The translations under genes and the position numbers were made by a program. From Chytridium lagenaria (lineage: Eukaryota > Chytridiomycota > Chytridiomycetes > Chytridiales > Chytridiaceae), in the NCBI GenBank assembly GCA_025449115.1, contig JAHLKC010000083.1, positions 115,093 to 179,092 of the forward strand: 64,000 bases of DNA, read 5' to 3'. Shown here in pieces: positions 1-64,000 of the stretch. Each line of letters opens with the position of its first letter. Position 1 is the stretch's first letter. The notes under the pieces were generated by a model that was not told where the DNA came from, searched no databases, and saw only the letters and a program-made list of their open reading frames with translations.

Positions 1-193
1 TGGCTTCATCCAGGATTGACTCGCATGGGAGGAATGAAGGTATGTCGTCCACTTTGTTGGCTTCATCCGCCGTTAGGTTGTCCGACCGAGGGATACAGGG
101 ATAGCGCTCGCGTGATGTGAGAGGTATGTGCAAATTGAGGAGCTGGATGCCCGTGCCATGGGATTCAAAATCAGGAAAGCACGGTAGCTTCAT
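1..193 (-). CDS. 5' end of an unidentified protein, cut by window edge
   Basis: The minus strand is open without a stop from an ATG at 193-191 to the window edge, 64 codons. It begins MKLPCFPDFESHGTG and reaches IPSFLPCESILDEA at the edge. Composition is protein-like and the frame has no low complexity, whereas the competing plus-strand frame is rich in rare residue mixtures. I do not recognise the family. Whether the ATG at 193 is the true start or lies within a longer exon is not decidable, since stops upstream were not systematically checked. Confidence 0.4.
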   Translation of the reverse strand, partial: MKLPCFPDFESHGTGIQLLNLHIPLTSRERYPCIPRSDNLTADEANKVDDIPSFLPCESILDEA

Positions 194-803
194 GGTGTTA
201 GGCTGCAGTGAAGCGTTCAGGCTAATTTTAGGGAGAACACGTAAGAGTCGGAGTTTACCAACTCAAAATGGCAAAAGCCCATGCAACAATATTTCACGTT
301 CCGTTATTTTTGTAAATCAGGGATATTGCAAAAAAACTCAAATATATAGGGGGTCTGCAAAACGCAGCGGTTTGCAGACAGTCGGTATGCAGGGGGGTCG
401 GCGTAATGCATTCTCCTATAAATATTGCAGCCATGAACAACAAAAACAACCATCCATCCATATTTAATATACATCATATTCTATTCTATATCTAATAAAT
501 ATATATATAATAAATATATTCTACTCTCGTTCATTCATCCATTATTCAACTCCCTTTCCATCTACATACTATTTATTATGTAGTTCTATATCTATTTCTA
601 TTCATTCTCACACACTCATCTATATCTATATTTATATATTTATATATATAATGGATCATAAGCAGTACTTTAATAATACGTTATTCATGTTATTAAATAG
701 CTATGAGTGTGAATAGTATTTATAGGTCTGATTGTATCTATCATATATGCATACCTAATGTTATCCAACCCATCATCTCTATTCTATACTACTAAATAGT
801 ATG

Positions 804-829
804 TAAATAAATAAATAAATAAATAAATA
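804..829. repeat. (AAAT)n microsatellite
   Basis: About six consecutive AAAT units, directly visible. Confidence 0.9.
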
Positions 830-959
830 ATGTGTTTGTCAACATTCATCATCATGTACCACCATACTGTGACAATTCAACAGACTCACGCGACCTCAAA
901 CCATCCTTTTTATCCAATCATATTTAATATTTAGAGCTCAAGCAGCACACTGCACGCCC

Positions 960-960
<1 letters not shown>

Positions 961-990
<30 letters not shown>
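961..990. repeat. (CAG)10 microsatellite
   Basis: Ten perfect CAG units. They lie outside any gene I can support, about 250 bp upstream of the small gene at 1.25-1.9 kb. Confidence 0.9.
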
Positions 991-992
<2 letters not shown>

Positions 993-1463
993 ACAACAAG
1001 CACACCCCAAATCGGACCCCCAAGCCTTTAATAGGAAATAACTCTTGATAAATAATTAAATAATTACTATATACTGCACACGACTATAAAAAGGTGCCTC
1101 TTCTTCCCAGACCATTTTCCGTAACCCTCAACATTTATCCTAACCCTCTACTTCTTTCCACCATCACACCTATATACTAGCTAAAACTCTCATACCATTT
1201 ATTGCATTAAAACCCTCCCTCCTTCAAATTTCCTTTTATCATCATGTCCTCCTTGAACTCTCCTCCACTGTTCGTCAACAAGCTACAACTGCTGCCTCCA
1301 TCGCTGCTGCCTCCGCCGGTGTCCTTGGTAAGTAAAAACTGATTTCCATTTCATTTATATTCTTATCCACCTCTCCTCCATCCCTACCGTACTCTCACGT
1401 CAAAACTAACCTCATCCTTCCCCCAAATCCATCCCCTCATCAGCCTTTGCAGCTTCATCCAAA

Positions 1464-1910
1464 ATGCTTCCTCGCATGACACACCCTCTCGCCCTTCTCT
1501 CCTCTGCAGGTACGTCTCATCTCATTCCTTTCCCCCCCCAATTTTCCCTTCACTTCGCCACCTCTCCCCACCCCAAACCCACGAACCCCCCCAACATGAA
1601 AAAGCCTGTCACCCACCATCTGTGCATGAAATATTTAAATCGATTGTCAATCCCGTCGAACCTTCGGACAACCCTGTACAACACACCTTTCCCCAAAACA
1701 AATTTCCCTGTTATCGATCGATCACTGACCACTTTCCCCCCCCCACAAAAAAAAAATACAACAGTCTTTACCGTTTCCATTGCTTCCATTGCTTTCACCA
1801 ACACACGCTCACACCTCGAAACTGCATCCGCTGAAGAAATCTGGAGGAGAAACAAGATGGAGAGGCAGGATAGACTTCGTGCCGCTCTATTACCTGCCGT
1901 CATTGCTTGA
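1464..1910 (+). CDS. Small two- or three-exon protein, unknown function
   Basis: Exons 1464-1509 and 1765-1910 join in frame across a GTACGT..CAG intron and encode 63 residues from the ATG at 1464. They include a hydrophobic stretch (VFTVSIASIAFT) and a charged C-terminal helix with RRNKMERQDRLRAALL. An upstream exon ending at 1327 (donor GTAAGT, acceptor CAG at 1443) is open in the same frame and adds an alanine-rich segment such as QQATTAASIAAASAG. I found no ATG in that frame, so the true start may lie in another exon or behind an indel. The architecture (Ala-rich helix, membrane-like helix, basic tail) suggests a small mitochondrial or membrane protein, but I recognise no family. The 1510-1764 intron is 255 nt, a multiple of three, without in-frame stops. 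Confidence 0.5.
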   Translation: MLPRMTHPLALLSSAGTSHLIPFPPQFSLHFATSPHPKPTNPPNMKKPVTHHLCMKYLNRLSIPSNLRTTLYNTPFPKTNFPVIDRSLTTFPPPQKKNTTVFTVSIASIAFTNTRSHLETASAEEIWRRNKMERQDRLRAALLPAVIA

Positions 1911-2845
1911 TCATTTTCCATCGTTTATAAAACATCCAATTTTTTATTAAACCACCCCCCACCTCTTGCTGCTCCTCTTACTCATCATTTGTATATAAAT
2001 CAAAAACCACCTCGTTCTCCTATGTTTTGCTGATACGTTATTGAATAAAGATTCACTGAATATATAATATTTTGGTTTGCTTTTCTGGGTTTTGGTTCGT
2101 CTTTTTTTGATTTTGTCAAAACATTGACAATCATGCCTCGCCATCCCCGTTCGGAAAGACAAACTCAGCCAGGCTCAGCCCGCCATATATCACTCTGTAC
2201 GCGCAGTTGCCAGCTCCATCCACCTCCATTTCGCTCGTTTCTTTCACCATGTATTTATTTAAATACATAGCCAATCGAACACTTACAAAAAAAAAAAGGG
2301 CCACCCTACATTCCCTTGAGCATCATCCATATTCTAATATCATTCACGAAATCACTATAGAGTGCCAATATCATTCACTATACCCATTTTTCATTTTGAC
2401 GGCACGTCCCCATTCCTGTATTGTTTCAATCCTGGTGATAACAGAGCAACGCGCCACTTTCCTGTTTCATCGTCTCCACCAAGTAAAAAAAAATCTAAAA
2501 GAAAAACGTCGCAACGCGATACGTTCACCACTCTATAACAACCAAAACAAAAAATTCACAAAACCAAGACAAACATATATTGAGGTTCTTTCTTAATCTT
2601 TCCACAAAATCACAATAGAGGTCCACATCAAACAAAATCATCCCTTCTCAAACAGTCACCACCGTCAACGCAATCGTAGGCGCAACAGTCACCCCCACCG
2701 TCGTCGTCACAGCAGGCCCAACATACTCGTAGGCACAGCAGTAGGCACCGTCGTCGTCCCAGGCGCCCCACCCCTCTCACCATCCTCTTCCCACCAGGCA
2801 TCGCCGTCGCAACCACAAGCGACACAAACGGTCCAACCGTCACCG
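1911..2845. other. Intergenic stretch, no supported gene before the 3' part of the carboxypeptidase
   Basis: Between 1911 and about 2630 I see only AT-rich sequence; a plus-strand open frame at 2207-2596 has no features. From about 2635 to 2845 the minus strand continues a Thr/Val-rich coding-like composition from the neighbouring carboxypeptidase, in shifted frames. It reaches a stop near 2640 after an APTIALTVVTV-like segment, so the carboxypeptidase tail may really extend this far. Confidence 0.5.
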
Positions 2846-4780
2846 TCACCGTCGTAGCAGCAGGTCCCGCCACAACCGTCCCAGACACCGTCGCGTCGTC
2901 ACATTCACAGCAACCGTTTTCGCCACCGTCATCACAAGAGGCGTCACACCCGCTGTCGGAGGGGTGGGCGTGCCATTCGACCCCGTGGCGACAACCACGC
3001 TCACCGTCGGCGCGACCGTGATGGTGAGGGTGGTCTTGGGGGGGGGGCGCGGTGGTGTCGGCAACATAGTTCCAGAGGGTGAGGACTGCGGCGGCGACTT
3101 CAGTGCCGGATGGATGATTTGGGAGGCGGGGAGTTGGAAGCCAGAGGACCCGGTGTCGCGGAGTTCGACAGCGTAAGAGTAGGTCACGCCGAGGTTGTTG
3201 TAGGTGTAGTCGACGGAACCACCGGATGCTGGAAGAGAGGAGATATATACATTGTTTGGTTTGTGTGTTTGAAAAAGGATGAACGTAAAGAGGGGGTGGG
3301 AGGTATGGTGTCTTACCTTGGTAGATGGTGTTGCAGATGTCACCGGTTTTGAAACTAATGTTGTTGACGGCCTTCAAAGATGCGGCGGCTTTCTGGGAAC
3401 CAGCGAGAAGGGTAGCGTAATCCTTCACTCTAACACTGCAGCTGTATCCGTTGCTACATAACAAAAAAAAGAACCAATAAACAAACATTTCAAACCCAAC
3501 TCAAGCAACCACCAAAACACAAACGATAAAAAAACACTCACGGGAACATCCACAACTGCGAATACGCATGAAAATCAATATACGAAATCACATTCCCCAA
3601 ATTCTTAATATAATCCGCAATCGCCTTTGCCTCGGGTGTCGAAAACGCCGCCGGACCATAATAATCATCCGCGCACTGATTCGACGACGCTCCAGGTTTC
3701 GACCAGGCTGCATCAAAATTACGATTGGGGTCCGTCCCCACACAGGAGGACCCTGTATTGGGTTGACGGTTTTTACGCCACATGCGGTTGGAACTGGACG
3801 CCCGTGTGTAGGCGTACCCGTCCACGTTGAGAACGGGGATGACGGTGAAGGTGAATTTAGTGAGGAGAGATGAGGCTGAGGGGTCGGTGGCGAGGAAGTT
3901 GCCGAGGTAGGTGACGACGGCAGGGGCGATCCATTCCCTGAAAAAAAAGTATAAGGGTTAAGATCATGGTGAATAATAAGGGGAGAATGTCTTTTAAGTA
4001 TAAAGGTGAAAAGAAGAATGGGAAAAGGTGACCAAGGATGTCGTTCAAGTTATAAAGGTGAAAAGAAGAATGGGAAAGGGTGACCATCTTACCTAGCGTG
4101 AATACCTCCGTGGAACACAATATTCTTTGGTCCACTTCCAAACTTGAACCCAGGGATATCCACTCCCAAATAAGTTTTCCCAATCGACACCTTAGTCGCC
4201 CCCGGAAGTCCGCCCAAAAACGCCGCATAAGTATCAGTGCTCTGATAATCACTAAAAATGGCAGGCGCAGCGAGAGGCGCAAAGTTCCCAGCCGCAAGAG
4301 ACGATTCAAGGACCGCAGAGTTTTGGACACGGTGGGCGTCCTCTTTGTCAACAAGGTCTTGGACGTCTTGAATAAAAACTGTCCAGGAGATGTCGCGGAG
4401 GAGAGTGTTCTTGAGACGGGGGAGGGATGTGGCCGGGATACTGGAGAGGGGGGGTTAGGACTAGGCGTTGGATAGCGGGTGAATAAAATGGAAAACACAC
4501 CGGATATCCACTTGTCCCCTCATGTTATGCGACCAGACGTCAAGATCCAGACCATCCTCCTACAAAGACCACACACATCAGCATCATTGCAATTATACGA
4601 CAGAGGCACACTCAAACTCACCTCAAGATAATGCTGCAACGCCTCAAACTTGGCATCAGTGTCAACGTTAAACCTCAACACCTTATCCCCCCTGAACGGT
4701 CCCGCAAGTTTAGCAGGTGCAGCCGCAAGCGCCGAAGAAATGGCGACAAGGCCGACCACGATGGTTGAAAGAATACGCAT
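2846..4780 (-). CDS. Secreted zinc carboxypeptidase, M14 (carboxypeptidase A-like)
   Basis: Six exons: 4780-4622, 4559-4501, 4440-4093, 3937-3542, 3453-3317 and 3228-2846, all GT..AG and in frame (493 residues as read). The start gives a signal peptide ([19 protein letters not shown]). A prosegment with [15 protein letters not shown] follows, then the catalytic domain. The first zinc ligands are in GGIHAREW, split by an intron; the substrate arginine region is [10 protein letters not shown]; the third zinc ligand is in [14 protein letters not shown]; the catalytic Glu is in [13 protein letters not shown]. Such enzymes remove C-terminal residues from extracellular peptides. At about 3108-3118 the frame slips: the expected [17 protein letters not shown] helix appears in the next frame. 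The downstream Thr/Val/Pro-rich tail also changes frame several times. A TATAAAAATA box lies about 65 bp upstream (4843-4852, minus strand). Confidence 0.92.
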
Positions 4781-5928
4781 AGGATGAGGTCTCAACAATA
4801 TGAGGGGTATGGGAGGTCAAGAAAACAGGAGTGTTGGATGGGTATTTTTATAAGGGGGATGGGAGATGTGGGGAAGACATGGTGTGCTCTTTCTTCGCAT
4901 CCCCACTTCCATTTCTTGACGCAGCATCACCAGTCTCAGTTTTCGGAGATGAGTGCGATGGAGCGCATGGAGGAGCGCCGTTTGCCCGAATGCAGAAAGC
5001 CCTTGCGAGGTTGGGGGTGGGGTAAATGAGGCCCCCCCGGGCGATCCTTCCAGTGTTTGCTGCGCCTGTGAAAAGTATAATAAGATTTCGGACTTTTTCG
5101 TAACTTCGTGTGTTTACTAAAATGGGAAGGGGGCCCACCTTGCCACGCGCTTTGTTTTATTTTTGGCAAAGTTTTTTTAGACTGAGGAAAGAAAAGGCGG
5201 GGTAAAGTTGGGCGTGATGGCCATCCTGAAGGCGTCATATGGGTTGTTTTTTGGGGTGTGTTTCTGTTGATGGTTTCGTGCATCGGGTGGATTCGACGTG
5301 GAGAGTTGGGTCTGGGACGGCTTTGAGAATGCTTTTGTTCCCCACAGACTCGCTTTAAAGGAAACAGGCGTCTGAGGGTTGCATGCTTTATAGATGATGA
5401 ACGATGCTCTGCTCAAACTTATAGGAATATGGATCTACAGCTGGACCCTTGAGGACCACCTCTTGACGACTTGCATTGTAAAGCTTATTATGAGAATTCG
5501 GTTTATAGGGGTCGAGGAATGCTTGATATTCGTGACATCCTTCTTTCTGGATTCGGCTTCATCAAGCAGAGACGAGTTGAGCCTTCTCAGAGACGTGTTA
5601 GCCAATATCGCAACGTCATTTGTGGGGAATGGCTGAACGTCCAGTTTCAACGACAACCCACTCTACCATACTATCAATTGCCATCTGAGATACCCACTAT
5701 GGAGGGTGACTGATGAAAAGGCTCACGAGTATCATAGCGATACAACATGAAAACCATATCATCGATAATTCCCATCATGAAATAAGAGTTCTTTCCAAGA
5801 TAAAAATGAATCCCATACAGTAATAAGAAAACAGTTCTCTCCAATATGTTGGCCGGTGCATGCCTTAATAAGAAGCCTCGCTTCCATGTCCCGTTTCACT
5901 TTTTTTTGCAACAAGGTTTGTCATATCA
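4781..5928. other. Intergenic region with no supported gene
   Basis: Contains the carboxypeptidase promoter on its left side. Several short open frames on both strands (for example 5435-5656 minus, with a NTSLRRLNSSLLDEAESRKK stretch) could be an exon of an unassigned gene, but I find no splice partners or family resemblance. Confidence 0.4.
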
Positions 5929-7034
5929 ATGGAGGACGATGAAGGCGACAAACACAGTTCGCAAGACAAGAATACTGGGAGCAACGATACCAGAACAAGT
6001 AAGGCACCTTTTCACCATACACCTCCCAACCCGCTTCCATCCTTTTGAATAATCTTGACGATTTTTTTTTTATGTAGAAACACTGGTATGTCTTTGAATG
6101 GGTGAAGGGTTGGGAGTTTTATAAGGATGCTTTGATCCCGCTTCTGGGAAGGACGATAGATATTGCATCTTGGATGTGGGAATTCGGCGATGAGTTGGGA
6201 TATGTTTAAGGACGGGTATGAGAAGCAGGTGAGAAAAACTTTGAAGATTGAGATGGTTGGGCCATCGAAAAGAAAAGCCCTTGTTTATAGGCGGGCCCTA
6301 GTTATTTTCTTTGACCATCTTTAATACTTTCTCATTCCCCCTTTCTTTCGATACATTTACTTTTCAATACTTCCTTGCGTCCTTCCAATTCTTTTTTTCG
6401 CTTTCCCATTTTCTTCACATATAAATGTGTTGAAACAAAAACAACTAAATATTCAATAAAGGTGAACGTCGATTACTCTTCCTCTGTCATTGATCATATG
6501 GCCCAAAAGTACGCCGATGCGGCACCGTCAGTTGAATGGAAGGTTGCAGATATTTTTCATATGGAGAAACGTTTGAAGAGGGAGAGTTTGATGTTGCAAT
6601 AGATAAAGGCACGTTGGATGCATTTTTGACGGGTGAGTGAGCGTTTCTTCGTTTACAGTGGTCATTGTTTCGTGGGTTCGCCGTATTGTCGCTTTTCTCC
6701 ATTTTCATTTCCGTTCTTTCTACGTCCCCTTCCACATCATTCTCTTCACACCATTCGTTTCCGTTCATTTAAGCTTAACTGTATTCGATCGCTTCCCACA
6801 GGGTTCCCCGATGAAGACCCTTGGAGTCCCTCTCAAGCCGTCATTACATGCGCCGAATCTTACATGACCCAAGTGATACGGATATTAAAACCGGGAGGTT
6901 TGTTTATTCATATCACTTGGGCTCAACCCCATTTTCGGAGACGGTTTGTGGAGGCTGTGCAGGGGTTGGATGTGACTGTGAAGAAGGTGGGGACGGATTG
7001 GGAATATTTTGTGTATATTGGACGGAAGGTGTGA
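5929..7034 (+). CDS. SAM-dependent methyltransferase, METTL13/EEF1A lysine methyltransferase-like
   Basis: Exon 1 (5929-5998) begins MEDDEGDKHSSQDKN. Exon 2 has YVFEWVKGWEFYKDALIPLL, then after a 1-nt slip the SAM-binding motif I ILHLGCGNSAMSWDMF. The next exon carries VNVDYSSSVIDHMAQKY (motif with acidic SAM contact), then, after a second slip at about 6557, EFDVAIDKGTLDAFLTG. The last exon has RILKPGGLFIHITWAQPHF and ends at 7034. This order is that of the EEF1A-KMT4/METTL13-like family, which methylates lysines on translation elongation factor 1A; the substrate here is inferred from family only. Both slips look like lost single bases in GG or similar runs. Confidence 0.8.
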
Positions 7035-7213
7035 GTTGGATTTTGTAGGGGATTAGGGATAGAGTTAAAGGGAAGAATAGACATGAAGTTTGAGTAAGCT
7101 TAAATTATTTAATCTTTGCCTTTGTCGAATATATGGGGATGTATAAAGAAGAATGACTAGTGAAAGGTCACAATATGCATAAGAGTTTAATGAGCGACCT
7201 GCATCAAATTGTC

Positions 7214-8332
7214 TCACTTTGTTTTCCCAAAAATGTCTCTCAAAGCTTTGTGAAGAGCTTCTGGATGCGGAGGCATGAAAATCTCTCGCAATGTGGCAAG
7301 TAAATCAGAAATATCATCTACCCGACCTTGAGTACCATTCAAGAGAGCAAGATGCCATTCCTAGCGGTAATTGGAAATCGTGATGAAAAGCATCGCCTCT
7401 GTTTTCTTTCGAGTCAACGAGATCCACGTCAGCATGCGAGCCTATGAAGACCCTCTCTGCAGCATAGACTATGATTGCCGTAGTTGGGACCAGTCTTGAA
7501 CGTCTTACAGTGCAGTATTAGTAAGATTCCTTCCAACCTTCCGACTATAGACTCCATAAATTGACGGAATTCATTGAAGAAAGTCTCCTTATGTACCCAA
7601 ATCTTCAATACCTGGACTTCTAATTCTCATCAGCATGTTTTCAATCGCTGGATGTTAATGAATTGGTTAACTATGGAACGCCACCAAGAGTTTTTCCAAG
7701 CTTGAGGGACTTTCGGTCTTATATGAGTTCACCGAGCACCCAACAACCCTCATGGCCAAATAAATTACAATCTTTGGAGTCTTGGGGAAAAGTTGAATAA
7801 GAGTTTGGAGATCGAGTTGCGGAAGTTTGACAACATCGATGCTGCATTCGAACGCGGAACGCCAGCAGTATGCCTCGATGCATTTGTTTGAGGAGTAATA
7901 CGGGCGTCGGGCAAAGATTTTGTGGGGCATTATTGAAGCTCCAAACCTTACAGATCTTTAGCTCTCTATACCTTTCTCATCGAAAGGGTTGGCGATTCTC
8001 GACACTGTTTTGGTGAAACATTCAACTCGAGCATATTGCTTTCCTCTCGGTTTATAGTGTCAAGAATTTGCTTAGATCTTAGCTTGGGGAGGTATCTATA
8101 CAAACCATCCGATATTGAAGGTAAGGCAAAGCGGACATATTTTTCATTTTCGATTGCAATAAGTTGATGAGATACGAATATTTATTTGTATTGATTTATG
8201 GACCATCCTTTTCAGTGGCCGTTTTGCGCGAATCCACAAACTCAACGACTTGAGAAGAGTGGAAGCAGAAACGTTAACGCAAATCTTGGAAAAACTATCG
8301 AAGGGATTAGAAATCGGAAAATTACTCACCAC
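7214..8332 (-). CDS. F-box/LRR-like protein, frame-broken
   Basis: From about 8332 leftward the minus strand reads an F-box-like helix set (NPFDSFSKICVNVSASTLLK, then LSLWIRAKRPLKRMVHKSIQ). Leucine-rich segments follow, such as LPQLDLQTLIQLFPKTPKIV at 7667-7930 and RVFIGSHADVDLVDSKENRG. The C-terminus is DISDLLATLREIFMPPHPEA, with a stop at 7214-7216. The segments lie in different frames, needing four or more slips or unrecognised introns. F-box proteins recruit substrates to SCF ubiquitin ligases, but the assignment rests only on helix pattern. Its 5' end overlaps by about 10 bp the last codons I assign to the neighbouring transporter, so one of the two boundaries is probably wrong. Confidence 0.4.
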
Positions 8333-10289
8333 TTTGCTTAACGTTCTCCAGTTCCACCTTTTGCATCATCAAAGCACCGCCCATCCAAGAAGTGACAAAC
8401 ATAGACCAAGGATGGACGCGTATCGTTGGGTCTCCGCATAGGCATCCTGAACGACCATGACTTCGCGAGGCCCAAGGAATGTAATGTAAAAGAGGTTTGC
8501 TACAACGCTGTCAACGTCCAAGACGAGAGTAGGATCTGCAGCAACGCGAGAGCGAAGGATGGTGGGTAGGACTCGGTTCCACAGCGACCCACCGAACGCG
8601 ACACCCATGGCTCCACCATAGAAGACGACAAAGTCCTTCATCGTAACGCCGATTGCGAGATCTATGATGGCCGTATGAGTGAGGATTGATACGACTAAAA
8701 AAAAAAAGAGAGGAGGGAGGAAAACTCCTACTTACCGACGTGATCAAGGGAGCCCTGCAGCCCGATGGACGCTGCCATAGACGCTAATCCTGAACCGAAA
8801 CCGGCCAAACCCTGCACCAAACCAAGCTCCACCAAACCCGTGTCCCTTCCCTTTGCATTGATTAACAACCCCATCGCTAGAGTGAACCCGATGATCCCCG
8901 CCCACATCCATCCACGGTACCTCTTTGTCCACTGCATCCCCCAACCAGCAATCACAGTACCAACGGCGAAACCAGCAGTGTAACCGTACTGGATGTACCC
9001 CGCAACGTCAAGAGATGTGAACTTTGTGACTTGAAGGTAAGGGTTGAACCAGTAAATCGCGGCATTCCCAGCCATGTATAAGGAGAATGTGACAAGGAGG
9101 CCGCCAAGGACAGTGCGGTTACGGAGGAGGCGGAAGGGGATGACAGGATGAGAGGCAAGTTTGGCTTCATGGTAGAAAAAGAAGATCATTAGGAGAATGC
9201 CGGCGATGAGAGGTCCGATAATGTATGCTATTAAATATGTAAGTAATGAAAAAAAAGAAATGAAATAGGAAACTAAAGCAAATACTCACGAGAATTCCAT
9301 CCACCCTCAAAGCTAGAATTGAGATTCAACGGAACCAAAATCCCGACCGTGCCCAACGTGATAGTGCACAAACCGACGACATCCAACTCCTTTGCGGTCT
9401 TCACTACATTTGCCCATCGCAATGAGGTCGTGACCTGATCCATAAAATTATTTTTTTTCCCTTCAACACCGTTCTCGAGCTTCCACCTCTTTTCAGCCCT
9501 CGAGAGACGCCGATGAGAACGATGGTCACCGAGACTGCTGACATGATACCACCGATGCGGAAGATCCATCGAAAATCTATGGGAAGGAGTTTGGCAGCGA
9601 CGTAGGGAGCGAGGAAGCCGTTGAAAAGGAGGGGGATGTTGAGATAGGCGGAGATGGAGCCACGGAAAATGATAGGGACGATGTCTGTGGGTTTATATAA
9701 AAGGTCAAGATTTAAACATTTACACGTTGAAGACATGAAGTTAGTAAATTTACCTGCAATAAGGATATTGGACACAACAAAGAACGCCGTCCCGCCCACA
9801 GCTTGCAGCATTTGACCCGCGAACAGAGTCCAAATGAATGGATATGAACAGAACGTACGCGAAAAACGTGATGAGATGGAGATGATGATGGTTTCCTTTC
9901 TTCCAAAGTATAGAGAATTTTGCGAATGCAGGCTTAAGTGCAGCGTTGATGATGTAGGGGAATGAGCAAGGTAGACTTGAAATGTGAGGGCGTTGAAGAA
10001 GGAGAGGATGTTGTAACGCGGTGAAGCTCATGGATTCTTCGAGGTTGGAAGAGAACTGCATCAGAAAATGCTGTTGTGGGTTAATAAGGTCATGTGTAAG
10101 TTAGGGAAAAACAAGCTTACCCAATGTAAGGATGATAACGTCGGTCTTTGTCCATCTAGTTTGTGATATCTTTGCACCTAATTCGGCGTCGGCAGGGCTC
10201 TTTTTTTTCGGATGAAGTCGGGAGGGTTGCAAGGACGTGGTGGGGTGATAATCGACCCTACGGCTGCAGCTCGCTCTTCCTGTCGTCAT
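8322..10289 (-). CDS. MFS transporter, siderophore-iron transporter (ARN/SIT)-like
   Basis: Exon 1 starts at 10289 (MTTGRASCSRR) and ends TKTDVIILTLG. Later exons give SNLEESMSFTALQ, IINAALKPAFAKFS, YFGRKETIIISIS, TLFAGQMLQAVGGTAFFVV, DIVPIIFRGSISAYLNIPLL, PVIPFRLLRNRTVLGGLLV, GMQWTKRYRGWMWAGIIGF and GFGSGLASMAASIGLQGSL. These match the order of 12-14-helix siderophore/H+ symporters of the fungal ARN/SIT group, which import ferric siderophores. The 9750-10061 exon switches frame at least four times in about 200 bp, and another slip near 8370 separates GWAVL from a final MMQKVELENVKQSGE. Function is inferred from family; substrate unknown. Confidence 0.75.
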
Positions 10290-11002
10290 GCTATGGTTTA
10301 TACAAGATGTTCAGGGATGTTGTTTATGTCAGGGCATTCCAACTTCTATTTAAGTATCTGCAAATGAGCTATGGGAGCAGTATAAGTTGAATTCTCATAA
10401 CGGAACGGGTCTTCAGGTGCAAGCTATTCCTCAGCTTGCGTTTTGCGGATGTAAGATCAATCGGACCGTATTAACGACGCTGACGTTATTTTGAGGTAAA
10501 TATGAACGCGTCGGAGCAGGGTTATTGTTATTTTTATTTTTATATATGCGTTTAGTTTGATCTGAACAAACAAAGAATCTCATGGCTCAGTTTTTCTCTT
10601 TTTCAGTTTTGTGATGCTTATGGATGAATAAGTAAGAAACAAGGTTACCTTAGTAAATACCTAGTGCCTTCTATGGGCCACGCGAAAAAATCATCTTTGT
10701 CCGTGAGGATATTGGCACCTTTGGACTTTTGATCATGCCTTCCGAGGGGATGCGCCATGGCACGTTGACAAGGCTAGTTCCGTGTAACAATTGAAAACCT
10801 TATTTGAGTCGGAACAAGCAAGCCAATGAAGCCATCTCTCTGCATCTTGTTACTTCAACATATCATGTATATCCGAATCTATACCCGATGATGGACGGCA
10901 CTTCCCGTCTGCTTCATCTTGAAGGTCATTGCAGATTGTAGATAGTTAAATTTCGGACCTCTTTTCGTTGATAAGATTGACTTTGACACTCATTCGTTAA
11001 AG
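10290..11002. other. Divergent intergenic region
   Basis: Lies between the minus-strand transporter and the plus-strand oxidoreductase, so it should contain both promoters. I see no gene in it. Confidence 0.6.
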
Positions 11003-12405
11003 ATGGCCTCCATCAATGATAATTCCTCATCAACTCCTCGTCAACAGATCAAATATAAAAACATTGTAATCATTGGAGGTTCTTACACAGGTAAGCCGTT
11101 TACTCTAGTCAACTTCTCGAGTATTTATTTTCCTTATCTTTTGAACGAAACAGCCGTCGCAGCATGCTTCCGTGCTAAGGAAATCCTTCCCACCCCCTAC
11201 CGCATTATCATCATTGAGAACACTCCCACCTCCACTACATGTTTGCATTCCCGCGTGCCATAGTTGTAAAGGGCTTCGAGCATGAACTTTTCGTCCCCTA
11301 CACCAAGCTTTTTTCATCCAAAGACAAAGGTCTCGTTGTCCAAGCCCTAGCCAAGTCAATATCTCCCACTCACGTTACCCTTGACCGAAGCGTAGACGCG
11401 ACGGATTTATTTGAAGGTGACGGATATCGCGCCAAGTATGACCAATGAAATTCCTTACGATTACCTGATTTACGCGGCTGGAGCATCACATCCCGAACCT
11501 ACGAGTCTTTGCGACCTTGACACGAAAGAGGAGGGTGTTTCGAAGCTTCGATACTACCAAGATCTAATTGAAAAGTCTACAAAGGTCTTAGTGTGTGGTG
11601 GAGGCGCAGCGGGATTGGAGACCGCGAGTGAGATCAAGGAACATTACCCTGATAAGGAGGTTACGTTGGTGCATTCGCGGGAGAGGTACATGCTGACGTA
11701 TAACTATGGACTTCATAAGAAGGCATATAAGATCGTAAAGGATTATGGGGTCAAGCAGATTTTGGGGGAGAGAGTCATAATACCGAAAGGTGGCTTTGAG
11801 CATGATGGAGTTATGAAACCATAAAAACTACGAAAGGAACAGAAATTGAGTGCGATCTCCAGGTTAGTCTTAGTTTTGATTATTATTTTTTTTAACCCTT
11901 TTCTGCTACTATTTAATCCTCGTCATTATATAACCACTAACACGATATCGTCTCCGGTGCAGCTGATGTGCACAGGTCTGACGCCAAACAGCTCTGTTCT
12001 CTCTACACTTTCACCGTCCTCGATCGACCCCACTACGTCCTACGTTCTTGTCCACCCAACCCTACAAATCCATGACACCGCCTTCCCAAACGTCTTTGCC
12101 GGTGGCGACGTAACTTCCACGACGGATATCAAGACCGCACATTCTGCTTGGTATCACGGTTTTACTTGTATTGAAAACATTGTTCGGCTCATCAAAGGAG
12201 ACAAAGACTTGAAGAGTCGACCAAAAAGCTTACCTCAAATCTTCCTGTACCTCGGTATGGAAAAGGGCGCGACTCAGGCTGCTCTTTGGGGATGGACGTT
12301 CACGTTGGGAACGTGGTGGGTGAAGAAGCACTTTTCGAAAATGTGGGTGCCGAGAGGGCTTGGGTATGGTTGCAAACTCCCATTGCCGAGGCTAAAAAGG
12401 TTTAA
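11003..12405 (+). CDS. FAD/NAD(P)H oxidoreductase, FSP1/AIFM2-like
   Basis: Exon 1 (from 11003) carries the N-terminal FAD-binding motif KNIVIIGGSYT. After an intron the protein continues AVAACFRAKEILPTPYRIII. Further segments are MFAFPRAIVVKGFEHELFVP, NEIPYDYLIYAAGAS, the NADH-binding glycine loop KVLVCGGGAAGLETASEIKE, and, after an intron ending at 11961, LMCTGLTPNSS and FAGGDVTSTTDIKTAHSAWY. This is the two-Rossmann layout of AIFM2/FSP1-type enzymes, which reduce quinones using NAD(P)H. At least three single-base slips (about 11230, 11446 and 11812) interrupt the frame, and a fourth near 12370 precedes a C-terminus reading TPIAEAKKV that stops at 12405. Without that last correction the raw frame stops at 12418. 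Confidence 0.78.
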
Positions 12406-12605
12406 TTCAACGTTTTGAACAAAATGACCCATTCTAGTTAGAAATGTTAAAAGATAACAACAATAAACAACATTCCTGACTTATCACAAACTCAGGTGGC
12501 TTACACTTCTTACACTTGAAGCCATCACTGCGTCCAGCAAATAGGGGGCTGAACGTTAAATTTTTTCGTTGTGCAAGTAGGCCGTCGGACTCTGAAGGAT
12601 AAGAG

Positions 12606-14998
12606 ATGCATCGTCAGCGACTATCCATGCAAACGGCAGCACTCGCTGTCGCCCTCTGCTTCTTCCTTTTGGTACAGGGAGTCTTTTCACAAGGTTGTTT
12701 ATTTGTTCGCGTTTCCGTTCAGGGCCACGCATTGACGATCTCTTCCATTTCAGACCCTTGCACGATTTTAACCAAAGGCGCTGTTGTGCTTGCAAAGGAC
12801 GTTCTCTCATGCTTTAAGCAGTTCCCAATCGACAAGAACGCTCGAATCAAGCAGATAGACTCACTTAAAGGCTACCTCAGCGTGTAAGTGCTTTCCCTAT
12901 GGTGGCGTTTTACTGCATGCTTGGCTCATTTTCTCTCCAAAGTTACCCCTTTCTCAACTCAAGCGGACAGACGGCCTCGATGTCTTCAAGATCCTTGATC
13001 AGATCCAAAATGACCGTAGCATTAAAACTGAACTCGATTTCCATTCCCGCCTTTCAGAGCTCTTCTTTAGAATGAGAGATGCTCATGCCGCATACTCTGC
13101 GGCTTGCTTTAATAACGTTGAGTTTGTGCAGCCATTTGTTATTGGCGCTCAATATGACGTGACGAAGCCGTCAAGGCAACCCAAGATTATGGTGAAGGGA
13201 GCCATGACCGATTTCATGAACCCCTTTTTTGGCGACAAGATGAAGAACACATGGCGCAAGGAGGCAATGTTAAATCCCAGCCAGTACGTAGACTGGGAAA
13301 TCGTTGAAATTGATGGCAAAAAGGCATTGGTAAGCGAATCGTATCTTTTATCCCTTACTCTCTGATTTAGTATCTCCTTCGTCTAGGATGCAGTGCGCTT
13401 CTTTGCCGACAACTATGTCGGTCTCGGTCGCGACGCCGAAATGCGTTTTAACCGCGCTCTCCTCAGCTCCACTTTCCGTCAAGGTTCCATGGCCCTAAAC
13501 ACGGTCTATTCTACAGGCCGGAGGGTGATTTCCACGGCTTCTTCCCCGGCCGTCTGGAACTCTCACGCACATATACCCTTATCAATCCAAAGTCCCCGCG
13601 ATCCCCACCCGTCACTGTCACAGCGCCATGGCTTGGGCTTTGGAACCGAGATGCCGTCACATCGTCCAAGCAATACTACAATGACTACTGTCGACCCGGT
13701 GGTCGTCAAGTTGAGCAAAAGTTGTCGATCAAGGAGAGGTATGCTGAGGTGCATGCAGACGGACCTGAGATGAGGCCGGTGACGGTCCCAAACCCATCGA
13801 CCGTGTTAAGTGATGATAATATGGCCTTTTTTATCTTGGCTGATAAAGTAACGGGTGTTTTCAAGTTGACGGATTTTCCTTCACCAACTGACAACTGGAT
13901 TTCGAAAGTGGCGAATGGGTTTAACATTTTCGTTGATCGTGGGATCAAGAGGGTCATTATTGATCTCACGGATAATGGAGGTGGAAGTATTTGCGGTGGC
14001 CGCGCGCTCGTTCAGGTTCGTATCAAAGCTTAGACCGAGCTCTCCTTTACTTTCTTCATTTGAATTTTTCAAGAATTGCATCGGCTTCAAATAATTCCGT
14101 CATTTTCTGTTTCTCTTCTATTCTTTCTAACGACTATCAACCTTAGTTCTTATTCCCAAAAGCCAACTCAAATCGCCTCGACATCCGACTGTCCGCTACG
14201 AACGAGTTCCTTATCAACATTGCGCGCAGAGCAGATGTAGACGGACTTTTGAATGACGTAGGCAACGTATTTAGTCTCTCTGGCGTTGAACCCTTTGACC
14301 CCACTATCCGCTCCGCCAACGACCCCTACATTATCACCGAAGAACCCAACATAAATATGATCCAAAGAGGCGGCGTCAGCGAGCCCTACACATCTCCTTT
14401 CACCCTTATCTGTAATGACCTTTTTGCCGCCCACAAGCCGTTTAAACATCCATGGCGGGTTCAAGATGTTGTTGGTCTCTCTGAAGGGTTCTGTGGATCA
14501 ACGTGTAGTGTGTCAGCCCGTTCTCTGCAACAACTTGGGGTCAGATTTTACGTGTTTGGAGGGTTCCGTGGTGCACGACCTTTTCAGGCCACGTCGTTTG
14601 AGGGTGGGATGGTCCTCTCAAACAGTGCCATTCTTGAAAACGTCAAGCAACTTGTATCGTTGAACACGCAGAACGGATATAACGTCACGTTAAAGCAAGG
14701 TGCCTACCTTCCGTCTGATTTTGTGTACCCTGTGGAGTTTGGGAGTATGTTGTTTTACGAAGGGTATAGCACCCACGGGGATGATGTTTCAACGCCCGAT
14801 GAGTATATTTTTTTGCCGAGTTTTGGGAATGTGGTTGTCAAAGATCCCGAAAACCTTTTGAGCATTCATGAAAAGCTGGCAAAGGTGATGGTGACGGGGG
14901 CTAGGAATATTGGAGGGGAGAGGCAGAGACCAGCTGTAGCTTCAGGAAGGAAGCCTTTGGATTGGATGGCTTATTTTGTTGAGAAAGAGGAGGAGTAA
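12606..14998 (+). CDS. Secreted S41-family protease-like protein
   Basis: Exon 1 (12606-12693) gives a signal peptide (AALAVALCFFLLVQGVFSQ). Intron 12694-12753 leads to DPCTILTKG. Later segments include DGLDVFKILDQIQND, RMRDAHAAYSAACFNN, VDWEIVEIDGKKALD, FFADNYVGLGRDAEMRFNRA, VIIDLTDNGGGSICGG and VVGLSEGFCGSTCSVSARSL, where the serine in FCGSTC is the likely S41 nucleophile. The C-terminal exon is open from about 14147 to 14998. This matches the S41 peptidase-like secreted proteins found in fungi (tail-specific protease fold with DNGGG strand). Slips near 12945-12985 and 13503 need correction. The position of the catalytic lysine was not assigned, so activity is not certain. Confidence 0.75.
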
Positions 14999-15243
14999 CT
15001 TGAGAAATGGCGTGTATATTTGTTGTGTGCAGACGTGAAGATAGTGAATTTTTTAAATATAGTACCCAAGGGGACATTTACTCTTTTTTTTCCGTTTGCG
15101 TCCATTTTGATATGTCAAATAATTATACTGCGAATGCATTTATAAAACTATACAAAGTTTTATTCTCCAACTAGTGGCTTTGTTAGCACTCAATTCATTT
15201 AAACGAAATATAAATATCCGCCATTATCCCTCACCATCCGACT
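14999..15243. other. Convergent 3' spacer
   Basis: Short AT-rich spacer between two convergent genes (S41 protease and the first YdcZ-like transporter). No gene is visible. Confidence 0.6.
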
Positions 15244-16407
15244 TCACCTTAGCAAAGTTATCATAATAACCCCCCCAACAACCAACACAGCTCCAGCCCC
15301 TCTCACAAAAGTCAGTTTTCTAACTGTGAATCCCATCCACCCAAAGTGATCAAACACCATCGCACTCACAACCTGCATGGCAACATTCACACCAAGAAGG
15401 TTGGCAGCCCCAAGCCTGAGTGTCAAGAACGTCACGCACATAACATAAGTGAAGCCGAGACACCCCGACAACCAACCGAACCATGGAACCTGCTTGTATT
15501 TCGATACATCAATGGGGTGACGGAGAACGTAGGCATCGAAAAGCATAAAGAGAATCATGGCAACGTTGGCAGTGATAAGGGAATACAGTGTCGCAAACGA
15601 TGGACCGTAACTGGTTTTACCCATAGCACCGTTCATGCCGGTTTGAAAGGAAATGCAAACTCCACTTATCGCCGCAATCGCAATCGCGGGATCCGCAAGC
15701 CCCTTTGTTGCAGACACAGGTGCAGGTGGCTTTTCACCAATAACTGTCTCGGTCTTCCCTTCCACCACAAACCACCACCGTCTTCTCCACATCCTTCTCT
15801 GCATGTTTCTTGGCAAACATGGCCACAACTCCATCCCCAAACGTGACAAACGTCACTCCCAGTCCTGCTACGAGTAAACCCGCGAGACGACCAGCGGTGG
15901 CGGGTTGGACGGCGAGGTAGAACATGCCGAAATGGTCCATGACAGTGCCGGTGGCGAGTTGGAAGACGACGCAGACGAGGAAAAAGGCACCGGCTCCGAG
16001 ACGGCGAACGAGGGAGGTCATGGAGATGACGTAGATGCCACCGAGGAATCCACCGAGGTACGCCCACCATGGTGTTTCTTTCCAGAAAAATTAAAAAAAG
16101 AGTTTAATATAAACAAAGAGATAATAAAAGGGCAACCTCAAGCATGGACTGTAACCAAACAAATAAACATAATTCAAGACGTAATCGGGAGCTTACCTAA
16201 TCTTGCAGCAGCATAATCTGTACCCTCTCCATGACCCTTAGTGAGCGCCATCCACACTAACACTCCTATAACAGAGGAAGATGTCACAGTCCATACTCCC
16301 GCAGGTCCCCTCCCCAATGAAGCGGTAAGATGTCCAGAAGCGGCTCCCTGCAACGTCAATGCAAGGCCAGTGACAGCTGGGAAGATGAGTGTCCAGTCTG
16401 CTGACAT
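15244..16407 (-). CDS. DMT-superfamily membrane protein, YdcZ/DUF606 family, copy 1
   Basis: Exon 1 (16407-16197) begins MSADWTLIFPAVTGLALTLQ. Intron 16196-16078 leads to exon 2 from 16077 with ETPWWAYLGGF. Many hydrophobic helices follow (LVRRLGAGAFFLVCVVFQLA, AGLLVAGLGVTFVTFGDGVV), then a polar linker, then a second half with IAAISGVCISFQTGMNGAMG and WFGWLSGCLGFTYVMCVTFL, stop at 15244. The two halves each resemble a bacterial YdcZ protein, so the fungal protein looks like an internal duplication. Transport substrate unknown. One frame slip lies in the linker near 15780-15850. A close, unbroken paralogue in the opposite orientation starts at 21841. Confidence 0.85.
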
Positions 16408-17283
16408 TATGATTGATTAAGCTCGTTTCAGAGTGTACAGATAGTGTCTTTCTTGGTATTGGAGGAACGTAGGTTTCTTTTTAAAGTGGATGAGGTGAGA
16501 GTAATGAGAGAAAAGTGAGAGGTAACTGGATATGGATGTATGAGGATATGTTTATGCCAGATGAAAGTTCACAGTAAAGATTATTAAGGTTTTTATAACT
16601 TGAAGTTCGTTTTACTGAAAAAGGTAAAAACGATAGATATATAAATATAAAATATTGTATATAAGCGGGAATGTAGATACAGTGATCAACGGCGATGACG
16701 GGCACGTTGTCAATACTTTAAAACGGAGAAACCGCAGTGAGATCGGAAGGCCCCCTTTTATTTGTCATTGAACATGTCAGATTTGAATAAAACCAAAACA
16801 CAAAAAAAAGATCAGAAAAAGGAAAGACAGAAAGAAAGGCGTGATCTTGACATTTCATTGCATGAACACATCACGCCTTCAAGATCTAGAAATCAGAGCA
16901 CCCCCCTCTGGCCATGCAGTCTCGCTCTTTGCAGTCTGGCTATACCTAATATATATTTTAAAAATATTATTTATAATTATTCCGACATCGAGCGTAAAAT
17001 GAACCCTAACATACGCCACTTTAGAACTAATCAAGAAGCAGAACTGACGTGTGGTGATGATCTATGCGTCATAATCAGTGCTAATGATAGAAGACAAAAA
17101 AAACGGATTTAACTTTAGAGAATAGAGATAATGTAGAAAAGGAGGTCCTCTCGTGTATATATTTAATTATTCCTGTTTGAAACTATGGAAAACAAGTTTT
17201 TTTTAAAAAGAATTGGAACAGGATCCGATGATCCAGATACCAATGGTGTCATTCCAAACATATCTTCGCCAACGAGAAGAATT
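16408..17283. other. Intergenic region
   Basis: Carries the promoter of the first YdcZ-like gene and the 3' flank of the S28 peptidase. A lysine-rich plus-strand frame at 16762-17112 shows no protein-like pattern. Confidence 0.6.
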
Positions 17284-19307
17284 TCAAGCCTGTCCAGCAA
17301 CAACCTTAGCGCAAGTGTCCTGCGACATGATGGCTTTCCAAGCATCATTCACATCCTTCTTGATTTGAGTGACTGCCACAGTGTCGGTATCCCTCGGCGC
17401 GTAAAGGTCAAAGCAATGGAACTGGTCATGCCAGAACACAAACTCTCCATTCCTGCTCCTCCTGTGAACAACCGACAAGTAAGACCAAGGGTCGACTCTT
17501 CCGTTGGTCCAGATAAGGTTGCTGGAACGAAGCTCGTCAGGGGTTCCCCAGTAGGCCAAGGTGGCGGCAACGTCAGGTTCGCGATGTTCAGGGCCGAAAA
17601 TGGTTTCACAGATGAAGGAGAAGTATTCCTTGGTAACATATTTCGAGTAAGCGGGCTTGTGGATGAATTCGGCGGTCTGGAAGTAGCCGTATTCAGTGCA
17701 GACTTGCCACATCCAGAGCTTCATGTTGGCGCGGGGGTCTGCAGCATCAACGGTACCGACGTAGTACTAGTTGAAGTTCAAGTTAAAGGATTTAGAAAGG
17801 AAGATGTGGTCTTCAAGAATGCAATCTTAAAATACTTACGTCAGCGTTGAAAGAGTAGGTAGATTCGTAGTCGTTGGGGATCATGCCATTGTCCACCATC
17901 CATTTGAGGTACCAAGTCTTGAGAGTGTCGTAAAGAGCAGCATCAGTAGCGTTGGGGTTGGTGAACTCGGGGAAGAGCTTGCCATCACAGATAGAGGAGA
18001 TCATGTCAATCTCAGAGTTGTAAGGAGCAAAAGTGGGACCGTACTGAACTCCTGAGGCGCAAGGGTAGACACGGCAGAAGCAACGTCACCAATGTTGACG
18101 ACGTGCTTGAGACCAAACTCTTCACGAGTCTTTTTCAAAGTTCTTCTCGAGGCCACGGTCGAATTGGAGGATGGCGCGACCCCAGCCCTCACTGTTGTAT
18201 TAGGTTTGCATACAAGGAGAGTTCACGTGTTAGTTAAATGAAGACCGCGAACAAAAGCACTTGTGGTACAAAGTAAACTTACGAGCACTGGGGATTGCCG
18301 TTGGCAATGGGGTTGGCGAGACCGAGACGGACAGCCTTGGAGTATTGACGGAAGTCCATGACGGGGTTAACGGGAGCAGATGAAGCTTGAGCAGCGAAAA
18401 ACACCTCGGGGTGCTTGACACGGAAGTATGCGGCCATGTTTCCGGGGTACGAGCCACCAACACCAATAACCTTGGTGCAGTCAGGGACATTACGGTCCTT
18501 CCTGAACCATGCGAGGAAGTTGACGCTGTCCTTGATGGCCTGCCTTGAGGAGAGGAGGGGGAGGTTCTCGTTGGAAATGTCCTTAGTGGGGACAGAGTCG
18601 GCTGTTGTTTTTGTGGAAATAAATAAAAATCGAAATTGGAATGTAGGACATGTCGGGTGGTGGTGCAAGGTTCCCCAAAATGGAGACAGGCCCATTGCAT
18701 GACGGAAGAAAGCGTGATAAAGTGAAGGAGTTGAATAATAGACGATGGGAGAAAGGATTGACGACGAGGGAAAAGTGATACCCAGTGCCTGATGCACTGC
18801 TACGAAAAGAAAATTAGAGAACACTTACGAGAGTAGTAACGATGCTCAAGCGAGACTAAGAGCCCATTGTAAGTCTGAGCAAGGTACTGAAGGTTCATTC
18901 TTGGAGAAGACAACCTCCTAGCAGAGGCAGGAGACTCTCCCTCAATGTAAACAATGATGGGTCCACCGGGCTTGTAGAACTGGTCGTTCACGAAGTACTT
19001 CTGCTTGAACGTTCCATTGACGCTGCCAAAGTGGTCAAGGGATTGGTCAAAGAAGAGAGTTTTGACGGGGTCCACGGCATCGGCGAGGAGGGAGGAGGAG
19101 TCGACGAGATCGCTGATGGAAAAAAAGGGTTGTCAGTTTACTGGGTTTGGAGGAAACGGAGGGAGAGGAGATGAGGTTATGGTCCAAACCTGTCGATGGC
19201 GTTGATGAGGTTCTGCCTGATGATGGCCTCTGTGCGCACATTAGCGAAAACAGATGAGGTAGTGGCGCAAAGCGCGATCGCCGCGGAGATGAGGAGGTTG
19301 AGCTTCA
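17284..19307 (-). CDS. Secreted serine carboxypeptidase, family S28 (Pro-X carboxypeptidase/DPP II-like)
   Basis: Exons 19307-19190, 19112-18829 and 18601-18283 are clean, followed by an exon near 18190-17850 and a last exon ending at 17284. The start gives a signal peptide (MKLNLLISAAIALCATTSSV). Family landmarks in order: NGTFKQKYFVNDQFYKPGGP, SLEHRYYS, nucleophile elbow VIGVGGSYPGNMAAYF, aspartate region IWTNGRVDPWSYL and histidine region FWHDQFHCFDLY. These enzymes cleave after proline, usually in acidic compartments or outside the cell. Two slips in the fourth exon (AAAAA near 18137, CAG/GG near 18050) break an otherwise complete protein. A TATATAAAG-like box lies about 65 bp upstream (19370-19379, minus strand). 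Confidence 0.92.
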
Positions 19308-19657
19308 TGATGATGAGGTCTCTTTCAACAAAGGAGAGAAGTGAGGAAAGAAAAGAGGGGAATTTCTTTCTTTATATAGTTTTTGTACGCGAAGTATGTT
19401 TGCAATGTGCTACACGAACACCAGCCAAGGGGATGCTCAATTTGGGCAATGTAATAATGCTTATCACCTCTTGACGGCAAAATGGAAGTACCCCCTGGAA
19501 TCCACGACTTGAAGGCAGACACGCGCATTGAGGTGGGAATGAAATAATATACCAGCCGGCGAGGTATCCTATATTTTATTTGCAGATTGCTCAAAGCGGA
19601 TATATCCTACTCCCTCACTCGCGCTACAAACTCATACTCTCATTCACTTCATCCCCC

Positions 19658-20648
19658 TCAATCCTCCGCATAAAGCCCATGCTTCAAATGGAAGTCCTTG
19701 ATCGATAACTCTGGGTAACCTTCAAACACCATATGCCTCACTCCTTCCTTATCAACAAACGACGAACCATTCTCAATCTTCTTCTTAGCATCCCCTTCAC
19801 CCTCATACAAGGACGGCCCATCCACCCATGAGGCCATCGACCCAACAAAGATATGAACAATAGTTTTGGGTTTCGTCAGAGGCGTGTCAACAGCTGATGC
19901 GAATGGCCAGAACCAGTCCGGATAGTCGTCGTCCATGCACCACATGGGGCTGGAGCAATGTTTACAAAAATAGCGCTTGTTTTTGCTAATAATTGGTAAG
20001 AATTTGTTTTTATGGTTAATGTAGAACAAATGGGATGGCAAAGGATGATGATAATTACCTTGGTTCGCTCTTGGTATCGGATTGGTGCTGGTACAGCCTT
20101 TATGATCAACATAAGAAAAAACAGTCATACAGTTGCAGACAGAATCGGAAAACTCACGTCAAGTGCTCAGTACCCTCAACTTTCAGCGTTTTTCGCTGCA
20201 AGTATTGTAAGTTGCATATTAAATTCACCAAGGAGGGCAACACTTGTCGATTGTTACCTGTCCCATAATGTTAATGGCGTAGCCTCCAGCTCCTGCCGTC
20301 TGAAAAAAGGTATTAGTTTTTAGTTTAGTAGTTGATAGTAGAAGAGATTTCAAGCGGTCCTGTCGACAATGGCTTCCTTCATTAATCTCTTACGTCGTAA
20401 CTTCAATTAGACCACCTCCACCTCCTTGCCATCACTTTTCAATTGTTAGTAGCCACTCCTCCACTCATCAGCACCCGTCAAAACCCCTGTTCCGTGCTAC
20501 CTTCAAGCTCAAAACCCCCCGCGGACCATGTGCCCTTACCCACCTTTCTGCAGAGACTGCAATAACATCGCATGTACGGCGATGGTGTATAACTTGCGCA
20601 TGCAAACGTCACTCGCTTGCAGAGGCAACTTCCTTTAAGCAGTGGCAT
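19658..20648 (-). CDS. GFA/CENP-V-type zinc-binding domain protein
   Basis: Five exons assemble without any frame correction: 20648-20544, 20299-20258, 20195-20158, 20097-20059 and 19985-19658. The protein begins MPLLKGSCLCKRVTF, with the first Cys pair in CLC, then YCSLCRK, AGAGGYAINIMGQ, KVEGTEHLTLYQ, and the second zinc pair in YFCKHCSSPMWC, ending KDFHLKHGLYAED. The CxC..CxxC..CxxC spacing is that of the GFA (glutathione-dependent formaldehyde-activating-like) fold. Many members have no proven activity, so I infer only a zinc-binding small-molecule or thiol-related role. Confidence 0.85.
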
Positions 20649-21840
20649 GCCTTACAAAAATTTTCTACTCTTTCCTTTTCCATAACTGGTTCCGACATTG
20701 AGGGGTATCGACACTGCGGGGTATCGACATGAGAATAGTGTTGACTTTTTATGAGCGTTCCGTAACGGTGCCGGACACAAGGTATGTGCTAATTCCATGT
20801 CCCACGTACGCATCATGATGAAACGAAGAAGCCCTCCCCTTACAGATTACCCCACCCATACCAAAGAAACCGTAACCGTAATGAGTTGACGCCATTGAGG
20901 ATTATCGTCAACACATCGAAGGAGCTCTACTCAAACACAGAATTACTCCGACTTGCATTTCCGTCGCTTTTTTGCCGGAAAGTACTCCAGAAAAAGGTAA
21001 ATAATCTCTTTGTACTTGTAAATATTGATATTTTAAAGGCAATAACGAGAACAATGGTATTTATAATAATAATTTACGGAATATTTGTTGAAATCACGAG
21101 TTGGCGTTAAATTATTAGTAGCATTTGCGCGTTTGTCCGTAGTAAAGTCCCAATCTTTTTCAGCGACCCTGCTGCGCACAATCTCCAAAATCATTTTAGA
21201 GTTTTTCAGACCGTTCCTCCCAATCTCCCTTCCTGTCTCTTATCTTTAAATTCCCTTTCACCCTTTCATCCATCTATTCTTCCTTTCGTCCATCATGAAG
21301 CTCCAGGAACCTCCGTCAGTCTTAGCAACGACCCCTTTCTTACCAAAGATCTCGATTATAATCCCAACATTGTTATGAATGTCTCCAAGAAACTTCCAAT
21401 CTCATTCCCCAGTACCTCATCTTGTTTAACGTTTTCGTCATGGTCCCACCGCCTCATCAATTGTGTACGCCGCTCCCGTCAGTCCCTTCGCACTTGAACG
21501 AACGGAGTTTCAATGTTATGAAAACCCTCATTTCTGATTGGTTTTTCGACTGTCGACAAAACAGAGGCGTCATGATTAGAGTTTTTGTTTCAGGACGACG
21601 AGATGATAACGCATGCCGTTGAAATTAATATAAAAAGCCATGCCGGGTTTCGCCAAGATGAAAAATAAAACTCTCGGCAGGTTCAGATTCTAATATAAAG
21701 ACCTCCACTATTTTAATCGCCCCTCTATCTCACTTTCGACATCATATCATACCCCCATTGCACATAATCTACTTACTTATTCCGTCAACTTTCGTTTTAT
21801 TCCACCACTTCACTCCTTTTGAGCTACTCTTAAATTCATC
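20649..21840. other. Divergent intergenic region, no supported gene
   Basis: About 1.2 kb between the GFA-type gene and YdcZ-like copy 2, which point away from each other. Short open frames at 20886-21110 and 21422-21622 have no features. A TATA-like ATATAAAG lies about 145 bp upstream of the ATG at 21841. Confidence 0.6.
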
Positions 21841-23072
21841 ATGTCAGCAGACTGGACTCTTATCTTTCCTGCCGTTACTGGTCTTGCGTTGACATTGCAA
21901 GGCGCTGCCTCCGGACACCTCACAGCTGCATTGGGCCGAGGCATCTCTGGTGTATGGACTGTAAGCACATCATGTGTCATCGGTCTCATTGTCTGGTTAG
22001 TCATGTCAAACGGACGTGGCGACGGTTCCGATTTTGGCGCAGCAAGATTAGGTAAGTCTCGATAGCCCTTGGTGTTTTTTATCTGTTCGTTAACTTAAGG
22101 GTGTTTTTATAACTAGAAACACCTTGGTGGGCCTATCTCGGTGGTTTCGTACGAGCCGTCTATGTCATTTCCATGTCTTCTTTGGTTCGTCGGCTTGGTG
22201 CTGGTGCCTTCTTCCTCGTCTGTCTCGTCTTCCAACTCGCTACGGGAACCATCATGGACCATTACGGCATGTTCAACCTTTCCGTCCAAGCCACGTCTCC
22301 CGGTCGTATGGCCGGTCTCCTCCTCGCCGGTGTCGGTGTCTCCCTCGTCACGTTTGGCGACGGTGTCATTGCGCGGATGAGAAAACAACCTAAAGACGTT
22401 GAGGAGGGGAAACAAGTTACAAAGACGGAAAAGGCCGACATCATGGTTCAGAAAGACGATCTCAAGGCAGACACAATGTCTATTGATACTGGTAGAAGCT
22501 CTTTTATGGTTTCAAAGAGGGGAGCGTCGTCCGTCGAGACTGTTGTTGACACTGGTATCGTTGTTGAGGACACCACCCCTCCTCCCGTTCCCGTGTCCTC
22601 CGCTGGTCTCGCTGACCCCGCCATTGCGTTCGCCGCCCTTAGTGGAATCTGCATTTCCTTCCAAAGCGGCATGAACGGTGCGCTCGGTAAATCCAAGTAC
22701 GGCCCAAGTTTCGCAACCCTCTACTCCCTCCTCACCACCAACATTGCCATGATTGCCTTCATGTTGTTCGACGCCTACTACCTTCGTCAACCCCTCGACG
22801 TGTCAAAGTACAAGCAGGTCCCTTGGTTCGGTTGGTTGTCGGGATGTCTTGGCTTCACCTATGTTATGTGCGTGACGTTCTTGACGCCCAGGCTTGGGGC
22901 TGCCAACCTTCTTGGTGTCAATGTTGCCATGCAGGTTGTGAGTGCGATGGTGTTTGATCACTTTGGGTGGATGGGCTTCAGGGTTAGGAAGGCCACGTTG
23001 GTGAGGATTGCTGGAGCTGCGATGGTGACTGGAGGTGTTGGGATGATTACTCTGTTGCGTAAGACTTTCTAA
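21841..23072 (+). CDS. DMT-superfamily membrane protein, YdcZ/DUF606 family, copy 2
   Basis: Two exons (21841-22051 and 22117-23072) join in frame at ARL/ETPWWAYLGGF and give 388 residues with no slips. The start MSADWTLIFPAVTGLALTLQ is identical to copy 1, as are SLVRRLGAGAFFLVC and the second-half segment VPWFGWLSGCLGFTYVMCVT. The central polar linker (about residues 145-205) is acidic and serine-rich and is the least conserved part, as expected for a cytosolic loop between two YdcZ-like halves. The intron position is the same in both copies, so they arose by gene duplication rather than retroposition. Confidence 0.9.
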
Positions 23073-23605
23073 GTTATTCACACCCATTAGCTCTCTATTT
23101 CTTGTTTCTTTTGTTCAGTACTTGCCTATGTATTCGAGTGACAGTTACCACTCTTCTGAATATGCCCTTTTGTAAATAAATATTTCTACATGATCATGTG
23201 TCCTTGCTTCTCTATAATCTGTCCTTCCTTCAAGTAATCATTAAGGCATGTCAATTTCATGGTGTTTGGACTTTGGAGTGATGAAACAGCAAAAAGTAAC
23301 TTGCATACACTGTTCGGAAATGCCGCTTTACTAAAATGATTTACAAGCTCCATGACAGCGTCTGACTTAATATAATGGAAGAAGGTACTATTCATTTGCA
23401 TCAACTAGTAAATGTATCAGACAGAACCCACGGTTTATTAAACATTTGGAAACTAAAAAACCCAACTGGGCCAAAAGACCCGTTTAATTCGAACCAGGGA
23501 AATGATCAGAACGTGTTAATAGCCCGAAAGTCGGATGATGACGTCGAAAGACGAGCAGGAGGAAGGCGGGAGGTTGGTGGTGGGGAAAGATTGCGATGTG
23601 GTCGT
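23073..23605. other. Convergent 3' spacer
   Basis: Between YdcZ copy 2 and the ribosomal protein gene, which converge. I see no gene. Confidence 0.6.
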
Positions 23606-24219
23606 TTACACGACTAAAAAAGGAACAAAAAGCATGCTTTAATATTCACAAAAACAAGAAAGACGGAAAAGCGGGAGCAAAAAACTTACCAGTGCCAGAG
23701 GAGGACGCGATCTTGGGCCAAAGGTCAGCGCACTCCTTAGCGACGGGGCCAGTGATGGCGGATCCCTTCATCTCACCCTTGGGGTTGACAATGACACCAG
23801 CGTTGTCTAAAATAACGTCGTAAGAATCCAGTAATCACCAAGTATTGCATTAATTCACTAGCTGAATAAAACATACCCTCGAAGTAAAGGAAAACACCAT
23901 CCTGTCTCCTCCACTGCTTACGCTGCCTAACAACGATGGCGGGCATAACTAAAAAGCGAAAAACACATCAGAACAATATTCACTACATTCAAACACAGAC
24001 AAACACCACCTACCCTTCTTGCGGAGATCCGGCTTTCCCTTCTTGACAGTTGCGAGCACCATGTCCCCGCAAGCGGCAGCGGGAAGACGGTTAAGACGAG
24101 CTCCGAAACCCTTGACGGAGATAACGTACAAGTTCTTGGCTCCAGAGTTGTCGGCGCAGTTCATGACTGCTCCAACGGGGAGACCAAGGGTCATACGGAA
24201 CTTGCTACCTCCAGCGGCA
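23606..24219 (-). CDS. RPL23: 60S ribosomal protein L23 (uL14), first exon not found
   Basis: Exons 24219-24014, 23948-23877, 23806-23690 and 23613-23606 join in frame. They read [94 protein letters not shown] and [18 protein letters not shown]. This is uL14, a component of the large subunit near the tRNA and subunit interface. The last exon is only 8 nt including the stop. The usual N-terminus (roughly eight residues such as a Met-Ser-Lys-Arg start) must come from a very short upstream exon that I could not place in 24220-24340; a GATGG-rich repeat occupies part of that stretch. Confidence 0.93.
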
Positions 24220-24274
24220 CTGTTACACAAAATTGAGACGAAATCAGTTGGCCGTCATTGGGTCAAAAGATACA

Positions 24275-24309
24275 CCATCCCATCCATCTGATCCATCCCA
24301 TCCATCATG
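24275..24309. repeat. ATCC/ATCCC-type imperfect simple repeat
   Basis: CCATC and CCATCC units repeat imperfectly upstream of RPL23 exon 2. Length and irregularity argue against a telomere. Confidence 0.7.
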
Positions 24310-24335
24310 TCCATCAGACGTCTTAATTGAATCCA

Positions 24336-24818
24336 TTAACCTCCAATATCGTATAGAGGAAGATGATGCTTGAAGATGTTGTCTCTCGTGTTCGGAATGT
24401 GAAGCTCGAGTTGGATGGCATGGTCTCCAGAGGTGACAACCGTTTCGACCATGACGTGGCAGTTATCCACTTCTCCAACTCTAGCCATTTTCCAGCGAGA
24501 TCGAGCACTCCAGCTAATGCCCTCACGCATCTTTCACTTCTGTGCATTCTAGTCCATTATTGTCCAGTACAAGCCAAGAATCCTTATCCAGATCCAGAAA
24601 AACCCAACCTCCCGCGGTATAAGATTGTTCCATCCCCTTTCCTGCCCCCATGCTATGCATCCAGTCGCTCCTGCCCCATTCTCATCCCCTCTGAAGCCAT
24701 GACGATTGAATGGAGGAACAGACGTCTTCTGCACATTCTCCATCAAACTCACCCTGGCTTCGACATTGCTGATGGATATTAGATGGTTCAAAAAGAAAGA
24801 CCTCAATGATGGGAACAC
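24336..24818 (-). CDS. Unidentified coding candidate
   Basis: The minus strand has a protein-like segment (EVDNCHVMVETVVTSGDHAI then QLELHIPNTRDNIFKHHLPL), stop at 24336. It is preceded, after a possible intron whose acceptor lies near 24540, by a segment with ISNVEARVSLMENVQKTSVP. I do not recognise the family and the exon joins are uncertain. The opposite strand is also open here (24363-24782), so the strand choice rests on residue composition only. Confidence 0.3.
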
Positions 24819-24964
24819 AAAGGTTTGTATTGCTTTGAACTTTCACGCCAAATCATTATTCTCGCCACCTCTAAAACGCCTTCTAGAAATATCCAACGTG
24901 AAATACTTAAATAATAGTGTTACTTATTAATAAAATCTTTTTTCCGTAATATGCATAACCGCCA

Positions 24965-26085
24965 TCAAGCTCCGCGTGTCGGCTTTTGGATATCAACCAA
25001 TTTGATATCCGTAGCCGCGATAGGGTGGTGAGGGAGAAGTAACCGAATGACATCAAGATGCCATTTCATGCATGCTGCTTGAAGAAGAGCTGGTGGTAGA
25101 TTTGTGGTCATCCTTGGTTCCTCTACTGAGAAGGTCAGACGGGTAGCCAGGGTTATGCGAGTGTCGGCAAGAAGGACACGAAGGGCTTTCGTGTGGCCAA
25201 GGCCTCATGCGCGTCGGATTGCTTCAAAGTCATGGGCGGTTGGGTCGATACTGGGTTGGCGCAGTAGGATTTGTACCAACGTAGGCTTATCACCGCCATC
25301 AATGGCGGCAAGAAGGAGAAGGTTCCAATCGAAAGAGGGAGGAAGAGCGTTGAAGTGATTTAAAAAAGTCGTAAGAGTTTGTAAATTATCGCGTGTCGTC
25401 ACAACATCTCAAATGAAGGGAAGGAAGCCGCTGCGGCTGGGGTTGTAAGAGAGTGTACTGATGAAAAGCTCAATAACTTCTGTAGGTTTTAGGTATATAA
25501 AGTCATTGAACGGCTCACTGACTTTTGCGCGCTCTTGAACGAGGAAACGAAGCATATCGGTGTATGAGCCGTCTCGTCCACAACTCAAAACGAGAGCATC
25601 CAGCACTCCACGAAACTCTTTAGAGCCTTGAATACTCAGTTCTTTCAACATGGTTAAGTCGTCTGCATCAGCAACCTTTATAATTTCAGACTTTTTTTGT
25701 TGCGCTGATGCCACCGAAAAGCCTCTTGAAACATTAAATACACGTCCCTCTGTTTGCTTAGTATGGCCAAATACATTCCGGAGCCCCACTCTTCATTTGC
25801 TTTTTTCAAGGGGCTTGATAGGATTTTTTGAACATCGACACGGCCAGTATCAAAAACCGCGTAAACAGTTTTTTGCATAGCACTGTTTCGCTTGCGCTGC
25901 TCAGCCCACCCCGCGTTCCACTCTCCAAACGGCAAAGGAGAAGATCAACGCGGTTTGACGTAACGCTAAACAATGCCTTTACAGGATCCAGCTTGGTAGA
26001 CAGAATGTCGAAAACCTCATCGGAAACAAGACATCCCGAGGCATCGATACAAACGGGCCACAGAGAACTGCTATGTTGAAGCAGC
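24965..26085 (-). CDS. Ankyrin-repeat-like protein, 5' end unresolved
   Basis: The minus strand encodes helical pairs of the ankyrin type: DEVFDILSTKLDPVKALFSV, MYLAILSKQRDVYLMFQEAF, EFRGVLDALVLSCGRDGSYT, LLLAAIDGGDKPTLVQILLR, ALRVLLADTRITLATRL and LLQAACMKWHLDVIRLLLPH, ending at a stop at 24965-24967. Segments lie in three frames, needing single-base slips near 25400, 25720 and 25210 or short introns. No ATG is visible at the 5' end, so the first exon is missing or upstream. Ankyrin arrays bind proteins; no specific role can be named. Confidence 0.55.
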
Positions 26086-26210
26086 AGTCAATACTACTAA
26101 CTAGTCCTGCTTCAAAGTCTGGCATCCCCTGACCCATATCGAACGGTTCACATTCGACTTTTCCTCAACTCGGAAAAAATTTCCATCAACATTGGTAAAT
26201 TTGACCCTCA

Positions 26211-27174
26211 ATGAAGATGCATTTCACCTCCCTCCTCCTCTCCCTCCTCGCGATCGCATCCAACACCAACGCCTCTACTTCCTCCTCGAGGGCTCCGATC
26301 AAAAATGTTTCATTGAAGAACTCCCCAAAGAAACAACCGTCATTGGTACCTCCCTCCTTTTCGCCCATCCCCATTTTAACCATCTCAACTAGGAACATTC
26401 TCCGCACTCGAATGGAGTGACCAGGCTCAAGCGTATCAGGAGAACCCTGCTCATGTTGTCCAGATCATTGTAGAGGTAAGCAAAGGGATAAGAACGAATA
26501 TGTGTTGAAGAGTTAAAAGGAAACGGATACCCGTCATAGACTTGTTGAACAAAAGACGTCGAATGCTGGAAAGTTTACCTTTACTACAAGCGAATCAGGT
26601 GAACCACTTCACAACACGCATCAACGCTAACTCTATTTTCACAGGTGAACACAGCATTTGCATGTAAGGGAGATCCACACATCCATCATCTCCTATCATC
26701 TTCTAATCTTTTTAAAGCACTGCAAACGGTGGCGGTGGATGGTTCACAGCCGTCAAGACGGTACGTTCTCCCCTCACAATCCATCACTTACATCCTAGAA
26801 ATTCCACCTCGATCTCATGTTCGGCGATGCGTCCCACGATACAACCACTCACGCTAAATCCGCCGTAAACGGTACCCCACCCCTCCCCACACCATTCTAA
26901 TCTCTCGCAGACATGGTCACCCGAATTAAAGAGCTCAACAGCCGCGTTGACGATATCATCCGTGAACAACGATACCAAAGGGTAAATGACCACGGCCTTT
27001 ATGAATTCTAACCATGATTCGTAGCAACGTGAAGCGGAATTCCGGGATACCAGTGAAGCGACAAATGCAAAGGTGATGCATTGGACGTTGGCGCAGATTG
27101 CGGTTTTGGCCTTGACGGCGTTTTGGCAGACGAGGCATTTGAAGCAGTTCTTTGTGTCAAAGAAATTATTGTGA
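26211..27174 (+). CDS. p24/TMED (emp24/gp25L) family ER-Golgi cargo receptor
   Basis: Signal peptide MKMHFTSLLLSLLAIASNTN, then (after a lost base near 26272) YFLLEGSDQKCFIEELPKET with the first GOLD-domain cysteine. Further exons give TFSALEWSDQAQAYQENPAH, TDTRHRLVEQKTSNAGKFTF, EHSICI with the second cysteine, GGGWFTAVKT, KFHLDLMFGDASHDTTTHAK, coiled coil TRIKELNSRVDDIIREQRYQ, EFRDTSEATNAKVMHWTLAQ, a membrane helix (IAVLALTAFW) and tail QFFVSKKLL. The C-terminal KKLL resembles COPI-binding dilysine signals. p24 proteins cycle between ER and Golgi in COPII and COPI vesicles. All introns are short (about 40-110 nt). Confidence 0.88.
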
Positions 27175-27822
27175 GTTGCCTTGTTATTTGGAGGGGGACG
27201 ATAGATTGCAGGGGCTCGTTGCTTATTTTCTTGTCTGTTCTACTGGAACCGTGGTGAATTCAATTAACAACTTGGGCTACTTTTATCCTCTTTATTATTT
27301 TTAATTTTCAATTGTGGGCATCAATGACATGATACAAATTGGATTGTTCAAAGAGCTTGCCTATAGCATAATCTCATCAAAAGGCGGCCATTTGCAGGAA
27401 TCTTTTTGGCCATCCCGTCAGGCGCTTGAGTGAATCGATTCTAATGAATTAACCCTTTTGGGCCATGTTACCAAGCCTTTTGCACCCATTAACGTGGCAT
27501 TTGGTAAAGCAATCATGATAATTTCCATTGACGTCCATTCCGACTATTGAAACTAGATTTGTAAGTGCATCCGTTCTAGTTCAACAGCAAAAGATAATCC
27601 ACAACAAAAGTCCAAACTATTCGTACAGAAAATGAATATAATAAAATTGTATATTATGATAAAACGACAAATAAAATTCCCAAATATATCCCTATGCACC
27701 CAAAACAGATAACCCAGCAGCCCCTCCCCCCCACAAAAAAAAAAAAAGATATCGAAAGGTGGGGTTTAACGTTGATTAAAAAACTAAAAAACAAAAAAAA
27801 AGTCGATTAAATGATTAAAAAA
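27175..27822. other. Convergent 3' spacer
   Basis: AT-rich, with a C-rich run followed by an A-rich run near 27725-27745. No gene visible. Confidence 0.6.
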
Positions 27823-30330
27823 TCACACCCTTCCTTCCCCTGACACCCTCCCCTCCCCTGACACCCTCCTCTCCTCTTCTTTCCCTGCAACCCCCACCGT
27901 CGCCACACCCTCTTTCGCCGGCCCCACCCCAGCAGGAGCACCGGGCGTTGGTCCCCCCGGTGACCCCCCCTCCTTCCTCAACCACCCCCCCACAAGACTC
28001 CACGGATTCTCAATAGCATTCTCCAACACATTCTCAAAAGCCGACGCCATCCTCTCCAACGCGCTCGACGGGTCCCCACCCCCCGGTGACGTCTCCCCCA
28101 CCATCGACGTCCGTCTCGTCTTGGTAGCAGGCACCGTCACAGCCCTCTTCAACGGTGCTTCCACAACAGCTCCAACCTTCTTCACCGGTGTCTCCACTAC
28201 AGGTACAATCATCGGTACACTCATCGATGGAACCACATCATCCATCAATGACGATTTCCCACTCCTCACTCCATCCATCATCTTGGCCGCTTCCGCTACC
28301 TTCCTCGCAGCTTCATCACGTTCCTCATCTCACGTCTCGCCTTCTCCCTCGCATTCTCAAGTGGTTCCTCCTCCTCAACCTTCCCAACCTCCTCCCCACG
28401 TTTCCCATTCGCTGGAGGCGGCGACGCCAACGTCTCCCCAATACTCTCCACCCAGCTCCGAAACGGTCTCAACCAAGATGTTTGACCGGGTGTCGCCCCC
28501 GTCGTGTTGGCACGTGAAAGCCGCGGTGGAGCAGCGTTATCCCCAAACCCAGTCGACCGGCGTGGGGCTTTGGAATCAACAACAACATACGGTTCAAGTT
28601 CCTCGGTCGGCGTCGTTGTGTCAATAGGGTGTAACGCGTCTTTTCGTTGTTTCCGTGACGTGGACGTCCCAGATACCACCGACGTCGTCTCCCCAGGTGT
28701 GACGGATGCGGTCCCACTCCCCAACACAGACCGTCTTGATTTCACCTTCCCACTCCACACCACGCTCTCCAAACTCTCATCCACAACCAACCCACTCCCC
28801 ACACTCTTCACAGCACCCGACCAAACCACACTCTCAGGATCATCATCCACCCCACCACCCACTTCAGGCGGTGCCCGTGATTTCACCGTCCCCTGCCACA
28901 CCACAGCCTCCGTCTCCGCCGCCAAAGCACTCCCAACCACACTCCCACTCTTCTTCTTCTTCACCACCGTCGGTCCCTTCCACAACGCACTCTCCATCTC
29001 CATCGGTAAATCATCCCCAACTTCCCCATTCCACCATTTCTCCCCTCCCTTGGGTGCACTCCTCACAGGTCCATTCCACAAAGCACTCTCAGCATCCTCC
29101 TCCTCATCATCATCAATCTCCTCAAACCCTTCCTCAACCGTCATCTCCTCATCCGTAAAACTCCGTCTCGATGTCCTATCATGCCACGATACAGGTCCAC
29201 CCTTCCCTTTCCACGTCTCATCCTCAACTTCTTCAACACCCTTCATCCCCCCCGTCCATCATCAGAATGACTCCACCGTGGCGATAAAGACCCATTCGAC
29301 GTCTTCCTCCCAACACCTAAATGCATCCCCGCATTCACACCAACATTTCCCCTCCCCAGTAACCCCACAAACCCCGTCGTCGTCATCCCAGCCCTAACAC
29401 CTCCAGCAGCAACCACCATCCTCTCACCCCCACCCGTCCTCTCCATCGTCATCCCAGCCCTACCACCTCCACCCACAACACCCACCCTACCACCTCCACC
29501 CACAACACCCATCCTCTCCATCCGTTCCTCCTCCTCCTCAACACCCACACTCGACTTCCCCTCCTCCCCACCAACAAACGGATTCTCCCCCTCCACCACC
29601 TCAACTCCTCAGGCACCTCCACATCCGAATCCCACTCCTCATCACTCTCCCAACACCTCCTCACAACCTTGGGCGGCAAATACCCTTCAAGCCCTTCCTC
29701 CTCCCCCAAAGCGGCGTCCAAGGACTCTCCAACAAATGTCTCACACTCGCTAAATCCAATTCAATCTCCAAAAAATGCGAATCAGCCTGCTTCACTATAT
29801 AATCTAACGCCATGATATGCGCTTCTTGCGCAACCCCAAGATCCGTTTTATACATCACAAGAAGCTCTTTCGCTGCCGCCAACTCCTCCTCCACTTCCGC
29901 AAGTCTCGATAACCCTTCCTGCGCCGCTACAAGATCCGATCGCGCCGCAGCCAAATCCGTTCGCGCAGACGCTAAATCCCCTTTTAATCGAAACTTGAGT
30001 TTATTTCTGTTTCGCAAGAAGTTCCTGCGCTTTCGCTAATTGCTCGCGTATCGCTTCAACGTCTTCGTCTGCGGGCGTGTCGGGGGATGACGTGGTGCCG
30101 CCACCGAGGAACCGTCGAAAAGTCCAGAGATGGGGCGGGAGGCGGGTTTGGGAGGTTGTTGGACTGTGTGGCGACGATCGAGGGTTGGAGCTGTGATGGA
30201 GGCGGTGGTGGGGGTTTGAGGGGGTGGTTGATTTCAGAGGTGCGGGGGTGGGACCGGTGAGGGTTGTGTGGCGACGTTCGAGAGTTGCTTTTGGGGTGGT
30301 GGTGGATAGGGTATCTGGGAGGGGTGACAT
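27823..30330 (-). CDS. Long disordered protein with coiled coil and repeated W-G motifs
   Basis: Candidate start ATG at 30330 (MSPLPDTLSTTTPKATLERR). A Pro/Ser-rich region is followed by a coiled coil (DVEAIREQLAKAQELLAK, then DLASARTDLAAARSDLVAAQ and EVEEELAAAKELLVMYKTDL). An acidic patch (CWESDEEWDSDVEVPEE), a Gly/Met-rich stretch and a tract of tryptophan repeats follow, then a Ser/Thr-rich region and ALERMASAFENVLENAIENP. It stops at 27823. Four or five single-base slips join the open segments (near 30010, 29700, 29590, 29250 and 28290). I do not recognise the family. It lies directly downstream of the WD40 gene on the same strand and could be its C-terminal half: a splice donor overlaps the WD40 stop. 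Confidence 0.55.
28737..29090 (-). repeat. Five W-anchored peptide repeats, consensus E-S-[AV]-[LV]-W-x-G-x-V-K-S
   Basis: Within the disordered protein the motifs ESALWNGPVRS, ESALWKGPTVV, EAVVWQGTVKS, ESVVWSGAVKS and ESVVWSGKVKS follow each other. Start-to-start distances are 32, 28, 25 and 22 residues. Acidic residues precede each motif. Confidence 0.8.
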
Positions 30331-30529
30331 GGGTGGTGTGGGAGGTGAACGACAGGTGGAGGGACTGGATTAAACAATCATCATGGTGTAAGCGAACAGA
30401 GAAAAGAGAAAGGGACCGAATATGACGGAGCAACCAAAAAATAAAACGAGGCCCATGAAAGAAAAAAGGCCGGAAATATTGAAGTGAGAGAAACTAAACG
30501 CGCAAACTCGGTAAAAGTGTTACATACCA

Positions 30530-32022
30530 ATCTCCCATACTCTCACTGTACAGTCTCCTGATCCGAATAAAGCTTTCCATCATATCCTGCACAAAGACAC
30601 GCTACGGCCCCAAAATGTCCACCCAACGTCTTTGTAGGCTTCCCAGACTTGACGTCCCATTCTACAATCGCCTTATCATCTCCAGCAGAATACAACCTCC
30701 CCGCCGCAATACAAACTGCTCTCACCCCCGTCTCCCCATGTCCCTCAAAGTCCTCAAGCACTGTCCAGAAGACGTATCCCAAACCCTCACCGTCCCATCC
30801 CTTGAACTTGAATACAACAAATCCCGTCCAAGACATAAAGAGAACACCCAATCGCTATGCTCCTCCAACACCAAAAGACATCGTCCATTCGACATATCCC
30901 AAACTCGGACTGTATGATCATTCCCACCAGAATACAATCGCCCACCCGCCGCACAAAGGGCAAGCACCCATCTCGTATGTCCCGTCAGAATCCACTGTCG
31001 TCTCCCAGTAACAGGATCCCATTCATTGATCATCCTATCCGCTCCACCAGAGTACAACCGTCCCTCTGGCGACACGCATACAGCCGTCACGTAACCATCG
31101 TGTCCCTGATGGTCCGTGTAGGAGCTCCAGTGGCAATTTCCAGACAATCACGGACCCGTCTTCAGAGGATGAGAAGAGTCGGGAACCGGATGCGCAGATG
31201 GATGTGATGCCCTTGGAGTGACCGTGGGAGAATGTGCGGGAAACGGTACCGTGTGTGGCATCCCATTCGACAATGGTACCATCGCGACCGCCTGCGTAGA
31301 GTTTGCCTTCGTTGACGCAGATGGAGGTGATGGGTCGTCTGTTTAGGGTGTCGAGGAAAGAGGATTAAATTTCAATGGTCTGATTCTTTTATCTTCTAGA
31401 CATCTCATCGACAGCCATGCAAGTAATGATCTGATAGGTGAAAGAGGTGTTGAGGCTCCGACTCTCCCGTGAGGGGATCCCTTTGCGTCATTTACCCCCC
31501 CGAAAAAGATTCCGCCCAATTCCCACGATTTGACATGATACCTTTAGCGTGGCCCTGTCCTTTCATCCTCCTCCACCACCCCGTTCCGTCCATCCTCGTC
31601 CAGAGATACCCACATCCGTCATGAATTCAGTGAATGCGTCTATCCATTTGTCCAAAGAGTACTGTTGAATAGAAATGCCCCCACGATTTGTTATGGGCCA
31701 TTCTCCGCCCTAGCAGGACTCTCAAAAGGATAATGAATGATCACATACCTTGGTTGAGTCTCGAGGACTTGAATGCATTTAGGGCCAGCAGTCAATGGTG
31801 GTAATTGTTTGGTGGATTGAGACGAAGAGGCAAGTGAAGCGGGGATAGCTGATGCTGATGCTGACGATGAAGAAGAAGGGATGGGTTGTTGGAGTGGTAG
31901 TAATGCGTTGTCCTCATCGTCTTCATCGAATGCATGTGATAAGGGTGGTGTGGTGGTGGTTGCTGTTGTTGATGATTCATTGCTGATGTGGCTCCGGCAA
32001 GAGATGATGCGGTGGAGGGCAT
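30530..32022 (-). CDS. WD40 repeat protein, seven-bladed propeller
   Basis: N-terminal Ser/Thr/Gln-rich region with DEDDEDNALLPLQQP, then an intron (donor after LETQPR) and seven WD40 units. Representative strands are ITSICVNEGKLYAGGRDGTI, RLFSSSEDGSVIVW, VTAVCVSPEGRLYSGGADRM, VLALCAAGGRLYSGGNDHTV, LLYSSSRDGTVRVWDTSSGQ, VRAVCIAAGRLYSAGDDKAI and LYSGSGDCTVRVWEIGM. The stop TAA is at 30530-30532. Slips occur near 31130 and 30550. The start is uncertain: I use the ATG at 32022, but the frame is also open upstream through a CATC repeat. Seven repeats close one propeller, a scaffold for protein binding. No partner domain identifies a pathway. Confidence 0.78.
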
Positions 32023-32118
32023 CTCTCTTGGAAAATGTTTTGTTGTTGTGTTTATGGTAATTGGAATGTATATAATGATCAATTATCGCTTTAGAGTCAT
32101 AAAGTGGAGAGAGAAAGG

Positions 32119-32207
32119 ATGGATGGATGGATGAATGGATGGATGATGGATGAATGTATGGATGAATGAATGGATGGATATGAATGAATGGATGGATGGA
32201 TGGATGA
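32119..32207. repeat. ATGG/ATGA microsatellite
   Basis: Imperfect tandem tetranucleotides immediately upstream of, or within the 5' part of, the WD40 gene. All reading frames through it encode His-Pro-Ser-Ile-like repeats on the minus strand, which I treat as non-coding. Confidence 0.8.
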
Positions 32208-32415
32208 CGGACTCTCCTGGTATCTCTCCCCAATAAAGAACGACGACGACGCAGAGGAGATACGAACACTGCTCTCGAGATGGGAGTGACACAAAGGTAT
32301 TAAAGTAAAGATTTAATAAAATTTTACAAACTTGTATTTTATTTATTATTATTTTATTTTATTTTACATTGTGAAATAGTAATATACAAATTTTCATGGA
32401 TTGAATAGTATTTAT

Positions 32416-32437
32416 CCCCCGCTCCCGGGGAGCGGGG
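32416..32437. repeat. GC-rich hairpin at proposed Helitron left end
   Basis: CCCCGCTCCC followed by GGGGAGCGGGG forms a near-perfect palindrome in strongly AT-rich surroundings. The outer 10 nt recur inverted at 42417-42426. Confidence 0.75.
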
Positions 32438-32473
32438 TTCCACCCCCCCTTTATTACGTATTAATTAAAAAAT

Positions 32474-35400
32474 TTGTTTCTTATCGGAGAAACACGTGTA
32501 CTTAAGAGGGCAAACATTTTAATTAGCAGTTTTTTCAAACGGTTTCCGTTTATGGAAGTTCCCAAAATTTGTTTCGGGTGTTTCCGTAATGATATATTTT
32601 GGTTTCCATATGGTTTGAAAAAGAATTTTGAGATGTTCGTTGGGAATTTACGTAGTGATTACGGTGGAGAATCTGAAGTTGGGGGTACGGAAGTGTGTGA
32701 TATTGATGGTTCGTGTTTAAGTGCGTGTGATCAAGTTGGTCGTCCTGTGCATCAATGGTCGGAATCATGTCTGGGACGTTTGTCGGTTACTGTATTGCGT
32801 GCGGTTTCGCTTTCGCTGAAGTTGCCTGTTTCTCGAGTGAAATCTTCGATGGTGACGTCTCTTATGGCATACGCTGAGGATCGTGTTGTTCTGGAATATC
32901 TTGGAACTCCTATGTTCTGTTGGACAGAAACATTTCTTCAGAGATCTTCCGTCACAGCTCTTGGAGTTGTTTCTTGTTTTTTGGGTTGTTTCTCAATCCA
33001 CTACAAAGAACGTCTATGTTCAGTTTTTGTTGGAATACGCGGAAAATCGTCGGTTATGTAGCGAGGATAAAGTGTCTAGAGATATTGTAAAACCTATTTT
33101 GAGTCGACCTATGATGAATTGGACTCGAAGATATCTGGAACGTTGCTCGTTGGTCTCTTTACGTTCCGTGCTGGATGTGTTAGGAGTTTCGGCGGTTGGA
33201 CAAAAATCTGCATTGATTTCGGCGTTGTTGGATTATGCAGAAAATTCCGTTATTGTGGATCTTTTGGGAATTCCGAAATCCAGATGGACCGTTTTTGTTC
33301 TTAATACTTGTGAAGTTGCAGTGTTAGAGCGAGTAATTGCATTTTTAAAATTGCCTTCTTCAACGACGAAGCCAGAATTGGTGAAGGCTTTATTAGAATA
33401 TGCTGGAATTGATAGAGAATCCATGTCGAAAAGTGATGGTATTTTCTTTTTTTAAATTGGTGTTTAATGTTTATAGAAGAAGAAAGTGAGAAAATGTTGG
33501 GGCGGCCATTTTTACGATGGTCACGGATCTTTCTACGTAGTCACAGTATTGTTCGTTTACGCGAAGTGCTAGATTTTTTGCAGTTATCATCGTCTGGATC
33601 GAAAGAATGTTTAATTTCGTCGTTGATGATGTACGCGGAGAATGCAGTTATTGTTAAACATTTTTTCATTCCAATGAAAGCATGGTCGTATGATAATCTG
33701 TGTGATACTCCACAGGCCACGTTAGATGTTGTCTCAACATTTTTGAGTTTGCCTTCTTCCACGTCGAGGATGGAATCTATTGAAAATTGCTTTTATTCGC
33801 GAAGTCTCGGGTTGATAGTGTTGTGGAAGAGTATTTGACATTTGAGCAATCACCAGACGTCGCTCTTCAATTATGGATTTCTATGGCGGGTTGTAATGAA
33901 TTTGATATTTATTCATCAGATACATCAAATTTAGTTAATCAAATTCGTGCTCAAACGGTGACGTCAAATGTTCAGGATGCATGTCAGATTGAGTATGGTG
34001 CAGTCATGCATCCAGATCGTGACATTGAAGCGTGCGCTAATTGCGGACGACATGATTTTGATCTTGGTATAACTCAAGTGGCACTGAAAGAGCTATCCAT
34101 TCTGCTTATGTCTACCGAGGCGAAAGAAAAGTTTTTCTTATTGAACGTTCATGTTCGTCGAGGTTATAATGTATATGAATTATCTAAGGATGAGATTTTT
34201 CATTTACATCCGGATCTTGTTGATTCGTTAACTGGAACCGCCCCTATTTGTGCTATATGTTTCCGATCTATATTTTCGAAATCTCCACGTCTTCCACGTT
34301 TTTGTTTAAAGTCAGGCTGTGATTTTGGTAACTGGCAGGCCATTGCAAATGCCTTTTCTCTTCCTTCTCTTAATGAGTTGGAAAAGTTAATGCTTTCTCC
34401 TGCTATTTGTTTACATCGAACCATTAAATTGGTTTCAAGAGGTCGTAAAGCATCTTCATTGGCGTTAACTGGACACGTTATTGCAGTCGAACTTCTGGTA
34501 TTGCAGAAAACAGCAGTGTATTCCAAATACTGCTGCTTTACGATTTGTAGAGATACATTTCGTTGGTGCTGCAAGTCATTGGACGTTTGTAGAGAATTTC
34601 TACGCAAGGAAAATATTATGATACACGGGTTCGTATTTTGTTTTATGTGTTTTTAATAAAAATTAGCTTCGATTATCAGTGTTAATAAGAAACCTTGTTG
34701 TTTTATATCAAATAAATCCTGGTATACGACGTGTTATTGGCGAAGATTCAGAGACCGCAAAACAGTTGGTGGAAGCGTTTTTGAATTTTTTCGACGAAGA
34801 GTTTTGGAAGCATTTTAGTGTTGTGGGCTTTCCATCGCAAGAAGAGTTAGATACTTATCAGAATTCTGTTTTGGAATTTGCTGTTGTTTCGGTGGACAAC
34901 ATTACCAAAAATTTAGAAGAGTGTTTAACATCCGATGTTGCTAACGTTCGACCGCAACATGATTCTCGAAATTCGGATTTGTTCGACGGAAATTGTCTTT
35001 TGGACCACGTATTTATAACGGATGCAAATCCTGTTGTTACAGATGCATCCGTTGAACAAGAATTTTTGGAATCTATACGGAATACGACGGGTTCTTGCGA
35101 TGCCGAAAAACCAGCTGTGATAAAAATAGCAATAGGTAAGATAATATGTAATATAATATTTATCAATTATAGATAATAAGCTATTTAATGAATTTTCTGA
35201 GGGACTAGAAGTGTTCTACGAAGCATTTCCTTTTGAGTTCCCATTTGGTAGTGGTCTTCATCGCCAAACTGTAAATTCAGATTTTGGTGAGGGGAGTGTT
35301 ACGCTTGCCATGTTCAAGTATCTTCTGCAGCAACATTCAAAGGTCTTCGAGAGAAACATGTCGTTGCTATCGTTAATGTTTAATATGATGCAACGACATT

Positions 35401-38400
35401 CAACCTTACGGCAGGTTGCGCTCCGCGCCAAAGGAAATCACAAATCGTTTTATGCGTTGCAAGCTATTTTAAACGAAGAAGGTTTTGGTGATCGATTGGG
35501 AAGGCGCGACTATCTCCGAAAGATAAATCATCGAAGAAGTTTTTAAGTCGTATTTTGCCATACCTGAAAACAATATCTAAGGATATTCCTTTCTCTCCTC
35601 TTGAACGCGCAAGTGTGATCTCCAAATTGTTGTCCAATCTGCGATTTTTTGGAATTCCGTCATTCTTCGATACAGTTGCTCCGGCAGATAGTGATTGTAT
35701 TCCGACGATTAAGTTGGCATCTGGTCCGAATGATTTTTTTTTGCAACTGGTTGTCCATCTACGGTAGATCGAGCAACTATTGTTTCCAAAAATCCTGTGG
35801 CTGCTGCTAAGCAGTTTTTACGATTACTTCGTACAAGAGAGGAAACTTTGTTGCATATTCCTTCATCTACCCATACAAGAAGATCAAAGACGTTTCATGA
35901 CACACCAAAAGGCATATTTGGAACAGGTCGAGCAATGTTTAAAGTTATCGAAACCTCAAATCGTGGTTCTTTACACGTTCATCAACTTTTACACGCTGGT
36001 TTACCACCAGAAGTGTTAAGTAAAGCTGCAGGAAATATAACTTTAGAACCAGTAGTGGCTTCGGTATTAGACTCTATGGTATCAGCTCATATTCCTGATG
36101 ATATATTTGACAAGTTGCAACCTGATCGATTTTCCTTTCTGACTACGCTTGAGCGTCCGTCTTTATCGTGGGGTGCTTTATTTGCCGAAGATGAATCCTC
36201 AGCTTTGTTACGTTTACATCATCAACAAATATTGACACAAATACATGAACATTCGTTTACTTGCGAAAGTGGTCCATCAGGACGCTTTGCATGTAGAATG
36301 AGTAAGCCTTCTCCAATTAATGAAGAAGGAACACGATGTGTTTGGATTAATATGGATAATATTTCGGAAAAAAATCTACCTTTATGGGATATTTCTACTG
36401 AATTGTTCCCACCGTTGGATTCTCGGTTATTTACATATGAATTATATCGGTCCGAGAAAGACGGAATGGTAGTTGAGGCTTCACCTGCTAGTTTACGTAT
36501 AATGCCGTGTAATCAAAACACACAATTGATTGGAGATGCGTGTTCGGCAATATCATCAGTGTATTATATTGCAAAGTACATGGGAAAAGATTGTGGAAAG
36601 GCCGCAAGTATTCTTCCATGTATATATGAATCGTTACGTAAATCCAAAAAATATCCTAGTACGGCAAATGATGCAGACTCGGATAAAAGAACGACTACTT
36701 TAAATCTTCAACGTATTCTTAATGGATATAACTCCGTGATGGAATATTCTAGTCAATTGATGGCGTATGCTTTACTTGGCGGCAAACCACATGATTCTTC
36801 TCATCCGTTTATTTATGTCAACCTCCGTGAATGCGTTCAAGAAATTCAAGTATTATCCAATGAAGGTAAACACATGCTACATATCCCTAAGATTCACCTA
36901 TTTTTATATAGAATCTTCATTTATTGATGATGAAAGTGATATTAGTGAACAATCAGATTCTACTTTGGATGAGGAACAATCTTCGAATGAAGACGAAGGT
37001 ATCTACAATATGGCCAATGAAGAAAGGAATTCTTCACGAACTCTAGCGTCTACAACAAAAAAGATTTTTATGGTTGGAAAGGAAGTTGTTATTTTATCCA
37101 ACGCGGAGTTGTACGCAAATAGAGGAAAAGAGATGGAATCTTTTTTTTGTGGCGTGGTGTTGCATTGTCAAGGTTACCGAAAAAAAGGAACGAGATTCTG
37201 CTTTAAAGAATACAAGAACACCTGCTAAACGAATTCGTTTTGCAAGTGATTTCGTGTTGTATGAAACTCACGTTCAAGTAATTCGGACCAAATTATGCAT
37301 TCCTGAATATTGTGGAGGAAAGTTACCTTGTTTTCCTCGCAATTATGAATCCTCAGAAAGATCTAAAAAGTTGGCTGATACATGGGGTGTATATGTTGTC
37401 GTTGGATTTTCACCATGGAATATAAAGTCGAAACAACCGTCATATGCTTTGACATATGTGGGTGCAACGGCTTTTTTGCGATCTCTGCTTCATAATTACG
37501 CGTTTACCTCGTTTGAGCGAAATTTACACACATTAATTGGACGAACTTTCGTTTCAACGTCTGTAAACAAAAAGCTTCATAAGGAATTTATGAAACATCG
37601 AGCTAGAGCAACAATTCCATGGACAGAGTTAGAAAAGTCGAACGCTGCTATTAGAAGATTAAAATCACGTCAACAAATATCTAATATTTTGGAAACATTG
37701 TTGACAGAAGAGGTTCAATTAGCGAACTTGATGATGGAAAATAACGGATTCTCCAAAGCTGAAACTGCTTTGTGCGGTGCTATTGAAAATACGTATAAAA
37801 GTCATCAACCCTTTCTTTCAACCACCAACTATTCAAGTGCGACGACAGTTCCAGATATCGTCGTTCTTCAGTTTTCTAGTGAAGATATCAGAAATTTTGT
37901 TGAGGAAGCTCGATGTTATCGATCTATCATTCAACAAAATGAAGTAGATATTATAAAGTCATCTGAAGTGAAAATATCGATACCAGCAGCTCCGAAAACT
38001 TTAAATGATTCGCAGCTAAAGGCGTATAATCAGATAATGCAGAATATTTTTCGGCATTATCATATACTGGAAACACCAGTAGAAGATGAATCGTCGCGAA
38101 ATATTTGCATCCACGGTGGGCCTGGTGTGGGGAAAACTCATTTAATTGAAGTTTTATATACCAATTTAAAACATTGCGCTGGTTTCGAGGTCTTTTGTTC
38201 GGCGTATAATGGTGGTGCGGCCGTTTTAATGCCGAACGGAAAGACTCTTCATCGTACGTTTCATATATTGGTAGGATCAGAAGACAGCAAAACTTTATCG
38301 TCCGAAAAACGTTCTCTTCCTCCGGAAACCTTGTTGGAGCTGCGTAATCAATATGCATCGCCTCCTTATCCGGTTTTTATATTTGACGAAGTTTCAAATA

Positions 38401-39763
38401 TTAGTGGAGAATTTCTGTATCGGATTGACTCTCGACTTAAAGAAATATTTAATTGTTCAAAATCATTCGGCGGAGTATTTATTCTTCTTTCTGGAGATTA
38501 TGCGCAAAAGCCTCCGGTTGCAGGAATTTCGCTAATCAACGGAAATTGTGAGAAAGAAGGAACTGCTGATTTTAAAGGCCGTGAACTCTTTCAAGGAACA
38601 TTTGAAGTTATACAATTGAAAACTATCATGAGATCCCGTGATGATGATGTTCATAATGAATTTATCAACCGTATTCGTAACCCGGATTATTTATCCAGTT
38701 ACGAAAAATATGATTGATCATATTCGAACTTTATCACATGAAGATATCCAAGAAGATCCATCGTGGAGTTGGGCAACAGTTGCTTGTACGAGTAACTTTG
38801 AGGTTGCGTTATTTGGGTTTGCAGCGTGTGAAAATTTCTCTTTATATCATCAACAACCGTTTATTTCATGGACTGTTCAATTCACGGAAAAGAATTTACC
38901 GGACGCTACTATAGCCTGGTTAAATTCTATTTCAAATCAATCCTTGGAATTGTTTTCGAAAGGCGCACCTTGTTATATTACCACCAACACGTTCGCTGAG
39001 AGTTTATTAACAGCAAACGGAACACCTGGAATCATGCATTCACTCTCTCTGTCCGATGAAGATAGCGATTTACGTGAACGTTTACAAAAAGCTAATGCTG
39101 GAGACCGTATTCATCTACGGAAACCACCTCTTTCCATAAACGTTGAGCTAAAGCATCTTCCTTTTTACACGGAAAGTTCTTTAATGGATCCTTCTTGGAG
39201 TCACAACAATCTTTTAAAAGTAATTGATATATCTTCAAGACTAATCATTTTAGGAATGCAGTAAATGGAGATTAAAAACCAGCAACACGATGACGACAAA
39301 ACAACTTAAAGATACGTTGATAATGTCAAGTTTACCTTATCGGAAACTTTCGATGGTTCAAGATAAATTTGTGATCCCCATTACATCAACAAATCTTCGT
39401 CAAAATATTCTACGGATAGGAAGAAACATTGAGTTTCATTTTAAGAAATTTGGTGTTGATATTGGATTCGCGTGTACCTACAACAAAATTCAGGGTAGAA
39501 CGATGGAAAGGATTGTTCTGAACTTAAATCGAACCGCATCAAAAAAAATTCCTTCTATAGAACTACTAGGATTTAATGTGGCATTCACAAGAGTCCCAAG
39601 TAGTGCTCAAATGAGAAAAATCAGTCCTTTTTATGGACCAAATTCTTTTGCTCACCTTTTAAAATTAAGTCTTCCAAATGATGTTCGTTTATGGCTACGT
39701 CATCTAGAAACAGGACGTGATCAGTTAACTTTGAAACCTATCAAAGCGAGGTTCACCATTTAA
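32474..39763 (+). CDS. Helitron Rep/PIF1-helicase transposase with N-terminal SAP-like repeats
   Basis: Domain order: six SAP-like repeats (about 32740-33800); a Cys-containing region (CANCGRHDFD, CAICFRSIF) and LPSLNELEKLMLSPAICLHR, DUF6570-like; Helitron_like_N (VFYEAFPFEFPFGSG, YLLQQHSKVFERNMSLL, FFGIPSFFDTVAPADSD). The HUH nuclease motif is RGSLHVHQLLH (35971-35990) and the tyrosine motif VYYIAKYMGK (about 36558-36590). The PIF1 helicase has Walker A HGGPGVGKTH (about 38112-38140), Walker B IFDEVS and the C-terminal FACTYNKIQGRTMERIVL. Rep nicks one strand and the helicase drives rolling-circle transposition. Several short introns are visible (for example 33439-33476 and 35144-35174). Slips in homopolymers (near 32985, 33790, 35745 and 38706) break the frame. 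Confidence 0.85.
32738..33800 (+). repeat. Six tandem SAP-like repeats of about 55 residues in the Helitron protein
   Basis: Units begin near W and carry LRxV...L.LP.S..K..L...L..YAE. Examples are VLRAVSLSLKLPVSRVKSSM, SLRSVLDVLGVSAVGQKSAL, VLERVIAFLKLPSSTTKPEL and RLREVLDFLQLSSSGSKECL, most followed by a YAE or YAG stop-gap. This is the helix-turn-helix shape of SAP DNA-binding motifs, which bind AT-rich DNA. Confidence 0.7.
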
Positions 39764-39803
39764 AATTGCAACGTTTAAAACTAAAAATATTTCCAGGAAT
39801 TCG

Positions 39804-40665
39804 ATGACAGGATCTAGTGTGAACAAAAAGCGTGAAATATATGTAGAAGATGAACAAATGAAGGTATATTACACTACAAACAAATCCAATTAACTTTATA
39901 ACATAAGAAAAGCAAATTGACGAAAACACATACAGAAGCACAAGAAAGAAAAAGGAAACAAAATGAAATAATCTATGACGAACCTCAAAAACTCCAGAAG
40001 GTATATCATTTAATTCATAATACATTAAAAAAAAATTAGATCCAACAAAAGCAAGTACTCATAATAAACGGAAAGAATAATTAACATAATCTCTTTTTAG
40101 CGTTAGAAGTCAAACCACGCGTTTAAATCCATACTACTTCAATGCACCAACAAATGTTCTAGGTGATGGTAATTGTGGATTTCGAACTTTTGCAGTTCAA
40201 CTTTACGGAACTGAGGATAGCTGGAGAACTGTTAGAGCGGATCTAATACGACAAATTCATGAACCTACCGGCTCATTTCCAATTGCAAACATGACGGAAA
40301 CGGTTTCCTCGATGACAAACAATCTGAATTTTATGCAGACACCGGCACCTTTCCAATATTGGTTTCTTTTACCAGACCATGCCATCATCGCATCTCATCA
40401 CTACAATATGACATTATTTATAATGTCTTCAGACGGAGTGATATTATATTTACCATTTACGCTGCCCACACCAGAGACTCGAGCGATGTGTATTTACTTC
40501 ACCGGAAACCATTTCGTGCTCGAACATCTACGGCAGAATTGGATACCACACAACATATGTATATTTTGGAGAACTCATGTTGATCCTGTGGTCGAGGTAG
40601 CATGGATGGAATATTTAGAAAACCAGAAACCGCAACATTGGAATACGATGTCACTGTATAGATGA
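39804..40665 (+). CDS. OTU-type cysteine protease of the Helitron
   Basis: Exon 1 (39804-39863, MTGSSVNKKREIYVEDEQMK), exon 2 (39908-40000, basic and Gln-rich), possibly a 15-nt exon (40040-40054), and the main exon from 40101. The catalytic Asp/Cys motif is in VLGDGNCGFRTFA and the catalytic His in YFTGNHFVLEHL, the hallmark order of the OTU fold. OTU enzymes remove ubiquitin or related modifiers; OTU genes are known passengers in plant and animal Helitrons. The join from the 15-nt exon to the main exon is out of phase by one base, so either that exon is wrong or a base is missing in the nearby A-run. No Helicase or Rep motif is present in this product. Confidence 0.75.
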
Positions 40666-40849
40666 AAATAAATTGCCAAATCTAAACCCTACAAATAAAC
40701 ACACTACAAAAACTTAACCTATGCGCGCCAAACCAACCCTACCTAACAAACGTCTCCCGTTTCCCACGTGCCAACAAAACAGAATAAAATAAAAAACAGA
40801 ACAAAATATAAAAAGGAAAAAAAAAGGAATTCCCTTGGTTCTTGCAAAT

Positions 40850-42191
40850 ATGCCACCAAAACGTACCAAAAGAGCCAGCAAACGGATTCCGCCACCTCCA
40901 AACATCTCTACGAACACTCCCATTGTGGAAAATGAAGAAACAATAAACGCGAAGATAGCAGAAGCGGAAGAACAACTGCAAAGACTCAAAGCTACAAAAT
41001 CACAACTCCAGTCCACTTCTCTTCCTGAAATCGCAACCTCTTCCCCACCCCATTCCCTCTCTCTGGAAACCTCTTCTCCAACACAATCTCAGACATTCGT
41101 CTCTACATCTCCGAAACCGGAAAGCCGTGTAAAGCGAAAAGTATCTTCGGAGCACGACCCTCCGCCACATTTTCCGCGTCAAAAACGTGAAATACCATCT
41201 GATCCTCTTTCACCGAATCTGTCTCCTGCAAAACCGACACCAGAAAGTGAAACCCAAAAAGTAACGTCGACAGTAACGAAAGAGTTTCTCCTCACCACAA
41301 ATCTTTCGCCACCTCCTCCTGAAGAGCCGGACATGACCGAACATGAATTGTTAATGGCGATTCAAAAGTTGTCGCAGTCTCCAGAAGTTAATTCAAGTAA
41401 CGTATTGGAAATCAGCACACGTGGATATGGAGAAGGAAGACGGTACAACATATATCACAATAATTTAAGTCTAATATTTGCAGTTCTTTAGCAGAAAAAC
41501 TCTGGAGACTTCATCAACAACAACCCCATACGCTCTCCATAATCATCGACCCTCCGCCTGTTTTTCAAAGTAACCACATCAATAGTCAACCTACCAAAAC
41601 CACCGGAATGACCGTGATGAACCACATTGGCGTCATCCTACCCAACATGGACAGCAAACCTCGACAAGCAGCGGTCTTCTATATGGTGGCGAAAGTCAAA
41701 AAGGCCGACCTCTCTGGCGACTATACCATCAAGTCAAGTGAAAAGGACCCGTATCGTTTTCTCCTCGAAGTCTATCCAACCGGAGGAACAATGAATTTCA
41801 TCAAAGCCATTTCAAACCGCAGCGTGAGTTCTTACCAAAACGCCGTTACCTGCACCGGATTTACAAAGGAGAGAAACACAAATGCGAAGATTGAATGTAT
41901 GACCTTCCCTTAAAACTTCCAACATCAACTAATCATACTCTTTCAGTCAAAGTTTTTGATGCCAGAAAGGTGAACAACAATGAGATATTGTACCGCTTAA
42001 CACGGGAATTGCACTGGAAAAACCAACAATACACCATTCCGCTGGTCGAAAACGACTTGATTCTGATTCCCGTTATCTTCAAGGAAAAAAATTCCACGGA
42101 ACTCTACGCAAACCTGCATGATCACTGCTTTATTCTTCAGCATGGATACAACGATCTTGGATATCACCATAGATTTCTCAAGGAAGCCTGA
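40850..42191 (+). CDS. Helitron accessory protein, 416 residues, unknown function
   Basis: Three exons (40850-41442, 41484-41896 and 41947-42191) sum to 1251 nt and stay in frame without any correction. The N-terminal third is basic then coiled (PPKRTKRASKRIPPPP, KIAEAEEQLQRLKATKSQLQ) and strongly Ser/Pro-rich with a KRK/RQKR nuclear-localisation-like cluster. The C-terminal half is folded-looking: HIGVILPNMDSKPRQAAVFY, YRFLLEVYPTGGTMNFIKAI, KVFDARKVNNNEILYRLTRE and LHDHCFILQHGYNDLGYHHR. I do not recognise the family. By position it should help the Helitron, and a single-strand or DNA-binding role is conceivable, but that is inference only. Confidence 0.8.
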
Positions 42192-42321
42192 TGATTCCTC
42201 TACCTAGCCCTCCTATTTTGCCTTTTATCGTAAAATTGCTCCATTATTATTGTTGCACCGCACTCAAGAAAGCCTGATAATTTCTCTTCCAAGCCCTCGT
42301 ATTTTGCCTTCTCATTGCTCC
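42183..42321. repeat. Two diverged direct copies of a 55-60-bp segment at the Helitron 3' part
   Basis: Copy 1 at 42183-42242 and copy 2 at 42268-42321 share GAA(A)GCCTGAT, CTCT.CC.AGCCCTC and TATTTTGCCTT, both ending ATTGCTCC. Copy 1 overlaps the last codons and stop of the accessory gene. Confidence 0.75.
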
Positions 42322-42427
42322 AAATGTTAAATTGTTTCCCCGCAGTTTGCTAATAATAAAAAATGCCATTGCCACTGCCTCAACAAAAAATATTATTAAT
42401 AAAACCAAAAATTCCAGGAGCGGGGGC

Positions 42428-47219
<4,792 letters not shown>

Positions 47220-48043
47220 TAGGATTTTTATGTCCAGGAAGAGGAAATAAATCATGTTTCATTAGTCATTACCTTCCTTTTTCTTCAGCCAGTATTTACT
47301 TCTGCGAATAAGAAAGTAAATTCCTTACATTACATGGCAATAATTTGATGACTTCAGCCGCAATATGCAAATGTGATATACTGCGGAAAGCGTGGTCTCG
47401 TTACGGTAATCATGACACTTAACATTTTTATCGCCTGAGGCGTTTGTTTCTAGCTTTTCTCTTTTTTTTTTTTTGTTTCTGTTTTTTTTAGTTAAATATT
47501 TTATAATTACGCGAGGACATCCTCATTCCTCATTCCTTTTGGAGTGCATTTGCAGTAACGATCGAATTTGCTCGTGAAATGTTAAGCAAGAATCTATCTT
47601 CTTTGCTTTTCTTATATCTTACACTTTTAAAAATAGGTACAGCATGCATTCAAGCAAGGCCATTCACAGTCAATCATTAGAAAGGGAGCTGAATGTGGGG
47701 GTGCTGGGCTATCTTTCGATCTTTCTGGCGGGCTGGAGTTTAGTGCAAGACGGTAATAATTATATAGTGCAGGGGCAGCTTTCTGGGGGCGTTTTTTGAG
47801 ATAAGAAGGGCCAGCGTAGGAATTGATGTGTCTTTTGCTGCGAAGCATGGTGTTGAGCTGAATTTGGGCCTGGAGTTGCTACCCTGCGGGTTTCAAGTCC
47901 TCTTTTGTTTCTCTTACAACAATCACTTTTGCTCGAAAGCCTCCTTCCCAGATGGCTGCAAAGTGGTGAGCGACCAAAGGGTTTGCTTTCGGGGTAAGTG
48001 TTGGTGTGCTTGTCATCTTGTAACTTTTTACAGACGATCACAA
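47220..48043. other. Intergenic region upstream of SKI2
   Basis: AT-rich with a T-run near 47465-47475. An open frame from 47828 joins into the SKI2 start exon but lacks protein-like features upstream of 48044. Confidence 0.6.
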
Positions 48044-50305
48044 ATGGACATGGACAAATTCTTGGAAGAGCTCGACCAGCTCGAGTCTTATCCTCCTGCA
48101 GGTGAGAATAAGAACTGAATTTTGAACAATAGGCGCTAATTTTGGACAAGATATCCATATAGAGCATGAAGTTCCGTTTCATGCTTTCACGGTGGGGCGT
48201 CTTGGAAGACATAAGCTTGTCTCCAAGCGGTCTAGGCATGATCCATTGAGAAAGATTCCAGCAGTCAATGATGTAAGTTCGTTTCTCCTAAATTATGGCA
48301 AACTACATATATACCACGAAATAAATATATCATGACTCGCTTAAATATTTTGTAGATGCCATTTGGGCTAGGCCCATTCGAAGATGGGAACCTCGCAGAT
48401 GAGATTGTCGAGTCGCATCTCACGCCATCACGAGCTTACGATCAAAACATGCTCGATCATGTGCAGAGGTATTCAATACGAGGCTACTTGGCAATCATAA
48501 CGCTCATGGTAGGATTATACCGAGGGATGTGGACCTTGAGAAATGCTTTGTTGTGCCAACGTCTGGGTTTAGAACTGTATTGGATATAGAGAGAGATCTT
48601 TGGACCGAGGAATTGATTCTGGATAGCTTTGAGGAGGTTTGCGGTTGTGCAGCGAAATGGGATTCTGATAATCGCAGGATCTTGCGGACACTACGATGAA
48701 TTCTAAAACTTCGTTATCTTTCCAACGGGAGACTTCTGGGAGGAATGATTATGTTCGGGGAAAATCGTCGCATATGCCGTTTCTTCCGGGTAAGATATTC
48801 TTCTTCAGCACAGTTTCATGGACTTTACTGATTTGATTTAGGTGGTTTGGAAGATATTGCGGGAAATTTGACGTCAAATCAACTCGTAATGGAGGATGTT
48901 GAACGACTATTTAAGCTTGATTCTGGTGAGCATTCTTACTTAAGAATTTGAAATTGAAGATACTCTTTTTTTCAGAGGGTTTGAAAAAGGTTCCTCCAGG
49001 TCTTGACCGTGGATTGGCCATTCCAGGTATGTACTTTCTGTTTGCCTCTCTTTTACAATTTTGTAATTCTTTTCCTCAGATACATTCGTCGAGGGGTCGA
49101 AAACTTTGGACATCAACGATCTCTTGTTTGGTGATGACGATGATTTCAAGATGTTTGACGACGTAAAGGATGTTTCTTCCTCTGAGGAACTATTGGTGAG
49201 GAAAATCATTCGATGTATTATTCTTACTTGCTCTTAAAGGTGTCTGCACCCGACGCCGTCGATTTCGCAAAACCGCAATCTAAGGAGATTGATGACATTC
49301 TACCTGAATCTGAGCCCCTCGTGCAACCGCTTAAGCAACCCGTTAAAGACGGCTTCAAGCACAAGGAATGGGCTCATGTCGTGGACGTCAATGCACCATT
49401 CCCAGAATTCCACGAAAAGGTTCCCGATATGGCTCACAAAGTAAGCTTAGTACTGCTCTCCCAGTTTTGCGTGGCTTCAGGTGTTAAAGTCTTTGTTGCA
49501 GTATAACTTTGAACTTGATCTTTTCCAAAAACGCGCCGTATTTCATCTGGAAAACGGTGACAGTGTTTTTGTTGCAGCCCACACCTCTGCTGGAAAAACG
49601 GTGGTGGCTGAATACGCAATCGCTCTCGCCCAAAAGCATATGACACGGTAGGAATTCTCGGGTATAATAGTGCATGTCGCTAACGTTAACCAAGAGCTAT
49701 CTATACATCACCCATTAAAGCCCTCTCCAACCAAAAATTCCGCGATTTCAAAAATGTCTTCGAGGATGTAGGAATTCTCACTGGTGACGTTCAAATACGC
49801 CCTGAAGCGTCTTGCCTTATCATGACAACGGAGATTCTGCGAAGTATGTTGTATCGTGGTGCAGATTTGATTCGAGATGTCGAGTTCGTTATATTTGATG
49901 AAGTCCACTATGTCAACGATATTGAGGTATTTATTGAATTTCTACAACGAAGATACTGATATGTATCTTAGCGTGGTGTCGTTTGGGAAGAGGTCATTAT
50001 TATGTTACCCGCCCATGTGACCTTTATTCTACTTTCGGCAACTGTTCCTAATACGAAAGAATTTGCAGATTGGGTTGGGTAAGTTGTTCTTGCTTTAGCT
50101 TGCTACTTTTCGACGTATAACGCTTCTCGCCGCAGCCGTACTAAACGTAAAGACATCTATGTTATTTCAACTTTGAAACGGCCTGTTCCTCTTGAGCATC
50201 ATCTTTTTGTTGAAAAAGATATATACAAGATTGTTGGCCCGGACAAGAAGTTTCTCGCAACAGGGTATAAAGCGCCGTCCATTTTTCTTTTCCTTTTCTT
50301 CTTTT

Positions 50306-50336
<31 letters not shown>

Positions 50337-53272
50337 GGAGAGGTCATGTTACAATATCTAACTTATGTTAAGGTGGAAGGCGGCTTACGATAACCTTCCT
50401 AGCTCTAAAAGAGCTGAAGCGAAAAAGGATGCAAGACCGACTGGGCGAGGTGATGGTGGTCGTGGCGGTCGAGGAGGGCAAAGAGGCGCCCGTGGCTCAA
50501 ATTCTAACGCAGGAAGTAGCCGAGGTGGCTACAGTGGAGGAGGAGGTTCGAATAGCTTTAGTAGAGATCTTGCCGTAAGCAGAGATGTTGTGAATCAGGC
50601 TGATTGTTTTTTCTTATAGGACCGAAATACTTACATCTCTTTGATTGGACTATTAAAGAAGAGAAGCCTTCTTCCGGTCATCGTGTTCTCGTTTTCAAAA
50701 AAAAAGTGTGAAGAGTATGCCAATGTGCTAGTGAATATGGACCTCACAGGCGGGGCCGCAGAGAAGAGCGAAATTCACGTTTTTATTGAACGAAGTCTTT
50801 CAAGGTTAAAAGGTATATTTTTTCTCACCACATTTTGGATGGAGTCATGACATCGTTTTGTCTAAGGTACCGACAGAGAACTTCCTCAGGTTCTTAGAAT
50901 ACGAGAATTACTTGGGCGAGGTATCGCGGTTCATCATGGTGGTCAGCTTCCAATTATCAAGGAGATGGTGGAGATCCTCTTTACGCGAGGATTAGTTAAA
51001 GTGCTTTTCGCGACGGAAACTTTTGCTATGGGTGTAAATGCACCCGCAAGAGCAGTTGTATTCTCAATGATCCGGAAGCATGATGGAAGGAGCTTTAGGG
51101 AGTTGCTGCCTGGTAGGGTTTGATTAGATGCCTTTCTTCATTACATACTTATACGTTCAAAGGTGAATACACACAAATGTCAGGTCGTGCTGGTCGACGT
51201 GGGCTCGATGATACAGGAGTGGTGATTATAGCTTGCAACGAAGATATCCCCGAGGTTGGTATGACAATTATTCACCGTTAATCCAGAATTAGCAAGGGAC
51301 ATTATCACAAATGATTCTTGGAAAGCCCACAAAACTCGAAAGTCAATTCCGCCTCACATACACCATGATTCTAAACCTCCTCCGAGTTGAGGCGCTTAAG
51401 GTCGAGGAGATGATTAAGCGCAGTTTCTCCGAAAATTCCGCACAGAAGCTCCTTCCCGAACAGCAAATGAAATACGATGAGGTTACTTCCCCTGTTTATT
51501 TCCGCTGACCATAACATCCTGTAGAGTGCTAAAAAGCTTTCGACGATTAAGAAGCTCGAATGCGGGATCTGTGCTGACAGCATTTCACCGTTTTACGACT
51601 TGTCTGCGCGGATCATGCTTTTAAATCATGAGCTTCGTGAAAGGCTTCTTCGAACACCGGCTGGAGCAAGATCACTTGTACCCGGAAGAGTTGTGATAGT
51701 GAACAGCGGCTTTTATAGGAATACATTGGCTATTATTCTCCAGCAAGGGATGGTTGCTTCTGGGATGGGAATGGCGGTGGGTGAAGTTGCGAGAGCGGAT
51801 GTTGGGAGAGGTGGGAAGCCCTTTGTGTTTTTGTTACTTGTTGAGAAAAAGGGAGAGGCGAAGGTTGTGTTTGATGAATCTGGTGAGCTTTTGGTTATGG
51901 TTCCCGATAAGTGTTTCCGTATTTCTAATATTGTGGCCTCGTTAAGATCTGGCGCCGTTACCGTTGACTGCGATAACAAATCCAGAGTCGTCAACAGCCG
52001 TTGCTGAAGTTGCAAGTCTTCCCTATACAGATATTTTTGTGGTTACAAAACACACTGTCAAGGTCTGATTTTTTGATCGTTATTTCATTATTATTATTAT
52101 TTTCACGGTTTTTGCTGTCGTCGCAAGGACCTTGTCATTCATACTTTTTTTTGCAAATGTTTTTTAACTTTTTTCATTTCTTCCGTAGTTCGATTTTGAT
52201 GCCATTACAGATACCAAAAATGAACTCGAAACTGCAAAGGCTTTGGAAATGTTAAGAAAGATTGCAGCTCACGTTGCTAGCAGTGGTAAGCGTAATTACG
52301 ATTTTTGCATATATGTATAACAACAATCATCAGGTAACTTTGACGAAAGCGACTGGTCCAAAATCCGAGAGCTTGATTTCCAGGAGAAGTTCAGAGAAAA
52401 GGCATCCCTAGTTTCCGATCTGTCACTCTTTAGGTGTATTCGATGCCCTGATCTTGTCAGCCATGTATGATATTCTCTCATTCTGACAAAGTACTTATTT
52501 CATTACCCATAGTATGCTATGATCCATACGCAAAAACAGCTTGAGGCACGGGTCGCTGATTTGGCTTTTACGATCTCCGATCAGAATCTAGAGCTGTTGC
52601 CCGAATACCAGCAAAGAATCGAGGTACTAAAGGAAATGAAGTACATCGACGAAATCGGAACCGTTCAATTAAAGGGAAGAGTTGCATGCGAGGTACTGTA
52701 CATCCCCTAACTGCGAGGAATTTAATTCGTTTTTAGATCAACACCGCCGATGAACTCATTCTCACAGAGCTTATCCTGAACAATTTCCTGGCCGAATATG
52801 AGCCGGCAGAGATTGTTGCACTTTTATCCTGTTTTGTATTCCAGGAGAAAAACGCGAGTCAGCCCAATCTTTCACCAAACCTTCAAAGGGGCGTAGATGA
52901 GATAAAAACGATCGCTTTGAAAGTTTGGGAAGTGCAGCAGGCGTGTCGCGTTGATCTTCGCACGGACGATGCGTTTTCAGGACTCAAGTTTGGGCTTGTT
53001 GAGGTTGTTTATGAGTGGGCACGGGGGATGTCGTTCAAAGAAATTACGGATCTTACGGATGTACTTGAAGGTAAGATAATCAAAAATCTTTCTCCCAATT
53101 AATGTATATATTAGGATCTATTGTTAGATGTATTGTTCGACTGGATGAGACCTGTCGTGAAGTACGGGGTGCGTCAAAAATTATCGGGGATGCAGGTCTA
53201 CATCGAAAGATGGAGGAGGCTGCTGAGCTTATTCGAAGGGATATTGTATTTGCTGCATCGTTATATTTTTAA
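48044..53272 (+). CDS. SKI2: SKI2-type DExH RNA helicase (cytosolic exosome cofactor)
   Basis: At least 15 exons starting [19 protein letters not shown]. The N-terminal part has [19 protein letters not shown]. Helicase core: [20 protein letters not shown] (motif I), [40 protein letters not shown] box [27 protein letters not shown], then an RGG-rich insert, [51 protein letters not shown] and [19 protein letters not shown]. The arch ([35 protein letters not shown]) and DSHCT-like end ([18 protein letters not shown]) follow, with a stop at 53270-53272. SKI2 feeds mRNA 3' ends to the exosome with SKI3 and SKI8. Catalytic motifs are intact. DEVH, not DEAH, is normal for the family. Confidence 0.9.
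50308..50336. repeat. Run of 29 T in a SKI2 intron
   Basis: Homopolymer within the intron that precedes the RGG exon; it acts as a long pyrimidine tract. Confidence 0.9.
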
Positions 53273-53592
53273 TAAAGTAGTCAAACAGCATATTATGTTT
53301 ATGCATACGGCCTATTGAGAGCATAATAACTAAACGATCAAAAGCCTAGACGATATTAGTTAATTCCGCCAATCAAATGTAACCTAAGAGACGCCACATT
53401 TTGGTGGACGAAGGAGTCTTCACTTCCTGTTTCATGCTGGCTCACCAATCGACCAAGATACGCGTGTGGCATTGGTGCGTTCGTGGAAGCGCCATCCACA
53501 ATTACCCTGACAATACTGGTAAAAGAAAAAAACAAACTTAAGAATCTTTCACATATTTTTTCCGTCATTCTTAGACTAATCCTGTAGAAACA

Positions 53593-55169
53593 ATGTTGAA
53601 GACGTTGGCCTTTGCCGCTGCCCTTGTCCAAGTCGCCGTTGCGGTGCCATCATCCTCCTCTCTCGTTGCGCGCCAGTCGAGCGACTCCAACATCGTTTTC
53701 GACCAAAAGAACCTCGTCATCGAGGATGCCAACTTCGGAGCAGAACTTTCCGTCAGTCTTGCAACCGCACCTACGGCAGCCGCCACAGTTTACCTTGAGG
53801 CGCCAGGACTCAAACTTTCAAAATGTGCGCTTCAATTCAACCCGCAGAATTTCAAAACCCCGCAAAAGATTCGAGTGGTTGCGGGAGGGTCGGATAAAGT
53901 AACGTCATATACTGTTAATGCACAAGTGTTTGCTCCAAACTCTGGAGCTCATCTCGCCAAGAATGCTGTGAATCTTAGTCGAAAGGCTAATCCATCGGCT
54001 ACGTGCTACTCTCATGGTGACCCCCACTACAAAACTTTCGATGGAAAGTACTTTAGTGAGCAAGGCCGTGGTGTTTATTATCTCGTCAAGTCACCGTCTT
54101 TCATCGTTCAGGCTGACCAAGAAAGAGTAAGTATTTTTTTAATGAAATTGATAACTTTGAATACAAACTTACTCTGTTTTGATTATTTATCCAGTGTGGT
54201 GATGGCGTGACTTGCAACCGTGCAGTTGCTATTCAGTTTGGCAAATCCGTCGTATCTCTTGCTGCAGCTAATAGCAGTAAAACGACCATGGCCCTCAAGA
54301 AGGTTTCAGAACAATCCGATGGGATAACAGTAACCGCCAACGACGCTAGAACTCATTACAAGGTTCAGATTGCAGATGGTAGCACTGTTACCGTAGCGAT
54401 TCACCCCTGGAAGAGCACGTATTACTTGGACATCTCCATTAACATTGCCGGTTCGTATCTTGGCAAGACAAACGGTCTCTGCGGAAACTTCAACCAAAAG
54501 GCTGACGATGATGGCGTGAACCTTGCAAGTTACAAGGCTCATTACGCCGAAAACATCTTCCTCACTGGGAAGGGTTTAAATCTCAACGCCAGTGTGCCCC
54601 CTTTAACATACACTTGCAAGATACCTTTACTTAGTGGAGCACTCCCCCCAACTGCAAATGGCGTTTTCGACCCACTCCTCCCTGGCTGGTCGTCTATTTC
54701 TATCCCTGTTCCACCCGCCTCAGTCGTCAACGACTTTATAACAGCATCCATCCAATACGTCGCTGATAACGCTGCCGAAGTCGTCTCCCCAACTCGCATT
54801 CCAGCTGCCCTCGCTGCACCCCTTTGCGGCAGTCTAAAGAGCCTCGATGACTGGTGCACCAAGAACGTTGACGTTGAATACTTTATTGGTGCATGTTCTG
54901 CTGATGTCGCCAACACTGGTGAAATGAGCATTGTCTCCAATTTCCAAAGGTCGTTTTTGACAGCCTGTGCCGCTAAAACGAGCTTTGAGGCCGATTTCGC
55001 AAAAGAGGGGGCGGACGCGATGATGACTAAAGTTGCCCAGTTGTATGCGGGTGTTGGGGATGCAACGTCTAAGGCTATGATGCAGATTCAGATTCAGGCG
55101 CAAAACCCAAAGTTGGAAGACTTTGCAGCGCAGGTTAGGAAGAAAATGGGTGGATTTCGTCGTGTTTGA
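53593..55169 (+). CDS. Secreted VWD-domain protein A
   Basis: Two clean exons (53593-54126 and 54195-55169) give 502 residues without slips. Signal peptide MLKTLAFAAALVQVAVAVP. Residues about 30-110 form a beta-sandwich-like region (NLVIEDANFGAELSVSLATA, LQFNPQNFKTPQKIRVVAGG). A von Willebrand factor type D domain follows, with YSHGDPHYKTFDGKYFSEQG, GVYYLVKSPSFIVQADQER, TCNRAVAIQFGKSVVSLAA and NGLCGNFNQKADDD. The C-terminal third has paired cysteines (APLCGSLKSLDDWCTKN, FIGACSADVANTGEMSIVSN) and a helical end. VWD domains form disulfide-linked networks in mucins and von Willebrand factor. The hallmark CGNF and GDPHY motifs are present. It faces, tail to tail, a GN-repeat gene 519 bp away. I infer an extracellular matrix or adhesive role. 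Confidence 0.85.
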
Positions 55170-55688
55170 AAGGGTTTAAAAGGTGGCAGGTTTCAAAGGG
55201 TGGAATGATGATGTGTTGTTTTCATTTTACTTTAATATATATATGTAGTGTTTTAAACATCATTTAATCTGTCAACCAGATGAATGTGGAGAGCAGATGG
55301 AGTGAGCAAGCATCATGTCGTTTGGGCGATAACTGGAGTAGCGTTACTTCCCCTCTTCCAATATATTCCGCATGGCTAATATCTAGTGAAAATACAAAAA
55401 TTCTTCCTCTAAAAAATAGTTTTCTGCCTAATGAAAGTTAAAAGACATGTAATGTGCAAAGCAGTAACTATAATGCTAACATTTCAGGCTGTATGATGAT
55501 TAAATGTGTATATAATTAATCTGTACCTTGACGTTTCGCCGTTTAAAGACAAACACATTCGGACGTTATTGTCCGACTTAGAGGTAACGAGTAACATGAG
55601 CGAGATCTTATTATTATGAATGTGAATATACAATGACCGATGAGTAAAAAAGCAAAAAAAGATGACCAAAAGAGACAAGAGGGCAGGC
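55170..55688. other. Convergent 3' spacer
   Basis: Between VWD protein A and GN-repeat protein A; AT-rich, no gene visible. Confidence 0.7.
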
Positions 55689-56524
55689 TTAAGCCACAAC
55701 ATTCTTGCTGACATCCACCTGGAAACCCTGCACAGCACCCAAGTTCGATACAAAGTTCATCCCGTTCGATTGTGCGAGTGCCGCACCGTTTCCAACAATC
55801 GACGCACCAGTCAACTGCTGGTTGACACCAACATTCCCAGCAGCGTTGATTCCGTTCGCTTGAATGCCCGCAATGTTCGATCCAATGCCAAACATGTTCT
55901 GCTGGTTGGTCGCAGCGTTACCAAGAGCGTTGACAGTGTTTTGTTGACCAAGCGCGGCAACGTTACCAAGAATGGAACCAGTGTTGGCTTGGTTGACGGC
56001 CTGGTTTCCTTGGAACGCGACAGTGTTGCCTTGGTTCACGGCAAGGTTGTTTCCAATCGCACCCGTGCTAGCTTGGTTCACACCAGCATTTTGGTTGAAC
56101 AAGATGTTGTTTGATTGCGCCGCCGCAACGTTCCCAACAACCGCACCGTTGAGCAACTGATTTGTCGCAGCGTTCCCGCTAAACACTGCCTGGTTCGCCT
56201 GCGTGAACGCCGTGTTCCCCTGCACGCCAGCAGCAATGTTTTGAGTAGCGGCGTGTTCCCCATGGCGAAGATGCTGTTGCCTTGAACGATGGCGGTGTTG
56301 CCTTGGATGCCGAGAGCGGCGTTTTGGGTGTTGGCGACGTTGCCTTGCATGGCGATTTGGTTGACTTGGAGACCCTTTGCGGCGTTTCCTGCGATGGAGG
56401 CTTGGAATTGCTGGAGACCGCCGACGTTGCCGGCAAAGTTGATGGTGTTGCTCTGCTGCTGGGGAAGGGGAGCGGCGGAGACGGAAAGAGCGAGGAGGAG
56501 GGTGGCAACAGTGGTGAAGAGCAT
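55689..56524 (-). CDS. Secreted GN-repeat protein A, curlin-like beta-solenoid candidate
   Basis: Signal peptide MLFTTVATLLLALSVSAAP, then about 17 repeats of 13-16 residues to a short end (VDVSKNVVA). Typical units are AMQGNVANTQNAAL, GIQGNTAIVQGNSI, GVQGNTAFTQANQA, AFQGNQAVNQANTGS and ALGNAATNQQNMF, consensus G-N-x-A-x-x-Q. The mature part has no cysteine and almost no charge and is very rich in N, Q, A and G. Regular Asn and Gln columns with aliphatic residues between suggest stacked beta-strands. The G-N-x-A-x(2,3)-Q core is that of bacterial curlin repeats (CsgA), though those have a period near 22. About 278 residues. One base is missing near 56252 compared with copy B. A TTTATA element lies at 56617-56622 (minus-strand TATAAA). 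Confidence 0.85.
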
Positions 56525-57325
56525 TTTCGTCTAGGTTGAGGTTTTTTCTAAAGTCTAAAAAGGAGTGAAGATGTTGTTTTTGTGTAGTGAAGATGTTAAT
56601 AAAAACGAGAGGTCATTTTATACGTAGAATACATGAGCTGAGTAGACGATAAGTGGTTTGTTTGGTTTGTTGTTTGTGTTATTTGTTATTTTTTATCCAA
56701 TAAAAAAAGGGACGTTTAAGTTTACAAAAAGTCTTTACCAATTGTTCAGAGCGGCAGGGCTTATACGCGATTTTAATGGGTACATCTCAAGGGGGTTGAA
56801 ATGTTTATGATTGTTTCATAAATTTAAATTGTGCCTTACACTAGGTCGGTGGCATTGGTTATCGTGAATGGAAGCATCGATCGTTATTGCGATCGTGACC
56901 ATCCCGTTGTTTTTAAAGAAAGTTGAATTATAAACATTATCATTAGTTATTTTTCTTAATAGGGTACATCAAAAGAGATGAAAAATACTTTTTGTTAATA
57001 AGTTAATTCAATCGCACTTGTTTTTATTTTAAATAGAGCAAAGAAAAGACATGACGTGAAGTATCGCTTTCAAAATTAAAACGATTACTAAATGACTTTA
57101 CAGTCGAAACATCAAACAAATCGTCTCACATGATTTTCAAGGACGCGTAAAAGTCCACGCATTCTTTTTATTCCCAAATCCAAAGAGTAATCGTCATGTA
57201 TTCAAATCTGCGAAATTTCTATTTTCGTGAGTTTTTTATTGACTTCTTCCAGGATGTATAAAAAGAAGTAATTGCAAATAACTTTTTTTGGTGTCTTATT
57301 TACATTTTTTGGTCACGTTCACCCC
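56525..57325. other. AT-rich spacer upstream of GN-repeat A
   Basis: Holds the GN-A promoter (TATA about 95 bp upstream of its ATG) and the 3' flank of VWD protein B. No gene visible. Confidence 0.65.
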
Positions 57326-59419
57326 TTAATATCTCCATCCAGCCCACTGCCTAGCGTACCCCTGCTGAGGAGCCTGCTGCTGAGCAGCATACCCCTGCTG
57401 GCCCGCCTGAGGGACCTGAGGAACCTGAGGAACGCGAGGAACGTTCCAAGACGGCATCTGCGGGGGCACGTATCCTTGAGGCGCCGGCATAAAGATGTTA
57501 GGGATCTGTTGGGGCCTTGGGATCGCGATAGGAGCGATTTGAGGGATCGCTTGGGGTCTTGGGATGTTGATGGGGGAGAGTTGGGAGGGGTTGGGGGTTT
57601 GGGATGGCGATGGGGGCGACTTGGGGAAGGGGTTTGGGGTTTGGGATGTGGATCATGGGGATGGGTTGAGGGGTGATGGGGATGGGAGCTGGGATGTTTT
57701 GCATGGATGGGATGTAGATTGGGCCTGGGACGGGGATGGGTTGAGGGTTAGGGATTTGGACGGGAGCAGGCACGGGGACGGGTTGCGGTTGCGGGATGGC
57801 GATAGGGACGGGAGCAGGGACGGGACGGGTTGCGGTTGCGGGATGGGAACAGGGGCGGGAGCTGGAACGTGTTCAGGGTTGGGAACTGGAGCGGGAGCAG
57901 GGACGGGGACGGGTTGGGGTTAGGAACGGGAACTGGAGCCGGGGCACTGACAGACCCAGGCACCTGCGCACCAGCCTTGATGATGGCCTTTTCAATTTTC
58001 TCAAACACATTGGCGGCTTTGCAAACAAATCCTTGGGTCAATAGAGAAGGTGCTCACACGACGCCTTTGCAGCACAAGCGGCCAGGAAGGATTTCTGGGC
58101 GTTGTTGACGATGGCCATGTCACCTGTTATGGCGAGGTCGGCGGTACAAGCTGCGATGAAGTGGTTGACATTCAAGTTGGCGGTGCACCAGTCATCGAGG
58201 TCGACGAGGGAGGCGCAGAAAAGGGAGGACTGGGTGGCGGGGATAGGGAGGGATTTGGGGGTGAGTTTGTCGGAGGCGTATTGGAGGGTTGCGGCGATGT
58301 AGTCGTTGATGATGGTTGCGGAAGGGGGGGTGATGGCGACGGGGAGGTAACCTGGAGGGAGGTTGGGGGTCGAGCCATCCGTTGTAGGTGGGGAGCCAAG
58401 GTCGGGCATTTTGCAGCTGAGAGCGGAGATGCAGGCGGGGACGGTGAGGTCGAGACCCTTACCAGACGTGAAGATGTTTTTCGCCGTTAGGAACGCGGTG
58501 AGCGGGGGGTTTGGAACGTCATCTGCAGGGTTGTTGTTGAAAGAGCCACACAGACCATCGGTTTGACTGAACTGCGATCCGGCAATTTCGACAGAGATGT
58601 CGAGGTAGTAGACGCCGTTCCAGGGTAGATGCTGACGGTCATGCGAGTGCCGTCGGCGATCGAGAGTTGATTGGGATTTGTCGGTGTTGGCGTGGGCTGT
58701 GATGCCGGTGAGGGCTGGGGAGGAGGGAGAAGGCGGGCGGATTTGGAGTCAGGGCAGCGGTGAGGGTCATGACGGAGGTGCCGTACTGGATGGCGACGGC
58801 CATGTTGCAGGTAACATCGGTAGCGCACTAGAAACACGCAACGTTGTTAGTGATATTTTTATATTGGAATAAAAGGAATGAAGTGAAGGAAAGCTTACAG
58901 TGCGTTGATCAGCTTGAACGATGAAAGAAGGAGTCTTGACCAAGTAGTAAACACCCTGTCCTTGAGCGCTATACTCCTTTCCATCAAAAGTCTTAAAATG
59001 GGGGTCCCCGTTCGAATAACAAGTCGCCGACGGCATCCCCTTCCTCGTCACCTCCACCGACTCCTTGGCAAGGTGTGACCCAGAGCTCGGCGCAAACACC
59101 TGCGCGTTCAACGAGTACTTGGTGGTTTTATCACTTCCACCCCCAATGACCCTGATCTTTTTAGGAGTACGGTAATCATCGGCGGTGAACGTGAGAGAAC
59201 AGTTGGAGATTGAAGACCGGGGGCTTCGAGGTAGACGGTGGCGATACCAACAGGGGCTGCGGCGAGGCTGAGAGAGAGGTCGGCGCCAGCGTTGATGTCT
59301 TCAATGAGGAGGGACTTGGTGGAGAAGAGGAGTTGGGCGTCGCCACGGGGGACGAGGTTGGTAGGGACCGCGAGGGCCGCTTGAGCGAGCGAGGCGGCAA
59401 GGAAGAGAGATTTGAGCAT
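57326..59419 (-). CDS. Secreted VWD-domain protein B with proline-rich tail
   Basis: Signal peptide MLKSLFLAASLAQAALAVP. The beta-sandwich-like region has SLLIEDINAGADLSLSLAAA, then after a slip TPKKIRVIGGGSDK. The VWD domain has YSNGDPHFKTFDGKEYSAQG, VYYLVKTPSFIVQADQRT, an intron, then VTCNMAVAIQYGTSVMTLTA and DGLCGSFNNN. The Cys-paired C-terminal unit parallels protein A (SLVDLDDWCTANLNVNHFIA). A long Pro-rich tail with PAPVPVPNPNPSP-type repeats follows, ending in AQQQAPQQGYARQWAGWRY and a stop at 57326. Slips occur near 59220, 58700-58480 and in the Pro tail. Head-to-head with GN-repeat B. A TATATAA lies at 59510-59516 (about 93 bp upstream). I infer a wall- or matrix-linked secreted protein whose tail could stick to glycans or proteins. 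Confidence 0.78.
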
Positions 59420-60144
59420 TATGAAAGTTAATTACAATGGCACTGGAAAAGTTTGTACAGTTGAGGTGAGGAGTGCTGAAGAGAAAGAGAAGTCGACGTT
59501 GGGCGTTCTTATATAAAGGATATTTTGACGGATTTTCGTTGAAGTCCTCACGTCCAGCAGGCGCAAGTCCGAACCCATCAACCGATTCGTCATTAAACAA
59601 ATCGTTTCAAACGCATTCCTTCCTCTGCAACATCACCACCAATAAAAACCATTAACTACCATATTGTCTGGCGTATGGAGTGGCTCTTACAACGTTAACC
59701 TCATGTGGTGTTCAAACTTCATTGACTGATTCGTTGAAATCATTTCGAATAATAAAATGGGGGGGGAATTTGATTTTTTCATCCACCGTTTCAGTTAAAT
59801 GAAAATGATATTTAATTGATGAGGCGTTGTTCAGGGGGAAGATGATTGCGTTTGTTTGTGGTTTCAGGATGTTGAACCACTGAGACGACGCGCTTTGATG
59901 ATGAAGTTGAGGGGTTGTTGTCTTCAAACAAAAAATAAAATGTTCATACATGTTGTAAAGATGAATCGCGTCAACATTCAACGGCATGCAAGCGCCAACG
60001 TAACTCTACAAAAAAAAAACATCCCCTAATCCAACCTTATAAAATCCCCTATAAAATCGCAGACCAACACCCCCTTATTACCCACACTTCATCATACATA
60101 CCTGTAGTTTCTTTTCTAATTCTCTAATAATTACCCTAATCAAA
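59420..60144. promoter_or_regulatory. Divergent promoter between VWD protein B and GN-repeat B
   Basis: A 725-bp interval. The left gene has TATATAA at 59510-59516. The right gene has two TATAAAA boxes at 60038-60044 and 60050-60056, about 90-107 bp upstream of the ATG at 60145. Shared regulation of the pair is inference. Confidence 0.6.
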
Positions 60145-60984
60145 ATGCTCTTCACAACCGTCGCCACCCTTCTCCTCGCTCTTTCCGTCTCCGCCGCTCC
60201 CCTTCCCCAGCAGCAGAGCAACTCCATCAACTTTGCCGGCAACGTCGGCGGTCTCCAACAATTCCAAGCCTCCATCGCAGGAAACGCCGCAAAGGGTCTC
60301 CAAGTCAACCAAATCGCCATGCAAGGCAACGTCGCCAACACCCAAAACGCCGCTCTCGGCATCCAAGGCAACACCGCCATCGTTCAAGGCAACAGCATCT
60401 TTGCCATGGGGAACACCGCCGCTACTCAGAACGTTGCGGCGGGCGTGCAGGGGAACACGGCGTTCACGCAGGCGAACCAGGCGGTGTTTAGCGGAAACGC
60501 TGCGACAAATCAGTTGCTCAACGGTGCGGTTGTTGGGAACGTTGCGGCGGCGCAGTCAAACAACATCTTGTTCAACCAAAATGCTGGTGTGAACCAAGCG
60601 AGCACGGTGCGATTGGAAACAACCTTGCCGTGAACCAAGGCAACACTGTCGCGTTCCAAGGAAACCAGGCCGTCAACCAAGCCAACACTGGTTCCATTCT
60701 TGGTAACGTTGCGGCGCTTGGTCAACAAAACACTGTCAACGCTCTTGGTAACGCTGCGACCAACCAGCAGAACATGTTTGGTATTGGATCGAACATTGCT
60801 GGGATTCAAGCGAACGGAATCAACGCTGCTGGAACGTTGGTGTAACCAGCAGTTGACTGGTGCGTCGATTGTTGGAAACGGTGCGGCGCTCGCACAATCG
60901 AACGGGATGAACTTTGTGTCGAATTTGGGTGCTGTGCAGGGGTTCCAGGTTGATGTGAGCAAGAACCTTGTTGGAAGAAAGTAA
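60145..60984 (+). CDS. Secreted GN-repeat protein B, curlin-like beta-solenoid candidate
   Basis: Nearly identical to copy A over its whole length, including the signal peptide (MLFTTVATLLLALSVSAAP), the first repeats (INFAGNVGGLQQFQASIAGN) and the spacing of every unit. Its intact stretch FAMGNTAATQNVAAGVQGNT shows what copy A lost at 56252. Conversely copy B lacks one base near 60607 (AST-G-AIGNN junction) and two near 60825-60837 (NAAGNVGVNQQ junction), where copy A is intact. Corrected length is 280 residues, ending VDVSKNLVGRK. The complementary breaks mean each copy proofreads the other, arguing that both genes are functional in the organism. Two TATAAAA boxes lie about 100 bp upstream. 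Confidence 0.85.
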
Positions 60985-61273
60985 ATGTTGCGTTGGGATG
61001 AAGCTTTGACGTTGTTTAATCTTGACTATTTTTGTTTTCTTTTGTATTCGTTAATTTCTGTGCTTGTTTTTGTTTATTATTGTCGTGTTTTTTTGGTTGT
61101 AAATATAACATGCGATTGTTTTCGCTCCCATTTTATTTCATTTGACATTTTTTCTTCAACGTACCGGATTTACTCGTTCTGGAATGTAAAGAACGCGCTG
61201 TCAATCACAAAAGAGTATTTACATCAATGTCCGAACATCACCTTTGATTTTAAACATCACCAAAAGAAACAAC

Positions 61274-62199
61274 ATGAGGCTCACCACCTTCATCGCCCTA
61301 ACCGCCCTCACCCTAGCACTACGCACCACCGCCACCCCAGACCCTCTCCAAGCCCAATTTTTCACCAAAGACGGCGACGAATACATTGCCCTCTACACCC
61401 CACACCCCTGGTCCGCCTATTACGATCGCTTCCTCTCCCCAACCTCCCACGAGATGGGTCTCCACCTGCACAACGGCAACATGGCGTCCATCGTGAATCG
61501 ACTCCACGGGATGGGTGTGAGGGGACATGTGTGGGCTGCCTCTTATAATGATGAGGTCATGAATGCGACGAGGACTGACGGGTGTGTCAAGCTGGATGTG
61601 GAGAGGGGTGTGGTGGTGGTTGGGAGAGGGGAGGTGGAGTGTGGGGGGTTAGAGGTGGGGTTTGGACAAGAGGGTTGGGACGGGGAGGGTGGAGACGGTG
61701 AAGGTTGGAGGGAAGAGGTATATTTATTTAGATGGTGAGTTCTTCTTTTTTTTTATGTCTACCCATATATTATCCACCTGTATTTTTTATGACGTGATAT
61801 AGATGGAATCCCCCTGTTTTCTTTTATTTCAACCCATATATTTAACCACCTGCATTTTCATTTCGTGAAAAAGATGGTATCCCCTGGTCCGACTACACCC
61901 AAATCACGACCATAAAATCCCGTTCCGTGCTTCCAGCCAACATTCCCTCCAGCCACGTCCGCGACCTCTCCCGATGGCTTTCCACCGTGAAACCGGGGTT
62001 CGGGTTTCCCAATGGTCATTCCGTGTGGATTGCGAGTTGGGATGGGGATCGATTTAGGGATGAGATGGGGAGGGAGCCTTGTTTAGGGTTTCGATGGCCT
62101 AGTGGTGTGAATGCGTTTATGGGGATGGATTGTGGGAGGTTGAATGGGGGGTTGTTTGTGGAGAGTTTGGGTGATGTGGGGAGGGAGTGGGAGTTGTGA
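61274..62199 (+). CDS. Small secreted protein, unknown function
   Basis: Signal peptide MRLTTFIALTALTLALRTTA, then ATPDPLQAQFFTKDGDEYIA, HPWSAYYDRFLSPTSHEMGL and RGHVWAASYNDEVMNATRTD, then a Gly/Glu-rich end of exon 1. Exon 2 has DGIPWSDYTQITTIKSRSVL, LSRWLSTVKPGFGFPNGHSV and CLGFRWPSGVNAFMGMDCGR, with a stop at 62199. The intron (from about 61736 to 61873) has two similar acceptor regions, and the phase of the join is unclear, perhaps because a base is missing. I do not recognise the family. It follows the matrix-protein cluster and is also secreted. Confidence 0.6.
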
Positions 62200-62730
62200 T
62201 GGTTGGATACGTGTTGGTTTTTTTTGATTTACAATTACTTGATGTAATTGAGGGAGTATGTTTTGTTTTACCTTTTTGTTAAAATGGAATATCAAAGAAG
62301 GAAATAATTACTTGACGTAAAATGGTTTGAAATGAAATGAATTTAAAATGAGGAATTTCTTATAAATTATTTCGAATGGAAATTTCAGTCAAGACATGAA
62401 TTCATGAACTTGTCAGCAACTTAACGCCACCATTCACCAATCAAACACATGATACTCTCAACACTACACTTGCTAGAATATTTTCTTCTCTATAACATTT
62501 GAAATGTCGTGGTATTAATTTAATTTGTCTCCTTATGAATATTTGTCATCCAAAATAGTATTCTTGTGGTCAATGGACACAAATTTAATTCCGAGTTACT
62601 TATATAAAGCAGACCACTACTCGTCTTTGTGAGCTTTTCCTCATCCATCAGCAACAACCGTCAGTCATTGTATTCAGCACCATCAACACCACCACATACA
62701 CCCTTCAACACCTTCATCTCACACTTCATC
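62200..62730. promoter_or_regulatory. Intergenic region with thioredoxin promoter
   Basis: TATATAAA at 62601-62608 lies 123 bp upstream of the thioredoxin ATG. No gene visible. Confidence 0.6.
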
Positions 62731-63358
62731 ATGGTCAAGGAAATTCAGTCTGAAAGCGAGTTTAACGAGCTCATCAAGAGCGGTCAGATTGTTGTTGGTG
62801 AGTTGGTTCAGTCTATACTATACCAATGAATTTCTGTTCATTTCTTGTGATCTCTCCAAACCTTTGTTATATATTTTCATAACTAACCATAACCCTCTCA
62901 TATCGATCCATTCCACCGCGTTCCGTCTTTCCATTCACATTATCGAATCATGCAGTTGGTAAGTTTATTTTCGCATGTATACCTATACAGATCAGAATGT
63001 CTTTTTCCCGCATGCACCCAAAACTGACACTCCTCAACCAGACTTTCACGCAACCTGGTGCGGCCCCTGCAGGATGATTGCCCCAAAGATCAACGAATTC
63101 TCCCAAAAGTACAGCAACGTTGTCTTTGTCAAGTATGTGCACTACTTTCCCTAAACCGCCCTCATACGCTTATGTCAAACTATTGTTGACTCATATTTTA
63201 TTTAGCTTGACGTTGACGACGTTGCCAAGGTCGCCGAGGCCTGCGGTATCACAGCTATGCCCACTTTCCAGATCTACAAGGATGGACAAAAGATTGGACA
63301 GGTTGTGGGTGCTGACCCTGCAAAGGTGGAGGCTGCCATCGTCAAGGCCATTGCTTAA
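62731..63358 (+). CDS. Thioredoxin
   Basis: Exon 1 (62731-62797) is [20 protein letters not shown] plus VV. A 3-nt exon (62956-62958) follows, then exon 3 (63042-63132) with [20 protein letters not shown] and exon 4 with [40 protein letters not shown] and a stop at 63356-63358. The WCGPC active site and the cis-proline of AMPTF are present, about 105 residues, full family length. Thioredoxin reduces protein disulfides using thioredoxin reductase. At the exon 3 donor the sequence AAGTATGT is one G short of AAG/GTATGT, another likely consensus error. Confidence 0.93.
62956..62958 (+). other. 3-nt micro-exon (TTG) of the thioredoxin gene
   Basis: Flanked by ..TGCAG and GTAAGT. Inclusion restores the universally conserved VVVDF strand: GTTGTTG + TTG + ACTTT. 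Skipping would delete one residue only, keeping frame. Confidence 0.75.
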
Positions 63359-63966
63359 ACTTCATATCTCTTTATGTTTATGGTGTTTTTTTTTTATATT
63401 TCCAACCATTCCCTCTTTGGATTGATTATTGTCCACTCTCCCCCATCCATTCGTTGCTTCTCCCTTGATCCATCTGCCAAGTCTACTCTTTGCATGTAAT
63501 TATCCATCCCCGTACCATCCCCAATTCACCTAGGATAGTGATTCTTTTCTTTTTCTTTTTTTTGTTCCTTCTGCCTCGATACTCTTAAGGTGGCTCCTTT
63601 GTTTACCTTTGCAGTATTTATGCGGGAATAAAGTGACGCATTTTGTAAAAGGAAAGGTTATCCTTTTTAGCTTGAGCGAAATAACGAACTTCAGCCTATT
63701 AAATATTATCCAGCTTCTATATATCCTCTGATCAATATTCCTTGGTTCTTGTTCTTGACAATTTCACATTCTTACTGCGATAATAAACTGTGCCTTGCAA
63801 ACCGTTTGGCCTGCACACCATCTACCACCAGACAGACATTGTTAAACAAAACACTTGCCTTCATCCATCCATCCATCCATCCATCCATCTTAAAGTCTTA
63901 CTTTCTCTTTTCCCCACCCACCCTCAGACAAACGATTTCACTCACTTCACAAACTTGTCTTTAAAC
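63359..63966. other. Spacer between tandem thioredoxin genes
   Basis: Terminator and promoter region, with a (CATC)7 repeat at about 63861-63889. No gene visible. Confidence 0.6.
63861..63889. repeat. (CATC)7 microsatellite
   Basis: Perfect tandem CATC units about 80 bp upstream of the second thioredoxin ATG. Confidence 0.9.
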
Positions 63967-64000
63967 ATGGTCAAGGACATTACCACCTTTGCAGACTACA
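63967..64000 (+). CDS. Start of a second thioredoxin-like gene, cut by window edge
   Basis: ATG at 63967 begins MVKDITTFADY, which parallels the start of the complete thioredoxin ([11 protein letters not shown]). Only 11 codons are inside the window, so the family call rests on this start and tandem position. Confidence 0.6.
   Translation, partial: MVKDITTFADY

Follow-up and report, generated by a model that had tools for sequence, protein, structure and literature searches.

The question raised by this locus was whether two neighbouring genes of the chytrid Chytridium lagenaria, described in a first-pass annotation as encoding secreted proteins made of GN repeats resembling those of bacterial curlin, represent curlin itself or a separate fungal invention. 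The window, i.e. the whole stretch of DNA analysed, comprised the last 64 kb of contig C83, and the genome assembly searched had 41.9 Mb in 356 contigs. Both genes were indeed present in the region 55689..60984, with copy A running from 56524 to 55689 on the minus strand (protein C-terminus SKNVVA) and copy B from 60145 to 60984 on the plus strand (protein C-terminus SKNLVGRK). Each had a signal-like N-terminus, called by eye rather than by a predictor, followed by GN repeats. As assembled, copy A presented a single frame break near 56253 and copy B presented two, near 60608 and near 60840, while intact 834-base frames without introns (278 residues) were found on contigs C17 and C248 (type A) and C151 (type C). 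Moreover, the 186 open codons of copy A were identical to the intact copy on C17. When the window was compared to the C248 locus (L016), 9932 aligned columns contained 7 mismatches, and 44 gaps were opened; a single base was involved in 34 of these gaps, with 24 of the 34 lying in single-base runs. Because gaps, mostly one base long and many in base runs, far outnumbered mismatches, the frame breaks in the window copies look like residual assembly indels. Such indels may be the reason for the mis-spliced look of the deposited gene models (NCBI models P0001-P0003 of C. lagenaria), which appear mis-spliced around the frame breaks and were left out of the alignments. A reading as pseudogenes was ruled out by the intact copies, the low dN/dS and the 7 substitutions against 44 indels.

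For L002, the intact copy of type A on C17, the core pattern (G/S/N/Q-N-x-A/G...Q) matched 19 times, 17 of them in one continuous register with a spacing of 14 or 15 residues, leaving out two off-register matches at residues 67 and 95. The presence of N and A/G at 17 of 17 repeats was forced by the search pattern, so array length against shuffled sequences was the fair test. The longest chains of N at 14/15 spacing had 18 members in copies A and C, compared to 10 and 8 in 3000 shuffles, and chains of N with A/G two residues on had 17 members in both, compared to shuffled maxima of 6 and 5. Furthermore, N chains of 14, 10 and 14 members were found in the related proteins P0004, P0005 and P0006, respectively, each beyond all 3000 shuffles. 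The initial observation was confirmed, with a correction of the period to 14-15 residues instead of 13-16. Among the columns not forced by the pattern, a hydrophobic residue appeared at −2 in 17 of 17 repeats and Q at +6 in 14 of 17. Odd repeats of type A carried N at −6 and Q at +6 (9/9 each), even repeats carried I/V at −2 (8/8), and the two sets differed beyond shuffled labels (P 0.0001). This odd/even difference was also present in Phlyctochytrium bullatum (P 0.0016 for P0004 and P 0.0085 for P0005), while label shuffling detected none in P0006 (P 0.17). Given two alternating repeat classes, the natural unit would therefore be the repeat pair of 28-29 residues, compatible with two sheets of one coil. 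Self-identity in the intact copy A reached 0.27 at a lag of 14 residues and 0.29 at one of 28, over a base of 0.12, and the repeats were imperfect, with a mean pairwise identity of 33%. The composition was as originally noted, without cysteine and with hardly any charge, as residues 21-278 contained no Cys, two K, one D and no R, E or H. N-glycosylation sequons were absent from four family proteins (2.7-5.6 expected) and appeared twice in the fifth (9.1 expected), these tests being not independent as the proteins are related.

Genome searches revealed at least 15 copies of GN-repeat genes in C. lagenaria, namely four of type A (C83, C17, C248 and C8), four of type B (C83, C17, C248 and C64) and seven of type C (C151, C67, C147, C243, C189 and two on C16). 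According to flank comparisons, they fell into about five loci, each in two to four near-identical versions that are probably haplotypes or recent duplicates. Within the locus groups C83/C248/C17/C64/C8, C16:30k/C151, C16:110k/C243 and C67/C147/C189, versions were about 94-99.7% identical with many short indels; such multi-version loci probably reflect uncollapsed haplotypes or recent duplicates in unpolished sequence, and gene models here may be broken. Regarding selection, dN/dS between types A and C was 0.066 (dS 0.72; 278 codons, no indels), with 0.061 for the repeats alone and 0.142 for the signal region alone (24 codons). Over the first 152 codons, values of 0.045 (B vs. A) and 0.093 (B vs. 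C) were obtained, and the copy on C67 gave 0.013 against that on C151 and 0.057 against type A. On these values, the family looks functional.

Both window copies were accompanied by genes with a VWD domain. The first of these (57326..59419, minus strand) lay head-to-head with copy B and had a signal-like start, a Pro-rich (P-x-P) C-terminal region and several frame breaks, with Pfam VWD at E 2.3e-5 in one piece plus two genome matches. The second (53593..55169, plus strand) lay tail-to-tail with copy A and had a signal-like start and two open pieces, whose limits were taken from alignments, with Pfam VWD in both (E 5.4e-6 and 1e-7); these pieces look like exons flanking an intron at roughly 54135 to 54195. 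The region 59420..60144, between the starts of the first VWD gene and copy B, is possibly a shared divergent promoter, judging from gene order. Head-to-head order with a VWD gene was found for 11 of the 15 GN copies, comprising all four of type B and all seven of type C, and the distance between starts was about 640-730 bases in the six loci with both starts aligned. None of the four type A copies was arranged in this way, and the one on C8 had no VWD match within the 7 kb examined. Across the genome, 12 of the 14 places matching VWD at E <= 0.001 had a GN-repeat gene within 5 kb, the other two being at 11 and 27 kb, and the GN and VWD genes may be co-expressed. Moreover, the intact repeat proteins of types A and C were 95% identical, compared to about 30-70% for the VWD pieces at type C loci against the window VWD proteins, so the repeat protein is more constrained than its partner. 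Two other neighbours were observed. One gene, at 61274-61738, encodes a further protein whose start is signal-like (MRLTTFIALTALTLAL) and is present next to the A/B locus of C17, C248 and C64 as well. The type A copy on C8 is adjoined by a long frame rich in Pro, Thr and Ser (L010, 799-2280), which has a signal-like start and possibly codes for a wall protein.

Relatives were sought in a protein search over 5.8 billion sequences, in which about 8000 candidates were scored per query and shared 5-residue words were required, so that distant members may be missed. Besides three C. lagenaria models (BC829DRAFT_..., on C189, C16 and C8), the matches listed included P0004 and P0005 from P. bullatum, which also belongs to the Chytridiaceae (C. 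lagenaria being placed in the Chytridiales), and P0006. P0004 had 14 repeats and P0005 had 10, followed in both cases by a C-terminal DUF3455 domain, while P0006 had 21 repeats. DUF3455 was matched once in the C. lagenaria genome, and no repeats occurred in the 118 residues read from the start of the gene concerned. No Pfam family was matched by two intact copies (hmmscan, E up to 10), and no NCBIfam model by one intact copy. Scans with two peptide patterns gave no relative in GTDB contigs or viral contigs, none was found in phages, and none in plasmids with the window piece of copy B as the query. A window piece produced weak, chance-level matches, namely PDX1.3 chains at E 0.07-0.14 and two Pfam models at E 0.14 and 0.23, neither reaching its cut-off. 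In the literature, judged by titles and abstract openings, no title among the matches listed dealt with a fungal protein of such design, and an excerpt of a 2018 review states that adhesins are seldom described beyond Ascomycota, with the fewest beyond Dikarya. The GN-repeat proteins, with their signal-like start, are a genuine and conserved family of fungi for which neither Pfam nor NCBIfam has a model, in agreement with their first description as an undescribed one.

The likeness to CsgA and CsgB consists of a repeat-only chain, a GN-x-A-x(2-3)-Q core, columns of Asn and Gln next to small or hydrophobic residues, and a predicted stacked beta fold. If these proteins were true curlin gained from bacteria by horizontal transfer, the GN-x-A-x(2-3)-Q core, whose enrichment over shuffles extended to each of the five family proteins, would be accounted for, as would the curlin motif with its Q relaxed (N-x-Psi-x-Psi-x-small/polar), for which enrichment was clear in P0006 and in copies A and C, weak in P0005 (P 0.026) and absent in P0004 (P 0.066). 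However, the Curlin_rpt profile (PF07012) gave no match in two intact copies nor in the whole C. lagenaria genome at E up to 10, with the E. coli and Haloferax volcanii controls matching (2 of 14), one over the cut-off. The minimal curli repeat is given as X6QXGX2NX10 in the part of PMC3521004 consulted, and its motif QxGxxN was found in none of the five proteins (0.6-0.9 expected). Curlin is further defined, in an excerpt of PMC10192328, by paired N-x-Psi-x-Psi-x-Q motifs and repeats 23 +/- 5 residues long. The paired form was absent from all five proteins, and the single form appeared four times in types A and C (P 0.07, lowest 0.065) and one, zero and two times in the others (P 0.36 or more), without significant enrichment. 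Self-identity at lag 22/23 was at most 0.14 in the five proteins. This family would have 14-residue half-coils (28-29 per pair), in contrast to the curlin repeat of 22-23 residues. Likewise, CsgG (PF03783) had no match in the genome at E <= 0.001, with 4 of 14 controls positive. The chytrid proteins also differ in having a eukaryotic signal-like start and a pairing with VWD genes. Together with the GTDB scan with two peptide patterns, the Pfam, motif, period and CsgG results led us to reject curlin membership and make horizontal transfer very unlikely; this part of the first-pass annotation was not sustained. By the sequence tests made, the GN-repeat proteins are not curlin, and convergence is the simplest account.

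Regarding the eukaryotic solenoid, the other part of that interpretation, which as a whole was partly supported, AlphaFold2 confidently predicted an all-beta repeat fold for the GN-repeat protein. In the VIA-align Z ranking, the solved curli subunit, Pontibacter CsgA, was second, which would also fit a true curlin, but the rmsd was 8.8, and handedness read from sparse alignments is unreliable according to an excerpt of PMC10192328. Foldseek with the predicted model gave no significant match in the PDB, FapC (9u4u) being listed with a non-significant E of 0.31. A model that AlphaFold2 built from the single sequence had low confidence (pLDDT 48) and was set aside, as was the Foldseek search made with it. 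In the BFVD search, the one match under E 0.001 was A0A2P0VN89, an uncharacterised protein of Tetraselmis virus 1 (E 9.8e-4, TM 0.34, 11% identity), and two 'Curlin associated' phage proteins appeared with probabilities of 0.51 and 0.90; the latter would also fit a transferred curlin, but the viral matches were treated as a resemblance of fold only.

Other known systems were also compared. The YadA-head beta-roll (PF05658) has repeats of 14 residues whose core positions are small and hydrophobic, as in the chytrid family; no match over the cut-off was found in the genome, the single match (E 1.8) lying on C117 and not at a GN locus (3 of 14 controls matched, one over the cut-off), and a YadA-head identity was set aside as no HMM match supported it. 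Hydrophobins, repellents and Als adhesins are fungal surface proteins with amyloid behaviour, hydrophobins having eight Cys and Als proteins large globular domains, in contrast to the C. lagenaria GN proteins, which have neither Cys nor any Pfam domain match. The core beta-helix of SufB and SufD belongs to Fe-S assembly proteins, had 3-5% identity in the structural match rows and is not known to have GN repeats. Pseudomonas FapC and FapB share imperfect repeats with conserved Asn and Gln with this family, but FapC has, in the part of PMC12822426 consulted, three repeats in a Greek-key arch joined by linkers, compared to 10-21 short linkerless repeats in this family. Finally, the profile of alignment A3 matched chains 4cja/4cj9 of BurrH (E 6e-13) through a similar AGNxGGxQ segment, which would suggest a helical TALE-like repeat protein. 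However, phmmer with L004, P0004 or P0006 alone gave no PDB match up to E 10, the 33-residue period was absent (lag 33 at or below background in all five proteins), the prediction was all-beta, and basic residues were few, unlike in a DNA binder. With the period wrong and single sequences lacking a match, this relationship was ruled out, its probability being virtually negligible.

It is quite possible, just short of probable, that these are secreted structural proteins of Chytridiales, in which a two-sheet beta-solenoid stacks into extracellular fibres that reinforce the wall or matrix together with VWD proteins. For this reading, the repeats, their two alternating classes, conservation, selection and gene pairing were computed and the fold was predicted, and from them we infer signal cleavage, coil geometry, fibres, co-expression and location. 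After cleavage of the signal, the chain would wind into a flat two-sheet beta-solenoid, where each 14-residue repeat would provide one strand and a Gly-Asn turn, and two repeats one coil of 28-29 residues. The Asn/Gln columns and the small-residue column would form the stacked core, with the Asn/Gln columns holding together some 8.5 coils, or 17 half-coils, of the solenoid. At its open ends, exposed edge strands would pair with the next molecule to give end-to-end extracellular fibres, as in curli, whose exposed edge strands pair in this manner (excerpt of PMC10192328). These fibres and the VWD-domain proteins, expressed from the shared divergent promoter, would then reinforce the wall or matrix, and in P. 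bullatum DUF3455 would be carried as solenoid cargo. Metazoan VWD proteins form multimers, so the VWD partner could cross-link or cap the fibres. In design, the family likely corresponds to a functional-amyloid solenoid that is not a curlin, and it may be a functional amyloid. The fuller proposal of a convergent eukaryotic counterpart of curli, i.e. a secreted beta-solenoid of Chytridiales with end-to-end cross-beta fibres in the wall or matrix, VWD co-expression and DUF3455 fusion in Phlyctochytrium, is possible, though less probable than not.

The same solenoid might instead act as a monomer or small oligomer (an adhesin, or a polysaccharide- or ice-binding surface) without polymerising; in the P. 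bullatum fusions, it would serve a globular domain as its spacer or wall-binding module. Among the 50 structural matches listed, many were non-amyloid beta-helix proteins (alginate lyases, epimerases, an antifreeze protein and the adhesin PfbA), and the C-terminal DUF3455 of two P. bullatum proteins fits a spacer or anchor, but no regular Thr or aromatic ladder was seen by eye in the column table; this alternative is hard to tell from the fibre reading and is possible, though somewhat less probable than it. A low-complexity, largely disordered Gln/Asn-rich matrix protein, with the solenoid as an AlphaFold2 artefact, is unlikely. The bias of AlphaFold2 with perfect repeat sequences (PMC11795689), the pLDDT of the single-sequence model and the lack of a significant Foldseek match in the PDB would agree with it; however, the repeats here are imperfect, unlike those of PMC11795689, and the unbroken N arrays in all five proteins, two alternating repeat classes in two genera and dN/dS values down to 0.013 would be unexpected for disordered filler.

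If the predicted fold and the fibres of the preferred solenoid reading hold, a eukaryote would have separately evolved a curli-type architecture, namely an Asn/Gln-rich beta-solenoid with almost no charge, at another coil length, which would test the features of functional amyloids that are physically required. The family offers a starting point in the search for a curli-like fungal fibre and, if the reading is true, would offer a handle on the protein part of the chytrid wall or matrix.
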